Source of the DNA: Aquisalimonas lutea
GTDB taxonomy: Bacteria; Pseudomonadota; Gammaproteobacteria; Nitrococcales; Aquisalimonadaceae
Assembly: GCF_030409225.1 (NCBI RefSeq)
Contig: NZ_JAUFPK010000004.1
Location: 449,792 to 513,791 of the forward strand
Direction of reading: 5' to 3'
Length of the DNA stretch: 64,000 nt
The notes under the pieces are model-generated. The model did not search any database, had not been told where the DNA came from, and was given only the letters and a program-made list of their open reading frames with translations. This document shows positions 1-64,000 of this stretch, piece by piece (within the stretch, counting starts at the first letter, position 1; each line of letters starts with the position of its first letter). The position numbers were made by a program, and so were the translations under genes.

Positions 1-3000
1 ACACCCGGTCGACCACCGCGGCCAGGAGCTCATCGCGGAGCTCGTCGCTGCCGCCCAGCCCCTGGTACTGCAGCGCCATGCGCTGGAAGTCCGGGAGATG
101 ATCCCGCAGGTACGCCACGGTGTCGCGCAGCTGCAGGCGGACCAGGCGCCGGATGCCCGCGCGCGTTCGCTGCTCCGCGGCCTCCGGGGCATCCGTGACC
201 TCCAGGGCGACGCTGGCCCCCTCGTCGACGATGGCCGGATAGCCCCGGACGGTGATCCCGTGCTGGCGGAACTCCACGGTCTCCGGCAGCTCGCCGAAGT
301 CCCAGCGGGTGATGCCCCGGCGCTCCCAGGTACTCTCCCGGCGGCCGGCGCGGAAATCGGTGCTGGCGCGGTCGCCGAGGCGATCCTGCAGGGCGCGGAG
401 ATCGCGCCCGCGCTCCAGCAGCCCGCCTTCGGCGTCGTACACCTGGATGTTCATGCGCAGGTGATCCGGCAGGGTCACGGCGTCCCAGGTCTCCGGGGGC
501 ACATCCACCCCGGTCATGCGGTGGAGCTGCCGGCGCAGGGCGTCGATCAGCGAGCCCCGGCCCGGCGTCATGGCGGCCAGCGCTTCCCGGGCGAAATCCG
601 GCGCCGGCACGAAATGACGGCGCAACGCCTTGGGCAGCCCCCGGATCAGGGCCGTGACCTTCTCCTCCAGCAAGCCGGGCACAAGCCACTCCAGCGGCTC
701 CGGCGCGAGCTGGTTGAGTGCTGCCAGCGGCACCTGCAGGGATACCCCGTCGTCGGCATGCCCCGGCTCGAAGTGGTAGCTCAGCGGCAGCTGCAGCTCG
801 CCGACCTGCAGCGCCTCCGGGTACCGGGTGCCGGTGACCTCCTCGGCGCCGTGCTGCATCAGCGCCTCGCGGGTCATGTACAGCCGGCGCGGCTGCTTGT
901 CCTCGACCTTGCGGCGCCAGCGCTCGAAGCCGCGCAGGTCGTAGACATCCTCCGGCACGCGCTCGGCGTAGAAGGCATAGAGGCGGTCCGCGTCCACCAG
1001 GACGTCCCGGCGGCGGGACTTCTCCTCCAGCTCGCGGATGTCCGCGATGAGCGCCCGGTTGTGCTCGCGGAACCGCCCCTTGCTGTCCACCCGGTCCTCG
1101 ACGAGCCCCTGGCGCAGGAAGATCTCCCGCGCCTCCGCCGGATCGATGCGACCGTAGTCCACCTTGCGCCCGGTCACCAGCGGCAGGCCGTAGAGCGTCA
1201 CAGTCTCGTAGGCGCTTACCCGGCCCTTGCGCCGGTCCCAGTGCGGCTCGCTGTAGCTGCGCTGCACCAGGTGGCCGGCGACCCCCTCGACTTCCCGGGG
1301 ATCCACCGCCGCCACGGTGCGGGCGAACACGCGCGAGGTCTCCACGAGCTCCGCGGCCACGATCCACTTGGGACGGCGCTTCGCCAGGGCCGACCCCGGG
1401 AAGATGGTCAGCTTCAGGTCGCGCGCGCCCAGATACCCCGAATCGTCGCTGCGCATGGCCACGTTGCCCAGCAGCCCGGTGAGCAGGGCCCGGTGGAGCG
1501 GTGCGTAGTCGGCCGGCTCGGTATTGGCCCGGTAGCCCTGCCCCGTCACCAGCTCCTTGAGCTGCCGGTGGATATCGGCCCACTCGCGCATGCGCAGCGG
1601 GCTGAGGTAGTGGTCGCGGCACCAGCGGCGGAGCTTGTTGCTGGACAGGTGGCGGCGCTGGTGCTGGTAGTCCTGCCACAGGTTCACGAAGCCGAGGAAA
1701 TCGGAGCGCTCATCCTGCCATTGCCGGTGGGCCTGGTCCGCCGCCTGCTGGGCCTCCAGCGGGCGCTCGCGCGGGTCCTGGATGCTCAGGGCCGCGGCGA
1801 TGACCAGCAGCTCGCTGACCGCGCCCTGCTCGCCGGCGGCGAGCAGCATGCGGCCGATGGTGGGATCCACGGGCAGGCGGGCCAGCTGGCGCCCGAGAGC
1901 CGTCAGCCGGCGCCCGTCGTCCACGGCCCGGAGCTCGAACAGGCTGCGGTAGCCGTCATTGATGTAGCGCCGGTCCGGCGGCTCGACGAAGGGGAACGCC
2001 TCCACCCCCCCCAGGCCCAAGGCCTGCATCTGCAGGATCACCGCGGCCAGGTTGGTGCGGCGGATCTCCGGATCGGTGAACGCGGGCCGGTTTTGGTAGT
2101 CCTCTTCGCTGTAGAGACGAATGCAGACCCCGGGAGCGACGCGCCCGCAGCGCCCCGCCCGCTGGTCCGCCGAGGCCTGCGAGATGGGCTCGATGGGCAG
2201 GCGCTGGACCTTGCTGCGGAAGCTGTAGCGGCTCAGCCGCACGACCCCGGTATCCACCACGTAGCGGATGCCCGGCACGGTCACCGACGTCTCCGCGACG
2301 TTGGTCGCCAGCACGATGCGGCGGCCGCCGTGGGGCTGGAACACGCGCTGCTGCTCCGCCGCGCTCAGCCGCGCGAACAGGGGCAGGATCTCCGTGCCCG
2401 GGGGGTGCTGCTTGCGCAACGCCTCGGCCGTCTCGCGGATCTCCCGTTCCGTTGCCAGGAACACCAGGACATCGCCCGGCCCTTCGCGGGCGAGCTCGTC
2501 CACGGCGTCGACGATGGCGGTCTGCTGGTCCCGGTCCCGATCCCCCTCGTCGGCGGCGGCCAGGGGCCGGTAGCGGACCTCCACGGGATAGGTGCGCCCG
2601 GACACGTGCAGCACGGGCGCATCGTCGAAGTGCCGGGAGAAGCGCTCCGGGTCGATGGTGGCGGAGGTGATGATGACCTTGAGATCCGGCCGCCGGGGCA
2701 GGATGCGCTTGATGTAGCCCAGGAGGAAATCGATGTTGAGGCTGCGCTCGTGGGCCTCGTCGATAATGATGGTGTCGTAGGCCTCCAGGACGCCGTCGCC
2801 CTGGATCTCGGCGAGCAGCATGCCGTCGGTGACCAGCTTGATCCACGTGCGCTCGCTGACCCGGTCGGTGAAGCGGATCTTGTAGCCGACCCCCTCGCCC
2901 ACCGGCGTCTCCAGCTCCTCGGCGATCCGTCCGGCCAGCGTGCGCGCGGCCAGCCGACGGGGCTGGGTATGGGCGATCATGCCGTCGATGCCGCGCCCGA

Positions 3001-3364
3001 GCTCCAGGCAAATCTTGGGCAGCTGAGTGCTCTTGCCGGAGCCCGTCTCGCCGCACAGCACCACCACCTGGTGGTCGCGGATGGCGTCGCGGATCGCCTC
3101 CCGGTGTTCCACCACCGGCAGGTCGTCCGGGTACGCCGGCTCGGGGCGCTGCTGGATGCGGGCCTCGCGCCGGGCCACCGAGGCGTCCATGTCGGCGGCC
3201 AGCCGCTGCAGGCCGCGATCGTAGGGCTTGCCGGCACGGGCCCGTCGGCGCAGCCCCTGGAGCCGCTTGCGGAAGGCCGTGCGATCCGCTCCCAGACAGC
3301 TCGCCAGCCGCTGCTGCAGCTTTTCCAGATCGGTCTCGGAACGCTGGCCGGGCTGCGCGCTCAT
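1..3364 (-). CDS. hrpA: ATP-dependent RNA helicase HrpA (3' end beyond window)
   Basis: Cytoplasmic DEAH-box RNA helicase. The C terminus runs off the left edge: about 1,121 residues are visible of a usual length near 1,300. In order: a charged helical N-terminal region, Walker A GETGSGKST (about residues 105-113), DEAH box (202-205), SAT motif (about 234-236), second RecA-like domain, helicase-associated domain, and the long HrpA-specific C-terminal region. The start is the ATG at 3362-3364 (MSAQPGQRSE). The next gene on the same strand, the phosphoesterase, ends 28 bases upstream, so the two may be cotranscribed. A 1,151-codon open frame on the other strand is only its GC-rich shadow. Identity is secure from the DEAH variant and the overall order; the in vivo substrate cannot be told from sequence. 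Confidence 0.95.
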   Translation of the reverse strand, partial: MSAQPGQRSETDLEKLQQRLASCLGADRTAFRKRLQGLRRRARAGKPYDRGLQRLAADMDASVARREARIQQRPEPAYPDDLPVVEHREAIRDAIRDHQVVVLCGETGSGKSTQLPKICLELGRGIDGMIAHTQPRRLAARTLAGRIAEELETPVGEGVGYKIRFTDRVSERTWIKLVTDGMLLAEIQGDGVLEAYDTIIIDEAHERSLNIDFLLGYIKRILPRRPDLKVIITSATIDPERFSRHFDDAPVLHVSGRTYPVEVRYRPLAAADEGDRDRDQQTAIVDAVDELAREGPGDVLVFLATEREIRETAEALRKQHPPGTEILPLFARLSAAEQQRVFQPHGGRRIVLATNVAETSVTVPGIRYVVDTGVVRLSRYSFRSKVQRLPIEPISQASADQRAGRCGRVAPGVCIRLYSEEDYQNRPAFTDPEIRRTNLAAVILQMQALGLGGVEAFPFVEPPDRRYINDGYRSLFELRAVDDGRRLTALGRQLARLPVDPTIGRMLLAAGEQGAVSELLVIAAALSIQDPRERPLEAQQAADQAHRQWQDERSDFLGFVNLWQDYQHQRRHLSSNKLRRWCRDHYLSPLRMREWADIHRQLKELVTGQGYRANTEPADYAPLHRALLTGLLGNVAMRSDDSGYLGARDLKLTIFPGSALAKRRPKWIVAAELVETSRVFARTVAAVDPREVEGVAGHLVQRSYSEPHWDRRKGRVSAYETVTLYGLPLVTGRKVDYGRIDPAEAREIFLRQGLVEDRVDSKGRFREHNRALIADIRELEEKSRRRDVLVDADRLYAFYAERVPEDVYDLRGFERWRRKVEDKQPRRLYMTREALMQHGAEEVTGTRYPEALQVGELQLPLSYHFEPGHADDGVSLQVPLAALNQLAPEPLEWLVPGLLEEKVTALIRGLPKALRRHFVPAPDFAREALAAMTPGRGSLIDALRRQLHRMTGVDVPPETWDAVTLPDHLRMNIQVYDAEGGLLERGRDLRALQDRLGDRASTDFRAGRRESTWERRGITRWDFGELPETVEFRQHGITVRGYPAIVDEGASVALEVTDAPEAAEQRTRAGIRRLVRLQLRDTVAYLRDHLPDFQRMALQYQGLGGSDELRDELLAAVVDRV

Positions 3365-3392
3365 GGCCTCCCGTTACAGAAAGGTTCGTACG

Positions 3393-3965
3393 TCAGTTCG
3401 CCGTGCTGGCCCGCCTGCGCTGGCCGTCGCGGTTCGGGTACTTGCGCATGGGCAGCTGGACGGCCTCGAGCTGCCACTCGCTGTCCGTGCAGCGCAGCAG
3501 CAGGCAGGAAGGCCCGCCGTGGACGCGGGTCCGCCCGGCGGCGCCGGGGTTGAGCACCCACGGGACCTCGTCGCAGTCCATGGCAAGGCGGTGGCTGTGA
3601 CCGTACACCACCGCGCGCGCCTGGGGATAGGCCTGTCGCAGGTGCCGGTGGCGCTCCCGCAGCCCGCGATGGTCGTCGCCGTGCACCACGACCAGCGAGC
3701 CACCGGGCAGCGCCACCTCGGCGGTGGCGGGCAGGTTCTCCAGGAAATGCAGCTCCGAGTCCGCCCACTTGTCCGCCGTGTCGTTGTTGCCGCGAATGGC
3801 AATCACCGACTCCCGGGGATTGAGCGAGCAGAGAACGTCGGCGCCGCCGACGTCCCCGGCATGCACGGCGTAGTCGCATTCGGCGACGCGCTCGGAGATG
3901 CGCGGGTCCAGAAAGCCGTGGGTGTCCGCGAGAACCGCGACAAGTGTTGCCTGGTTATCGGTCAT
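3393..3965 (-). CDS. YfcE-type calcineurin-like metallophosphoesterase
   Basis: Predicted cytoplasmic dimetal phosphodiesterase or phosphatase of 190 residues, a typical length for the YfcE/MJ0936 family. The metal ligands are all present: D14-T-H16, GD at 37-38, GNND at 59-62, H95 and GHSH at 122-125. No signal peptide or membrane segment is seen. It lies between thrH (12 bases upstream) and hrpA on the same strand, which suggests one transcription unit. The family hydrolyses various phosphodiesters in vitro and the natural substrate is usually unknown, so no finer function is given. The C-terminal 15 residues are basic and low in complexity, unlike the compact catalytic core. Confidence 0.88.
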   Translation of the reverse strand: MTDNQATLVAVLADTHGFLDPRISERVAECDYAVHAGDVGGADVLCSLNPRESVIAIRGNNDTADKWADSELHFLENLPATAEVALPGGSLVVVHGDDHRGLRERHRHLRQAYPQARAVVYGHSHRLAMDCDEVPWVLNPGAAGRTRVHGGPSCLLLRCTDSEWQLEAVQLPMRKYPNRDGQRRRASTAN

Positions 3966-3977
3966 GAGGCGCTGCTG

Positions 3978-4580
3978 TCATTGCTGGGACGCCGCGGCCA
4001 GGGCGTCCCGAAGGCCGTTGTAGTCCCGGGTCACCCGGAACTGCGGAAATTCGTCGACGACGTTCTGGGGCGGTGCGAACAGGATCCCGGTATGGGCCTG
4101 CCCCAGCATGCCGGTGTCATTGTACGAATCCCCCGCCGCTGCCACCCGGAAATTCAGCTGCTGGAACGCGGCGACGGCGGCCCGCTTGTGATCCGGCAGC
4201 CGCAGATGGTAATTCGAGATGCGCCCGCTCGCATCCGTCTCCAGCCGGTGACAGAACAGCGTCGGCCAGCCGAGCTGGCGCATCAGCGGCCGCGCGAACT
4301 CGTAGAAGGTATCCGAGAGGATCACCAGCTGGTACCGCGCGCGAATCCAGTCCACGAACTCCCGCGCCCCGGCGAAGGGTGCCACCTCGTCGATGACCGC
4401 CTGCAGGTGCGCCATGCCCAGGCCGTTGTCGTCGAGGATGCGCAGTCGCTGGCGCATGAGCTCGTCGTAGTCGGGTACATCCCGGGTGGTGGCGCGCAGC
4501 GCGTCGATTCCCGTGCGCTCCGCCAGGCCGACCCATATCTCCGGCACCAGCACGCCTTCCAGATCAAGGCAGACAATCAT
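3978..4580 (-). CDS. thrH: ThrH, phosphoserine phosphatase / homoserine phosphotransferase
   Basis: HAD-superfamily enzyme that in Pseudomonas dephosphorylates phosphoserine and can move the phosphate to homoserine, linking serine and threonine synthesis. The 200 residues start CLDLEGVLVPEIW, nearly the Pseudomonas ThrH N terminus. HAD motifs: nucleophile D6 and acid/base E8, serine of ILSDTF (S89), and GDSYND at 150-155. The open frame extends to 4754, but the ATG at 4578-4580 is chosen: it places the catalytic Asp at the family position, and GTGGAGAA upstream can serve as ribosome site; the added 58 residues resemble no domain. A GTG directly before the ATG is an alternative start. The gene is followed by the phosphoesterase and hrpA. 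Confidence 0.93.
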   Translation of the reverse strand: MIVCLDLEGVLVPEIWVGLAERTGIDALRATTRDVPDYDELMRQRLRILDDNGLGMAHLQAVIDEVAPFAGAREFVDWIRARYQLVILSDTFYEFARPLMRQLGWPTLFCHRLETDASGRISNYHLRLPDHKRAAVAAFQQLNFRVAAAGDSYNDTGMLGQAHTGILFAPPQNVVDEFPQFRVTRDYNGLRDALAAASQQ

Positions 4581-4698
4581 CACGCTGACGGGTTCTCCAC
4601 GACGCTCCGTGTACAGGCCATCACCGGCCCGGCCCGGAAAACGCGCACACAGTATTCGTTTTTCCCCCCACCTGCAACACGGTGTCACCGCTCCAGCG

Positions 4699-5661
4699 CT
4701 ACCTGCTGAGAGGCTGCTCCTGCTCGTCCCGCTCGGAGCCCGGCTCCGGCTCATTCCCGCGGTTGGTCACCCCGTGCGGCACGTGTCCCGTGGCCACCTG
4801 CTCGCTGGCGATCTCGCAGTGCCCCTCCTGGTCGTCGAAGAAGATGTCCGCGCCGAAGGCGGCCAGAAACTCCGCCTTGGCCAGGCCGCCCAGGAACAGC
4901 GCCTCGTCGATGCGGATATCCCAGTGCCGCAGCGTGCGGATCACCCGTTCATGGGCGGGCGCGCTGCGGGCGGTGACCAGCGCCGTGCGGATCGGCGCCT
5001 GGCCGGCGGTCTCGCCGCCGCGGCGCTGCAGCTGGTGCAGCGCGGCCAGGAAGGACTTGAACGGCCCGCCGGGCAGCGGCGAGTGCGCCTGGGCGCGTTC
5101 GCTGGCCGAGAACGCTTCCAGCCCCGACTCCTGGAAGACCCGCTCGGCGCTGTCACCGAACAGCACGGCATCGCCGTCGAAAGCGATCCGGACCTCGCCG
5201 TCGTCGTCGCCGCCCGCCTCCCGCCCGGCGGACGGCAGGATGGTCGCCGCGGCGTAGCCCTGGTTCAGGGCCTGGGCGACGTCGTCGGCGTCCGCCGACA
5301 GGAACAGGTGCGCACCGAAGGCGGGAATGTATCGCCAGGGCCGCTCGCCATTGGTGAAGGCGGCGCGGGTGATGTTCAGGCCGTAGTGCTCCACCGAATT
5401 GAACACGCGCAGCCCGGTATCGGCGCTGTTGCGCGACAGCAGGATGATCTCCACTCCGGCGTCGATGCCCTCCAGGCGCAGCAGCTTGCGTACTAGCGTG
5501 AAGGCCACGCCCGGCGCCAGGATCTCGTCCTCGTGCGCGCGCTGGTAGGCGCAGTAGGCATCCACGCCCTGCTCCATGAACACGCGATGGCTGTCGGTCA
5601 TGTCGAACAGCGCGCGGGACGAGATGGCGATGACCAGCTTGCCTTCGAAGGACACGGGCAT
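4699..5661 (-). CDS. Cytosolic 5'-nucleotidase (NT5C1-like family)
   Basis: A 320-residue protein of the bacterial 5'-nucleotidase family related to eukaryotic cytosolic 5'-nucleotidase I (Pfam 5-nucleotidase, PF06189), which removes the phosphate from nucleoside monophosphates. Recognisable stretches are the N-terminal LVIAISSRALFDM, IILLSRNSADTGLRVF (about 90-105), AFDGDAVLFGDSAE (about 160-173) and the C-terminal LGGLAKAEFLAAFGADIFFDD. The tail after about residue 290 is acidic and likely disordered. No signal peptide, so cytoplasmic. thrH starts 118 bases downstream on the same strand; the upstream region is shared with the divergent GGDEF-EAL gene. Substrate preference (AMP, dNMPs) cannot be read from sequence. 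Confidence 0.85.
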   Translation of the reverse strand: MPVSFEGKLVIAISSRALFDMTDSHRVFMEQGVDAYCAYQRAHEDEILAPGVAFTLVRKLLRLEGIDAGVEIILLSRNSADTGLRVFNSVEHYGLNITRAAFTNGERPWRYIPAFGAHLFLSADADDVAQALNQGYAAATILPSAGREAGGDDDGEVRIAFDGDAVLFGDSAERVFQESGLEAFSASERAQAHSPLPGGPFKSFLAALHQLQRRGGETAGQAPIRTALVTARSAPAHERVIRTLRHWDIRIDEALFLGGLAKAEFLAAFGADIFFDDQEGHCEIASEQVATGHVPHGVTNRGNEPEPGSERDEQEQPLSR

Positions 5662-5913
5662 GGACCACTCCGGAATTTTCTCCAGCGCTCACAATAGGCA
5701 TGCTGTCGCGCAGAACCAACAAGCACCGCGGAAACGTGCACACCAGGCGGCATATTGTCCCGTATTCGGGATGACGGCGACACCACGGCAGAACGGCGGT
5801 TGGGCAGACCTCGGCGGACCCGCCCTCTCAACCCTTCGTTGTGCGTACCGATAACGCTCCTGTGGCAGGCTGTTATTGGACCGAGGCTTACGGAACGGAG
5901 AGCAAGCGCACAG

Positions 5914-7824
5914 ATGACCAAGGCACGCACCGAGGACTCCCCGCACGCATTCCCCGAAAGCGACCCCTTGGTCGACCGCTTTCTCGCCATCGGCGGCATC
6001 ATCGCCATCTCCGCGGCCCTGCTGCACGGGGTCGCCACCGCCTTCGGCCCGCCCGGTGCGTCCGACACCGTGTTCCTGTTCCTGGACGTGGTCGCGGCCG
6101 TGGTGCTGGGCGCGTGCTTCGGGTTACGCGACCGCCTGTCCACCACCGCCAAGGTGCTGGCCATCGCCTTCGTCGTCGGCGGCCTGGCCGTTCTCTCGCT
6201 GACGCGCAGCGGCTTTCTGGGCTCGGGGATCCTGCTGCTGTGCACGCTGATCGTCATCTGCGTCGCCACGCTGCGGCCGAAACGGAGCATGCTGGTGGCC
6301 GGGCTCTGGGTGATCGTGCCGCCGCTGCTGTCGATCCCCGTCTGGCAAGGCTGGCTGCAATTCGATCATGCGCTCATCGAGCGGCAGAACACCCCGGTCG
6401 GCTGGCTGTTCGCCGGTCTCCTGCTGCTGTTCTTCACGCTGGTTTCCTGGACGGTGATCAACCGCTTGCGCTCCCGCCTGGTCCGGGAGATCCATTCACT
6501 GGAAGCCTCGCATTCCGAGCTCAACGAAGCCAACCGCGAGCTGGAGGCGAGCCGCGATCACGTCGCCGCCCTGGCCTACTTCGATTCGCTCACGGGACTG
6601 CCCAACCGCAGCCACCTGGAGGAACACGTCGCCTACCGGCTGCAAGCCGGCGTCAGGACGGCGCACCTGGTGCTGCTGGATATCCGGGGCTTTCGCATCG
6701 TCAATGCGCTGTTCGGCAGCGATCACGGCGACGAGATCCTCCGCGACGTCGCCGAGGCCCTGCGGAACAACCTCACGCAGTGGCGTTTCGCGGCACGCAC
6801 CGGGGGCGACGAGTTCGCCGTCTGGATCGAGGACCTGGAGGCCCGGGAATTGCCGGATCGCTTCGACCAGGCCTTCCGGCAGGCCATGGCCGAGCTCCCG
6901 GTGGACCGCGTCGGCCACCGGGTCGAGTACTCCACGGCCGCCACCACGTATCCCGGCGACGCCGGGAGCTTCGAGGAGTGCCTCAAGAAGGCGGGTATCG
7001 CCCTGCGGCGGGCGAAGAACGAGCAGGCCGATTCGCTGTACTACTTCGATCCGGCCATGATGCAGCAGGTGGAAGCCTCCCTGCGCATGCGCAAGCTGCT
7101 GGAGGAGGCCATCGACCAGCGCGATTTCCGCATGGCCTACCAGCCCAAGGTCAACCTGCGCACCGGCGAGGTCGTGGGCGTCGAGGCGCTTGCGCGCTGG
7201 TCGCCGTCCACTCTGGGCCCCGTCTCCCCTGCCGAGTTCATTCCCGAGATCACCGAATCGAAGCTCATGATCCCGTTCGGCAAGCTCATCCTGGAGACGG
7301 TGCTCGCCGAGATCCCCGACGTGCAGCGACAGTTCGGCGAGCACGTATCCGTCGCCGTGAACATCTCGCCGCTGTACTTCTTCTCCCGGGGTTTCTCCCA
7401 GACCGTGATCGGCCTGGCCCGGGACGCGGGCGTGGATCCGTCCGTGCTCACGCTGGAGATCACCGAGGACGTGCTCCTGGACAACATCAGCCTGACCCGG
7501 GAGCTGATCCAGGAGCTGAATGACCACGGCATCCGCATCTCCCTGGATGATTTCGGCAAGGGCTATTCATCGCTGCACTATCTGAGCTATCTCCGGCTTG
7601 ACGAACTCAAACTCGATAGCATCTTCGTGGATACCATCTGCGATGATGAGCGCAACTTCGCCCTGGTGCAGTGCGCGTGCTCCATGGCGGAAGTCTTCGG
7701 CTTCGACGTGGTGGCCGAGGGCGTGGAAACCCGCGCACAGGCGGAGCGCTTGCAGCAGACGGCCTGCGGCTATGCCCAGGGCTATCTCTACGGCCGGCCC
7801 ACGAGCGTGAGAAGCCTCCACTGA
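5914..7824 (+). CDS. Membrane-anchored GGDEF-EAL protein (cyclic-di-GMP turnover)
   Basis: Inner-membrane signalling protein of 636 residues. Residues 22-185 hold about six hydrophobic segments with almost no periplasmic loops, a MASE-like sensor with no named ligand. A short coiled coil (about 186-215) leads to a diguanylate cyclase domain with GGDEF intact (297-301) and to an EAL phosphodiesterase domain with E424-A-L, N483, E515, D545-D546, K566 and E602 in place. No RxxD inhibitory site precedes GGDEF. Both active sites look complete, so the net direction of turnover cannot be predicted. The frame is open to a TTG at 5755; the ATG at 5914 is chosen for its GGAACGGAG ribosome site and because it gives a short N terminus before the first membrane helix. 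Confidence 0.92.
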   Translation: MTKARTEDSPHAFPESDPLVDRFLAIGGIIAISAALLHGVATAFGPPGASDTVFLFLDVVAAVVLGACFGLRDRLSTTAKVLAIAFVVGGLAVLSLTRSGFLGSGILLLCTLIVICVATLRPKRSMLVAGLWVIVPPLLSIPVWQGWLQFDHALIERQNTPVGWLFAGLLLLFFTLVSWTVINRLRSRLVREIHSLEASHSELNEANRELEASRDHVAALAYFDSLTGLPNRSHLEEHVAYRLQAGVRTAHLVLLDIRGFRIVNALFGSDHGDEILRDVAEALRNNLTQWRFAARTGGDEFAVWIEDLEARELPDRFDQAFRQAMAELPVDRVGHRVEYSTAATTYPGDAGSFEECLKKAGIALRRAKNEQADSLYYFDPAMMQQVEASLRMRKLLEEAIDQRDFRMAYQPKVNLRTGEVVGVEALARWSPSTLGPVSPAEFIPEITESKLMIPFGKLILETVLAEIPDVQRQFGEHVSVAVNISPLYFFSRGFSQTVIGLARDAGVDPSVLTLEITEDVLLDNISLTRELIQELNDHGIRISLDDFGKGYSSLHYLSYLRLDELKLDSIFVDTICDDERNFALVQCACSMAEVFGFDVVAEGVETRAQAERLQQTACGYAQGYLYGRPTSVRSLH

Positions 7825-7882
7825 GCGGGAGCCCGGGCCGCATTGCGAGACACCCACAGGGGATTATCCCCGGGAGGCGATC

Positions 7883-9562
7883 ATGGCGACCGAGCCAACC
7901 CATACGGTGCCCGAATCCACCGGCTGGACGACCCATACGGTGGTAAACCAGCCGACCCCGTTCGAGGGTCGCAACCTGTATCTCACCGACCAGGTCCTGC
8001 GCGAGGCGGTTCAGCGCGAGGGCGGCAGCTGGGGAGAAGATCGCCTTGCGGCCTACGGTGATCGCGCCGGCGGCGAGCTCTGGGAAGCGGGCTTCGATGC
8101 CAACCGCAACCCGCCGGAGCTGCGCAGCCACGATCGCTACGGCCATCGCATCGACCAGGTCCGGTTCCACCCCGCGTATCACCAGCTCATGGAGGCCGCC
8201 CTCGGCGCCGAGATCCACGCCCTGTCGTGGCGTCAGCCCGGCCCCGGCAGCCAGGTGGTGCGCAGTGCGCTGATGTACCTGCACAACCAGGCGGAATCCG
8301 GGACCATGTGCCCGGTCACCATGACCCACGCGGGCATCCCCGCCCTGCGCCATCAGCCGGAGCTCGCCCGGATCTGGGAACCGCGCATCCTGAGCAACCG
8401 GTACGACGGGCGCTTCCTGCCGCCGGAGCAGAAGACCGGCGTCACCCTGGGCATGGGCATGACCGAGAAGCAGGGAGGCTCCGACGTTCGCGCCAACACC
8501 ACCAGCGCGCTGGCGCTCGGGGCCGAGGGCCCGGGCCGCGACTACGAGCTCGTCGGCCACAAGTGGTTCTTCTCCGCGCCCATGTCCGACGCCTTTCTCG
8601 TGCTCGCCCAGTCCCGGGGCGGGCTGAGCTGCTTCCTGCTGCCCCGGTGGCGGCCCGACGGCACGGTCAATGCCATCCGCATCCAGCGCCTCAAGGATAA
8701 GCTGGGCAACCGCTCCAACGCCTCCAGCGAGGTGGAGTTCGAGAACGCCTACGCGGTCATGGTCGGCGAGGAAGGCCGCGGCGTGCCCACCATCATCGAC
8801 ATGGTCGCCCAGACCCGGCTGGACTGCATGATCGGCTCCACCAGCCTCATGCGCCACGGCCTTGCCCATGCCGTGCACCATTGCGCCGGGCGCTCCGCCT
8901 TCGGCGGGCTGCTCCTGGAGCAGCCGCTGATGCGCAACGTGCTGGCCGACCTGGCGCTGGAGGTCGAGGGCGCCGTCGCCCTGACGTTCCGGGTGGCCTC
9001 GGCCCTGGACCGGGCACCGGACGACCCCCGGGAGCGGGCCTTCGCCCGGATTGCCACGGCGCTCGGCAAGTACTGGATCTGCAAGCGGGCCGCCGGCCAC
9101 ATCACCGAGTCCCAGGAGTGCCTCGGCGGCGCGGGCTACGTGGAGGAGCACGTGCTGCCGCGGCTTTACCGGGAGGCTCCGGTCAACGCCATCTGGGAGG
9201 GCTCCGGCAACGTCCAGTGCCTGGATGTCCTGCGCGCCATGCAGAAGAGCCCCGAGACGGTGGATGCCGTGTTCGCGGAGCTGGAGCGCAGCCGCGGCGC
9301 CAACCGCCACCTGGATGCGGCGGTGGAGCGGATCCGCCGGCGCCTGGACGGCGACGCCGAGCTGCCCCTGGAGGCCCGCCTGCTGGTGGAGGACCTGACC
9401 CTGGCGCTGCAGGGCGGCCTGCTGGTGCGCGGCGGCAGCGACGCCGTGGCCGACGCCTTCTGCACCGCACGGCTCGGCCCGGAACGGACTCTCCTGTACG
9501 GCGGGCTCTCGGCCGCCGCCGACGTGGACACCCTGGTGAACCGGGCCATGCCGGAGGCGTGA
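7883..9562 (+). CDS. aidB: AidB-family acyl-CoA dehydrogenase
   Basis: FAD-dependent flavoprotein of the acyl-CoA dehydrogenase superfamily, AidB branch (E. coli AidB is about 540 residues; this is 559). Typical features: N-terminal region GRNLYLTDQVLREAV, the MTEKQGGSDVRANTT substrate/FAD loop (around residue 193), RLKDKLGNRSNASSEVEF, and ECLGGAGYVEEHVLPRLYREAPVNAIWEGSGNV near residue 415, which holds the usual FAD-dehydrogenase C-terminal signature. In E. coli AidB belongs to the Ada alkylation response and binds DNA; no ada gene is nearby, so regulation here is unknown. GGAGGCGATC precedes the ATG. It converges with the Ntn hydrolase gene. Confidence 0.92.
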   Translation: MATEPTHTVPESTGWTTHTVVNQPTPFEGRNLYLTDQVLREAVQREGGSWGEDRLAAYGDRAGGELWEAGFDANRNPPELRSHDRYGHRIDQVRFHPAYHQLMEAALGAEIHALSWRQPGPGSQVVRSALMYLHNQAESGTMCPVTMTHAGIPALRHQPELARIWEPRILSNRYDGRFLPPEQKTGVTLGMGMTEKQGGSDVRANTTSALALGAEGPGRDYELVGHKWFFSAPMSDAFLVLAQSRGGLSCFLLPRWRPDGTVNAIRIQRLKDKLGNRSNASSEVEFENAYAVMVGEEGRGVPTIIDMVAQTRLDCMIGSTSLMRHGLAHAVHHCAGRSAFGGLLLEQPLMRNVLADLALEVEGAVALTFRVASALDRAPDDPRERAFARIATALGKYWICKRAAGHITESQECLGGAGYVEEHVLPRLYREAPVNAIWEGSGNVQCLDVLRAMQKSPETVDAVFAELERSRGANRHLDAAVERIRRRLDGDAELPLEARLLVEDLTLALQGGLLVRGGSDAVADAFCTARLGPERTLLYGGLSAAADVDTLVNRAMPEA

Positions 9563-9583
9563 TCCGGCTGCCAGCGGCCCCGG

Positions 9584-11176
9584 CTACAGGGCCGCGACCT
9601 GCCCGTCGCTGCGCGGGTCGGCGGCGCCCTCGAAGACACCGTCGGCCCGCCGGCTGATGGCGCCGGCGTGCCCCATGGCATCCTCGAACGGGCCCAGGAC
9701 CTCCACATCGTGCCCCGCCGCGGCCATGGCCTCGATGAGTGCCGGCTCGAACCGGGACTCGAACTTGAGGCTGGTGCTGGTGCTGCCCCAGGTGCGTCCC
9801 AGCAGCCAGCGCGGGGCGGTCACCGCGTCCTGCAGCGCCTGGCCGAACAGGACGTGGCGCGAGAATACCGCCGCCTGGGTCTGCGGCTGGCCCTCGCCGC
9901 CCATGGTGCCGTAGACCAGCGTTCGCCCGTCGTTCAGCCGGGCCATGGCGGGGTTCAGCGTGTGGAACGGCCGACGGCCCGGCTGCAGCGCCTGGCGCCC
10001 CGCCGGGTCCAGGGAGAAGCTCATGCCGCGGTTCTGCATGAGCACGCCGGTCGCCGGCGACACCACTCCCGCCCCGAACTCCCAGTAGATGCTCTGGATG
10101 AAGCTCACGCTGCGGCCGTCCCGGTCCATGGCGCCCAGCCAGACGGTATCTCCCGGAGCGCCGGCCTGCGGCCAGGGCAGCGCCCGCTCCGCGGAGATGC
10201 GGGCCGCCGCCCCGTCCAGAAACGCGGCGTCGAGGAACCCGCACGGATCCCGGTCCATGAAGGCGGGATCGGTCACATAGCGGTCACGGACCTGGAACGC
10301 CTGCTTGGTCGCCTCGACCAGGCCGTGGACGTGAGCGAAGCCCTCCGCCCGCTCGACGCCCAGGCGCTCGAAGATGCCCAGGATCAGCAGCGAGGCCAGC
10401 CCCTGGGTCGGCGGCGGCATGTTGTAGACCCGGCCGCCACCGAGGTCCAGGCCCAGGGGATCCACGGTCATGGCGTCGAAACCGGCCAGATCGCCGCGGT
10501 CCACCGGACTGTCCATCGCCGCCAGATCGTCGGCGAGCGCCGCCGCGATCTCGCCGCGGTAGAAATCGTCGAGACCCGCCCGGGCGAGCTGCTCCAGGGT
10601 GTCCGCCAGGCGCGGCTGGCGGAACACGGCGCCTGTCTCCGGCGGCGCGCCGCCGGCGAGAAAGGTGTCGGCGAAGCCGGGTACGTCCTCCAGCTCGCCG
10701 CGCTTGTCCGCGGCGAGCCGGGCCAGTCCCGTGCTGGCGGGCACGCCGTCGCGGGCGTGCCGAATGGCCGGCTCGAGCAGCCGTGCCAGCGGCAGCCGGC
10801 CGGCTCCGGACCCCGGTGATGCCAGGGCCCGCTGCCAGCCGGCCACGGTGCCGGGAACCGTGAGGGCGGCATGGGGACCCCGTGCGGGTATTGCCGACGC
10901 GTGCCCCCGCGCATCGTAGAACGCCCGGTCGGCAGCAGCCGCAGTCGGCCCGCAGGCATCGATGCCCAGCGGCGCGGCGCCGTCGTTGCCGATCAGCCAG
11001 AAGCCGTCGCCGCCGATGGCGTTCATGTGCGGGTAGACCACCGCGATGGCGGCAGCGGCCGCGACCATCGCCTCGACGGCGCTGCCGCCGTCGCGCAGCA
11101 CGTCACGGCCCGCCTCGGCGGCGAGAAAGTGCGGGGCCACGACCATGCCGTTACGGGCCCGGGGTGTTTGCAGCAT
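9584..11176 (-). CDS. Gamma-glutamyltransferase-family Ntn hydrolase (HpxW-like)
   Basis: A 530-residue proenzyme of the gamma-glutamyltransferase fold. It should cleave itself at T344 in PGDTVWLGAMD, making the Thr the nucleophile of the small subunit. The small-subunit sequence SFIQSIYWEFGAGVV and NRGMSFSLDP is the version found in oxamate amidohydrolase (HpxW) and its relatives rather than in glutathione-cleaving GGT. No signal peptide is seen, so it should act in the cytoplasm, unlike periplasmic GGT. It is the last gene of the TRAP transporter operon, 27 bases after the TauE/SafE gene, with GGAG nine bases before the ATG. The context suggests that it hydrolyses an amide of an imported acid; this is inference. 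Confidence 0.82.
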   Translation of the reverse strand: MLQTPRARNGMVVAPHFLAAEAGRDVLRDGGSAVEAMVAAAAAIAVVYPHMNAIGGDGFWLIGNDGAAPLGIDACGPTAAAADRAFYDARGHASAIPARGPHAALTVPGTVAGWQRALASPGSGAGRLPLARLLEPAIRHARDGVPASTGLARLAADKRGELEDVPGFADTFLAGGAPPETGAVFRQPRLADTLEQLARAGLDDFYRGEIAAALADDLAAMDSPVDRGDLAGFDAMTVDPLGLDLGGGRVYNMPPPTQGLASLLILGIFERLGVERAEGFAHVHGLVEATKQAFQVRDRYVTDPAFMDRDPCGFLDAAFLDGAAARISAERALPWPQAGAPGDTVWLGAMDRDGRSVSFIQSIYWEFGAGVVSPATGVLMQNRGMSFSLDPAGRQALQPGRRPFHTLNPAMARLNDGRTLVYGTMGGEGQPQTQAAVFSRHVLFGQALQDAVTAPRWLLGRTWGSTSTSLKFESRFEPALIEAMAAAGHDVEVLGPFEDAMGHAGAISRRADGVFEGAADPRSDGQVAAL

Positions 11177-11203
11177 GGATCCGGTTCTCCTTGATGGCCG
11201 CGA

Positions 11204-12040
11204 TCAGTACAGGACATCCAGCAGCATGCGCACCGAGGTCACGGCGAGGAACAGTGCGAATGCCTGGCGCAGGCGCGCGGGGTTGACGCTGTGCGCGATG
11301 CGGGCGCCGATGGGTGCCGCCAGCAGGGTCAGGGGCACGATCAGCGCAAAGCCGATGAGATTGACATAGCCGATGCTTCCAGGCAGACGCCCCGCCACCC
11401 CGAGGCCGGACCACACGAATCCGGCGGTCCCCGGCACGCTGATGATCAGCCCCAGCGCCGATGCCGTGCCCACGGCCCGGTGGATCGGATAGTTGAACAG
11501 CGACAGCACCGGCACGCTGAGCGTCCCGCCGCCGATGCCCATGAGGGTCGACAGCCCGCCGATCACCGCGCCGATCAGCCCCCGTGCCGGCCCGGCGGGC
11601 AGGGACGCGGCCAGCGCGCTGCGCTGGCTGGGCAGCGCCATGTTGACCGCGACCAGCAGCGCCACGATGCCGAAGATGGCGCCCAGCACGGCGCCGTCCA
11701 CCAGGCTGCCGCCGAGGCCGCCGAGGACGGCCCCGGCGAACACCGAGGGGGCCAGCGAGCGCAACAGGTCCGGGTCCAGCCCGCCCCGGGCGTAGTGCGC
11801 CCGCGCCGAGCGCAGCGATGTGGGAATGATCGTCGCCAGCGACGTCCCCACCGCCAGGTGCATGCGCACGGCTTCGTCCAGCCCCAGCAGCGTGAACATG
11901 TGGTAGAGCACCGGCACGATGACGATGCCGCCGCCGACGCCGAGCAGCCCGGCCATGATTCCGGCCACCAGGCCCGTCAGGCCCAGCGCCGCCGCGAGAC
12001 CGGCCAGCCAGGCCGGATCGTGTGTCGAGAAGAGCTCCAT
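11204..12040 (-). CDS. TauE/SafE (TSUP) family membrane transporter
   Basis: Inner-membrane protein of 278 residues with about eight hydrophobic segments in two homologous halves, each with a glycine-rich signature: AGLLGVGGGIVIVPVL near residue 30 and STLMGIGGGTLSVPVL near residue 165. This is the TSUP (sulfite exporter TauE/SafE, formerly DUF81) family, whose members move sulfite, sulfoacetate or other small organic anions across the membrane. It lies six bases after dctM and before the Ntn hydrolase, so it belongs to that operon and could export an end product of the imported compound. The ligand is not predictable. Confidence 0.88.
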   Translation of the reverse strand: MELFSTHDPAWLAGLAAALGLTGLVAGIMAGLLGVGGGIVIVPVLYHMFTLLGLDEAVRMHLAVGTSLATIIPTSLRSARAHYARGGLDPDLLRSLAPSVFAGAVLGGLGGSLVDGAVLGAIFGIVALLVAVNMALPSQRSALAASLPAGPARGLIGAVIGGLSTLMGIGGGTLSVPVLSLFNYPIHRAVGTASALGLIISVPGTAGFVWSGLGVAGRLPGSIGYVNLIGFALIVPLTLLAAPIGARIAHSVNPARLRQAFALFLAVTSVRMLLDVLY

Positions 12041-12046
12041 TGCGTG

Positions 12047-13369
12047 CTACCAGCCGATGGTCTCGGGCAGCCAGGTGGCCATGCCCGGAAACAGGAACAG
12101 CAGACCCAGCGCAACCGCCTGCAGGGCGATGAATGGTATCACCCCGACGTAGATATCCCGTGTCGTAATGCCCGGCGGGGCGACCCCCTTGAGGAAGAAC
12201 AGCGCCCAGCCGAAGGGCGGCGTCAGGAACGACGCCTGCAGGTTCATGGCCACGAGAATGCCCAGCCAGACCATGTCGACGCCGGCCTGCTGGAACAGGG
12301 GCAGGAACATGGGCAGGGCGATGTAGGAGATCTCGATCCACTCCAGGAAGAAGCCGAGCACGAACAGCAGCAGCATCAGGAACAGCAGCTCCGCCGTGAG
12401 CCCGCCGGGGATCATCGCGAACAGCCCCTCCACCAGGCCCTCGCCGCCGAGCCCGCGAAACGCCAGGGCGAACGGCTGGGCGCAGATGAGGATGAAGAAC
12501 ACCATGGCCGTAATGCGCACGGTGCCGCCCAGGGTGTCGTTGAGAACCCCGAGGCTGAAGCGCCGGCTGATCACCGCAATGACCAGGCTGCCGGCCGCCC
12601 CCATAGAGGCGGCCTCCGTCGGTGCGGCGATGCCGCCGATGATGGAGCCGAGCACGGCGAACACCAGGCCCAGGGTCGGCACCACGGAGCGCACCACCCG
12701 CCGCCACAGATCCCTCCCGGCCAGGGCGTCCCGCTCTTGCCGGGGAATCGCGGGGGCGACCTCGGGTTGCCACCATCCCAGGCCGATGAGATAGAGGGCG
12801 TAGACGCCGGCGAGCGCCAGGCCCGGCAGCATGGCGGCGGCGAACAGGCTGCCCACGGACTCGCCGAGAATGTCCGCCAGCAGGAGCAGGACCAGGCTCG
12901 GTGGCAGGATCTGGCCCAGCGTGCCCGAGGCGCAGATGGTCCCGCACGCCAGGGACTTGCTGTAGCCGCGGCGCATCAGCACGGGCAGTGTCAGCAGGCC
13001 CACGGTGACGACGGTGGCGCCGACGATCCCGGTAGCCGCGCCCATCAGCACCCCGACCAGCACGATGGCGATGCCCATGCCGCCGCGCAGCCCGCCCATG
13101 GCGTGGCCGAGGGTCTCCAGCATCTCGTCGGCGATGCGGGACTTCTCCAGCATCACCCCCATGAACACGAACAGCGGAATGGCCATGAGGGTGTAGTTGG
13201 TCACCACCCCGTAGACCCGCGAGGGCAGCAGGCCGAACAACACGTCCCCCAGGCCCAGGTAGCCGAACACCAGACCGGAGGTGGCCAGGGCGATGCCGAC
13301 CGGGATGCCGATGAAGATCATGCCCATGAACCCGGCCAGCATCAGGACCGCAAGGACTTCATTCGCCAT
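12047..13369 (-). CDS. dctM: TRAP transporter large permease DctM
   Basis: Large membrane subunit of a tripartite ATP-independent periplasmic transporter, driven by an ion gradient. The 440 residues form about 12 hydrophobic segments; typical motifs are GIPVGIALATSG, MAIPLFVFMGVML, GAATGIVGATVVTVG, LPPSLVLLLLADILGESVG and PTEAASMGAAGSL. The frame extends to 13603, but the ATG at 13367-13369 matches the family N terminus (MANEVLAVLMLAGFMG) and overlaps the end of dctQ by 11 bases, a usual coupled arrangement; the extra upstream residues are dctQ in another frame. Confidence 0.93.
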   Translation of the reverse strand: MANEVLAVLMLAGFMGMIFIGIPVGIALATSGLVFGYLGLGDVLFGLLPSRVYGVVTNYTLMAIPLFVFMGVMLEKSRIADEMLETLGHAMGGLRGGMGIAIVLVGVLMGAATGIVGATVVTVGLLTLPVLMRRGYSKSLACGTICASGTLGQILPPSLVLLLLADILGESVGSLFAAAMLPGLALAGVYALYLIGLGWWQPEVAPAIPRQERDALAGRDLWRRVVRSVVPTLGLVFAVLGSIIGGIAAPTEAASMGAAGSLVIAVISRRFSLGVLNDTLGGTVRITAMVFFILICAQPFALAFRGLGGEGLVEGLFAMIPGGLTAELLFLMLLLFVLGFFLEWIEISYIALPMFLPLFQQAGVDMVWLGILVAMNLQASFLTPPFGWALFFLKGVAPPGITTRDIYVGVIPFIALQAVALGLLFLFPGMATWLPETIGW

Positions 13370-13907
13370 GGGAAGGCGCTCCGTCACGGTGCGGGCCGCG
13401 GACGCAGCTGCGCGGATCGCGCAGCTCCCGCACGGCCCGGACGGCGCCGGCGGCGCCCTGGACGGCCAGGAGCGCGAAGCCGACCGGCAGGAATGCCTTG
13501 AGCACGTAGCGGTACGGCAGCCCGCTGGGGTTGGCCGAGCCCTCGCCGAGGCTGAACGAGCGCTCGACGAAGGGCACCGCCAGGCTGGCCAGGTACAGCG
13601 CAATGGCGACGGTCAGGACGCAGGTGACGAGCTCGATGATTCCCTGCAGCCGCCGCGGCATGCGCTCGTAGAACACGTCCACGCGCACGTGCTCGCCGTT
13701 GTGGAGGCCATAGGCCATGCCCAGCATGGCGATGGGCGGGACCAGGTGCCACTGGAGCTCCTGCATGGCGACCGTGCCCATGCTGAGTCCGTAGCGCAGG
13801 GCCACGTTGGTGGTCACCACGACAACGATGGCCATGGCACTGATCTTGGCACCCCAGCCGGCCAGCTCCAGCAGCCGGTCCGCCCCGCGTTCCACCGCCG
13901 TCAGCAT
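13359..13907 (-). CDS. dctQ: TRAP transporter small permease DctQ
   Basis: Small membrane subunit of the TRAP system, 182 residues with four hydrophobic segments and the family marks LRYGLSMGTVAMQELQWHL and GEHVRVDVFYERMP near the second helix. The ATG at 13905-13907 is preferred over one 21 bases upstream, because GGGGAGAG lies at ribosome-site distance. It follows dctP by 24 bases and overlaps dctM by 11, so dctP, dctQ and dctM are translated from one message. The C terminus (about 25 residues) is charged and cytoplasmic. Confidence 0.9.
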   Translation of the reverse strand: MLTAVERGADRLLELAGWGAKISAMAIVVVVTTNVALRYGLSMGTVAMQELQWHLVPPIAMLGMAYGLHNGEHVRVDVFYERMPRRLQGIIELVTCVLTVAIALYLASLAVPFVERSFSLGEGSANPSGLPYRYVLKAFLPVGFALLAVQGAAGAVRAVRELRDPRSCVRGPHRDGAPSHGE

Positions 13908-13931
13908 GGGCTCTCCCCTTGTTCGCACCGT

Positions 13932-15047
13932 TCAGATGGAGGCGCTCAGCGACCCGTTGACGAGCCGCTGGACCGGACCCTCGCTCAGCGCCGCCCACGA
14001 GGCATGCTTCTTCCGGAACGCGAAGAAGGCCTCGTGGATCCGCCGCGCCTGCTCGTCCTGGCTGGCGAAGTCCGACAGGACGTCGAACGTGGCCTCCTGC
14101 AGCCGCTCGACCACCGGCCCGGGCAGCGTGTCGGCGATGACGCCGTGATTGTCCACCAGGTCCGTGAGGGCGTCGGAGTTGTTGGCCTCGCACCAGGTAT
14201 GGCTCTCGAGATTGCAGGCCATGGCGGCGGTACGGACGATGGCCTGCAGGTCCTCGGGCAGCGACTCCCAGGCGTCCTTGTTGATGAGAAGCTCGGTGAC
14301 GTTGTTCGGCTCGGCCCAGCCGGTGGTGTAGTAGTACTTGGCCGCCTGGTGGAGGCCCAGCCGCCGGTCCTGGTAAGGGCCCACGAACTCCGCGGCGTCG
14401 ATGACGCCGCGTTCCAGCGCCGGGAAGATCTCGCCGCCGGGCAGGACCTGGGTGTTGACGCCCAGCCGGGAATAGACGTCGGCCGCCAGTCCCGGGATCC
14501 GCATGTTCAGGCCGTCCAGGTCGGCGACGGACTCGATGGGCTCGCGGAACCAGCCGGTCATCTGGACGCCAGTATTGCCCATGGGGAACGGCACCGCGTT
14601 GAAGCCGGCGTAGAGCTCGTGCCAGAGCTCCAGCCCGCCGCCGTGGTAGATCCAGGCGTTCTGCCCCTGGAAGTTCATGCCGAAGGGCACCGTGGTGAAG
14701 TACTGGGCGGCCGGTGCCTGCCCGGTCCAGAAGTAGGCGTTGGCGGCGTTCATCTCCACCGTCCCGGAAGTCACGGCATCAAAGCCCTCCATCGCCGGCA
14801 CCAGCTCGCCGGCGGCGAAGTGCTCGATCTGCAGCCGGCCGCCGGACATCGCCGCGACCTTGCGGCAGAAGTCCTCGGGGCTCCCCGGCCCGGTAACATA
14901 GAACGGCGACTCGGGCGGATACGCGTTGGTCATCCGCCACGTGAAGGTTCGGTCCGACTGCGCCTTGAGAAGGGCCGGGGCACCGACAATGGCCCCGCCG
15001 GCGGCTCCGGCGCCCGTTTTCAGGAAATCGCGACGCTTCATGGACAT
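13932..15047 (-). CDS. dctP: TRAP substrate-binding protein DctP, TakP-like
   Basis: Periplasmic solute receptor of 371 residues. The N terminus MSMKRRDFLKTGAGAAGGA is a twin-arginine signal, so the protein is exported folded. Several stretches resemble the alpha-keto acid receptor TakP of Rhodobacter: GNTGVQMTGWFREPI, GGEIFPALERGVIDAAEFVGPY and AAKYYYTTGWAEP. The first and second contain the arginine and acidic residues that bind the carboxylate and metal in that group. A 2-oxo acid ligand is therefore likely but not shown. The frame is open to 15362; the ATG at 15045-15047 is chosen because it puts the RR motif four residues in and has GAGGT upstream. First gene of the operon, divergent from the Lrp/AsnC gene. 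Confidence 0.92.
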   Translation of the reverse strand: MSMKRRDFLKTGAGAAGGAIVGAPALLKAQSDRTFTWRMTNAYPPESPFYVTGPGSPEDFCRKVAAMSGGRLQIEHFAAGELVPAMEGFDAVTSGTVEMNAANAYFWTGQAPAAQYFTTVPFGMNFQGQNAWIYHGGGLELWHELYAGFNAVPFPMGNTGVQMTGWFREPIESVADLDGLNMRIPGLAADVYSRLGVNTQVLPGGEIFPALERGVIDAAEFVGPYQDRRLGLHQAAKYYYTTGWAEPNNVTELLINKDAWESLPEDLQAIVRTAAMACNLESHTWCEANNSDALTDLVDNHGVIADTLPGPVVERLQEATFDVLSDFASQDEQARRIHEAFFAFRKKHASWAALSEGPVQRLVNGSLSASI

Positions 15048-15407
15048 GGGGTCTACCTCGCTGTTGGTTGCCTCGCCGCGGTGTGCGGCGTTTGCACCCG
15101 TCCCTGCGCAATCGCCGTGCCAGATCGCGCTGCAGCCGAAAAAATACCGCCGGAACAGGATGGTACGTTCCCCGCCAGGCGTATCCGCGGACGGCCGATG
15201 ACGGTGCGGCGCGCACCGTCCCGGTGCGCTGCCGCGACCCCGCCGGCTTACATCCGGTCCCCCGCAAGGCCGTACGATGCCGTTTGTCAGGCGATGACAC
15301 CTGTCCTGGCAGCGTTCTTGCTCGCAATTGCCCGGGTCTGCCACCGGAAGACGGGCAGGCACCGTTTCGGACGGACCGCCCCATGGCGATACACCGGGAG
15401 GCAGGCG
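15048..15407. other. Divergent intergenic region, dctP / Lrp-AsnC regulator
   Basis: These 360 bases separate the TRAP operon from its divergent regulator and must hold both promoters. No coding frame with family resemblance is present. An 8-bp hairpin (15200-15207 with 15213-15220, GACGGTGC and GCACCGTC) lies in the middle. The stretch near 15140-15150 (GAAAAAATACC) is the most AT-rich part and is a candidate promoter for dctP. No clear Lrp site was recognised. Confidence 0.5.
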
Positions 15408-15854
15408 ATGGAGAACGTGGACGAGGCGATCCTGAAGCTACTGGTGGACGACAGCCGCCTGTCGTTCGCCGAGATCGGCCGGCGGGTGGGCATTTCGCGG
15501 GCCTATGCCCGCGAGCGGGTGCGGCACCTGGTGGATGAAGGGATCATCGAGAAGTTCACCGCGGTGGTCGATCCCGCCAAGCTGGGGCGCAGCGTCTCGG
15601 CGTTCCTGGACGTCCGCGTCAGCCCCTCGCACATCGACGCCTGCTGCGAGGAGCTCGCCGGGACCCCCGAGGTGGTCAGCCTCTATCTCATGAGCGACCT
15701 GCAGAGCCTGCACATTCATACCCTGACCGACACCGAGGCCCATCTGGATGCTTTCGTGCGCGAGCACTTCTTCTCCCGGGACGGCATCCTCGGCATCGAC
15801 TGCAAGATGCTGCTGCGGCGTATCAAGAACCGGCGCGGCGGGCCGCGGCTGTGA
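15408..15854 (+). CDS. Lrp/AsnC-family transcriptional regulator
   Basis: DNA-binding regulator of 148 residues. The N-terminal winged helix-turn-helix (DEAILKLLVDDSRLSFAEI then GRRVGISRAYARERVRHLVD) is followed by IEKFTAVVDPAKLG and an AsnC-type ligand-binding domain with alternating strands and helices. A very long frame runs upstream on this strand, but the ATG at 15408-15410 is chosen because GGGAGG sits eight bases before it and the HTH then begins at the family position. The gene diverges from dctP and probably controls the TRAP operon in response to the imported compound or a derived amino acid; the effector is unknown. Confidence 0.9.
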   Translation: MENVDEAILKLLVDDSRLSFAEIGRRVGISRAYARERVRHLVDEGIIEKFTAVVDPAKLGRSVSAFLDVRVSPSHIDACCEELAGTPEVVSLYLMSDLQSLHIHTLTDTEAHLDAFVREHFFSRDGILGIDCKMLLRRIKNRRGGPRL

Positions 15855-16003
15855 CACGCCGGCGCCGCCCCGGAACTTCCGCGTGCGCGCGCACTCTCAA
15901 GTGGCGAAAGGGTTCGCCCTGCACGCCTGTAGACGCTAGACTGAGGGCACTTCGCCGGACGCGGTCGCCCGGCGCATTCATCATCGAAGGAGGCGCAAGG
16001 TAA

Positions 16004-16675
16004 ATGACGAGCCAGGAGCGTGTCATCAGTTCCGCGGGTGCGCGGAGTATCGAGACCAACAAGGTCATCCGCAACACCTACACCCTGCTTTCCCTGACGC
16101 TGGCGTTCAGCGCGGTGATGGCGGGCGTGGCCATGATCACCAATGCGCCGCCCATGCACTGGCTGCTCGTGCTCGGCGGCTACTTCGGCCTGCTGTTCCT
16201 GACCAACTACCTGCGCAACAGCGTCTGGGGCCTGGCGTCGGTGTTCGCGCTGACCGGCTTCATGGGCTTCACCCTGGGACCGATCATCGGCTACTACCTG
16301 ACGGCGGTGAGCAACGGGCCGCAGATCGTGCTCACGGCCTTCGGCGGCACCGCCGCCATCTTCCTGGGCCTGTCGGCCTACGCCCTGACCACGCGCAAGG
16401 ATTTCTCCTTCATGGGGGGCTTCCTGTTCGCGGGCATCCTGGTGGGCTTTCTCGCCGGCCTGGGGGCGATGGTCTTCCAGCTGCCGGGCATGATGCTGGG
16501 CGTGAGCGCCCTGTTCGTGCTGCTCATGTCCGCGTTCATCCTCTACCAGACCAGCGCGCTGGTCCACGGCGGCGAGACCAACTACATCATGGCCACGGTG
16601 GGCCTGTACATCGCCATCTACAACCTGTTCACCAGCCTGCTGCACCTGCTCATGGCCTTCAGCGGCAACGAGTAG
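16004..16675 (+). CDS. yccA: Bax inhibitor-1 / YccA family membrane protein
   Basis: Integral inner-membrane protein of 223 residues (E. coli YccA is 219) with seven hydrophobic segments and the TMBIM/BI-1 signature: NTYTLLSLTLAFSAVMAG at the first helix, FMGFTLGPIIGYYL in the middle and AIYNLFTSLLHLL at the end. In E. coli YccA binds and moderates the FtsH protease; other members conduct calcium. A terminal soluble domain is absent. GGAGG lies 12 bases before the ATG. No partner genes are adjacent, so its role here rests on family knowledge only. Confidence 0.9.
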   Translation: MTSQERVISSAGARSIETNKVIRNTYTLLSLTLAFSAVMAGVAMITNAPPMHWLLVLGGYFGLLFLTNYLRNSVWGLASVFALTGFMGFTLGPIIGYYLTAVSNGPQIVLTAFGGTAAIFLGLSAYALTTRKDFSFMGGFLFAGILVGFLAGLGAMVFQLPGMMLGVSALFVLLMSAFILYQTSALVHGGETNYIMATVGLYIAIYNLFTSLLHLLMAFSGNE

Positions 16676-16691
16676 GCGGCACACCGGGGTT

Positions 16692-16718
16692 CCGGCGGCC
16701 TCACGACGGGGCCGCCGG
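16692..16718. terminator. Hairpin between convergent yccA and cobA-like genes
   Basis: Perfect 9-bp stem (CCGGCGGCC at 16692-16700 and GGCCGCCGG at 16710-16718) with a 9-base loop, 16 bases after the yccA stop and just outside the end of the convergent gene. No T-run follows on either strand, so use as a two-way terminator is likely only from position and GC strength. Confidence 0.45.
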
Positions 16719-16719
16719 C

Positions 16720-17946
16720 TCATTCCGGCGGTGACGTCCCCTCGCCCGCCTCCCGCGGCGCCCAGGCCATTGCCTCGCCCGTGCCGCGGAACCAGCCCAG
16801 CCGCTGGCGAAGACGCACCACCTCGCCGACGATCAGCAGTGTCGGCGCCTGGATGCGCGCCTGATCCACCTTCTCCGGCAACGTCTCCAGCGCGTCCACC
16901 AGCACCGCCTGCGCCCGGGTCGTGCCCTGCTGGATCAGCGCCGCCGGCATGTCCGGGCGCATGCCCTCCGCGATCAGGCCCCGGCGGATATCCGGAAGGC
17001 TGTGCAGCCCCATGTAGAACACCAGCGTCTGCCCGTCCCGCACCAGGCCGCGGAAGTCCACGTCCAGCACGCCGTCCTTGCGGTGGCCGGTCACGAAGGC
17101 GCAGGACTGGGCATGGTCGCGGTGGGTCAGCGGGATGCCGGCATAGGCGGCGCAGCCGCTGGCCGCGGTAATTCCCGGGATGACGCGGAACGGAATGCCC
17201 GCGTCCATGAGGTGCTCGATCTCCTCGCCTCCTCGGCCGAAGATGAACGGGTCGCCGCCCTTGAGCCGGACGACGCGCCGTCCGGCGCCGGCGTGGCGCA
17301 GCAGGAGCTCGTTGATCTGGCCCTGGGGAACCGGATGGTCGCGGCGCTGCTTGCCGACGAAGATGCGCTCGCAGTGGACCGGGACATGGTCCAGCAACGA
17401 TGCGGCGACCAGGCGGTCGTAGATGAGCACGTCGGCGCTTTCCAGGGCCCGCAGGCCCCGCAGGGTGATGAGATCCGCCGCCCCCGGCCCGGCGCCCACC
17501 AGGCTCACGCTGCCCACGCCCCGCGCCCGGGCCACGGGCAGGTCGACCTGCCCTTCCGGTTCCTGGAGCTCCGGGTCATCCACACCCGCGGCCGACCTGC
17601 GGCCGACGCCCCGGCCCGGGTCCGCTGCGGGCACGGCGTCACCGCGTTCCGGCTGCTCCGGCACCCAGGCCGGTACCCGGTGCCGCCGGGCGTGGCGCAG
17701 GGCTGCCTCCGCGTCCGCTGCGTCCGGGTCCAGGACGACCAGGAGAGCACTGTCACGCACGGCCGTCTCCAGGTCCGGGTCCGCGGCGACAGCTTCGACG
17801 CCGGCCGGCAGGGGCTGCCCCCAGCCGGCCAGTGCCTCCTGCGGGACGTCCAGCGCCTCCAGCAGCCGCGCCGCCTCGGGGTGATCGCCCAGGACCAGCA
17901 CCCGGCGTCCGACCCGATCCAGGCGCAGGACCATGGTGTCTGCCAT
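16720..17946 (-). CDS. cobA: Uroporphyrinogen-III C-methyltransferase with degenerate siroheme-synthase N-domain
   Basis: SAM-dependent enzyme that makes precorrin-2, the precursor of siroheme for sulfite and nitrite reductase. The catalytic domain is complete: [18 protein letters not shown] (about 147-164), [33 protein letters not shown] and [19 protein letters not shown]. The 408 residues are shorter than CysG (about 460). Residues 1-145 look like a worn Rossmann domain: [17 protein letters not shown] stands where CysG has its GGG NAD site, and the central dimerisation and catalytic segment is missing. Precorrin-2 dehydrogenase and ferrochelatase activity should therefore be absent. Divergent from cysB, the regulator of cysteine synthesis, which fits a sulfur-assimilation role. 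Confidence 0.88.
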
Positions 17947-18025
17947 TCCGTTGAACCTCCGTCACGGCTTCTGCCGAGTGAGCGTAGGGGTTGATGAATA
18001 TTTACAAAAAGACGCGTTTCCTTTA

Positions 18026-19040
<1,015 letters not shown>

Positions 19041-19043
<3 letters not shown>

Positions 19044-19055
19044 CGGCCCGCGCCG

Positions 19056-19058
<3 letters not shown>
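19041..19058. terminator. Hairpin containing the stop codons of cysB and serS
   Basis: TGACGGC (19041-19047) pairs with GCCGTCA (19052-19058) around a 4-base loop. The first three bases are the cysB stop and the last three the serS stop on the other strand, so each gene ends inside the same hairpin. Short and without a T-run; a two-way terminator is plausible but weak. Confidence 0.35.
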
Positions 19059-20357
<1,299 letters not shown>

Positions 20358-20415
20358 TCAGGGGTGCGCATTGTACCGGGACGGGCCGGGAATGCGTAGG
20401 CGGGGAGAACCCACC

Positions 20416-20587
20416 GTAGGAGCGGCGTGAGCCACGACCGTTGCAGAGCGTTATTTCCGGCCACCGTCGGGGCTGAAGCCCCTCCCACAAAAGGCCCCGG
20501 GTCCGGCGAGAGGTTGTAGGAGCGGCTTCAGCCCCGACCTGGCTGTGAATCGGGTCTCTGGAAAGTCGCGACTGAAGTCGCTCCTAC
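20416..20587. repeat. Cluster of REP-like palindromic elements
   Basis: Four related units lie in the rarA-serS gap: GTAGGAGCGGCGTGAGCC (from 20416), GTCGGGGCTGAAGCCCC (20466-20490), TTGTAGGAGCGGCTTCAGCC (20514-20538) and GTCGCGACTGAAGTCGCTCC (20565-20587). The second and third are inverted with respect to each other. Similar units occur at 46416-46493 and 63933-64000. They resemble repetitive extragenic palindromes of gammaproteobacteria, which are usually moved by a RAYT transposase; none is in the window. Confidence 0.8.
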
Positions 20588-20594
20588 CGCGCAA

Positions 20595-21908
20595 TCATTT
20601 CTTCCTCCTGCGCCACCGGGACTCCGCATCCTTCTGCCGCAGCCGCTCCATGCGGTCCCGGATCCTGTCCTCCAGGCCACGGGACAGGGGCTGGTAGAAG
20701 CGCTGCGGCGCCATGGCCTCCGGGAAGTAGTCCTCGCCCGCTGCGTAGCCGTCGGGCTCGTCGTGGGCGTAGCGGTACTCCTCGCCGTAGCCGAGCTCCT
20801 TCATCAGGCGGCTGGCGGCATTGCGCAAGTGCAGGGGAACCTCCAGGGAGCCGTGCTCCCGCGCCGCCTCCATGGCCTGGTTGAAGGCGCTGTAGACGGC
20901 GTTGCTCTTGGGCACGCTGGCCAGGTACACGATGGCGTGGGCGATGGCCAGCTCGCCTTCGGGGCTACCCAGCCGCTCCTGGGCATCCCAGGCGTTCAGG
21001 GCCATCTGCAGGCTCCGCGGCTCGGCGTTGCCGATGTCCTCCGAGGCCATGCGCACCACCCGCCGCGCCACGTACAGGGGATCGCAGCCGCCGTCGAGCA
21101 TGCGGCAGTACCAGTACAACGCGGCATTGGGGTCGGAGCCGCGCACCGCCTTGTGCAGCGCGGAGATCTGGTCGTAGAACGCATCGCCGCCCTTGTCGAA
21201 GCGGCGCAGGCCGGCCGCGGAGGCCTCCTGCAGCACGGCGCGGTCGATGACGCCGGAATCCGCCAGGTCGGCGGCGATCTCCAGCAGGGTCAGCCCGCGC
21301 CGGGCATCACCGTCGGCGAGATCCACGAGCTGCTCCAGGGCATCCGGCTCCAGCCGCAGCTGCCGGTCGCCCAGGCCGCGCTCCGGATCGGTGAGCGCCG
21401 ATTGCAGCAGCGCGCGCAGGGCGTCGGCCGTCAGCGCGCGCAGGACATAGGTGCGCACCCGCGAGAGCAGCGCGTTGTTGAGCTCGAAGGACGGGTTCTC
21501 GGTGGTCGCGCCGATGAACACCAGGGTGCCGTCCTCGACGAACGGCAGGAAGGCGTCCTGCTGGCCCTTGTTGAACCGGTGCGCCTCGTCCACGAACAGC
21601 ACCGTGGGCCGGCCCTGCTCGCGCAGCGTGCGGGCCTCGTCCACCGCCGCGCGGATGTCCTTGACGCCGCTCATCACCGCCGACAGCGTGATGAAGCGCG
21701 CGCCGCTGGCATCGGCAATCAGCCGGGCCAGCGTGGTCTTGCCCGTACCGGGCGGGCCCCAGAGCACCATGGAGTGCGGGTGCCCGGCCTCGACGCTGCG
21801 CCGCAGCGCCTTGCCCGGGGCCAGCAGGTGCTCCTGGCCCGCGAACTCGTCCAGTGACCGGGGCCGCATGCGGTCGGCCAGGGGGCGTACCGGGGCGTCA
21901 GCGGTCAA
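20595..21908 (-). CDS. rarA: Replication-associated recombination protein RarA (MgsA)
   Basis: AAA+ ATPase related to clamp-loader subunits, acting at stalled replication forks and binding SSB. The 437 residues show Walker A GPPGTGKTT (51-59), Walker B VLFVDEAHRF (about 103-112), sensor GATTENPSFELN, and the C-terminal tetramerisation domain (FDKGGDAFYDQISALHKAVRGSDPNAALYW). Order ftsK-lolA-rarA-serS is conserved in gammaproteobacteria. Its start overlaps the end of lolA by 11 bases, so the two are translationally coupled. The C terminus is a lysine/arginine-rich tail. Confidence 0.96.
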   Translation of the reverse strand: MTADAPVRPLADRMRPRSLDEFAGQEHLLAPGKALRRSVEAGHPHSMVLWGPPGTGKTTLARLIADASGARFITLSAVMSGVKDIRAAVDEARTLREQGRPTVLFVDEAHRFNKGQQDAFLPFVEDGTLVFIGATTENPSFELNNALLSRVRTYVLRALTADALRALLQSALTDPERGLGDRQLRLEPDALEQLVDLADGDARRGLTLLEIAADLADSGVIDRAVLQEASAAGLRRFDKGGDAFYDQISALHKAVRGSDPNAALYWYCRMLDGGCDPLYVARRVVRMASEDIGNAEPRSLQMALNAWDAQERLGSPEGELAIAHAIVYLASVPKSNAVYSAFNQAMEAAREHGSLEVPLHLRNAASRLMKELGYGEEYRYAHDEPDGYAAGEDYFPEAMAPQRFYQPLSRGLEDRIRDRMERLRQKDAESRWRRRKK

Positions 21909-22530
21909 GGTCCGCTCCGTTCTGCTCGATTACATCCGTATCCGCGTCCGGCTCGAAACGGAACCGGTCCGCCGCGAACTCGACCCCCGTACGCAGGTCA
22001 CGCAGCGTCAGGCGGGTCTCCTGGCCGAGCCCGTCGCGCACGACGATCTCCTCGGGCAGGCCGTCGCCCATGCGCAGCCGCGCCTCGGTGAGATTCCAGC
22101 CTTCGTCCCGCGGTGTCAGAACCAGCCAGTCGCCGTCCGTGTCCATGCGGAACTGCTCCTCCAGGGTATCCAGGCGACCGCTGAGCAGCAGGGCCGCCCC
22201 GGTTCCCAGGGTTTCCTCCAGCGGCTGCACCGTCACCTGCTGCAGGCCCGGATCATGAATCCACAGGTACTCGCCGTCGGCCACGATGCGCTGCTCGAAG
22301 GGCTCCCGGTAGAACCAGTCGAAGCGGTCCGGGCGCTGAATGGCCAGGGTTCCCCGGCTCTCCTCCAGGACCTGGCCGTCCTCGTCGCGCACCACCTGGG
22401 TAAAGCGGCCCTCGACGGTCTCGACTTCGGCGAAGTACCGCTCGAGGGCGGCGCGGGGGGTTGCCTCGCCCGGGACGGCCGCGGCGGGCACGAGAAGGAA
22501 TACGCAGGCGAGCAGAACAGTCCGGATCAT
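21898..22530 (-). CDS. lolA: Outer-membrane lipoprotein carrier protein LolA
   Basis: Periplasmic chaperone that takes lipoproteins from LolCDE to LolB. The 210 residues begin with a Sec signal peptide (MIRTVLLACVFLLVPAAAVPG, cleavage near 22), then the LolA half-barrel: AALERYFAEVETVEGRFTQ, RGTLAIQRPDRFDWFYREPFEQ, and GDGLPEEIVVRDGLGQ. Length and order are normal. It lies 90 bases after ftsK and overlaps rarA. No lolB or lolCDE gene is in the window. Confidence 0.94.
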   Translation of the reverse strand: MIRTVLLACVFLLVPAAAVPGEATPRAALERYFAEVETVEGRFTQVVRDEDGQVLEESRGTLAIQRPDRFDWFYREPFEQRIVADGEYLWIHDPGLQQVTVQPLEETLGTGAALLLSGRLDTLEEQFRMDTDGDWLVLTPRDEGWNLTEARLRMGDGLPEEIVVRDGLGQETRLTLRDLRTGVEFAADRFRFEPDADTDVIEQNGADLDR

Positions 22531-22620
22531 GGTCTCTCCCAGGGATTCGGTAACGGGGCGGGCGGCAACGACCGCTCCTTCGCAGTCGACCTCCCCGGCG
22601 CGCGGGGGTTCCGGGACGGC

Positions 22621-24939
22621 TCAGTCACGGGGCGGCGGCGGAGCCAGCACTTCCCGGGCGCCGTTGGACTGCAGCGGCCCGACGACGCCGCTGTTCTCCA
22701 TTTCTTCCACCAGGCGCGCCGCCCGGTTGTAGCCGATTTTGAGGCGCCGCTGAACCCCCGAGATGGAAGCCCGGCGGGTCTCCGTGACCACCTGGACGGC
22801 CTGATCGTAGAGCGGATCCTGCTCGCCGTCGCCGCCGCCGTCCTCGCCGGGCACGCCCGGGATCGGCGTGGTGCCGGAGGTCTCCTCCAGGATCCCGTCC
22901 ACATACTCGGGCTCGCCCAGCGAGCGCAGGTGATTGACCACGCGATGGACATCGTTGTCGGAGACGAACGCGCCGTGGACGCGGGTGGGCATGCTGCTGC
23001 CGGAAGCCAGGTAGAGCATGTCGCCATGGCCCAGCAGGGCCTCGGCGCCCATCTGGTCCAGGATGGTGCGGGAGTCCACCCGGGAGGAGACCTGGAACGC
23101 CATGCGCGTGGGGATATTGGCCTTGATCAGCCCGGTGATCACGTCCACGGACGGGCGCTGCGTGGCCAGGATCAGGTGCAGCCCGGCCGCGCGCGCCTTC
23201 TGGGCAAGGCGCGCGATGAGCTCCTCGACCTTCTTGCCCACCATCATCATCATGTCGGCGAACTCGTCCACCACCACGACGATGAACGGCAGCGGCTCCA
23301 GCTCCGGCGCTTCGGCCTGCGGGTCCTCCTCGGGCGCTTTCCACAGCGGGTCGCGCAACGGCTCGCCGTTGTCCGCGGCTTCCCGGACCTTGCGGTTGTA
23401 GCCGGTGATGTTGCGTACCCCGAGGGCCGCCATCAGGCGGTAGCGGCGCTCCATCTCGCCTACGCACCAGCGCAGCGCGTTGGCCGCCTCCTTCATGTCC
23501 GTGACCACCGGCGCCAGCAGATGCGGGATGCCGTCATAGATGGACAGCTCCAGCATCTTCGGATCCACCATGATCAGCCGCACGTCTTCCGGCCGGTTCT
23601 TGTACAGCAGGCTCAGGATCATGCCGTTGACGCCCACCGACTTGCCGGAGCCGGTGGTGCCGGCCACCAGCAGGTGCGGCATCTTGCCCAGATCCACCAC
23701 CACCGGCTCGCCGCCGATGTCCTTGCCCAGCGCCATGGACAGGGGCGACTGCGCCTTCTCCCAGACCTCCGCGCGCACGATCTCGCTGAACGCGATCACC
23801 TGGCGGTGCTCGTTGGGGATCTCCAGGCCCACCACGGACTTGCCGGGGATGACCTCCACCACCCGCACGCTGACCACCGACAGCGCCCGGGCAAGATCCT
23901 TGGCCAGGTTACTGATCTGGCTGACTTTCACACCCGCCGCCGGCTGCGCCTCGAAGCGCGTGATCACCGGCCCGGGGTGGACGGCGACCACCTCCACCTC
24001 GACGCCGAAGTCGGCCAGCTTCTTCTCCAGCTGGCGGGACATGGCCTCCAGGGACTCCTTGGAGTAGCCGCCCTTGTGCTCCGGCGGCTGATCCAGCAGC
24101 GACACCGGCGGCAGCCCGTCGCCGGTGGGCTCGGCATGGAACAGCGGCATCTGCTTTTCCCGGTCCGCCTTCTTGCCGGGCTTGGGCGCGGGCTTGCTGG
24201 GCTCGATCTGCGGCGTCTTGCGCGTCCTGTTCTTCTCCTTCTCCCGGGTGACCACCGCCCGGCGCGCCTTGCGCGCCCGGCGTCCCGCCCAGCCATCCCG
24301 GACCCAGGTTACCGCGCGCCCGGCGGCGCGCCCGGCCGCCAGGCACAGCTGCCCGATCAGGTCCATGAGGCTGAGCCACGACAGGCCCGTGAACAGCGTG
24401 ACGCTGGCCAGGAACACCGCCAGCAGCAGCAGCGTCGCCCCCAGGAAGCTGAACGCAGGCTCCAGGGCCGTGCCGATGACGTCGCCCAGGATGCCGCCGG
24501 AGTGCAGCGGCACGGTCTGGGGGACCGCCTCCACGTGCAGCGTGGCCAGGCCGGCCCCGGAGGCGAGCGTGAAAACGAAGCCGACAAAGCGCAGGCCGAA
24601 CACGCCCCAGTGAAAGGCACCGTCGCGCCGCTGCCAGCGCCAGGCCAGCCAGCCGGAGAACGCGATCATCACCGGGAACAGGAAGGCCAGATAGCCGAAC
24701 AGATACAGGAACAGGTCGGCGAGCCAGGCCCCGACCACGCCGCCGGCGTTGTCCACCGGACCGCCGCTGCCGCTGAAGCTCCAGCCCGGATCGTTGGGGT
24801 GATAGGTCACCAGCGCGACCACCATGTAGATGGCCACCGCCAGCAGCAGGAACAGCGACGCCTCCCGCAGGCCCCGGCCTACGTGATGACCCAGCGGTGA
24901 AGGAAGCTTGCTCTCTTGTGAGGAACCGGAACCTGCCAC
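22621..24939 (-). CDS. ftsK: DNA translocase FtsK
   Basis: Septal DNA pump that clears chromosome termini and activates XerCD at dif. The 772 residues contain four N-terminal membrane segments (about 28-48, 70-100, 112-135, 160-190), a short basic and proline-rich linker, the RecA-like motor with Walker A GTTGSGKS (427-434) and Walker [10 protein letters not shown], and a C-terminal gamma winged helix (about 700-765) that reads KOPS sites. The linker is far shorter than in E. coli (1,329 residues) and like that of Pseudomonas. The start is a GTG at 24937-24939 with AGGCAGG upstream; no in-frame ATG fits. Confidence 0.95.
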
Positions 24940-25214
24940 GGCGAATCGGCCTGCCTGTTATGTGCATCCATGACGACGACCGGCGAACGGCATGGTCGCC
25001 CGGGGTTCAAATGATCACGTACGACATGAAATGTCGACGACAACTTACTATATCAGAAAAGGTTTGCAACGGGTCCGCCGTCCTGTGCCGTCGTTCTTCC
25101 CTGCCCTGCGACTCCGCTGCACAGTGTACCGGATCACGGCGGGCCTGACTGCCTGTCGCCATCCGCCGACCGCTGCGCTCGACACCGGCTCCCGGCGCGC
25201 CCTACCATCCCCGC
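24940..25214. promoter_or_regulatory. ftsK / COG3146 divergent intergenic region with dyad
   Basis: This non-coding stretch separates two divergent genes and is AT-rich between about 25010 and 25070. CGACAT (25022-25027) and ATGTCG (25031-25036) form a perfect 15-base dyad around GAA, a possible operator. TATATCAG near 25050 may serve as a -10 region on either strand. No known regulator motif was recognised. Confidence 0.35.
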
Positions 25215-26354
25215 ATGGACGCAGCCGTGGTCACCGACCTGAACACCCTCTCCCCCGCGGAATGGAACGCCCTGCCCGAGACGGACAATCCGTTCCTGCG
25301 TCACGAGTTCCTCGCCGGCCTGGAGGCCGAAGGCTGCGTCAGCCCGGAGCTCGGCTGGCAGCCCTATCACCTGGTATTCCGGGATGACCGGGGCATCGCC
25401 GCCGCCATGCCGGGCTACCTCAAGGGCCATTCCTGGGGGGAGTTCGTATTCGACTGGGCCTGGGCGGATGCCTACGAGCGCAACGGCCTCGCCTACTACC
25501 CCAAGCTCGTCCACGCGGTGCCCTATACGCCCGCGACCGGGCCCCGCGTCCTCGTGCGCCCCGATGTTGCCCGGACCCGGGCGATCGCCGCCGCGGTGGC
25601 CGCCTCCAGGGAGCTGGTCGCGCGCCAGGGGCTGTCCTCGGCCCACTGGCTGTTCCCCGAGCCGGAGGAGGCCGAGGCCCTGGCCGCGGAGGACCTGCTG
25701 TGCCGGACGGGGTGCCAGTTCCACTGGCACAACGATCCCGGCTACCGCGACTTCGAGGATTTCCTCGACCGGCTGACGTCGAAGCGGCGCAAGAGCATCC
25801 GCCGCGAGCGCCGGCAGGTCCGCGACGCCGGCGTCGAGCTTCATGTCCGCCCGGGCCAGAGCATCCCCGCGGAGGACTGGCGCGTCTTTCACCAGCTCTA
25901 CACACAAACCTTTGAGGAACATGGTAATCTGCCCGTGCTGACACCCGGGTTCTTCAGCCATTGCGGGCGAACCCTCGGCGATCGCGTCATCATGGTGCAG
26001 GCACGCAGGCAAGGGGCGCTCATCGCCGGCGCGCTGCTGTTCCGCAGCGGCGATGCGCTATTCGGCCGCTACTGGGGCAGCTTCGAGGCCATCCCGGGCC
26101 TGCATTTCGAGACCTGCTACTACCAGGGCATCGCGTACTGTATCGATCAGGGAATCCAGCGATTCGAACCCGGTGCCCAGGGCGAGCACAAGATCAGCCG
26201 GGGTTTCCTGCCCACGGCGACCCACTCCCGCCACTGGATCGCCGACGGCCGCTTCCGCGCCGCGATCGCCGATTTCCTGGGGCGGGAAACGCCCATGGTG
26301 GAACGCTATATTCAGGACATGGGGCGCCACAGCCCCTACAAGACGGATCCATGA
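25215..26354 (+). CDS. FemAB-like acyltransferase (COG3146 / DUF482)
   Basis: A 379-residue protein of the COG3146 family, a GNAT-fold relative of FemAB peptidyl- and aminoacyltransferases. Family blocks: NPFLRHEFLAGLEAEGCVSPELGW at the start, YLKGHSWGEFVFDWAWADAYER, HWHNDPGYRDFEDFLDRLTSKRRKSIRRERR, and FEPGAQGEHKISRGFLPT near the end. No signal peptide. The reaction is unknown; acyl or aminoacyl transfer is a family guess. It stands directly before aat and bpt, two aminoacyl-tRNA-protein transferases with the same fold, which may be meaningful or only conserved synteny. Confidence 0.85.
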   Translation: MDAAVVTDLNTLSPAEWNALPETDNPFLRHEFLAGLEAEGCVSPELGWQPYHLVFRDDRGIAAAMPGYLKGHSWGEFVFDWAWADAYERNGLAYYPKLVHAVPYTPATGPRVLVRPDVARTRAIAAAVAASRELVARQGLSSAHWLFPEPEEAEALAAEDLLCRTGCQFHWHNDPGYRDFEDFLDRLTSKRRKSIRRERRQVRDAGVELHVRPGQSIPAEDWRVFHQLYTQTFEEHGNLPVLTPGFFSHCGRTLGDRVIMVQARRQGALIAGALLFRSGDALFGRYWGSFEAIPGLHFETCYYQGIAYCIDQGIQRFEPGAQGEHKISRGFLPTATHSRHWIADGRFRAAIADFLGRETPMVERYIQDMGRHSPYKTDP

Positions 26355-26386
26355 AGCGCGTCCAGCGCGCTCCGAGGTAACGAGGC

Positions 26387-27115
26387 ATGCAACGCCGGAT
26401 TCACTGGCTGGACGACCGCGATGAAACCCTCTTTCCACCGCCGGAACAGGCGCTGACGCAGCCCAACGGCCTGGTCGCCATCGGCGGTACGCTGTCGGAG
26501 CGGCGGCTGCTTGCCGCCTACCGGCGCGGCATCTTCCCGTGGTACGAGGAGGACCAGCCCGTCCTCTGGTGGTCCCCCGACCCCCGCGGGGTCCTGTTTC
26601 CGGCGTCGCTCCGGGTGCCCCGCAGCCTGCGCAAGCGGATCCGCAACAGCGGCTTCCACGTCACCATGGACACGGCGTTCGAGGACGTCATCACCGCGTG
26701 CGCCGCCCCTCGCGGGCGCGAGGCCGGCACCTGGATCACCAAGGACATGCACGACGCCTACTGCCACCTGCACGACCGCGGGCTCGCGCACTCGGTGGAG
26801 ATCCGGCATCACTTCCGGCTCGTGGGCGGCCTGTACGGCGTCTCCCTGGGGCGGGCCTTTTTCGGCGAGTCGATGTTCAGCCGTGAGCCGGACGCCTCCA
26901 AGATCGCCCTGGTCTACCTCACCCGCCAGCTCCAGCGGTGGGGGTTCCACTTTCTTGACTGCCAGATCCTGTCGCCGCACCTACAGGGCATGGGTGCCGA
27001 GGAGCGCCCGCGCAGCCGCTTTCTCGCCGATCTCGATGCGGCCCTGCAGGCCGCTGATCTCGCCGGCCCCTGGCAGTTCGATGCCGATTTTTCACCACTG
27101 GAGCCTTCGGCATGA
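26387..27115 (+). CDS. aat: Leucyl/phenylalanyl-tRNA-protein transferase
   Basis: Adds Leu or Phe from charged tRNA to proteins with N-terminal Lys or Arg, making them ClpS/ClpAP substrates. The 242 residues have family motifs FPPPEQALTQPNGLVAIGG, RRGIFPWYEEDQPVLWWSPDPRGVL, HSVEIRHHFRLVGGLYGVSLGRAFFGESMFS and FLDCQILSPHLQGMGA. Cytoplasmic. The stop overlaps the bpt start (ATGA, 4 bases), so the two transferases are translationally coupled. CGAGG lies 6-10 bases before the ATG. Confidence 0.96.
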   Translation: MQRRIHWLDDRDETLFPPPEQALTQPNGLVAIGGTLSERRLLAAYRRGIFPWYEEDQPVLWWSPDPRGVLFPASLRVPRSLRKRIRNSGFHVTMDTAFEDVITACAAPRGREAGTWITKDMHDAYCHLHDRGLAHSVEIRHHFRLVGGLYGVSLGRAFFGESMFSREPDASKIALVYLTRQLQRWGFHFLDCQILSPHLQGMGAEERPRSRFLADLDAALQAADLAGPWQFDADFSPLEPSA

Positions 27116-27840
27116 ACCAGGCAAGCGAGGCACGGCGTCTCTGGCTCTTCGCCACCGGCACCCACGAGTGCGCCTACCTGCCGGAGCGCACCGCGCGGAC
27201 CCTGTTCGTCGATCCCCACACGCCCCTGCACAACGACGACTACAGTCAGCTGATCCGGCGCGGCATGCGGCGCAGCGGCCCGTATGTCTACACGCCGGGG
27301 TGCCCGGCCTGCACGGCGTGCCAGTCCCTGCGGATTCCCGTGCACGACTTCGCGCCCCGTCGGCGGCAGCGCCGCTGCTGGCGGCACAACACCGACCTGA
27401 CCGTACGCATCCTGCCGCCGCGGTATCACGAGGAGCACTTCGCCCTGTACCGGCGCTACCTGCAGGCACGTCACCCGGGCGGAGGCATGGATGACCACGA
27501 CCCGGACAGCTACATGGAGTTCCTGGCCGCCCCGTGGTCCGATACGCGCTTCGTGGAATGGCGCCTGGGGTCGGAGCTGCTGGCCGTGGCCGTCATCGAC
27601 CGGGTGGCCGACGGGCTGTCCGCCGTGTACACCTTCTTCGACCCCGAGGCGAAACGTCGCGGCCTTGGTACCTACGCCATTTTGTGGCAGATTGATGCGG
27701 CTCGGCGGTGGGGCCTTGACTATCTGTACCTGGGATACTGGATCGCGGAGTGTTCCAGCATGCGCTACAAGGCCGACTTCCGGCCCTGCGAGGTCTACCG
27801 CGACGGCGACTGGCAGCCGCTGACGCAGACCCCGGAGTGA
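27112..27840 (+). CDS. bpt: Aspartate/glutamate leucyltransferase Bpt
   Basis: Transfers Leu from Leu-tRNA to proteins with N-terminal Asp or Glu, the second arm of the bacterial N-degron pathway. The 242 residues contain the ATE/Bpt N-terminal cysteine cluster ([14 protein letters not shown], about 64-77) with the paired upstream CAYLP, and the C-terminal GNAT core: [35 protein letters not shown] and [17 protein letters not shown]. It overlaps aat by four bases and precedes infA by 131 bases. Confidence 0.95.
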
Positions 27841-27971
27841 CGCACGCCTGCCTGCAGGGCCTGGGTGGTATCCTTGCAGATTCGATCGGTCACCCCCATA
27901 CACGGACACCCGAACCGGGTAAGCTACCCGCTGCCACAGAGCAACCGAATCCTGAAGGAGAGCATAACTGC

Positions 27972-28190
27972 ATGGCGAAAGATGATCACATCAAGATGCA
28001 GGGGCGCGTCATCGACACCCTGCCGAACACCATGTTCCGCGTCGAGCTGGAGAACGGGCACGTGGTAACGGCCCACATTTCCGGCAAGATGCGCAAGCAC
28101 TACATCCGCATTCTCACCGGCGACACGGTGACCGTGGAGCTCACTCCCTACGATCTCAGCAAGGGGCGGATCACCTACCGCGCCCGTTAG
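27972..28190 (+). CDS. infA: Translation initiation factor IF-1
   Basis: A 72-residue OB-fold protein that binds the ribosomal A site with IF-2 and IF-3. It starts [20 protein letters not shown] and ends [11 protein letters not shown], close to E. coli IF-1 over its full length. The ATG at 27972 has AAGGAG (27955-27960) as ribosome site, 11 bases upstream. The order aat-bpt-infA facing clpA is conserved in many gammaproteobacteria. Confidence 0.98.
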
Positions 28191-28230
28191 TCCCTCGACC
28201 TTCCGCCTGTTTCCGCCGCAGCGCAGCGAG

Positions 28231-28263
28231 CCGCTGGGCGCCCCCGTGGAGGGCGCCCAGCGG
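28231..28263. terminator. Two-way hairpin between infA and clpA
   Basis: A perfect 13-bp stem (CCGCTGGGCGCCC at 28231-28243 and GGGCGCCCAGCGG at 28251-28263) closes a 7-base loop in the 78-base gap between the convergent infA and clpA genes. There is no T-run on either side, but position and strength make it the probable transcription end for both. Confidence 0.6.
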
Positions 28264-28268
28264 CGGCG

Positions 28269-30551
28269 TCAGTCGGTCACGGTCTCGCGGTCCCCGGCGC
28301 CTTCGAAGTCGAAGTCCAGCTCCTCGCCGTCGGCCCGGATAATGACCTCGCCGCCCCCGGACAGCCGGCCGAACAGCAGCTCCTCCGCCAGGGGCTTGCG
28401 GATCCGGTCCTGGATCAGGCGGCTCATGGGCCGGGCGCCCATCTGCGGGTCGTAGCCCCGCTCGGCCAGCCAGTCCCGCGCCGTCTCGTCCACGCGCAGG
28501 GTGACGTTCTTCTCGGCCAGCTGGGCCGCGAGCTCGTCCACGAACTTGTCCACGACCCGCCGGATGGTGTCGTTGTCCAGGGACTGGAACTGGATGATGG
28601 CATCCAGCCGGTTGCGGAACTCCGGTGTGAACGACTTGCGCACCGTCTCCAGGCCGTCCGTGGAGTGGTCCTGCGGCGTGAAGCCGATGGACCGGCGGCT
28701 CATCTCCTCGGCACCGGCGTTGGTGGTCATCACCAGGATGACATTGCGGAAGTCCGCGTGCCGGCCGTTGTTGTCGGTCAGCGTGCCGTGGTCCATGACC
28801 TGCAGGAGCAGGTTGAACACGTCCGGATGGGCCTTCTCGATCTCGTCGAGCAGGACCACGGAATACGGGTGCTTGATCACCTCCTCGGTGAGCAGTCCGC
28901 CCTGGTCATAGCCCACGTACCCCGGAGGCGCACCGATCAGCCGCGAGACCGTGTGCCGCTCCATGTACTCGGACATGTCGAAGCGGATCAGCTCCACGCC
29001 CAGCAACCGGGCCAGCTGCCGCGTGACCTCGGTCTTGCCGACCCCGGTGGGCCCGGCGAACAGGAATGAGCCCGTGGGCTTCTCCCCGGAGGCCAGGCCG
29101 GCACGGGACATCTTGATGGTCGAGGCCAGCGACGTGATGGCCTCCTCCTGGCCGAAGATGGCCGCCTTGAGGTCCGGCTCCAGGGTCTCCAGGACCTTCA
29201 TGTCCGAGGTCGACACCCGCTTCGGCGGGATGCGGGCCATGCTGGAGACCACCTGCTCGATATCCAGCACACCGATGCTCTTCTTCTGCTTGGACGGCGG
29301 CATCAGCCGCAGCCGCGCACCGGCCTCGTCGATGACGTCGATGGCCTTGTCCGGCAGCCTCCGGTCGGTCATGTGCTTGCTGGACAGCTCCGCGGCCGAG
29401 CGCAGCGCCCGGTCGCTGTAGCGCACGCCGTGATGCTCCTCGAAGCGCGTCTTCAGCCCGCGCAGGATGCGGAACGTATCCTCCACCGTGGGCTCGGTCA
29501 CGTCGATCTTCTGGAAGCGGCGCGCCAGGGCGCGGTCCTTCTCGAAGATGCCCCGGTACTCCTGGTAGGTCGTCGACCCGATGCACTTGAGCTCACCGCT
29601 GGCCAGCATGGGCTTGAGCAGGTTGCTCGCGTCCATGACGCCGCCCGAGGCCGAGCCCGCGCCGATGACCGTGTGGATCTCGTCGATGAACAGCACCGCG
29701 CCCTGGGTCTTCTCCAGCTGCTTGAGCAGGCCCTTGAGCCGCTTCTCGAAGTCACCACGGTACTTGGTGCCGGCCACCAGCGCGCCCATGTCCAGCGAAT
29801 AGATGGTGCTCTTCTTGAGCACGTCCGGCACCTGCCCGTCGACGATGAGCTTCGCCAGCCCCTCGGCGATGGCGGTCTTGCCGACCCCGGCCTCGCCCAC
29901 GAACAGGGGGTTGTTCTTGCGCCGGCGGCACAGTACCTGCACCGTGCGGTCGATCTCCTGCCGGCGGCCGATCAGCGGGTCGATCCGCCCGCTGCGCGCC
30001 TTCTCGTTGAGGTTGGTGGCAAAACTCTCCAGAGGCGACTTGCTGCCGGATTCCACCGCGCCCTCTTCCTCGGCTTCGGAGCTGCCCGGGTCGTTGCTGC
30101 TGTGCTCCTGGTCCCCCGAGACCTTGGAGATACCGTGGGAGACGTAGTTGACCACGTCCAGGCGCGTAATGCTCTGCTTGTGCAGGAAATAGACGGACTG
30201 GGACTCCTGCTCGCTGAAGATCGCCACCAGCACGTTGGCGCCGGTGACTTCCTTGATGCCCGCCGACTGCACGTGCAGGATCGCCCGCTGCAGCACCCGC
30301 TGGAAGCCCAGCGTCGGCTGTGTCTCGCGGGAGTCGTTCGGCGGCAGCAGCGGCGTGGTCTCGTCCAGGAACGATTCCAGATCCTTCTTCAGCCCCTCGA
30401 GATTGGCACCGCAGGCCCGCAATACGTTGACCGCGGTGGGGTTGTCCGTGAGCGCCAGCAGCAGGTGCTCGACGGTGAGGAACTCATGCCGCTTTTCCCG
30501 CGCCTCCTTGAACGCGAGATTCAGAGTGAACTCAAGTTCTTTGCTCAGCAT
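28269..30551 (-). CDS. clpA: ATP-dependent Clp protease ATPase subunit ClpA
   Basis: Hexameric unfoldase that feeds proteins to ClpP; with ClpS it degrades N-degron substrates. The 760 residues hold the N-terminal Clp repeat domain ([34 protein letters not shown]), an acidic linker (about 147-170), and two AAA+ domains with Walker A GEAGVGKT (219-226) and GPTGVGKT (near 500). An IGFTP-type ClpP-binding loop is present as SIGFTPQD (about 625). It follows clpS by 85 bases. Its substrates made by Aat and Bpt are encoded next door on the other strand. Confidence 0.97.
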
Positions 30552-30636
30552 GGGTACTCACCTCTCATGATGCCTAAGCGAAAGCGCGCTCGCTGTTGTG
30601 GACTGGCGCCGGCCCCGCGGAGTTCCCCGGGCCCCG

Positions 30637-30960
30637 TCAGGCTTCCTCCATGGTACACAGGAGCGGGTGACTGTGTTCCCGGGCGTAGTCATTGACCTGC
30701 TCCACCTTGGTCTCGGCGACGTCCCGGCTGAACACGCCGCAGATCCCGCTGCCCTTGGTATGCACCTGCAGCATGACCTGCGTGGCCCGGGAGCGGTCCA
30801 TGTTGAAGAATGTCTCCAGGACGTCCACCACGAACTCCATGGGCGTGTAGTCGTCGTTGAGCAGCACGACCCGGTACATGGGCGGCTGCTTGAGGCGCGG
30901 TTTCGCCTCCTCGACCGAGACCCCGTCATCACCCTGTTGATCACGACGCTCGTCATTCAT
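30637..30960 (-). CDS. clpS: Clp protease adaptor protein ClpS
   Basis: Adaptor of 107 residues that binds N-terminal Leu, Phe, Trp or Tyr and hands the protein to ClpA. The flexible N terminus is followed by the core with [20 protein letters not shown] (the NDD residues line the N-degron pocket), MQVHTKG-like [15 protein letters not shown] and [15 protein letters not shown]. The ATG at 30958-30960 gives the usual length; an in-frame ATG at 30978 is possible. No strong ribosome site is seen for either. clpS and clpA form one transcription unit. Confidence 0.95.
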
Positions 30961-31346
30961 GGTCTTGCCGTCTCGCATCGTCGCCGTGTTGATCCGTTCC
31001 GTTCCCGGGCCCTGCCGTCCCTGCGATCCACCCCCGCGGACGCGGTACGCTGCCGGGCCTTCCGGGGACAACCTGCCCGGGCACGGCTCGCCCGTACCCT
31101 CAGCTCCCATTTTACTAAGGTTCCCGAAAGGAATGCCACGTTCCGGCATCGAAGGCCGCCGCTCCAGCGGGCGGCGCGATCAGGTAACGAAGAGGCAGGC
31201 GAACCGCGCTCGTTCCCTTAACAATGAGGGTCAGCCGGCCCGGAATCAACCCGCCCGGCGGGCTCCCGCAGACGAAAAAGGCCCGGCCGTCGATGACGGC
31301 CGGGCCCGATCCGCTCAGCGTAACCCGCCTTGTGGGCGGGCAGGAC
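30961..31346. other. Intergenic region upstream of clpS and downstream of aceA
   Basis: These 386 bases must carry the clpS-clpA promoter and hold the aceA terminator (31275-31306). The cold-shock-like gene cspD, often found divergent from clpS, is absent. No other gene or repeat was recognised. Confidence 0.5.
31275..31306 (-). terminator. Rho-independent terminator of aceA
   Basis: GGCCCGGCCGTC (31280-31291) and GACGGCCGGGCC (31295-31306) form a perfect 12-bp stem with a 3-base loop. Read on the minus strand the hairpin is followed by five T (31279-31275), the classic form. It lies 40 bases after the aceA stop. Confidence 0.9.
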
Positions 31347-32624
31347 CTAGAACTGCTCTTCTTCCGTGGAACCGGTCATGGCGGTCACCGAGGACTCGCC
31401 ACCCTGGATCGTGGTGGTCACGGAATCGAAGTAGCCGGCACCGACTTCGCGCTGGTGGCGCGTCGCGGTGTAGCCGTCCTTCTCGCTGGCGAACTCGGCC
31501 TGCTGGAGCTCGGAGTAGGCGCTCATCTGGCGCTCCTTGTAGCCCTTGGCCAGGGTGAACATGGAGTAGTTGAGCGCGTGGAATCCGGCCAGCGTGATGA
31601 ACTGGTACTTGTAGCCCATGGCACCCAACTCGCGCTGGTACTTGGCGATGGTGGCGTCGTCCAGGTTCTTGGCCCAGTTGAACGACGGCGAGCAGTTGTA
31701 CGCCAGCATCTTGTCCGGGTACTGGTCATGGATCGCGTCGGCGAACCGCTTGGCGAAGCCGAGATCCGGCGTCCCCGTCTCGCACCAGATGAGGTCCGCG
31801 TAGGGCGCGTAGGACAGCCCGCGGTTGATGGCCTGCTCCTCGCCGGCCTTGACCCGGTAGAAGCCCTCGGCGGTGCGCTCGCCGGTGATGAACGGCATGT
31901 CCCGCTCGTCGGCATCGTTGGTGAGCAGGTCCGCCGCCAGGGAATCCGTGCGGGCGACCAGGATCGTGGGCGTCCCCATGGTATCCGCCGCCAGCCGTGC
32001 GGCGATCAGCTTCTGGATGGCCTCCTGGGTGGGCACCAGCACCTTGCCGCCCATGTGGCCGCACTTCTTCACCGCGGCGAGCTGGTCCTCGAAGTGCACG
32101 CCCGCGGCGCCGGCGCGGATCATGGCCTTCATGAGCTCGAAGGCGTTGAGCACGCCGCCGAAGCCCGCCTCGGCATCGGCCACGATGGGCGCCATCCAGT
32201 CGACGCTGTTGTCGCCTTCGGCGTGGGTGATCTCGTCGGCGCGCAGCAGCGCGTTGTTGATCCGGTCCACCACGGACGGCACGGAGTTCACCGGGTACAG
32301 GGACTGGTCCGGGTACATGGTGTGGGCTTCGTTGGCATCCGCCGCGACCTGCCAGCCGGACAGATAGATCGCCTGCAGGCCGGCCTTGACCTGCTGCAGC
32401 GCCTGGTTGCCGGTCATGGCGCCGAGGGCGTTGACATAGGGCAGCTCGTGCATCAGCCGCCAGAGCTTCTCCGCGCCCTGCCGCGCAAGGCTGTACTCGA
32501 CCTTGACGGTCCCGCTGAGCCGCACCACCTCCTCGGCGGTATAGCCCCGCTGCACGCCCTTCCAGCGCGGATTCTCCGCCCAGTCCTTTTTCAGTCGATC
32601 GATCGCTGCCTGATCGTTACTCAT
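31347..32624 (-). CDS. aceA: Isocitrate lyase
   Basis: Glyoxylate-cycle enzyme splitting isocitrate into glyoxylate and succinate, needed for growth on acetate or fatty acids. The 425 residues carry the catalytic loop KKCGHMGGK (186-194, C188 being the base), the metal/substrate residues of [11 protein letters not shown], and ECTG-like WCETGTPDL. Cytoplasmic. GGGAGG precedes the ATG. It is monocistronic, with its own terminator, and lies opposite a LysR gene that probably controls it. acnA is about 4 kb away, but no malate synthase gene is in the window. Confidence 0.97.
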
Positions 32625-33152
32625 GGAATTGCCTCCCGAATCCGGGCGATCATTCGCCCTGTACTGAAATCATCCGGGCCGGCGCTCCGCAGGCCGCAAT
32701 GCCGCGGACGCGGGGCGCCGGCCCCGCATTGGTATTGCTATACGCGCTGCTTGACTGAAAAGGCCCTCTTGAGGCCCGGGTCAGGGTTGCCCGACCGGTC
32801 TCGCGACGGCGGCGGGTCGACGCTTTATCGCCCGTCGCCGGGCCGCCAGGGCGTGTTCCACCCGGCCGGCGTGCCGCGGCTGCACCGGCTCCGCCCGGGT
32901 GCGGGGGCGCCGGTGCGCTCAATCGTCGTTGAACAGTCAGGATCGCGGGATGCTTTGCCACCCGCGGGGCCGAACGCGTTCCGCTCGTCGGTTCCGGATC
33001 CGTCGCGCAGCAGGTTGGCGGCGCCGCCGGAGCCGGATGCTGTCCACTCGCTCCCCTTGAAGCGGTTGCATTGTATTGCGGCGGCGCATCATTTGACAAC
33101 TTGCAACGGTCAATCTTGAATATAGCTTTGGTCAATACTCGTGGAGAGCGGC
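32625..33152. other. Long divergent region between aceA and LysR gene
   Basis: No protein gene is supported here; the 161-codon frame on minus is a low-complexity shadow. The LysR-proximal end is AT-rich and holds a LysR box (33093-33113). A 6-bp hairpin (GGGCGA 32644-32649, TCGCCC 32654-32659) lies 20 bases before the aceA start, where it would form in the aceA leader. The leader of aceA may be several hundred bases long if transcription begins near the box. Confidence 0.5.
33093..33113. promoter_or_regulatory. LysR-type operator (T-N11-A box)
   Basis: TTGAC (33093-33097), 11 bases, then GTCAA (33109-33113): a perfect dyad of the T-N11-A kind bound by LysR-type regulators, with TTGCAA near the centre. 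A second GGTCAAT half-site follows 22 bases on (33130-33136). The box is 40 bases before the LysR ATG, as expected for autoregulation. Confidence 0.65.
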
Positions 33153-34151
33153 ATGACGGATCCCTCGGGCCGGCTCTACTACAAGAACAACCGCGTCAAG
33201 CAGCTGCGCGCCTTCTGCTACACGGCCCAGGCGGGCAGCATCTCCCGCGCCGCCGAGCGCCTCTATCTCAGCCAGCCCTCGGTGTCGCTGCAGATCCAGG
33301 CCCTGGAACGGGAGCTGGACATCACCCTGTTCGAGCGCCGCGGCCCCAGGATCACGCTGACCCCCGACGGCAAGGCGCTGTACGAGCTGGCCCAGCCCCT
33401 GGTGGACGGCATCGATGCCCTGCCCTCGCGCTTCGCCGAGCGCCACCAGACGCTGCAGACCGGGCGGCTGGATATCGCCGCCGGCGAGTCGAGCACGCTG
33501 TACCTGATTCCGGACCTGCTGAAGGAGTACATGAACCGCTACCCGGACAGCCCGGTGAAGCTCCACAACGTGGTCGGCAGCGACATGCTGGCCGCGCTGC
33601 GCAACGACGAGGTCGACTTCGGCATCGGCTCCATGCTGGAGCTGCCCGACGACGTCGCCTACCGGGCCGTGTACTCCTTCGACACCTCGCTGATCCTGCC
33701 GCGGGGACACCGCCTGGCCGAGCGCGAGCGCATCGAGCTCGACGACCTCGCCAGCCAGGAGCTGATCCTGCCGCCGCGGCATCTCACCACCTGGCGCCTG
33801 GTGAACCTGGTCCTCCAGCAGCACAACATCCCCTACGAGGTGCGCCTGGAGGTGGGCGGCTGGGAGATCATGAAGGCGTACGTGGAACGCGGCTTCGGCA
33901 TCGGCATCGCCAGCAATATCTGCATCACCGGCCGCGAGGACCTGGTCGTCAAGTCCCTGCCGAGCATCTTCCCGCGGCGCACCTACGGGGTCATGTGGCG
34001 ACGGGGGCGCTTTCTATCGCCCCAGGCGAAGCGCTTCATCGAGCTCATGCAGCCCGGGTTCTTCGACGACCCGGGCACCGATACCGCCGCCGGCGCGCGC
34101 GAGGACAACCGCGTGTTCGTGCCGTCGCAGAACGATACCGGAACCGGTTGA
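33153..34151 (+). CDS. LysR-type transcriptional regulator next to aceA
   Basis: Regulator of 332 residues with the N-terminal winged helix (VKQLRAFCYTAQAGSISRAAERLYLSQPSVSLQIQALERELDI split over two lines of family consensus) and a two-lobed effector domain (about 95-300). The C-terminal 25 residues are disordered. The ATG at 33153 is preferred over a GTG 12 bases upstream because GGAG lies seven bases before it. Its placement opposite aceA with a shared control region suggests that it governs isocitrate lyase; the effector is unknown. Confidence 0.9.
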   Translation: MTDPSGRLYYKNNRVKQLRAFCYTAQAGSISRAAERLYLSQPSVSLQIQALERELDITLFERRGPRITLTPDGKALYELAQPLVDGIDALPSRFAERHQTLQTGRLDIAAGESSTLYLIPDLLKEYMNRYPDSPVKLHNVVGSDMLAALRNDEVDFGIGSMLELPDDVAYRAVYSFDTSLILPRGHRLAERERIELDDLASQELILPPRHLTTWRLVNLVLQQHNIPYEVRLEVGGWEIMKAYVERGFGIGIASNICITGREDLVVKSLPSIFPRRTYGVMWRRGRFLSPQAKRFIELMQPGFFDDPGTDTAAGAREDNRVFVPSQNDTGTG

Positions 34152-34208
34152 CTGCTGCCCGCCGGCGACGGTTGCCCGCGGGACAGAGCCCGTATACGCT
34201 TGCCCACC

Positions 34209-34661
34209 ATGGTCTGGAAGCCCCACGTCACCGTTGCCGCCATCGCCCATAACCAGGGACGCTTCCTCATGGTCGAGGAGCTCGCCGGCGGCGCCGTGGT
34301 GGTCAATCAGCCCGCGGGGCACCTGGAGCCGGGCGAGAGCCTCGTCGAGGCCGTCATCCGCGAGACCCGGGAGGAGGCAGCCTGGGATTTCCACCCGCAG
34401 GCGGTGGTGGGCGTCTACCGCTGGCACAGCCCGAGCCGGGACGAGACCTTCCTGCGCGTGTGCTTCTGCGGCGAGGTCGACGGGCACGATCCCGAGCAGG
34501 TACTGGACGACGGCATCCAGCGCGCGCTGTGGGCCAGCCCGGAGGCGCTGCGAGAGCAGCCGCAGCGGCTGCGCAGCCCCCTCGTGCTGCGCTCCATCGA
34601 TGACTACCTGGCGGGATTCCGCTACCCCACCGACCTCTTCCGGGATATCGTAGAAGCCTGA
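34209..34661 (+). CDS. nudJ: NUDIX hydrolase, NudJ type
   Basis: Phosphatase of 150 residues; E. coli NudJ acts on thiamine pyrophosphate precursors and nucleoside di- and triphosphates. It has [39 protein letters not shown], the Nudix box from G36-like GHLEPGE through RETREEA, and C-terminal [21 protein letters not shown], all as in NudJ. The last glycine of the box is Ala. The ATG at 34209 is chosen over a TTG nine bases upstream. It lies just before mnmA, as in E. coli (nudJ-mnmA-hflD). Confidence 0.92.
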
Positions 34662-34752
34662 TCCGTCCGGACTTGGGCCGCCCCGGCCGACCGGTGTATC
34701 CTCCCGCCCGCAGACGGACCCCACGACCCGATCACCCGAACGAGCGCGCCCC

Positions 34753-35868
34753 ATGCCCAGCCCAGCCAACACCACGGTCGTCGTCGGCCTCTCCGGCGGT
34801 GTCGATTCCTCGGTCGCCGCCCTGCGCCTGGTGGAACAGGGCTATCGCGTGCGGGGGCTGTTCATGCGCAACTGGGAGGACGACGACACCGCCACGGTGT
34901 GCACGGCCGAGGAGGACCTGGCCGACGTGCGCCAGGTGTGCAGCGAGCTGGATATCCCGCTGCACCAGGTCAACTTCGCGGACCGCTACCGTCAGCAGGT
35001 GTTCGATCATTGCCTGCGGGAATTCGAGGCCGGACGGACGCCGAACCCCGATGTCCTGTGCAACCGGGAGATCAAGTTCCGCGCCTTCGTCGACCACGCC
35101 CTGCGGCTCGGCGCCGACTACGTCGCCACGGGCCACTACGCCCGGCTCGGCCGCGACGCCGACGACCGCGTCACCCTGCTGCGCGGCCGCGACGGCCGCA
35201 AGGACCAGAGCTACTTCCTGTACATGGTGGGCCAGGATGCCCTGGAGCGCAGCCTGTTCCCCGTGGGCGAGCTGGACAAGCCCCGGGTGCGCGCCCTGGC
35301 CGAGGAAGCCGGCTTCGACAACTTCGGCAAGAAGGACAGCACCGGGATCTGCTTCATCGGCGAGCGCGACTTCCGCGGCTTCCTCCAGCGCTACATCGCC
35401 ACCGCGCCCGGGCCCATCGTCGATACCGAGGGCAACACCCTGGGCGAGCACCAGGGGCTGAGCTTCTATACCCTCGGGCAGCGTCAGGGGCTGGGCATCG
35501 GCGGGCGCGCCGGAGGCGGCACGGCGCCGTGGTATGTCGTGGACAAGGACACGGCCGCCAACGCGCTGGTCGTGGCCCAGGGCAGCGACCACCCGGCCCT
35601 GTACAGCGCCGGGCTGGAGGCGACCGAGCTCCACTGGATCGCCGGCTCGCCGCCGGCCGGCGGCGAGCCGTTGCGGGTCACGGCGCGGATCCGCTACCGC
35701 CAGCCGGACCAGCACTGCACCGTGACGGTCGAGGGCGACCGTGCCCGTGTCGATTTCGACCAAGCCCAGCGCGCCGTCACCCCGGGCCAGTCGGTGGTCT
35801 TCTATGACGGCGACCGCTGCCTGGGCGGCGGGATCATCCGCGAACGCATCCACCACGGGGCCGCCTGA
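34753..35868 (+). CDS. mnmA: tRNA-specific 2-thiouridylase MnmA
   Basis: Adds sulfur to U34 of Lys, Glu and Gln tRNAs, using a TusE/IscS persulfide and ATP. The 371 residues have the PP-loop SGGVDSS (14-20), catalytic C103 in [11 protein letters not shown], and C200 in [12 protein letters not shown], plus GHYAR and the C-terminal barrel. The stop is directly followed by the hflD ATG without a gap. The nudJ-mnmA-hflD order is conserved in gammaproteobacteria. Confidence 0.97.
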
Positions 35869-36489
35869 ATGGATCCGCAGCTGCGCGAACAGACCCTCGC
35901 CCTGGCCGCCCTGTTCCAGGCCCTCAGCGAGATCCGGCGCACCGCCCGCCACGGGCAGGCCAACAGCGAGGACGTAGGCACCTGCATCAACGGCCTGCTG
36001 CGCCCCTTCGAAGGCAGCGTGGGTGATGCCTTCGGCGGCGAGATCCGCCTGCTGCCCGGGCTCCAGCGGCTCCGCGACCAGCTCTCGGACCCCCGCGACG
36101 CGGAGCTCACCCGCTACGCGGTGGTTCTCATGCACCTGGAGCGCAAGCTCATGCGCCGGCGGCGCCTGCTGGCCCAGCTCGCCGATGGCCTGGAGCAGGC
36201 GGCCCGCCAGGCCGAGCATTTCCACCCGACCCACGAGAACGTCCTCGGGCGGCTCGCCGACCTCTACGGCAACACCGTGAGCACGCTGCGGCCCCAGGTC
36301 ATGGTCCAGGGCGAGCGCCAGTGGCTCGAGGACCAGCGCAACGCCGAGCGGGTCCGCGCGCTGCTGCTGGCCGCCCTGCGCGCAATCACCCTGTGGCGCA
36401 ACGCCGGGGGCAACCGCATGCGCCTGGTGCTCGGCCGCAACCGGCTGCAGCAGGCGAGCGAGCAGCTCGCCCGGGAGATGCTGTCGTGA
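35869..36489 (+). CDS. hflD: High-frequency lysogenization protein HflD homologue
   Basis: Peripheral membrane protein of 206 residues, mostly helical, named for its effect on lambda CII in E. coli; its normal role is unclear. Family marks are [37 protein letters not shown] and the C-terminal [24 protein letters not shown]. It begins at the base after the mnmA stop, so the two are coupled. In many relatives purB follows; here acnA does, after a 244-base gap. Confidence 0.93.
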
Positions 36490-36733
36490 CGGATGCCCGG
36501 CCGCACTCGCCGGAAGCGGCACGCGGCGGCGCATTCGTGTATCATATGGCCGCCTGAACAACGGCCATTCGCCCGGGGTCGGCGGCACCCTGCGGGCGCG
36601 CTCGCGCGCACCACCGCGGCGGCTCGACCACCTCCGGGGGCGGCCCGGCTCCACAGCCCGTCAGCGTCGCACGGCGACCGGGGTACAGACAGGCGCGGCC
36701 GGGACCACCAACTGGTACACACTGGGAGGCAGA

Positions 36734-39466
<2,733 letters not shown>

Positions 39467-39491
39467 TCCCGTAGCACCGGAACCCGCCCGA

Positions 39492-39525
39492 AGCCGGCCC
39501 GGTCCCCGACCGTGCCGGCTTTTTT
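39492..39525 (+). terminator. Rho-independent terminator of acnA
   Basis: AGCCGGC (39492-39498) pairs with GCCGGCT (39514-39520), and inner GGTC (39501-39504) with GACC (39508-39511). Six T follow (39520-39525). It lies 26 bases after the acnA stop. Confidence 0.88.
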
Positions 39526-39625
39526 CGTTCCGCCCGGCTCAAGTGTGCACCGCTGCAGTCGATACCCTTGCTGAACGCCCGGAAACGATTCCGGCCACCG
39601 CGTCCAGTGAAGCCGTACCGCGCCT

Positions 39626-40696
39626 ATGCTGCCCCGATCCTTGATCGTCCGTCTGCTCTGCCCGGCCATCGCCTGCCTGACGCTCGCCGCGGCGGGTACC
39701 GCCGGCGCCCGGGGCCTGGACCACGACCGCCGCTACGGCGCCGGGCTGAACGAGGCGGAATGGACCCTGCAGCGCGACGGCGCCGCGTGCCACCTGCTCC
39801 ACCCGGTTCCGCGCTTCGGCCTGGCCGTGTTCTCGCGCACCGCCGACGGAACGCAGACGCTGCGCATCTATACCCACCGGCCGCCCCGGGACACGCGCAC
39901 CGTGGAGCTATGGTCGGAGGCCACGGAGTGGCACGGCTCCGGCGTACGCCGCGTCGGCTACACCCGCGCCATGGACGACCTGGAGACCTTCCGGCTGAAT
40001 CACGCCCTGGCCAATCGCGTCCTCCAGGAGCTCGAACGCGGACGCCGCGCCGTGCTGACCTTCGAGGATTGGCACAACCCGCGGGAAACCGTGGCCCTCG
40101 CCGTCGCCAACGCCGGATTCCGCCCGGTCTACCAGCGCTATCTCGGCTGTGCATCGGACCTGGAACCCGGCATCGCCAGCCTGGGCAGGCAGGACTCCGC
40201 CGGCGCGGCCGACGGCATCGCGGCGGTAGCGGCCGCCGGCGAAGGCGCCGTCACCATCGGCGCCCTGGACGCCGACGCGCTGAGCGCCGTGCCGCCGCCG
40301 CCCGGCAACGACATCCTTGCCCGCTACGGGCAGGCGGGCCCCGCCGAGCCGCCGCCCGCAGACGACGCAGCGGACCCGGCGCGCGTGTACTTCGTCCATG
40401 ACGACACCGGGTTGACGCGCACCGAGCGCGACCACCTGGATGCTTTCGTCCGGGAACTCGATGACGACCACGGCACCATCTCCGTGACCGGCCACGCGGA
40501 CAGCACCGGGGAGGCCGACTACAACCGCGCCCTGGGCCGGGCCCGTGCCGAGGCAGTGCGGGATTATCTCGTGGACGCCGGGGTGGATGCCGATCGCATT
40601 ACCACGGCCACGGCCGGGGAAGACAGCCCGGCGGCGGACAACGACAGCGACTACGGCCGCGCCGTCAACCGCCGCGTGCGCCTGCGCGTGGAGTAG
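39626..40696 (+). CDS. MotY-like OmpA-family protein
   Basis: Exported protein of 356 residues. A signal peptide (about 1-28) precedes a domain like that of MotY, the T-ring stator-anchoring protein of sodium-driven flagella: EAEWTLQRDGAACHLLHPVPRFGLAVF (about 44-69), ending near YQRYLGC; C55 and C175 match the MotY disulfide positions. A variable alanine-rich spacer follows, then an OmpA peptidoglycan-binding domain (about 280-356) with GHADSTGEADYNRALGRARAEAV and NRRVRL. No flagellar genes are adjacent, so the flagellar role is an inference. No strong ribosome site is seen before the ATG. Confidence 0.8.
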   Translation: MLPRSLIVRLLCPAIACLTLAAAGTAGARGLDHDRRYGAGLNEAEWTLQRDGAACHLLHPVPRFGLAVFSRTADGTQTLRIYTHRPPRDTRTVELWSEATEWHGSGVRRVGYTRAMDDLETFRLNHALANRVLQELERGRRAVLTFEDWHNPRETVALAVANAGFRPVYQRYLGCASDLEPGIASLGRQDSAGAADGIAAVAAAGEGAVTIGALDADALSAVPPPPGNDILARYGQAGPAEPPPADDAADPARVYFVHDDTGLTRTERDHLDAFVRELDDDHGTISVTGHADSTGEADYNRALGRARAEAVRDYLVDAGVDADRITTATAGEDSPAADNDSDYGRAVNRRVRLRVE

Positions 40697-40729
40697 TCCC
40701 CGGTCCCCCGCGGCCTGTAGACTGGTGCC

Positions 40730-41359
40730 ATGGTCGACGCAAGCGAACAATCCGGCGGCATCCCGGTCACCCTGTTCCTGGATTACAGCTGCCCTTTCTG
40801 CTATGTCGCCAGCCATCGCCTGGAGCGGCTGGCCCGGCGCTACCCCCTGGACATCCTCTGGCGGTTCCTGGAGGCACGGCCGGAGACCCCGGCGGACGGC
40901 GCCGCCGTCAGCGGCGACGATGCGCGCGGCGAGCGCGGCGAGGCGGTGCGGGCCATGGTCCGCGAGGACGGCCTTCCCTGGTCACCACCGCCGAAACGCA
41001 GCAACAGCCGGCGTGCCCTCCTGCTGGCCCAGGCGGTGCAGCTGCACCGGCGCCCCCGTTTCCTGCCGCTGCATCGTGCCCTGTTCCACGCGCACTTCGG
41101 CGACGGGCGGGATATCGGCGACGCCTCCGTGCTGCGCGCCGTCGCCGGGGAGCAGGGCGTGGCCGACCTGGTGGATACGGCGTGGAACACGGCGCAGCCC
41201 GTGGAGGTGTTTCTCTCCCACGTGGAGGCAGCCAGCGAGCTCGGCATCGCCAGCATTCCGTCACTGGTGGTCTCCGGCCGCGTGTTCTCGGGCGCGTCAT
41301 CCATGGAGCTGCTGGAGCAGTCCCTCGCCCACCATGCGGAGCATTCCCAGGGCCTGTAA
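40730..41359 (+). CDS. DsbA-family (FrnE-like) thiol oxidoreductase
   Basis: A 209-residue thioredoxin-fold protein with helical insert, active site CPFC (21-24) and cis-proline in ASIPSLVV (about 178). No signal peptide, so it belongs to the cytoplasmic FrnE / 2-hydroxychromene-2-carboxylate isomerase-like branch rather than to periplasmic DsbA. It lies 33 bases after the MotY-like gene on the same strand, perhaps cotranscribed. Substrate unknown. Confidence 0.83.
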   Translation: MVDASEQSGGIPVTLFLDYSCPFCYVASHRLERLARRYPLDILWRFLEARPETPADGAAVSGDDARGERGEAVRAMVREDGLPWSPPPKRSNSRRALLLAQAVQLHRRPRFLPLHRALFHAHFGDGRDIGDASVLRAVAGEQGVADLVDTAWNTAQPVEVFLSHVEAASELGIASIPSLVVSGRVFSGASSMELLEQSLAHHAEHSQGL

Positions 41360-41391
41360 CCCACCTTCCCGGTCGCCGCGCTGCAGCCGGC

Positions 41392-41967
41392 TCACTCGCC
41401 GCCCTGGAGCATCCCCGCCTTGACGTCGTCGTCCGCCGGCTCGTCCCCGAGCCAGATGGCCAGCACGAAGCGGGCGAAAGCGTCGCTGTCCACCCGGCCC
41501 AGCTCACGGCCGTTCATGCGCACCACCACGCCCTCTCCCGGAATCGCGTCGATATCGCCGCGGTCGCCCTCGTTGAAATCGCCCGGGAACAGTTCCCTGA
41601 AGGCCCGGATGTGTCCGGCGTGGCGCTCCTGCTCGGCGGGGCTCATGGTCCGTTCCAGGCCCTCCTGCAACGCGTCCACCATGGTTTCGCGGTCGACGTC
41701 CCGGAGCATGGCCAGGTGGACGCGGCGGGGGGCGTCCATGGTGATGGCCGACGCACCGGAGGTCACCGGCTCCGCGGTGTACAACGCGCCCACGTAGACG
41801 CGGAAGAAGAAGCGCGTGCGTACCCCCGCACCGTTGAGCGCCAGCTCCGTGCCGGCGACGGTCACGTGCCGGGGCAGGTCGACGCCGCTGACTTCCCGGC
41901 TGTCCGCGGCACCCGCGAAACCCGGCAGCAACACCAGAGCCAGCGCGAGTATCCATCCGTACTGCAT
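41392..41967 (-). CDS. Chalcone isomerase-like periplasmic protein
   Basis: A 191-residue exported protein with a Sec signal peptide (cleavage near 21 at GFAGAA). The mature part resembles bacterial chalcone isomerase-like proteins (Pfam Chalcone_3): GVDLPRHVTVAGTELALNGAGVR, FFFRVYVGALYT and FARFVLAIWLGDEP. These proteins have the fold but generally not the plant enzyme's activity; their role is unknown. The gene follows the TetR regulator by six bases on the same strand and should be under its control. Confidence 0.8.
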   Translation of the reverse strand: MQYGWILALALVLLPGFAGAADSREVSGVDLPRHVTVAGTELALNGAGVRTRFFFRVYVGALYTAEPVTSGASAITMDAPRRVHLAMLRDVDRETMVDALQEGLERTMSPAEQERHAGHIRAFRELFPGDFNEGDRGDIDAIPGEGVVVRMNGRELGRVDSDAFARFVLAIWLGDEPADDDVKAGMLQGGE

Positions 41968-41973
41968 GATCCC

Positions 41974-42591
41974 CTACCCCGACTGAAGCTCGTCCGCCAT
42001 CCCCACCTGCTCCGGGACGGACCCGGGGATGAGCATCGAGCTCACGTAATCCATGTACGCCTCGAATTCCGGGCCGGCCGGGATGGTCTCCGGCGCATCC
42101 CGGCGCAGCTGCAGTGTTCCCAGGTACGCGGAATAGGCAAGTACCGCGCGTTGCCGCGCCTCCCGGGCCGCCAGGCCCATGGCCAGGTAGCAATCCACCA
42201 TGAACTGGATGCGGCGGTTGTTCACCCGCTGGATCACCGGCCCCACCAGGGGATCGTTGGCCGCCGCCGCGAAGGCCAGGTACAGCTGCCCCGCCCTCTT
42301 GCTGCCGTCGGCGCCGCGGAACAGCCGGTGAATGCGCCGCCGGGCGTCCTGCTCCATCTCGGCGCGGGCGATGACATCCTCGGTCTGCTGGCGCTCCCAG
42401 CGCTCCAGTGCCGCTTCCAGCAACGCGCCGCGGCTGTTGAAATGCCAGTAGAAGCTGCCCTTGGTCACGCCCAGCGCACGGGCGATCCGCTCCACGGCGA
42501 CGGCATCGATGCCGCCGTCGGCCACGGCGTCCAGTGCGGCGTCGGCCCAGTCCTCGGTACTCAGGGATTGCCGGTTTGCATGCCTGCTCAT
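41974..42591 (-). CDS. TetR-family transcriptional regulator
   Basis: Repressor of 205 residues. N-terminal HTH: WADAALDAVADGGIDAVAVERIARALGVTKGSFYWHFNSRGALLEAAL, with the typical TKGSFYWHF recognition segment; the rest is an unassigned all-helical ligand domain. A palindromic operator lies 15 bases before the ATG. It shares a transcript with the chalcone isomerase-like gene. The ligand is unknown. Confidence 0.92.
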   Translation of the reverse strand: MSRHANRQSLSTEDWADAALDAVADGGIDAVAVERIARALGVTKGSFYWHFNSRGALLEAALERWERQQTEDVIARAEMEQDARRRIHRLFRGADGSKRAGQLYLAFAAAANDPLVGPVIQRVNNRRIQFMVDCYLAMGLAAREARQRAVLAYSAYLGTLQLRRDAPETIPAGPEFEAYMDYVSSMLIPGSVPEQVGMADELQSG

Positions 42592-42605
42592 AGCGGCGTT
42601 TTACA

Positions 42606-42623
42606 CCATACGGTACCGTACGG
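42606..42623. promoter_or_regulatory. Palindromic TetR-type operator
   Basis: TACGGTACCGTA (42609-42620) is a perfect 12-base palindrome and extends to CCATACGGTACCGTACGG (42606-42623) with one mismatched pair. Outer TACACC (42602-42607) and GGTGTA (42629-42634) add a second, wider dyad. It lies 15 bases upstream of the tetR ATG, where binding would block transcription of tetR and the gene behind it. Confidence 0.7.
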
Positions 42624-42652
42624 CAAGTGGTGTACCGACTCCCCGGGGAGGA

Positions 42653-44071
42653 TCAGCCCCCGGCCCGGGGTGCCGGCAGGCGCCGGCGCAGCGGGATCAA
42701 CCCCCGCGAGACCGGCCAGCCGTGGGTGCGAATCGTGTCCTCGATCCACAGCGGCAGGAAGATGATCAGGTCGTACACCTGCGTCAGCACCGAGCCCGCG
42801 AATGCGGTCAGGCTCGCCAGGAGCCGGAACGCCAGCATCAGGATCTGGAGCACCAGCGCCAGCAGCAGCGCCCCCGTGGCGCCGCCGTGGGCCATGGCGC
42901 CGGCCACGGGCACGCCCGTGAACACCAGGGCAAAGGGGAGAATCAGCACCAGGGTCGCCTCCATGCCCATGGCGGTCATCGTGCCCCAGTCCATGGCCGG
43001 AATCGCCTCCGGCGTGCCCCCGAAGCGCACCTGCAGGGCGGTGCAGGCAATGGCCAGGAGCACCATGCAGGCGTAGGCGAGCCAGAACAGCCAGCGCCGG
43101 ACGCTTTCGCCCATGGCATCGATCCCCGGGAACAGGTGCGTCACCCGGGTCGTCTCCAGGAGCAGCAGGCCCAGGAGAGCGACCGCGGCCAGCAGCAGCA
43201 CCGTAGCGGCCTGGCCCCGCCCGGGAAGCCCGTCCGCCAGGGGTGCGTTGCCCAGAAGCGCCACCACGGGCTCGACCACCAGATGCCAGAGCATGCCAAA
43301 GCCCAGGGCGGCGAGGCCCAGGCCCATCACGGAAAACCCGAACCGCCAGAGCGCGCCGCCGGCGAGGACGCCGATGCGCACGCGGTTCTCGCTGCGCAGG
43401 GTCTCGTAGGCCCGGATGCTGCCCAGGACCCGCTCGACCCGGTCCTGCAGCTGATCCAGGCGCTCGGTCATGCGCTCCAGGGCCCGCCGGACACGACGCC
43501 AGTGGGGCATGGTCCGGTGCAGGAGCAGATAGCGCCGACGCGCCGCCCGTCGGTAGGCGTCCAGCAGGTCCGCCCGCTGGGTCTCCAGTCCGTCCCGCAG
43601 GTCCTCCAGCGCCTGCTTGACGCTGGGATCCGCCGCGCCGAGCTCGGGGCCCAGGTTCTCGAGCATCTTCGGCCACCCCGGGACCTCCGGGGGCACGGCC
43701 CCGCTGCTGCGGTAGTCCGCCTCCACCCGCGACAAATGGTCCCGGAGATGCTGCTGCAGCGGCGGGAGGTCGGCGAGGCCGGTGTGCAGCTCCTCCTCCA
43801 GCCGCTCCACGTTCCAGTCCGCACGCCACAGTGCCCGCCGCTGGGCGTTGGCCACCAGGGTGGCCCGCGCCCAGGCGCGCACGTGGGCCTCGGCGTGGGC
43901 GCAGTAGCGCGCCAGGAGCCGGAACAGCCGGCGCACGCCGACGGCCACGATGCGGATCAGCGCGTGTGCCGGCTGCCGCGCGAAATAGCCGACGGCCATC
44001 ACCACCACGGCCCAGATCAGCACGTTCAACCCGGGGCTTGCCGTCAAAGCCAGGATGTCGCCTGCCGCCAT
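42653..44071 (-). CDS. Unrecognised multi-pass membrane protein
   Basis: A 472-residue protein that I do not recognise. One hydrophobic segment lies near the N terminus (about 12-30), then a long, mainly helical, highly charged region (about 45-240) rich in R, E, L and W with coiled-coil character, then five or six hydrophobic segments (about 250-450) and a basic tail ending in RRRLPAPRAGG. The ATG at 44069-44071 has AAGGAAAGGG upstream; an ATG 36 bases further up is possible. It diverges from ppk and precedes tetR on the same strand with a 61-base gap. A mechanosensitive or transport role could be imagined from the layout, but no motif supports one. Confidence 0.75.
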   Translation of the reverse strand: MAAGDILALTASPGLNVLIWAVVVMAVGYFARQPAHALIRIVAVGVRRLFRLLARYCAHAEAHVRAWARATLVANAQRRALWRADWNVERLEEELHTGLADLPPLQQHLRDHLSRVEADYRSSGAVPPEVPGWPKMLENLGPELGAADPSVKQALEDLRDGLETQRADLLDAYRRAARRRYLLLHRTMPHWRRVRRALERMTERLDQLQDRVERVLGSIRAYETLRSENRVRIGVLAGGALWRFGFSVMGLGLAALGFGMLWHLVVEPVVALLGNAPLADGLPGRGQAATVLLLAAVALLGLLLLETTRVTHLFPGIDAMGESVRRWLFWLAYACMVLLAIACTALQVRFGGTPEAIPAMDWGTMTAMGMEATLVLILPFALVFTGVPVAGAMAHGGATGALLLALVLQILMLAFRLLASLTAFAGSVLTQVYDLIIFLPLWIEDTIRTHGWPVSRGLIPLRRRLPAPRAGG

Positions 44072-44222
44072 TGCCCTTTCCTTTCCGTTTACGACGCCGA
44101 CACGCATTGCCCTTTCGCGGCGGCGCCGGCCGCCCGTTGGAGGTGCGCGCGTGCAGGATGCGGCACGAGTGTCCTATCGCCTAGTATGCGTGGCAGGGTG
44201 ATCAAAGCGCAAAAAACGGTTC

Positions 44223-44240
44223 CTGTAACGGAACTGTCAT
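44223..44240 (+). promoter_or_regulatory. Pho box upstream of ppk
   Basis: CTGTAAC (44223-44229), four bases (GGAA), then CTGTCAT (44234-44240): two 7-base direct repeats spaced as in the PhoB consensus, the second a perfect match. It lies 57 bases before the ppk ATG. It predicts induction of polyphosphate kinase under phosphate limitation. Confidence 0.65.
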
Positions 44241-44297
44241 CCCGGCGAGGTAGCGTCTGCCATCCCGCGGTCCCGGACAATGCCCGGAAGGAGCTTC

Positions 44298-46373
44298 ATG
44301 GATACCCCGGATCTGAAACACCCGGACCTGTACATCAACCGCCATCTGAGCATGCTCGAGTTCACCGACCGTGTCCTCGACCAGGCGCGGGATCCGGACG
44401 TCCCCCTGCTGGAGCGGCTGCGCTTTCTGTGCATTGTCAGCACCATCCTCGATGAATTCTTCGAGATCCGGGTCGCGGGGCTCAAGCAGGCGCACGAGCT
44501 CGGTTCCACCCAGGCGGGCGCGGACAATCGCACGCCCCAGGAGATCCTGCGCGGCATCAGCGAGCGCACGCGCACCCTGGTGGGCGAGCAGTACCGCGTG
44601 CTCAACGACGAGCTCATCCCCGCCCTGGATGCCGAGGGCATCCGCTTCGTGCGCCGCGACGAGTGGACCACCACGCAGCAGGAATGGGTCCAGGAGTACT
44701 TCGAGGACGCGCTGCTGCCGGTTCTCAGCCCCCTGGGCCTGGACCCGGCGCACCCGTTCCCGCGGATTCTCAACAAGAGCCTGAACTTCATCGTCGAGCT
44801 GGAAGGCAAGGACGCCTTCGGCCGCAACAGCGGCATGGCCGTGGTCCAGGCGCCGCGCTCGCTGCCCCGGCTCATCCCGGTGCCCGAGCACGCGGCCACG
44901 GCGTCCTGCGAGTTCGTCTTCCTGTCCTCCATGATCCACGCCCAGGTGCACCAGCTCTTCCCGGGCATGACGGTCAAGGGCTGCTTCCAGTTCCGGGTCA
45001 CCCGCAACAGCGACCTGTACGTGGACGAAGAGGAGGTCGACGACCTGCTGGTCGCCATGGAAGGCGAGCTGCAGTCCCGGCGCTACGGCGACGCCGTGCG
45101 CCTGGAGGTGGCCGCCAACTGCCCCGAGCACATGGTCCGCTTTCTCTTGGAGGAGTTCGAGCTCACCAGCGAGGATCTCTACCAGGTGGACGGCCCGGTG
45201 AATGTCAACCGGCTCATGGCCATCTGCGACAGCGTCAACCGGCCGGACCTGACATTCCCGGCCTTCACCCCCAGCGTGCCGCCGGAGGTCAGCCACAGCA
45301 GCAACATCTTCAAGCTGCTGCGCCACCAGGACGTGCTCCTGCACCATCCGTTCGAGTCCTTCGCGCCGGTGCTGGACTTCGTCCGCCAGGCCGCCCAGGA
45401 CCCGCGCGTACTCGCCATCAAGCAGACCCTCTACCGCACCGGCCCGGAGTCCGCCGTCGTGGACTCGCTGGTCAGCGCCGCGCGGGCGGGCAAGGAGGTG
45501 ACCGTCGTCATCGAGCTGCGCGCGCGCTTCGACGAAGAGGCGAACATCCAGCTCGCCAACCGCCTCCAGGACGCCGGGGCCCACGTCGTCTACGGCGTGG
45601 TCGGGCACAAGACCCACGCCAAGATGCTCCTGGTGGTCCGCCGGGAGAACGGCAAGCTGCGCAACTACGTCCATCTGGGCACGGGCAACTACCACTCCCG
45701 CACGGCGCGGCTGTACACCGACTACGGCCTGCTCACCGCCGACCGCACCACGGGCGAGGACGTGCACAAGATCTTCCTGCAGCTCACCAGCCTGGGCAAG
45801 GTCGCCCGCCTGGAGAAGCTGCTGGAGTCGCCGTTCACGCTGTTCGAGACGCTCATCGCCGGCATCGAGCGGGAGGCCGGGCACGCGCGGGCGGGGCGTG
45901 AGGCCCGGATCCTCATCAAGGTCAACGCCCTGGTGGAGCCGCGCACCATCCAGGCCCTCTACGCCGCCTCCTGCGCCGGAGTGGAGATCGACCTCATCGT
46001 CCGCGGCATGTGCTGCCTGCGGCCGGGCGTACCCGGCGTCTCCGATCGCATCCGGGTGCGCTCGGTGGTCGGCCGGTTTCTTGAGCACACGCGGGTGTTC
46101 TACTTCGCCAACGGCGGCGATCCGGTGCTCATGGCCTCCAGCGCCGACTGCATGGAACGCAACTTCTTCCGCCGCGTGGAGACCGCGTTCCCCATCGAGC
46201 GCCCGGAGCTGAGGGAGCAGGTGCTCCGGGATCTGGACTACTACCTGCGGGACAACACCCAGGCATGGCTGCTGCAGCCCGACGGCACGTACGTGCGCGC
46301 CCGCCCGGAGGGCGACGAGCCCCCGTTCAGCTCCCAGCAGGAGCTGCTGCGCACGCTGGCGGAGCAGTCGTAG
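44298..46373 (+). CDS. ppk: Polyphosphate kinase Ppk1
   Basis: Reversibly makes polyphosphate from ATP. The 691 residues begin YINRHLSMLEFTDRVLDQA, the Ppk1 N-terminal domain, and carry VLAIKQTLYRTGPES, the autophosphorylated His of HKTHAKM (H440), RNYVHLGTGNYH and the second conserved His region LRPGVPGVSDRIRVRS. The frame opens at an ATG at 44280, but AAGGAG at 44287-44292 serves the ATG at 44298. A Pho box lies upstream. It converges with sixA-ppx, so synthesis and breakdown genes face each other. Confidence 0.96.
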   Translation: MDTPDLKHPDLYINRHLSMLEFTDRVLDQARDPDVPLLERLRFLCIVSTILDEFFEIRVAGLKQAHELGSTQAGADNRTPQEILRGISERTRTLVGEQYRVLNDELIPALDAEGIRFVRRDEWTTTQQEWVQEYFEDALLPVLSPLGLDPAHPFPRILNKSLNFIVELEGKDAFGRNSGMAVVQAPRSLPRLIPVPEHAATASCEFVFLSSMIHAQVHQLFPGMTVKGCFQFRVTRNSDLYVDEEEVDDLLVAMEGELQSRRYGDAVRLEVAANCPEHMVRFLLEEFELTSEDLYQVDGPVNVNRLMAICDSVNRPDLTFPAFTPSVPPEVSHSSNIFKLLRHQDVLLHHPFESFAPVLDFVRQAAQDPRVLAIKQTLYRTGPESAVVDSLVSAARAGKEVTVVIELRARFDEEANIQLANRLQDAGAHVVYGVVGHKTHAKMLLVVRRENGKLRNYVHLGTGNYHSRTARLYTDYGLLTADRTTGEDVHKIFLQLTSLGKVARLEKLLESPFTLFETLIAGIEREAGHARAGREARILIKVNALVEPRTIQALYAASCAGVEIDLIVRGMCCLRPGVPGVSDRIRVRSVVGRFLEHTRVFYFANGGDPVLMASSADCMERNFFRRVETAFPIERPELREQVLRDLDYYLRDNTQAWLLQPDGTYVRARPEGDEPPFSSQQELLRTLAEQS

Positions 46374-46415
46374 GGTGCCTGGGCGCTGGGCGCCCGGGGC
46401 TGCAGGGCCCTTGTC

Positions 46416-46493
46416 TGTCGGGGCTGAAGCCCCTCCCACACCAGCCCGGGAAGGCGGTGGGTGTCTTTTGTGGGAGGGGCTTCAGCCCCGACA
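46416..46493. repeat. Inverted REP-like pair between ppk and ppx
   Basis: A 25-base arm starting TGTCGGGGCTGAAGCCCC (46416-46440) and its exact reverse complement (46469-46493) are separated by 28 bases. Each arm also contains the internal palindrome GGGGCTGAAGCCCC. The pair sits between convergent genes and could stop transcription both ways. A decayed third unit (GGGATTTCACCCCGACAGG) follows near 46540. Confidence 0.8.
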
Positions 46494-46594
46494 GTCCCCG
46501 CAGTACCACAGCCCCGTGCCCTGAAACTGCCGCCGTGGCAGGGATTTCACCCCGACAGGCACGACGGTACGGCAGGCCACCCCGACCTGCGGCG

Positions 46595-48142
46595 TCAGGC
46601 CCCGTCAGAGCCGCCCGCATCGTCGCCGGGCATCGGCCCCTGCGGAATCTCCAGCGTGAACCCCACCCGGGCCAGGGCCTGTGCCTCGGCCTCGAGATCC
46701 GCGGCGGTCAGGGGATGGGTTGCCAGCCAGCCTTCGGGGAACGCCAGGGTCAGGCGGGCACCGTCGGCGGTCAGCGTCAGCGCCGGGGCCTGCTCCTCCA
46801 GGCGGCTGCGGTGCAGGATGACCGCCAGGCGCAGCAGCGGAACCAGGCGCCAGACGCGGTGCTGGCGGCTCTCGGGCACGGCGTCCAGCGCCTTGCGCGC
46901 GACCTTGCGCCGGTGACACCGGATCAGGGCCCCGAGCACCGCCTGATCCTGCCCGGAGAACCCGCCCAGGTCGCCGTTGCGCGCGACGTACTCGCCGTGG
47001 CGGTGATAGCCGCCGTGGGCGATGTCCAGGCCGATCTCGTGGAGCCGCGCGGCCCAGTCGAGCCAGCGCCGGGCTTCGCCGTCCAGCGCCCAGGGACCCG
47101 CCGCCTGCTCGAACAGCGCGTCCGCCGTCCGGGCGACCCGGGCCGCGTGCTCGGTGTCGACGTGATACCGGCTGGCCAGGGCCGCCACGGTCTGGTCGCG
47201 CACGTCGTGGTACTCGATACGCCCCACCAGGTCGTGGATCACGCCCTCGCGCAGCGCGCCGTCGGAAACGGCCATGCGTTCGATGCCCAGGGCCCGGAAG
47301 ATCCCCTGGAGCACGACCACCCCTGCAGCGAACACCGGCCTGCGGTCCGCCTCCAGCCCGGATAGATCCAGCCGGTCGCTGCGGCCGGCCCGGAGCACGC
47401 GGGCGCGCAGGTCCGCGAGGTCGTCCCGCTGGATGCACTGGCTGTCGCCCCCCAGCTCGGCGATCACCGCCTGCACGGCCTTGATGGTACCGGAGGCCCC
47501 GACGGCGGCATCCCAAGCGCCGTCGCGGTAGTGCCCGATCACCGGCTCGACGGCGACGCCCACCTCCAGCTCCGCCCGGTTCAGCGTGCGCTTGCTCCAG
47601 CGGCCCTCGGGGAAGAACCGGCGGGTGATGCTCACGCAGCCCACTTCGAGGCTGTCCATGCGGCGGGGCTGGAGCCCCTGCCCCAGGACCAGCTCGGTGC
47701 TGCCGCCGCCGATATCCACCACCAGGCGCCGCCGGCCGTCGTCGGCCAGGCTGCGGGCGACACCGAGATAGATCAGGCGCGCCTCCTCGACCCCGGAGAC
47801 CACTTCCACCGGGTGTCCCAGCGCCTCCTCGGCGGCGGCCATGAACGCCCGGGCGTCGCGCATCTCCCGCAGGGTATTGGTCCCTACCACGCGCACGCAG
47901 CCCCGCGGCAGCCCCTGCAGCCGCTGGCCGAACTTCTGCAGGGCATCCAGCGCCCGATTGCGGACATCGGGGTGCAGACGGCCGCGCCGGTCCAGCCCCT
48001 CGCCCAGGCGGACCATGAGCTTGAGGCGGTCAAGGACCTGGAGATCGCCGTGGTGGCGGCGCGCCACCACCATGTGGAAGCTGTTGGACCCCAGGTCCAC
48101 CGCCGCCACGGTATCGGAGATCAATGCATCCGGCGCACTCAT
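46595..48142 (-). CDS. ppx: Exopolyphosphatase Ppx/GppA
   Basis: Cleaves terminal phosphates from polyphosphate (GppA paralogues also cleave pppGpp). The 515 residues contain the ASKHA phosphate loops AAVDLGSNSFHMVVAR (about 13-28) and VVDIGGGSTELVLG (about 140-153), GCVSITRRFF, and a C-terminal HD-like helical region (HEIGLDIAHGGYHRHGEYV). It overlaps sixA by four bases (ATGA) and is last in that operon. Length fits Ppx. Confidence 0.94.
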   Translation of the reverse strand: MSAPDALISDTVAAVDLGSNSFHMVVARRHHGDLQVLDRLKLMVRLGEGLDRRGRLHPDVRNRALDALQKFGQRLQGLPRGCVRVVGTNTLREMRDARAFMAAAEEALGHPVEVVSGVEEARLIYLGVARSLADDGRRRLVVDIGGGSTELVLGQGLQPRRMDSLEVGCVSITRRFFPEGRWSKRTLNRAELEVGVAVEPVIGHYRDGAWDAAVGASGTIKAVQAVIAELGGDSQCIQRDDLADLRARVLRAGRSDRLDLSGLEADRRPVFAAGVVVLQGIFRALGIERMAVSDGALREGVIHDLVGRIEYHDVRDQTVAALASRYHVDTEHAARVARTADALFEQAAGPWALDGEARRWLDWAARLHEIGLDIAHGGYHRHGEYVARNGDLGGFSGQDQAVLGALIRCHRRKVARKALDAVPESRQHRVWRLVPLLRLAVILHRSRLEEQAPALTLTADGARLTLAFPEGWLATHPLTAADLEAEAQALARVGFTLEIPQGPMPGDDAGGSDGA

Positions 48143-48639
48143 CGGCCACGCCGGCGGAAGCCGAGGGCGGGAGGCAGGAACGCGGCCAGCCGCCCCGCCC
48201 CGGGCCGCAATGGGCCGGGGAACTCCACCAGCGCCACGCCCGCCTTGCGGAAACGGGCGGGGCCGATGGCCTCGCCGGTCAGCGCCATCCCCAGGAGCAG
48301 GTTCATCTGCGGCTCGTGTCCCACCAGGGCGATGGTATCCACGTCGGTATCGCCGGCCAGCCGCGTGTAGACGGCGCCGGGGTCGGCCCCCGGCGCCAGG
48401 CCGGGGAACACCTCCCGCTCGCCCACCGCGACCGCCTCGGCGATGAGATCGGCCGTCTCGCGGGCACGCAGCAGGTCGCTGCTCACCAGGCGGTCCAGCC
48501 GTTCCACCAGGCCGGCCAGGTCGGCCGCCACGGCGGCGGTTCGCTCCCGGCCCCGGGCGGTCAGGGCGCGGTCGGCATCCGGCTGGCCCGGGGCGGCGTC
48601 CTCGGCGATGCCGTGCCGGATGAGAAGGAGTTGCTGCAT
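48139..48639 (-). CDS. sixA: Phosphohistidine phosphatase SixA
   Basis: Histidine-phosphatase-fold protein of 166 residues that removes phosphate from phosphohistidine in signalling proteins (ArcB, NPr in E. coli). Motifs: LLIRHGIAED (catalytic H9), SSDLLRARETADLI and LVGHEPQMNLLLGMAL. A very long frame extends upstream antisense to typA; the ATG at 48637-48639 is chosen for its family N terminus and GAGGTGAA ribosome site. It is coupled to ppx by a 4-base overlap. Confidence 0.93.
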   Translation of the reverse strand: MQQLLLIRHGIAEDAAPGQPDADRALTARGRERTAAVAADLAGLVERLDRLVSSDLLRARETADLIAEAVAVGEREVFPGLAPGADPGAVYTRLAGDTDVDTIALVGHEPQMNLLLGMALTGEAIGPARFRKAGVALVEFPGPLRPGAGRLAAFLPPALGFRRRGR

Positions 48640-48885
48640 GGATTCACCTCGCCGAAACCACTGCGGCCCGCCAGTCTGCCACAGACAAGGAGCGTAACGT
48701 ATTGCCGATCCGGGAATTGCGTTTGGAGATTGGTTCAGCGTTTCCCTTGAGTCCTGCCCCTTTGACGCGGATAATGCCGCCACCCGCGAGGGGGTTCCCC
48801 GACCGGGACGACTCGGGCCGCCGGGCCCGCCCTGCTTTCCGAGCCCCTCGCATTCGCGATTTCCCGAACCGACGGACGACGCAAC

Positions 48886-50709
48886 GTGATCGAAAACCTT
48901 CGCAACATCGCCATTATCGCCCACGTGGACCACGGCAAGACCACGCTGGTCGACCGCCTGCTCCAGCAGTCCGGCACCCTGGACAGCCGCAGCCCCCAGA
49001 CCGAGCGCATGATGGACTCCAACGATCTGGAGAAAGAGCGCGGCATCACCATCCTGTCCAAGAACACCGCCATCCGCTGGCAGGACTACCGCATCAACAT
49101 CGTGGATACCCCGGGGCACGCCGACTTCGGCGGCGAGGTCGAGCGGGTCATGTCCATGGTCGACTCGGTGCTTCTGCTGGTGGACGCCGTGGACGGTCCC
49201 ATGCCGCAGACGCGCTTCGTCACCCAGAAGGCGCTGGAGCAGGGCCTCAACCCCATGGTGGTGATCAACAAGATCGACCGCCCCGGCGCCCGGCCGGACT
49301 GGGTGCTGGACCAGACCTTCGATCTCTTCGACCGCCTGGGCGCCAGCGACGAGCAGCTGGACTTCCCGGTCATCTACGCCTCGGCGCTCAACGGCTACGC
49401 CAGCGAGGACCCGGAGCGCCGGGACGGCGACATGCAGCCGCTGTTCCAGGCCATTGCCGACGGCGTCAAGCCGCCGGACGTGGACCCGGACGGGCCGCTG
49501 CAGCTGCAGGTCTCGTCGCTGGACTACAGCAGCTACGTCGGCGTCATCGGCGTCGGCCGCATCAAGCGCGGCCGGCTGCGGACCAACACCCAGGTGAGCG
49601 TCATCGACCGGCACGGCAAGAAGCGCTCGGGGCGGGTCCTGCAGGTGCTCAGCTACCTGGGCCTGGAGCGCACCGAGGTCAGCGAGGCCAATGCCGGCGA
49701 CATCATCGCCTTCACCGGCGTGGACAACCTGCACATCTCCGACACGCTGTGCGACCCGGCCCATCCGGAAGCGCTGCCCGCGCTCACCGTGGACGAGCCC
49801 ACGGTGAGCATGACCTTCGTGGTCAACGACTCGCCCTTCTGCGGCCGCGAGGGCAAGTACATCACCTCGCGGCAGATCCGCGAGCGCCTGGAGCGGGAGC
49901 TGCTGCACAACGTGGCGCTGCGGGTGGAGCCCACCGACGACCCGGAGAAGTTCCGCGTCTCCGGCCGCGGCGAGCTGCACCTGGGCGTGCTCATCGAGAA
50001 CATGCGCCGGGAGGGCTACGAGCTGGCCGTCTCGCGCCCCGAGGTCATCGTCCGCGAGGTGGACGGCGTCAAGCAGGAACCCTACGAGCAGCTCACCGTG
50101 GACGTCCCCGAGGACTGCCAGGGCGCCGTCATGGAGAAGCTCGGCGAGCGCGGCGGCGAGATGACCAACATGATGCCGGACGGCCGCGGGCGCGTACGCA
50201 TGGACTACACCATGCCGGCGCGCGGGCTGATCGGCTTCCGCACGGAGTTCCTCACCGCCACCTCCGGTGACGGTCTCATGTACCACGTCTTCGACCACTA
50301 CGGCCCGTATCGCGGCCGTTCCCTGGGCCAGCGGCCCCACGGCGTGCAGATCGCCAACGCCGCCGGCAAGGCGGTGGCCTACGCCCTGTTCACCCTGCAG
50401 AACCGGGGCAAGCTGTTCGTGGGCCACGGCGACGAGGTCTACGAGGGCATGGTCATCGGCACGCATTCCCGCGAGAACGACCTGGTGGTCAATCCCCTCA
50501 AGGCCAAGCAGCTCACCAACGTGCGCGCCGCCGGCACCGACGAGAGCCTGGACCTGACCCCGCCCGTGCGGTTCACCCTGGAACAGGCCCTGGAGTTCAT
50601 CGACGACGACGAGCTGGTGGAAGTCACCCCCAAGGCCGTCCGCGTGCGCAAGAAGCTCCTCAAGGAGCACGAGCGCAAGCGCGCCAGCCGGGCCGCGGCA
50701 ACGGCGTAG
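48886..50709 (+). CDS. typA: Ribosome-associated GTPase TypA/BipA
   Basis: EF-G-like GTPase active in ribosome assembly and stress growth. The 607 residues show G1 AHVDHGKTT (13-21), [25 protein letters not shown] and SALNGYA, then EF-G-like domains II, III and V and the TypA-specific C-terminal domain ([21 protein letters not shown]). The start is GTG at 48886 (reads as [17 protein letters not shown]), which matches the family exactly; no ATG is available. No clear purine-rich ribosome site is visible. Confidence 0.97.
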
Positions 50710-50756
50710 GCTGGAGCTTCAGATCTGCCGGAATCGGACGTGAGCCCGATTCCGGG

Positions 50757-50869
50757 GCGCTGGTGCGGGGGCTTCCGGTCACGGACACGCCGTGAATACA
50801 TCCATGTAGGCTCGACTGCGGCCGTCCTGGCCGCAGACGGTCCGTGACCGGAAGCCCCCGCACCAGCGC
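50757..50869. repeat. Type-1 capped repeat, copy 1
   Basis: A perfect 30-bp inverted repeat (50757-50786 with 50840-50869) encloses 53 bases. The part from 50778 to 50848 (71 bases, including nine bases of each arm) recurs, reversed, at 61626-61696 with a single difference; the outer arms do not. Inside are CTGCGGCC/GGCCGCAG (5-base loop) and TACA/TGTA (4-base loop), so the element can fold as a long stem with two apical hairpins. It begins 47 bases after the typA stop. Confidence 0.9.
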
Positions 50870-50916
50870 GTGCCACGGTTCGGCCTTCGGGGATGCACCA
50901 ACGTTTGACGGTGCCC

Positions 50917-51147
50917 GTCGGTGGTTGCCGGGGGTACGTTGCGGTGGGCGACTTGCGAAGCGCCGGAGCGCAGGCCGCCCGGCCCCGAAGGGGTGGCCGC
51001 AGGGATGCGGCCACCGGCTGTCAGCACAGGGATGTGCTGTCAGCCGGCCAGGCCGGAGCGGAGGATAGGCTTCCTGCTTCACCCGAAGCAGGAAACCGTA
51101 AGCGGAGCTCCGGAGCCCACCGCAACGTACCCCCGGCAACCACCGAC
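50917..51147. repeat. Type-2 capped repeat, copy A
   Basis: Arms of 33 bp (50917-50949 and 51115-51147) are perfectly complementary and enclose 165 bases. The interior, shared with copy B, folds into several hairpins: GCGC/GCGC, CCCC/GGGG, GGTGGCCGCA/TGCGGCCACC (50992-51001, 51006-51015), GGCTGTCAGCACA with its partner (51016-51045), and CCGGAGC/GCTCCGG (51053-51059, 51107-51113), which surrounds a private 10-bp hairpin (51071-51094). Confidence 0.9.
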
Positions 51148-51247
51148 CCAGCCGCAAGCCTCGTCATCAACCGCACGGATTCTCCAACCTATTCCAGGGC
51201 CCACTTCTGGTGGCCTATCGACATCACCGCAACAAGACCCACACATT

Positions 51248-51458
51248 AAGTGATCGGCGGCGGGAATCGGGTTGGGCGACTTTGCGCAGCGCCGGAGCGC
51301 AGGGCGCCCGGCCCCGAAGGGGTGGTGGCACGGATGCCGCCACCGGCTGTCAGCACAGGGATGTGCTGTCAGCCGGCCAGCCCGGAGCGAAGGGTAGGAA
51401 GCTCTGCTTCCGTAAGCGAAGCTCCGGAGCCCAACCCGATTCCCGCCGCCGATCACTT
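51248..51458. repeat. Type-2 capped repeat, copy B
   Basis: Arms of 30 bp (51248-51277 and 51429-51458), perfectly complementary and unlike those of copy A, enclose 151 bases. The interior matches copy A closely; the hairpin GGTGGTGGCA/TGCCGCCACC (51321-51330, 51335-51344) differs from A by one compensatory pair and one wobble. The apical hairpin is GGAAGC/GCTTCC (51397-51402, 51406-51411) instead of the 10-bp one of A. Confidence 0.9.
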
Positions 51459-51516
51459 CCCCCGCCCGTAAGCCATTCACGCCGTCGGCGGCGCGAATCG
51501 GATCATGCACCAGATC

Positions 51517-52272
51517 CTATCCCCACTGCCTCTGGTGATCCCGCAACGCCCGCTGCCTCTGCCGCCAGTCCGGGAGCATCCGGTCCATGTGGGCGTAGAA
51601 GCGGGGGCCGTGGTTGAACTCCAGCAGGTGGCAGAGCTCGTGCACCACCACGTAGTCGATGCACGCCAGCGGCGCCCGGATGAGCCACAGGTTCAGGTTC
51701 ACGCCGCCGCGGCTGGAGCAGCTGCCCCAGCGGCTGCGCATGGCGCGGATCTTCAGGCCGGGTGCCTGCCCCGGCGGCAGCCCGGTGGCGGGAAACCACC
51801 GGGCCAGGCGGTCGGCGAACAGGGCGCGGGCCTGGCGGCGGTACCACTCCCGCAACAGCCGCTCCACGGCGGCGCCATCCCCGGGCTCGCGGACATCCAG
51901 GCGCAGGGTCGCCCCCGTCCGGCGGCTGCGCGCCCGCCCGGCCCGCCGGACCGCCAGCGTCAGCGGCTCGCCCAGGAACGGGTGGACGGCGCCATCCGCG
52001 TAGACCGGCACCGGCGGCGGTTCCGGCAGCTCCTCCAGCGTGCCGCGCAGCCACCGCTCCCGGCTGCGGGCGAACGCCAGGGCCTCGGCCCGCCCCGTGC
52101 CGCGGGGCACGCGCACCTCCACGCGGCCGTCCGGGAACACGTACAGGCCCAGCGTACGGCGCCGGGTGGCGCGGACGCGCACCGGCCAGTACCGGTCCCC
52201 GAGCTCCAGCCAGGCGTCCGCCCCGGCCCCACCGGCGCGGCTATCCGAAATCGAAGCGATACAGCAGGTCAA
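51517..52272 (-). CDS. YgjP/SprT-like zinc metallopeptidase family protein
   Basis: A 251-residue protein of the YgjP (DUF45) family of predicted zinc hydrolases. The C-terminal half has the family block IRAMRSRWGSCSSRGGVNLNLWLI, then YVVVHELCHLLEFNHGPRFY, where HELCH is the HExxH metal site and the later His is the third ligand. The N-terminal half starts with strands typical of the family (TLGLYVFPDGRVEVRVPRG). The start at 52272 overlaps the end of tamB by 32 bases; a shorter start is possible, since the first 15 residues are not conserved. Substrate unknown. Confidence 0.85.
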   Translation of the reverse strand: MTCCIASISDSRAGGAGADAWLELGDRYWPVRVRATRRRTLGLYVFPDGRVEVRVPRGTGRAEALAFARSRERWLRGTLEELPEPPPVPVYADGAVHPFLGEPLTLAVRRAGRARSRRTGATLRLDVREPGDGAAVERLLREWYRRQARALFADRLARWFPATGLPPGQAPGLKIRAMRSRWGSCSSRGGVNLNLWLIRAPLACIDYVVVHELCHLLEFNHGPRFYAHMDRMLPDWRQRQRALRDHQRQWG

Positions 52273-55200
52273 CGGCGCTCTCCAGTCCGGTTACCGCCTC
52301 CAGGTACAGGTTCGATGCCAGCCGGTAGCGCAGGGTCAGGGTGCTCACCGGCGTGAACACGCCGACCCCGTAGCCCAGGTACAGGTTGGGGTTGATGTAG
52401 CCGCCGACCTCCACCCGGGTATCCTCCCCGTCGCCCGCGGTATCCAGGGTGAAATCCTCGACCCCCAGCTCGTCGGCAATGACCGTGGCGTAGCCGCCGC
52501 CCCCGGCCACCCCGAGGGCCACGGCGGCCCGGGCCATCATGGTACCGCCGCCGGGGCCGCTCTCCCCCGGGGGCCGACCCAGGATGATATACGACAGGAT
52601 GGTTTCCTCGGCCATGGCCGGTTCCGAGAACAGGCTCACCCGGGGCTCCTCCGGATTGCCCTCCAGCCGCAGCCCCGCGGTGACATCGTCGCGCTCGATG
52701 CGGCGCACCGCCTCCACATACAGCTGCGGCCGGTCCAGGGGCCCGGCGAAGATCATCTGCCCTTCACGGATCTGCAGGCGCTGGCCGTACGCCCGGTATT
52801 CGCCGTCCTCGATGCGGATCTCGCCGTTGCCCTGGGGCACCTCGGAGCCCAGCTGCTCCAGCCGGAGGTCACCCACCAGGCGTCCCGTGATGCCGTAGCC
52901 GGAGATGTTCACGTCGTCCCCGAGCACCAGGCGGATGTCCGTCTCCATGCGGATGCCCTCGGGAACGGGCGGCGCTTCCTCGTCGGGCGCCGTGCCGCCC
53001 TGCTCGCGGTCGACGATGACCACGTCATCGGACACGCGCACCGCCGACTCGGGCAGCTCCGCCAGGGTAATCTCGCCGCGGGGAATGCCCAGCCGCCCGC
53101 TCACCCGCAGCCTGCCCTCGCGGAAGTCGACATCGATGTCCGGATCCACCCGCACGTCGGCGATGGGCTCGTAGACCACCCGGAGATCGGAACCGGACAG
53201 GCGCAGGCTCGCCGTGGGCGCGCCGGACCAGTCGGCCTCCCCGGTGACCGACGCCGCTCCCTCGCCGCTGCGGAACTCGCCCTCCAGGGCAGCCGACGAG
53301 CCGTCCACGTCCAGCTGCAGCTGGATCGCCTGCAGGTCGATGCCCAGGGCGGCCGGCTCCAGGCGGCCGTCGGCCAGCTGCACGGTGCCGTGATACCGCG
53401 GCGCGGTAAGCTCGCCGGCCAGTCGCCCGGAAGCGCTGAGCGTGCCCTCCAGCGTGCGCAGCTCCGGGAAGAAGGGCGCCACCAGGCCCAGGTGCACGTC
53501 CGTGATCTCCACGCTGCCGTCCATGGGCCCGAACAGGTCGTCCCCTTCCGTCAGGGGCGCGCTGACGGTGACATCCATGCTGCCGAGCGACTCCGAGCGC
53601 AGCCGCAGCGCGGTCTCCAGCGCCTCCCCGTCCAGCCGGCCGCGGAGGCTCAGCTCCTGGTACGGCAGCGTCAGGTCCGTCTCTTCCCCGGACTCCGCAT
53701 CGGGATCGGTCAGGCGCACCCGGCCGCCGTCCACGCGGGCATCCACGGTCACCTCCGGCAGCGCCGATTCTCCCCAGCGGGCCGAGACATCCGCCGCCAG
53801 GCTGCCGTCCAGGGCCACCACGTCCGGAAGCAGCGGTGCCAGCTGGGCCAGGTCGAAGCGCTCCAGCCGCACCCGGGCATCGCCCTGTGCGCCCAGCGTC
53901 ACCGGTGCGGGGGCGCACAGGCGGCTGGTGTCGTGCTGCCAGCAATGGGGCTGGATCCGCGCCCGGGGCGCCTCGGCATCCACGTTGACCGCGGTTGCGT
54001 TGTTCAGGGTCCACTGCTGCCCGGCCAGCGTCACCGCCGCCCGCTCCATGCGGCCCTGCCAGTCCAGGCTCCCGGCAAGGCTGCCCGCCATGCGCAGGGA
54101 CACCGCGCCGCGCTCGGCGTCGGCATCCAGGGTCAGCGCATGGTCGCCGCGCCGGCCCTCCAGGGTGGCGTCCAGGCTCCGCAGGCTCTGGCCGCCGGCC
54201 TCGGCATCGCGGAGCTCCAGGCGGACCTGCCCCGCCCCGTCACCCAGGGCGGCGACCCGCCCCTGCAGCCGTGCCGTACCGATGCGCCCGAGCTCGCCCC
54301 AGGCCAGGCCGGTCGCCTCCAGGTCGGCGCTGATGTCCGGCTTGGCCAACGGCCCGGCGGCCTCTACCCGGCCCCGGAGGGTCCCCGAGGCGTCGGGCGT
54401 GATCGCGCCCAGGTCGGCGATATCGACGCGGCCGTCCAGGTCCACGGTGTCCGCACCGACCCGGCCGGCGACCGTGACGGCACTGTCGCCGGTGGTCAGC
54501 CGCACGTCTTCCAGGGTCCAGTCGCCGCCGGCGGGCCGGTCCACGCCGCCGCGCAGCGCCAGCTCATGCCCCTCCACGCTGGCGGTCACGCCGGGGACGT
54601 CCACGGACAGGGCCAGTCCCTGTTCGCGCAGGCCGCCGCTGGTACGCAGGTCGCCGGTAATCCCGCCGGGGGCCGCCGGCCAGTAGGCATCCGCGTCGAT
54701 GCCGTCCAGGCGCACGTCGGCCTGCCACTCCACTTCCGGCGCCCAGGCGGCCTGCCCGCTGGCCGCGACCGTGCCGTCCAGCACCTCGCCGCGCAGCGAC
54801 TCGACGCGGGCCCCCTGGAGGTCGCCCCGGGCCTCCAGCTGCCACCGCCCCTCGGGGATGCCCTCGCCTTCGACGGTGACGCCGAGGTCCAGTTGATAGT
54901 CGCCGAGATCGCCGGCGAGCACGAAGGTACCGTTGCGGGTCCGTACCTGCGCGCGCGTATCCAGGGGCCAGCCGATGGCGTTCCACTCGCCCCGGATGTC
55001 CAGCGGTAGCTGATCCTTACCCGGCGCCACCGAGCCCTCCAGGGACAGCGCCCCGGGACCCTGCGCGCTCACCCGGAATTCCAGGTCGCCGATGCTGTTC
55101 CATACCTGCGCCTGCAGCGCGCCGCTGCCGATCACCGGCAGCTCGCTGCCCTCGGCGTCGATTTCCAGGTCCACCGGCCAGTCGTCGCGCATGGACAGCC

Positions 55201-56071
55201 GGCCGTCGGCCTTCAGCCGGCCCCGGGGGTGGACCACCTCCAGCTGGTCCAGCCGGACCTCGTGGCCGCGCAGTGCGCCCACCGCGCTGAAGCGGCTGAT
55301 GCGCAGCAGCTCGTCGCCCTGCATGACGCGCAGGTCGTGGAGGCGCAGGTCATGGAGAATGATGTCCAGGGGCAGCTGGACGGCCGGCAGCTCCAGGGCC
55401 TGCCATCCCGTTTCCAGGAAACCCGGCCCGGATGCGGCCGCCTCCCCGGGTCGCGCGGGCGCCGCCTCCGCCAGCTCCAGCAGGATGGTCTCCCAGTTGA
55501 ACTTGTCCAGGGTCAGGCGGCCGTCGCTGAAATCGCCGCCCAGTCGCAGATCCGCCCACTGCACGCGATGCCCGTCCACGCGGACATCCGCCTGCTGGAT
55601 GCGCACATCGGGAAAGGACAGCGCCACGGGCAGGCTCACCCGCTCATCCCCGGTCCCGCCCGCGTCCTCCGCCCCGCTCGTCTCCTCCCCCGCCAGGCGC
55701 TGCGTATCCACGCTCACCGCCAGCTGCTCCACGTGCGCGAGGCCCACGCAGACCTGCCGCTGCAGCAGGCAGAGGTGATTCCACTGCAGCTCGGCGCGCC
55801 CGGCGGCCACGTCGATGCCGTCGCCGCGCCAGCGCAGGCGGCGCACCTCCAGGCCGTTCCAGAGGCTGCCGCCGACGACCTTGACGGTCAGCCGCTGCTC
55901 CTCGTCCATGGCCCGCTCGGCCAGCCACTGGGCGCCGCTGGTGGTGAGCAGCAGCCACAGGACCACGGCCGCAACGGTCACCAGGAGGATGTAGACCAGC
56001 CGCGAGAGACCCCGCAGCAGCTGCGCCATCCAGCGCACCGGCCGTCGCAGCCACCGCCGCAGAGCGTTCAT
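52241..56071 (-). CDS. tamB: Translocation and assembly module protein TamB
   Basis: Large AsmA-like protein (1,276 residues) anchored in the inner membrane by one N-terminal helix (about 24-44) and spanning the periplasm to TamA; it helps outer-membrane protein insertion or bulk lipid transport. The body is a series of beta-strand repeats typical of the RDD/AsmA groove, and the C-terminal DUF490 domain ends with GVGVFTPVSTLTLRYRLASNLYLEAVTGLE and a final aromatic DLLYRFDFG like a TamA-binding beta signal. It overlaps tamA by four bases. Normal length for the family. Confidence 0.93.
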   Translation of the reverse strand: MNALRRWLRRPVRWMAQLLRGLSRLVYILLVTVAAVVLWLLLTTSGAQWLAERAMDEEQRLTVKVVGGSLWNGLEVRRLRWRGDGIDVAAGRAELQWNHLCLLQRQVCVGLAHVEQLAVSVDTQRLAGEETSGAEDAGGTGDERVSLPVALSFPDVRIQQADVRVDGHRVQWADLRLGGDFSDGRLTLDKFNWETILLELAEAAPARPGEAAASGPGFLETGWQALELPAVQLPLDIILHDLRLHDLRVMQGDELLRISRFSAVGALRGHEVRLDQLEVVHPRGRLKADGRLSMRDDWPVDLEIDAEGSELPVIGSGALQAQVWNSIGDLEFRVSAQGPGALSLEGSVAPGKDQLPLDIRGEWNAIGWPLDTRAQVRTRNGTFVLAGDLGDYQLDLGVTVEGEGIPEGRWQLEARGDLQGARVESLRGEVLDGTVAASGQAAWAPEVEWQADVRLDGIDADAYWPAAPGGITGDLRTSGGLREQGLALSVDVPGVTASVEGHELALRGGVDRPAGGDWTLEDVRLTTGDSAVTVAGRVGADTVDLDGRVDIADLGAITPDASGTLRGRVEAAGPLAKPDISADLEATGLAWGELGRIGTARLQGRVAALGDGAGQVRLELRDAEAGGQSLRSLDATLEGRRGDHALTLDADAERGAVSLRMAGSLAGSLDWQGRMERAAVTLAGQQWTLNNATAVNVDAEAPRARIQPHCWQHDTSRLCAPAPVTLGAQGDARVRLERFDLAQLAPLLPDVVALDGSLAADVSARWGESALPEVTVDARVDGGRVRLTDPDAESGEETDLTLPYQELSLRGRLDGEALETALRLRSESLGSMDVTVSAPLTEGDDLFGPMDGSVEITDVHLGLVAPFFPELRTLEGTLSASGRLAGELTAPRYHGTVQLADGRLEPAALGIDLQAIQLQLDVDGSSAALEGEFRSGEGAASVTGEADWSGAPTASLRLSGSDLRVVYEPIADVRVDPDIDVDFREGRLRVSGRLGIPRGEITLAELPESAVRVSDDVVIVDREQGGTAPDEEAPPVPEGIRMETDIRLVLGDDVNISGYGITGRLVGDLRLEQLGSEVPQGNGEIRIEDGEYRAYGQRLQIREGQMIFAGPLDRPQLYVEAVRRIERDDVTAGLRLEGNPEEPRVSLFSEPAMAEETILSYIILGRPPGESGPGGGTMMARAAVALGVAGGGGYATVIADELGVEDFTLDTAGDGEDTRVEVGGYINPNLYLGYGVGVFTPVSTLTLRYRLASNLYLEAVTGLESAVDLLYRFDFG

Positions 56072-57819
56072 AACTCCGGTCCCATGGAGAAGTGGATGCG
56101 AAACGGCGTGTCCGGCTCGCTGATCCCCCAGGCGAAATCCAGCCGGATCGGGCCCACCGGGGATGCCCAGCGCACGCCGAAACCGGCGCCTTCCCGGTAC
56201 TCCGAATCCGGATCGGTGAAGGCGTCCCCTACATCATAGAAGGCGGCCGCGGTCCAGTTGTCCAGGAAGCGGTAACCGTATTCCACGCTGCCCACCAGCA
56301 GATAGCGGCCGCCGAGGAGCTCGCCGTCCTCGTTCTCCGGCGCAATGGACTGGTAGCGATACCCGCGGATGCTCTGGTCGCCGCCGGTGAAGAAGCGCAT
56401 GGACGGCGGCGTGCGGCTGAAGCTCTCGGAGATCACGGCGCCGCCGTCGATGCGGGCCAGCACCCGGTGCCGGCCGTAGGTGCGCAGCCACTTGGTTCCC
56501 AGGCGCACGCGGGCGAGCTGGATGTCCGAGCCCAGCTCCGGGTGCGTCGCCTCCACGGACAGGAACTGGCGGTCGCCCCAGTGGGGATCCATGCCGCCCC
56601 GGCTGCGCGTGCGCGTGAGGCTCATGCCCGGCAGGGTCAAGGTGCTGTCGCCGGCCTGCCCCGCCTGGACGTAGCGCTCCCGCTCCCAGCGCAGGAACAG
56701 CGTCTGCGTCCAGCCCTTGGTGAACCGCCGCTGGCGCTGGATGGCGGCGGTGAGCTTCTCCGTTTCCGTATCCTCGATATCCTCGCTCTGCCAGCCGCCC
56801 TGGAACTGGAGCTCGTGCTCCAGGGGCGGCGTCAGCGGGATGGCGTAGGTGCCGCTCACCGACTGGCGCACGCCCGACGCCTCCACCTCGGAATCGAAGT
56901 GGTGGCCGTCCTCGTTCACCCAGGGCTTGCTCCAGTTGAGGCGCACGCGCGGGCCCACGTCGGTGGCGTAGCCCACGCCGATACCGGCCCGGTTGCGCGG
57001 GCTCATGCTGACGTCGGCCTGCACCGGCACCCGCTCGCCCTCGGCGTCCTCCCGGCGCGCGCGCACGCGCACGTCACGGAAATAGTCGCTGTCGAGCAGA
57101 TTCCGGTTGAGTTCCGCGATCCTGTCGGCGTGGTACGGGTCTCCCGGCTCGAACGGCACCAGCCGCCGGAGCAGGTCGCCGGAGAGGCTGCGGTCGGTAT
57201 AGTCCACCTCGCCGAGCCGGTAGCGCGGCCCGGAGTCGTAGTGCAGCACGATCTCGGCTTCCCGTGCGCCGAGGTTGACGTTGATCCGCGCCGTCTCGAA
57301 AGCGCCGTCGAAATAGCCCCGCGTCAGGGCCTGGTTCTGGATCGCCCGCTTGGTGGACTCGTAGCGCCCGTGATGCAGCCGGTCGCCCTCGGCCAGCGGC
57401 ATGCGCTGGCGCAACTCCGTGAACGCCCCGTCGTCGGCGGCATCCCCGCTGAAGCGCACGTCGACCCGGGTGACAATGACCGGCGGCCCCGGCTCCACGT
57501 CGATGATGATGGTGCGGTCCTCGCCGTCGCGGCGCGTCTCGACGTCCACCTCGGCGTGATAGTGGCCCAGGGCCTGCAGGGCTTCCTGCACGCGCCGGTT
57601 GACCCCGCCGGCGAAACGCCGCACCGCCAGGGAATCACTGCTGCCCGGCTTCCCCACGTGGTTGCGTATGTTGTCGCGCAGATCCCCTTCCACGCCCCGG
57701 ATCTCCACGGTCACCGCCGCCATGGCCGGCCCCGCGACCAGCAGCAGGACCATGGTGCAGACCAGGCGCCGGTAGACGGCCCCGAAGGGAATCCCACGGT
57801 CCATGCGCTGCCGTGCCAT
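56068..57819 (-). CDS. tamA: Outer-membrane assembly protein TamA
   Basis: Omp85-family barrel of 583 residues paired with TamB. After a signal peptide (cleavage near AMA-AVTVEIRG) come three POTRA domains (about 30-260) and a 16-strand barrel with RIDGGAVISESFSRTPPSMRFFTGGDQSIRGYRYQS, which includes the lid-lock RGY motif, and a C-terminal strand ending FRIHFSMGPEL. The frame opens at a GTG at 57840; the ATG at 57817-57819 is chosen for GAAGGG upstream. The 4-base overlap with tamB couples the pair; srkA lies directly upstream. Confidence 0.92.
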   Translation of the reverse strand: MARQRMDRGIPFGAVYRRLVCTMVLLLVAGPAMAAVTVEIRGVEGDLRDNIRNHVGKPGSSDSLAVRRFAGGVNRRVQEALQALGHYHAEVDVETRRDGEDRTIIIDVEPGPPVIVTRVDVRFSGDAADDGAFTELRQRMPLAEGDRLHHGRYESTKRAIQNQALTRGYFDGAFETARINVNLGAREAEIVLHYDSGPRYRLGEVDYTDRSLSGDLLRRLVPFEPGDPYHADRIAELNRNLLDSDYFRDVRVRARREDAEGERVPVQADVSMSPRNRAGIGVGYATDVGPRVRLNWSKPWVNEDGHHFDSEVEASGVRQSVSGTYAIPLTPPLEHELQFQGGWQSEDIEDTETEKLTAAIQRQRRFTKGWTQTLFLRWERERYVQAGQAGDSTLTLPGMSLTRTRSRGGMDPHWGDRQFLSVEATHPELGSDIQLARVRLGTKWLRTYGRHRVLARIDGGAVISESFSRTPPSMRFFTGGDQSIRGYRYQSIAPENEDGELLGGRYLLVGSVEYGYRFLDNWTAAAFYDVGDAFTDPDSEYREGAGFGVRWASPVGPIRLDFAWGISEPDTPFRIHFSMGPEL

Positions 57820-57836
57820 ACCGGCCCTTCGTCGGT

Positions 57837-58835
57837 TCACAGCTGCAGGGGCGGTTCATCGAGCAGAGCAGCCTGCTCGCGCAGTGTCAGGATCTGCTCT
57901 TCCCAGTAGCGCTCGGTACCGAACCAGGGGAAGGCCCTGGGGAATGCCGGATCATTCCACCGCAGGGCGAGCCAGTAGGAAAAGCGCAGCATGCGCAGGG
58001 TGCGCAGGGCCTCCACGAGATGCAGCTCGCGCGGGTCGAAGGAGGCGAAGTCCTCGTAGCCTTCCAGGATCTGGTCCAGCTGGAAGGTCATTTCCGCGCG
58101 GTCGCCGGACAGCAGCATCCAGATATCCTGGATCGCGGGCCCGTTCAGGGCGTCGTCCAGATCGACGAAGTGCGGCCCGTCGTCGGTCCAGAGGATGTTG
58201 CCGGGATGGCAGTCGCCGTGGACGCGTACCGGCGCATACGCCCCGGCGCGCTCGAACGCCGCCTCGACCCGCTCCAGGACATCGGCGGCGATGCTGGCGT
58301 ACGACGCCTCGAGGCCCCCGGGGATCAATCCCTGCTCGCGGATATAGCGCACGGGCCGGTGCCCGAAGTCCTCCACGGTCAGCGTCGGCCGGGCGGAGAA
58401 CGGGCGCATGCCGCCGACCAGGTGCAGCCGGCCGAGAAACCGGCCGAGCCACAGCCGCGCCTGCTCGCTCTCCAGCTCCGGCAGCCGCCCGCCCTGGCGC
58501 GGGAACAGCGCGAAGCGGTAGCCGGCGTAGCGATGGAGAGTCGTGCCGTGGAACGTCTCCGGGGCCACCACCGGAAGATCGCGCTCGCGGAGCTCCAGCG
58601 TGAACGCGTGCTCCTCCAGGATGGCCTCGTCGCTCCACCGGCCCGGGCGGTAGAACTTGCCCACCATGGGCGTGCGCCCCTCCAGGCCGACCTGGTAGAC
58701 GCGATTCTCGTAGCTGTTCAGCGGCAGCAGGTAGCCGTCACACTCCAGGCCGAGCGACTCCACGGCATCCAGCACCGTGCCGGGACCGAGGTCATCGTAG
58801 GGTGTCTCAAGTGCAGGCTGCTCCATGGTTGTCAT
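57837..58835 (-). CDS. srkA: Stress response kinase SrkA (YihE/RdoA)
   Basis: Ser/Thr kinase of the aminoglycoside phosphotransferase fold, 332 residues (E. coli SrkA 328), which protects cells from stress-induced death via MazEF. Features: NSYENRVYQVG and VGKFYRPGRWS at the ATP site, FPRQGGRLPE, catalytic loop VRVHGDCHPGNILW (about 205-218) and FVDLDDALNGPAIQDIWMLL with the metal-binding Asp. Cytoplasmic. It ends near the tamA start, so they may share a transcript. Confidence 0.93.
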   Translation of the reverse strand: MTTMEQPALETPYDDLGPGTVLDAVESLGLECDGYLLPLNSYENRVYQVGLEGRTPMVGKFYRPGRWSDEAILEEHAFTLELRERDLPVVAPETFHGTTLHRYAGYRFALFPRQGGRLPELESEQARLWLGRFLGRLHLVGGMRPFSARPTLTVEDFGHRPVRYIREQGLIPGGLEASYASIAADVLERVEAAFERAGAYAPVRVHGDCHPGNILWTDDGPHFVDLDDALNGPAIQDIWMLLSGDRAEMTFQLDQILEGYEDFASFDPRELHLVEALRTLRMLRFSYWLALRWNDPAFPRAFPWFGTERYWEEQILTLREQAALLDEPPLQL

Positions 58836-58966
58836 CCCGACCCTTCACCGGGGGTACCGGCGGGGCGTTGTCGTGCGTGATCGTAGCGCCGTCAGCCGCC
58901 GGCATTCGCCGGGGCCGCTCTTCCATGAGACAGGTACGCGGCCCCGGAGTGCCGAAGGACGCCGGA

Positions 58967-60010
58967 TCACCCGGCGGCATCATCCTGCAGCCGGTCCGCC
59001 AGCTCGCGCGCGCGCCGCCACGCGTCGGTGCCCTGCAGGGCCTGGAGGTCGGCGGCCGGGATCCTGGCCGGGCGCAGACGATCGACCCGGCGATGGCTGG
59101 CATCCGGCACCTCGGCGCCGAGCGCATCGAGGACCGGGGCCACCGCGTCCAGCTCGTTGCACAGCAGGATCAGGTCGCAGCCCGCGTGGGCCGCGGATTC
59201 CGCCCGCGCGGGATAGCCGCCGATGCTGGCCGCGCCCTCCATGCCCAGGTCGTCGCCCACCACGACGCCCCGGAAATCCAGCTCCTCGCGCAGGATCCGG
59301 TGAATCCACGTGCCGGAGAAGCTCGCCGGCTGATTGTCCACGTGGGAGTAGACCACGTGGGCGGTCATGACCGCGGGCAGGACACCCTCGCCGATGAGGC
59401 GCTCGAACGGCACCATGTCCTCGCCGCGGAGCGCCAGAATGGGACGGTCATCCACCGGCAGCTCCAGGTGCGAGTCCGCACCGACGCCGCCGTGCCCCGG
59501 GAAGTGCTTGCCGCAGGGGGCCATGCCGGCGGCGAGCATGCCGCGCGCCCAGCCCCCGGCCAGGGCCGCGACCGTATCCGGGTCGTGGTGGAACGCCCGG
59601 TCCCCGATCACCGAGCTGACCCCGCGATCCAGGTCCAGCACCGGCGCGAAGCTCCAGTCGACTCCGGCGGTGAGCAACTCCGCCGCCATCAGCCAGCCCA
59701 GCCGCTCCGCGCCGGCCACGGCGTCATCACCGCTGCGGTCGTACCAGCTCCCCAGGGCCCGCATCGGCGGCAGCGCGGTCCCCGGCGCGGTGATGCGCTG
59801 TACCCGGCCGCCCTCCTGGTCCACGGCCACCAGCGGCGGCTCCGCGCCCTGGCGATGGATGTCGGCCGTCAGGGCGCACAGCTGCTCGCGGTCGCCGATG
59901 TTACGGTCGAACAGGATCGTGCCCGCAACCCGCGGATGCTGGAGCCACTCCCGCTCCTCCGGTGTCAGCTCCGTGCCCTGCAGCCCCACCAGCAGTTTCC
60001 CCGGGGTCAT
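58967..60010 (-). CDS. nagZ: Beta-N-acetylhexosaminidase NagZ
   Basis: Cytoplasmic family-3 glycosidase that removes GlcNAc from anhydromuropeptides in peptidoglycan recycling, thereby also making AmpC inducers. The 347 residues carry DQEGGRVQRI (about 67-76), APVLDLDRG, the catalytic His loop KHFPGHGGVGADSHLELP (about 167-184) and the nucleophile Asp in VVGDDLGMEGA. The ATG at 60008-60010 (GGAGG upstream) is chosen over the longer frame and overlaps the L,D-transpeptidase stop by four bases. Confidence 0.94.
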   Translation of the reverse strand: MTPGKLLVGLQGTELTPEEREWLQHPRVAGTILFDRNIGDREQLCALTADIHRQGAEPPLVAVDQEGGRVQRITAPGTALPPMRALGSWYDRSGDDAVAGAERLGWLMAAELLTAGVDWSFAPVLDLDRGVSSVIGDRAFHHDPDTVAALAGGWARGMLAAGMAPCGKHFPGHGGVGADSHLELPVDDRPILALRGEDMVPFERLIGEGVLPAVMTAHVVYSHVDNQPASFSGTWIHRILREELDFRGVVVGDDLGMEGAASIGGYPARAESAAHAGCDLILLCNELDAVAPVLDALGAEVPDASHRRVDRLRPARIPAADLQALQGTDAWRRARELADRLQDDAAG

Positions 60011-60555
60011 CGCTGCCTCCGACACGAGAGATCGCCGCCGCGCGGCGCCGCCGGCGCTTCGGCGGCATCGCCCAGCCACACCGGCGTTCCCGCCGGGGCC
60101 CGGTGGAACAGGTCCAGTACATCGGCATTACGCATACGTATGCATCCTCGCGAACCGGGCTGCCCCAGCGCCACTGTCTCGGGGCAGCCGTGGAAATAGA
60201 TATAGCGCCGCATGGTGTCCACGGCGCCGAAGCGATTGCGCCCGGGCTCACGGCCGCACAGCCAGAGGATGCGCGTGAGAATCCAGTCGCGGCCGGGCTG
60301 CTGCTCCATCAGCGCCGGCGACCAGACCTCGCCGGTCCAGCGCCGGCCGCGGAACACCGCACCCTCGGGGGCGCCGGCGCCGATGCGGGCGCGGATGACG
60401 TGCCAGCCGCGGGGGGTACAGAACGAGCCGTCCCGTTCCCCGGGGCCATTCGCCGCCGTGGAGACCGGATAGCGGACGGTGTGATCGCCGGCCACGAGCT
60501 CGGCCTCCTGGCGGTCCAGGAACACCCGGATCCAGCTCGGCCGCTCGCCGCTCAC
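60007..60555 (-). CDS. L,D-transpeptidase (YkuD domain)
   Basis: A 182-residue protein that is almost only the YkuD catalytic domain: beta-rich start (WIRVFLDRQEAELV), GSFCTPRGWHVI, and the active site YIYFHGCPETVALGQPGSRGC followed by IRMRNADV, with catalytic His and Cys in HG...SRGC. It crosslinks or modifies peptidoglycan in relatives. No signal peptide or lipobox is visible, odd for a periplasmic enzyme. GTG at 60555 is chosen (GGGAG upstream, 4-base overlap with the CYTH stop); a GTG six bases earlier is possible. It overlaps nagZ by four bases. Confidence 0.85.
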   Translation of the reverse strand: MSGERPSWIRVFLDRQEAELVAGDHTVRYPVSTAANGPGERDGSFCTPRGWHVIRARIGAGAPEGAVFRGRRWTGEVWSPALMEQQPGRDWILTRILWLCGREPGRNRFGAVDTMRRYIYFHGCPETVALGQPGSRGCIRMRNADVLDLFHRAPAGTPVWLGDAAEAPAAPRGGDLSCRRQR

Positions 60556-61022
60556 GACCACTCCCGGTAGGGATGCTGGGCGAGCCGGACGTTGTAGTAG
60601 CGCGGGTCATCGGACACCTCCGCGCCCAGCCAGCCCGGGGACTGGAACGGCTCGTCGGCGTCACTGAGCTCCAGCTCCGCCACCACGAGGCCGGCATTGT
60701 CCCCGAAGAACTCGTCGATCTCCCAGAGGTGCCCGGCGTAGCGCACGTAATGGCGGGTCTTCTCGATGAGCGGTCCCTGGCACAGGCCGGCCAGCATCTC
60801 CTCGGCGTCGTCGAGGGGAATCTCGTACTCGTACTCCTGGCGCGAGATCCCCAGGGTCGCGCTCTTGATATTGAGCCAGGCCCGGTCGTCGCTGACCCGG
60901 ACCCGGATCGAGGCGCGTTCCGTGCCGCCGAAATACCCCTGGCGCACCACCATGGACCGGTCCACGTCCGCCCGCCAGGCGTCGCCGTTGACCAGGAACT
61001 TGCGCTCGATCTCCGCCGCCAC
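60552..61022 (-). CDS. CYTH-domain triphosphate tunnel protein
   Basis: A 156-residue single CYTH domain, an eight-stranded tunnel that binds triphosphates. The N-terminal EIERKFLV is the ExExK metal/phosphate motif; RIRVRVSDDRAWLNIKS, RQEYEYEIP and WEIDEFFGDNAGLVVAELEL supply the other basic and acidic tunnel residues. Relatives are inorganic triphosphatases or class IV adenylate cyclases. The start is GTG at 61020-61022 with AAGGGGG upstream; the longer frame does not match the family. First gene of the CYTH-Ldt-nagZ operon. Confidence 0.9.
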   Translation of the reverse strand: MAAEIERKFLVNGDAWRADVDRSMVVRQGYFGGTERASIRVRVSDDRAWLNIKSATLGISRQEYEYEIPLDDAEEMLAGLCQGPLIEKTRHYVRYAGHLWEIDEFFGDNAGLVVAELELSDADEPFQSPGWLGAEVSDDPRYYNVRLAQHPYREWS

Positions 61023-61122
61023 GAATCCCCCTTGTCGCCATGGTGGCACCACCCGGCGGCGCCACGGAAACACCCATGGTAACGTATCCCCCGTCACGCG
61101 GAAGCCGACGGACACGTTCACC

Positions 61123-61572
61123 ATGCCCCAGTCCCAGCAATTGCAGACGCTGCTCCACGAGCAGATCCCCCTGAGCGCCGCCATGGACGTCCGGGTCATC
61201 GCCGCCGACACCCGCTCGGTGAGCGTCACCGCGCCCCTGGCGGCGAACCACAATCACGCCGGCACGGTCTTCGCCGGCAGCCAGCACGCCCTGGCCTGCC
61301 TCGCCGGCTGGAGCCTGCTGCGCCTGTGGGCCGACGCGGCCGAGTGGTCCGCCGACCTGGTCCTCGGCCGCGCCGAGATCCGCTACCTCCAGCCCGCCCA
61401 CGGCGACCTCGCGGCCACGGCCACCCTCAACGACGAGCACCGCCACGAGCTGGAGAAGGCCCGCGCCACCAACAGCGCCGCCCGGGTGGACCTCATCATC
61501 GAGCTCGTCAGCGGCGACGACATCTGCGCCCGCTTCCACGGCCGCTTCGTCGCCAGGGGCAAGGCGGCTTAA
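61123..61572 (+). CDS. Hotdog-fold thioesterase (YiiD C-domain type)
   Basis: A 149-residue protein of the YiiD_C thioesterase family (Pfam PF09500). LHEQIPLSAAMDVRV, APLAANHNHAGTVFAGS and ACLAGWSLL are family marks; the NHAGTVFAGS segment forms the active-site loop of the hotdog fold. In other proteobacteria the domain is fused to a GNAT domain or stands alone, as here. Divergent from the CYTH operon with a 100-base gap. A long frame upstream is antisense to CYTH and rejected. Substrate (acyl-CoA) is not defined. Confidence 0.85.
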   Translation: MPQSQQLQTLLHEQIPLSAAMDVRVIAADTRSVSVTAPLAANHNHAGTVFAGSQHALACLAGWSLLRLWADAAEWSADLVLGRAEIRYLQPAHGDLAATATLNDEHRHELEKARATNSAARVDLIIELVSGDDICARFHGRFVARGKAA

Positions 61573-61597
61573 CGGGGAATGACGCTGGGCCAGCTGC

Positions 61598-61724
61598 GCC
61601 GCCTGTTCCGCTGGCAGGGGGTGCTGTCACGGACCGTCTGCGGCCAGGACGGCCGCAGTCGAGCCTACATGGATGTATTTACGGCGTGTCCGTGACAGCA
61701 CCCCCTGCCAGCGGAACAGGCGGC
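61598..61724. repeat. Type-1 capped repeat, copy 2 (inverted)
   Basis: Perfect 37-bp inverted repeat (61598-61634 with 61688-61724) around 53 bases. Its core 61626-61696 is the reverse complement of 50778-50848 except for one base. The outer 28 bases of each arm are unrelated to copy 1 but fully complementary to each other. It begins 25 bases after the thioesterase stop. Confidence 0.9.
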
Positions 61725-61825
61725 CCCGGATCAACAGACCGTAGTCAGGCAGCGGCACCAGGGCTTCCAATAACGGAATCCCTGTTAAAATCCCCGGTCA
61801 TTTCGGCAACACAGGAAACCGATCC

Positions 61826-62536
61826 ATGAAACGTCTGGTCATGCTCCGGCACGGACAAAGCGTGTGGAACCTGGAGAACCGGTTCACCGGCTGGTACGAC
61901 GTCGACCTCACCGAGCAGGGCCGCGAGGAGGCCCGCGCCGCCGGCGAGCTGCTGCGCGCCCACGGCTACCGGTTCGACATCGCCTACACCTCCGTGCTCA
62001 AGCGGGCCATCCGCACCCTCTGGATCGCCCTGGACGAACTCGATGCCATGTGGATCCCCGTCACCAAGGACTGGCGCCTCAACGAGCGCCACTACGGCGC
62101 CCTGACCGGCCTCAACAAGGCTGAGACGGCCGCCGAGTACGGTGACGAGCAGGTTCACGTCTGGCGCCGCAGCTACGCCACGCCGCCGCCGCCGCTGGAC
62201 GACAGCGACGAGCGCCACCCGCGCTTCGACCCCCGCTACCAGGGGCTGCCGGCCGGCGAGCTGCCGGCGACAGAATCGCTGGAAAACACCCTGGAACGCG
62301 TGCTGCCCTATTGGCAAAGCACCATCGCACCGGCACTGCGCGCCCACGACACGGTACTCATCGCCGCCCACGGCAACAGCCTGCGGGCGCTGGTCAAGCA
62401 TCTCCAGGGGATCAGCGACGAAGCCATTACCAGCGTCGAGATCCCCACCGGGCAGCCCCTGGTCTTTGAACTGGACGAGGGCCTCGGCGTGCAGTCCGAG
62501 TACTACCTGCGGGATCAGGCGCTGCCCGGCGCCTGA
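61826..62536 (+). CDS. gpmA: 2,3-bisphosphoglycerate-dependent phosphoglycerate mutase
   Basis: Glycolytic enzyme interconverting 3- and 2-phosphoglycerate through a phosphohistidine. The 236 residues contain [24 protein letters not shown] (H9), [32 protein letters not shown] (catalytic Glu) and [15 protein letters not shown] (second His). GGAAACC lies before the ATG and a TAAAAT at 61786-61791 is a candidate -10. Second HP fold protein of the window besides SixA. Confidence 0.97.
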
Positions 62537-62566
62537 GCCGCACCCAGCCAGCGAGCGGATACGGTC

Positions 62567-63292
62567 ATGAGCGACACCCGGCCCATCGCAGCAATCAGCG
62601 GCGCCAACCGCGGTCTCGGCTTCGAGACCGCACGCCAGCTCGGCAACCTCGGTTTCCGCGTCGTGCTCACCAGCCGTGACGGCATCAAGGGCAAGGCGGC
62701 CACCGACAAGCTGCAGAGCGAAGGCCTGGACGTGCTCTACCATCCGCTGGACGTCGAGCGCGAGGAAAGCCGCCTGCGGCTGTTCGAGTACCTGGAGGAG
62801 CGCCTCGGGCGCCTGGACGTGCTCATCAACAACGCCGGCGTCATGCCCGAGGGATCCCCCGATCAGCCCCAGCATGCCAGCGTGTTCGACACCGATCTCG
62901 ACCAGCTGCGCCAGAGCATGGAGATCAACCTGTACGGCCCCCTGCGGCTGTGCCAGCAGGCCGTGCCCATCATGCGGCGCAACGGCTACGGGCGCATCGT
63001 CAACGTCTCCAGCGGCCTGGCCCAGCTGTCCGAAATGCGCGGGGCCTTTGCCGCCTACCGCATGTCCAAGGTGGCCCTGAACGCGCTCACGCGGATCGTG
63101 GCGGCGGAAGTGCGCGGCGACAACATCCTGGTCAACTCCGTCAGCCCCGGCTGGGTGCGCACGCGCATGGGCGGCACCAGCGCGCCCCGGGCGCCGGTGG
63201 AAGCCGTGCGCGGCATCACCTGGCTGGCCACCCTGGACGACGACGGGCCCAGCGGCGGCTTCTATCAGGACCGCATGGCCATCCCCTGGTAA
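62567..63292 (+). CDS. Short-chain dehydrogenase/reductase
   Basis: NAD(P)-dependent SDR of 241 residues with classical motifs: Rossmann SGANRGLGFETARQL (about 11-25), LDVLINNAGVMPEG (about 84-97), catalytic Ser in VNVSSG (about 146), AYRMSKVALNAL (Tyr and Lys, YxxxK) and SVSPGWVRTRMGG. It resembles carbonyl reductases. It follows gpmA by 30 bases and precedes the DUF1499 gene by 19, so the three may be cotranscribed. Substrate unknown. Confidence 0.88.
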   Translation: MSDTRPIAAISGANRGLGFETARQLGNLGFRVVLTSRDGIKGKAATDKLQSEGLDVLYHPLDVEREESRLRLFEYLEERLGRLDVLINNAGVMPEGSPDQPQHASVFDTDLDQLRQSMEINLYGPLRLCQQAVPIMRRNGYGRIVNVSSGLAQLSEMRGAFAAYRMSKVALNALTRIVAAEVRGDNILVNSVSPGWVRTRMGGTSAPRAPVEAVRGITWLATLDDDGPSGGFYQDRMAIPW

Positions 63293-63311
63293 CCAACCTG
63301 AGGAGTACGGC

Positions 63312-63815
63312 ATGGATGCGCTGAATGCTCTGCTGAAGATCGTCCTGGCCCTGGTCCTGCTGGTGGTTCTGCTGGTCACCGGGGCACTGGTCCGCAACGC
63401 GCCGCCCATGATGGACACGCCGGGCCCCCTGGTGCGGCTGGCGACCTATGTCACCACCAACTCCGTGGAAGTGCGCGCGGACGCCGCCCGCCCGGAACTG
63501 CGCAACCGGCTGTACGCCGTCGCGCCGGAGCAGCTCTGGCGCGCGGCCCGCGCCGCCGTCGAGCGCCTGGAATGGCGCGTCCTGCACGCCGATGCCGACA
63601 ACCTGGCGCTGCAGGCGGTTGCCACCACCCCCCTGCTGCGCTTCCAGGACGACGTCTTCATCCGCGTCCGGCGCGCCGAGCACGGCCTCAGCACCCTGTA
63701 TTTCCGCGCCAGCTCCCGCATCGGCCGCGCCGACCTGGCCATGAACACACGGCATCTCAGGAAGTTCCGCCGTATTCTTGAGCAGGAGCTGCAACACATG
63801 GCGGCCGCCGAGTGA
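63312..63815 (+). CDS. DUF1499 family membrane-anchored protein
   Basis: A 167-residue protein with one N-terminal hydrophobic helix (about 7-28) and a DUF1499 domain (Pfam PF07386): APEQLWRAARAAVERLEWRVLHADAD, TPLLRFQDDVFIRV and the family's closing motif SSRIGRADLAMNTRHLRKF. GAGGAG precedes the ATG. The family is common in proteobacteria and plants, without known function. Confidence 0.85.
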   Translation: MDALNALLKIVLALVLLVVLLVTGALVRNAPPMMDTPGPLVRLATYVTTNSVEVRADAARPELRNRLYAVAPEQLWRAARAAVERLEWRVLHADADNLALQAVATTPLLRFQDDVFIRVRRAEHGLSTLYFRASSRIGRADLAMNTRHLRKFRRILEQELQHMAAAE

Positions 63816-64000
63816 TTCCGTGACCGGGGAAAGAGGCAAGCAATCCGGGCGGAATCCCGCTAGACCTGACGCTGCGGTCTGCCCCCAGGGCCCGAGAGCA
63901 AGCGTAAGCCGGCGGGTTCCTGGATTGCATTGGTCGCGACTTACGTCGCTCCTACGGCGGGCTTCTGGAAAGTCTTTCCCAGCCCGCCGTAGGAGCGACG
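63816..64000. other. Intergenic region with REP-like elements at window end
   Basis: After the DUF1499 gene an imperfect large hairpin is closed by GCAATCC (63840-63846) and GGATTGC (63922-63928). It is followed by a REP-like unit GTCGCGACTTACGTCGCTCC (63933-63955) whose second half forms a perfect 20-bp inverted repeat (63944-63963 with 63981-64000), the right arm reaching the window edge. Between these arms GGAAAG/CTTTCC forms a further stem. Confidence 0.75.

Follow-up and report, generated by a model that had tools for sequence, protein, structure and literature searches.

The window, by which we mean the whole 64,000-nucleotide stretch of Aquisalimonas lutea DNA that was analysed, contains four palindromic elements belonging to two families, T1 and T2. 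T1 copy 1 (50757-50869), which folds on the minus strand, consists of a 71-bp core (50778-50848) with a 21-bp arm on either side. The two arms (50757-50777 and 50849-50869) pair perfectly with each other and form the outer part of a closing stem, P1; the outer 9 bp of the core pair too. As delimited by the other copies, the predicted fold and covariation within the family, the core comprises the inner part of P1, two hairpins, P2 and P3, and conserved joints. Hairpin P3 (50797-50808; minus-strand UACAUGGAUGUA), with ANGGA in its loop, was assigned from the predicted fold and the CsrA SELEX consensus, and hairpin P2 (50816-50836; minus-strand CUGCGGCCAGGACGGCCGCAG), with GGA in its loop, from the predicted fold and the retention of GGA across copies. 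T1 copy 2 (61598-61724) lies in the opposite orientation, the plus strand being the folding strand here, and has 28-bp arms (61598-61625 pairing with 61697-61724) around a core (61626-61696) that differs from that of copy 1 at 1 of 71 bases.

Both T2 copies are described on the plus strand and their arms contain no mismatch. The first (50917-51147) has 33-bp arms (50917-50949 and 51115-51147), and sequence comparison together with the predicted fold places two hairpins between them, at 50992-51015 and 51016-51045, each carrying the loop motif CAGGGATG (51000-51007 and 51027-51034, respectively). The second (51248-51458) has 30-bp arms (51248-51277 and 51429-51458) and a core (51278-51428) with the GGA motifs CACGGATG (51329-51336) and CAGGGATG (51356-51363). 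By our own arithmetic, about 1e-11 perfect 30-bp inverted repeats whose arms lie no more than 200 bp apart are expected by chance per 64 kb. The initial annotation had described the four elements as two families of near-identical cores enclosed in self-complementary, locus-specific arms, and all four measure so.

Distribution of T1 and T2

In the 4.2-Mb genome from which the window derives, 26 T1 matches are listed, which include fragments and matches to the palindrome in reverse, together with 34 T2 matches. T1 matches occur in 11 of the 20 genomes searched, this one included (10 of 19 relatives), and T2 matches in 7 of 20 (6 of 19 relatives). T1 adjoins T2 at six places in the A. lutea genome, with a distance of ∼185-255 bp from start to start. 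Scanning named genomes with a degenerate T1 core pattern returned at least 118 stretches, and those listed include Marinobacter, Xanthomonas, Stenotrophomonas, Halopseudomonas, Microbulbifer, Haliea and Halomonas; each of two Stenotrophomonas maltophilia genomes has at least 40 T1 matches. Both families are thus dispersed within Aquisalimonas, and T1 is also found across many gammaproteobacterial genera.

At S. maltophilia loci (L294, L325, L335 and others) T1 often occurs as inverted pairs in a repeated block of ∼540 bp that holds a further palindrome (GGGGTCAGATCCGTTTTCC...) between them; inverted pairs with a spacing of ∼250-285 bp are found in this species. In the relative G002 (L113, G002:C1:2381500-2381980) the place of the window's T1-T2-T2 cluster is occupied by a REP-like palindrome (GTGGGAGCGACGTCAGTCGCGA...) and TAGGGTGCATCTTGATGCACC repeats. 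At L265 (1690-1930) and L277 (1780-2060) the P2 or P3 loop of T1 houses a further hairpin-rich sequence of ∼80 bp, in some cases with an AGGAC loop of its own, and similar long inserts are present in the copies L192, L223 and L239. In S. maltophilia SJTL3 (L253; G021:C1, ∼3854358-3855578) ∼1.2 kb of other DNA, possibly an insertion sequence, splits a T1 copy within hairpin P3, the same site being intact in E301. One T1-bearing entry titled Bacillus subtilis SK7B5 (L188) aligns to the S. maltophilia locus L137 at 72-87% identity and looks mislabelled or contaminated.

Strand-specific folding and the GGA hairpins

Covariation was assessed in an alignment of 49 minus-strand T1 copies, thinned from 87 with a 60-nt core and a stem of at least 18 bp. 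Within it 95.2% of the cells were paired, against 62.9% after shuffling, a percentage that for P1 holds partly by construction because only copies with a stem of at least 18 bp were aligned; in P2, which was not a selection criterion, 93.6% of the cells were paired. Cells changed on both sides numbered 527, compared with 138 in shuffled alignments, while sliding the structure by 1-3 columns gave at most 141 such cells and at most 45.3% of cells paired. Changes on both sides were observed at 20 of the 24 P1 pairs, 7 of the 8 P2 pairs and 2 of the 4 P3 pairs; this total of 29 pairs was equalled by 12 of 500 shuffles, and the other four measures by none. Unguided RNAalifold recovered the same three helices, lacking the innermost pair of P2 and of P3 and adding two more covarying pairs to P2. 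T1 copy 1 is predicted to fold into the same three-way form, with a z-score of −10.9.

The mismatches that remain in the T1 arms provide a sharper test and reveal which strand folds. Were palindromy of the DNA all that counted, a given strand should show A.C and G.T mismatches at about the same frequency. On the plus strand, however, A.C greatly exceeds G.T, both in the family set (43 versus 8) and in the named genomes (220 versus 21), as well as in 234 copies with at least 15 of 22 arm pairs matched (304 versus 30) and in 112 copies thinned to differing arms (108 versus 19); these sets overlap, and the direction of the bias is the same in all. It is therefore the minus strand, in the reference orientation of T1, that folds and tolerates G.U pairs. 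Covariation and the wobble bias together show that T1 is a structured single strand, the folding strand being the one that carries the GGA loops. For T2 the predicted fold has a z-score of −13.8 and the hairpin stems, judged by eye, change symmetrically between copies. Its arms show no wobble bias (G.T 14 and A.C 16 in 1,850 pairs) and thus lend no support to an RNA role of the T2 stem.

The loops of the internal hairpins are the fixed part of both families. P2 of T1 has GGA in its loop in 47 of 48 family-set copies and, P2 lying outside the search pattern, in 132 of 136 named-genome copies. P3, typically UACANGGAYGUA, has GGA in all 48 of the copies found by blast; in the named-genome set its GGA was partly fixed by the search pattern. 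T2 carries two CANGGAYG hairpins in 52 of 53 copies, N and Y being free. The loop sequences of both families are close to the CsrA SELEX consensus RUACARGGAUGU, in which ACA and GGA are invariant (PMC7652899), and csrA (PF02599) is present in 19 of the 20 genomes, that of A. lutea included, with none found in G010. Since two GGA-loop hairpins lie close to the consensus and csrA is present, T1 and T2 are best read as putative two-site CsrA-type modules inside a long stem. Against docking of CsrA stands the P2 stem, which is stable at 7-8 bp; a stable stem may hinder the protein, as the same source indicates (PMC7652899). The two families had initially been called unrelated, a description that does not extend to their build: as each carries two GGA-loop hairpins, they are not wholly unrelated. 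Both the strand asymmetry of T1 (A.C/G.T) and the shared CsrA-type hairpins go beyond the initial annotation.

Gene context was derived with a home-made ORF caller, leaving out copies remote from any gene or situated at the edge of a contig (43 of 139 T1 copies in named genomes, 3 of 49 in the T1 family set and 3 of 51 for T2). Between tandem genes the GGA strand is in the sense orientation at 35 of 60 T1 sites in named genomes, 21 of 28 in the family set and 17 of 26 T2 sites (73 of 114 pooled), only a mild majority. Convergent and divergent gaps hold 25 and 11 T1 copies in named genomes, 9 and 9 in the family set, and 15 and 7 T2 copies, against a background of 70 and 69 in the named loci, indicating a mild preference for gene ends. 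Raw ORF overlap, which would place 73 of 139 named-genome T1 copies 'inside' an ORF, was discarded as spurious ORFs run through the palindromes. Intrinsic termination was considered as a function of T1 and rejected: among 136 copies, 1 has TTTT in the 8 nt beyond the stem on one side, and none has it on the other. At the S. maltophilia locus L140 a separate terminator lies beside T1.

The closing stem and how its arms change

Self-complementary arms are a property of nearly all copies measured. In the T1 family set 48 of 55 copies have a stem of at least 18 bp, several of the other 7 lying at contig ends, and 9 further blast matches were left out as their boundary anchors did not fit. Among named-genome copies with a recognised right boundary the figure is 136 of 148 (13 more pattern matches, lacking that boundary, are outside this set), and 53 of the 57 T2 copies that passed the filters have arms of at least 20 bp. 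The arms are mostly locus-specific, as the initial annotation had noted for the four elements; we found neither a majority of copies without self-complementary flanks nor one arm sequence everywhere. Perfect pairing, by contrast, which the annotation had also claimed, holds for the arms of both T2 copies and of T1 copy 1 in the window and is not a general rule: the 234 T1 copies have 488 mismatches in 5,148 pairs, and T2 arms have 48 mismatches or gaps in 1,850 pairs, 24 of the 53 T2 copies being mismatch-free.

T1 stem lengths cluster: 52 of 139 named-genome copies, a good number of them related ones from Xanthomonas, have a 24-bp stem, and 34 of 55 family-set copies have one of 23-26 bp. Border motifs recur outside the variable T1 arms, for example gatccggg to the left of them and gtgcc to the right. 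T2 arms span 30-44 bp in the 53 copies, often with GTC/GAC outside, GGGC/GCCC inside and variable sequence between. In Xanthomonas and in S. maltophilia one arm type is common to several loci. At the site of the 61598 T1 copy, inspection by eye revealed no palindrome in the congeneric relatives G002, G003 and G004, although the exact insertion point is not visible because their intergenic DNA has diverged. A search for unoccupied sites with alignable flanks at the window locus, at the 61598 site and in S. maltophilia yielded no clean case, either because divergence between genes was too great or because the difference proved to be another insertion. One copy, L041 (G001:C23), has a left arm unpaired beyond 10 bp and a right side equal to that of L042 (G003:C55), and might reflect a chimera created at the repeat during assembly.

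Change in the arms was followed at orthologous sites, with orthology taken from flank alignments and the pairs picked by hand, and hence a selection; core differences were counted position by position, which overestimates them where core lengths differ, and as edit distances for nine pairs. The clearest cases of symmetric change are two S. maltophilia pairs. Between L291 and L288, 5 symmetric and 1 double change affect the 22 arm pairs, the cores are identical (0 of 60) and the flanks are 91.0 and 95.6% identical; PC315 carries the L288 arms. Between L303 and L331 the arms differ by 7 symmetric, 1 single and 1 double change, with 2 of 60 core differences and flanks 92.4% identical. When as many as 3 mismatches were allowed in a search of G021-G024, the L331 arms matched only their own locus, and the L288 arms matched their own locus, its G023 counterpart and two 3-mismatch places without T1. 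Neither set of arms thus has a paralogous donor T1 in the four genomes searched, although an unsampled strain could be the donor. In Marinobacter (L136/L157), 5 contiguous arm pairs have changed while the other 17 of 22 have not; as the flanks (81% identical) and core (11 of 60) differ as much, this is a block and not an excess rate. At other sites the arms have stayed as they were (the second copy of L243/L244; L265/L137) or the changes are one-sided (L079/L052; L300/L324). In a comparison of nearest-neighbour arms, symmetric changes adjoin one another in 156 cases versus 128 by chance (the highest of 2,000 shuffles being 165), a weak test as most of these pairs are not orthologous.

At L079/L052 the T1 core is inverted between nearly the same arms and flanks, the one clear inversion. 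Opposite T2 orientations in different species, at L110/L021 and at L094 compared with L096 and L109, are not clear inversions; at L110/L021 the arms differ throughout and independent insertion is therefore possible. Core subtypes have switched at orthologous sites with partial retention of the arms, as at L060/L071, where the cores are 10 edits apart over 61-62 positions and the arms differ by 3 symmetric changes and 1 single change, and a further switch separates L050 from L075 (core edit distance 12). The whole element has been replaced between 92-93% identical flanks at the first copy of L140/L154. L125 and L233, 96.6% identical over 7 kb, differ by two adjacent symmetric arm changes, and recombination is the plain reading here because L143, only 80% identical, shares the L125 element and flank. 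In S. maltophilia the arm type shared among loci shows that exchange between T1 copies also happens, and recombination clearly acts on these elements too.

These observations bear on what the arms are and what selection sees. One proposal in the initial annotation was that the cores insert into the loop of existing palindromes, and the hairpin-rich sequences nested in the P2 or P3 loop at L265 and L277 demonstrate that loop insertion does occur in these genomes. A cassette entering pre-existing palindromes is nevertheless very improbable, as T1 stem lengths are clustered, the borders recur, arm types are shared between loci and the relatives are palindrome-free at the 61598 site. For the same reasons the arms of T1 and T2 look like the element's own closing stem, P1, and not a target palindrome; in P1 the pairing is conserved and the sequence nearly free. 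Selection might alternatively act on folded single-stranded DNA, as a substrate for transposition or replication, and not on RNA. A strand-specific fold tolerant of G.T would look the same in DNA, and the dispersal of the copies, like the inverted pairs in S. maltophilia, suits such a role. We consider this unlikely in view of the GGA, which the loops retain while their stems and remaining letters vary, the pattern expected of a CsrA site.

The second proposal of the initial annotation, that the arms are built or kept perfect by strand switching, draws partial support from the symmetric multi-base changes, the two altered arms without a second copy in four genomes and the clear core inversion, and is weakened in that recombination also fits and also acts. 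Symmetric change of several bases and inversion of the spacer are the footprint of template switching as set out in two studies (PMC8604942; PMC8794818), the latter of which calls the evidence for template switching in stem maintenance circumstantial (PMC8794818). Recombination is a close rival. Were it to act alone, arms and cores would be exchanged between dispersed copies or strains and selection for pairing would do the rest, an account made credible by the subtype switches with partly retained arms, the replacement at L140/L154, the L125 element shared with L143 and the common arm type at many S. maltophilia loci. It accommodates less readily the two altered arms without a donor T1 in the four genomes and the contiguous symmetric block of L136/L157, bordered by unchanged arm on both sides; as a complete explanation we judge it possible, if on balance doubtful. 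Slow compensatory point mutation under pairing selection alone, passing through G.U intermediates, is quite improbable. The strong G.U-type bias of the remaining T1 mismatches speaks for it, and the 24 mismatch-free T2 arms could be young. Set against this are the few wobble pairs of T2 and, above all, 6 of 22 arm pairs differing at L291/L288 and 9 of 22 at L303/L331 with flanks 91-96% and 92% identical and 0 and 2 of 60 core differences; judged from this load of change relative to flank identity, independent compensatory substitution at these two sites appears unlikely.

Relation to known systems and significance

Known CsrA/RsmA-titrating RNAs (CsrB, CsrC, RsmX/Y/Z and RsmW) are encoded by a single dedicated sRNA gene or a handful of them. 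T1 and T2 resemble them in having several hairpins with GGA loops, and differ in being scattered as tens of copies, each holding two sites inside a closing stem of ∼24 bp (T1) or 30-44 bp (T2). Searches of Rfam with window positions 50400-51700 and 10 of the at least 118 named loci returned no T1 or T2 match at the gathering cut-off, the sole hit at cut-off being sX9 in L126, outside T1. RsmW appeared as a sub-threshold match to the two T2 hairpins (21.7 bits against a cut-off of 52, E 0.4). The miRNA matches in the window, far below cut-off, reflect the long palindrome only, and TwoAYGGAY was dropped as an identity, being absent from the 20 Rfam matches up to E 10 for 50400-51700.

Palindromic repeats offer a second comparison. 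MITEs are likewise small and dispersed with inverted termini. Their termini are, however, the conserved part, whereas most of the terminal stem of T1 and T2 is variable, only the inner pairs and weak outer motifs being shared. REP, REPIN and BIME sequences (GTAG- or CGTC-tagged and RAYT-associated) are short palindromes present in tens of copies, singly and as inverted pairs, and their stems also carry complementary changes. REP families are set apart by stem or loop sequence, mostly with a terminal tag such as GTAG (PMC3733652). T1 lacks the family-conserved stem sequence of REPs, and by eye its outer arm ends bear no constant tag of the GTAG or CGTC kind; unlike in REP, it is the loops and joints of T1 and T2 that are fixed and the closing stem that varies. 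The multi-base symmetric changes and the one clear spacer inversion seen in T1 are of the kind described for template-switch (quasipalindrome) hairpins (PMC8794818; PMC8604942), although recombination with unsampled alleles may also account for them. The published cases are rRNA, microRNA or yeast coding repeats, and T1 differs from them as a multi-copy bacterial element with long stems. No earlier description of T1 or T2 was found in the literature searched, in which subscription journals were thinly covered.

The explanation that we favour, with modest confidence, is that T1 and T2 are dispersed two-hairpin elements of CsrA/RsmA type, closed by a stem of free sequence whose arms are sometimes rewritten together, most likely through template switching. 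The two families are built alike, with two GGA-loop hairpins as putative CsrA/RsmA sites inside P1, and the locus-specific arms would be P1 itself, constrained in its pairing and nearly free in its letters. The GGA-loop strand of T1 would act as RNA and be bound by CsrA, such that a transcribed element, often near a gene end, may tie its transcript to CsrA or add to the pool of CsrA-titrating sites. Both arms would at times be rewritten in multi-base steps, template switching across the hairpin at replication or repair being the most probable route, and the same process could also invert the core.

T1 is abundant and occurs in many gammaproteobacterial genera, with no name arising from the Rfam scans run on the window and 10 named loci. 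If CsrA binds T1, many CsrA sites lie in repeats and not in dedicated sRNAs. A hairpin that exists in many natural copies and whose stem sequence is free also offers a direct test of whether template switching creates and maintains perfect RNA stems. More speculatively, and with considerable reserve, a multi-copy RNA element spread across the gammaproteobacteria may represent distributed titration of CsrA, its stems rewritten in place by strand switching at replication, so that the fold would be kept while recombination-prone homology between stems is lost.
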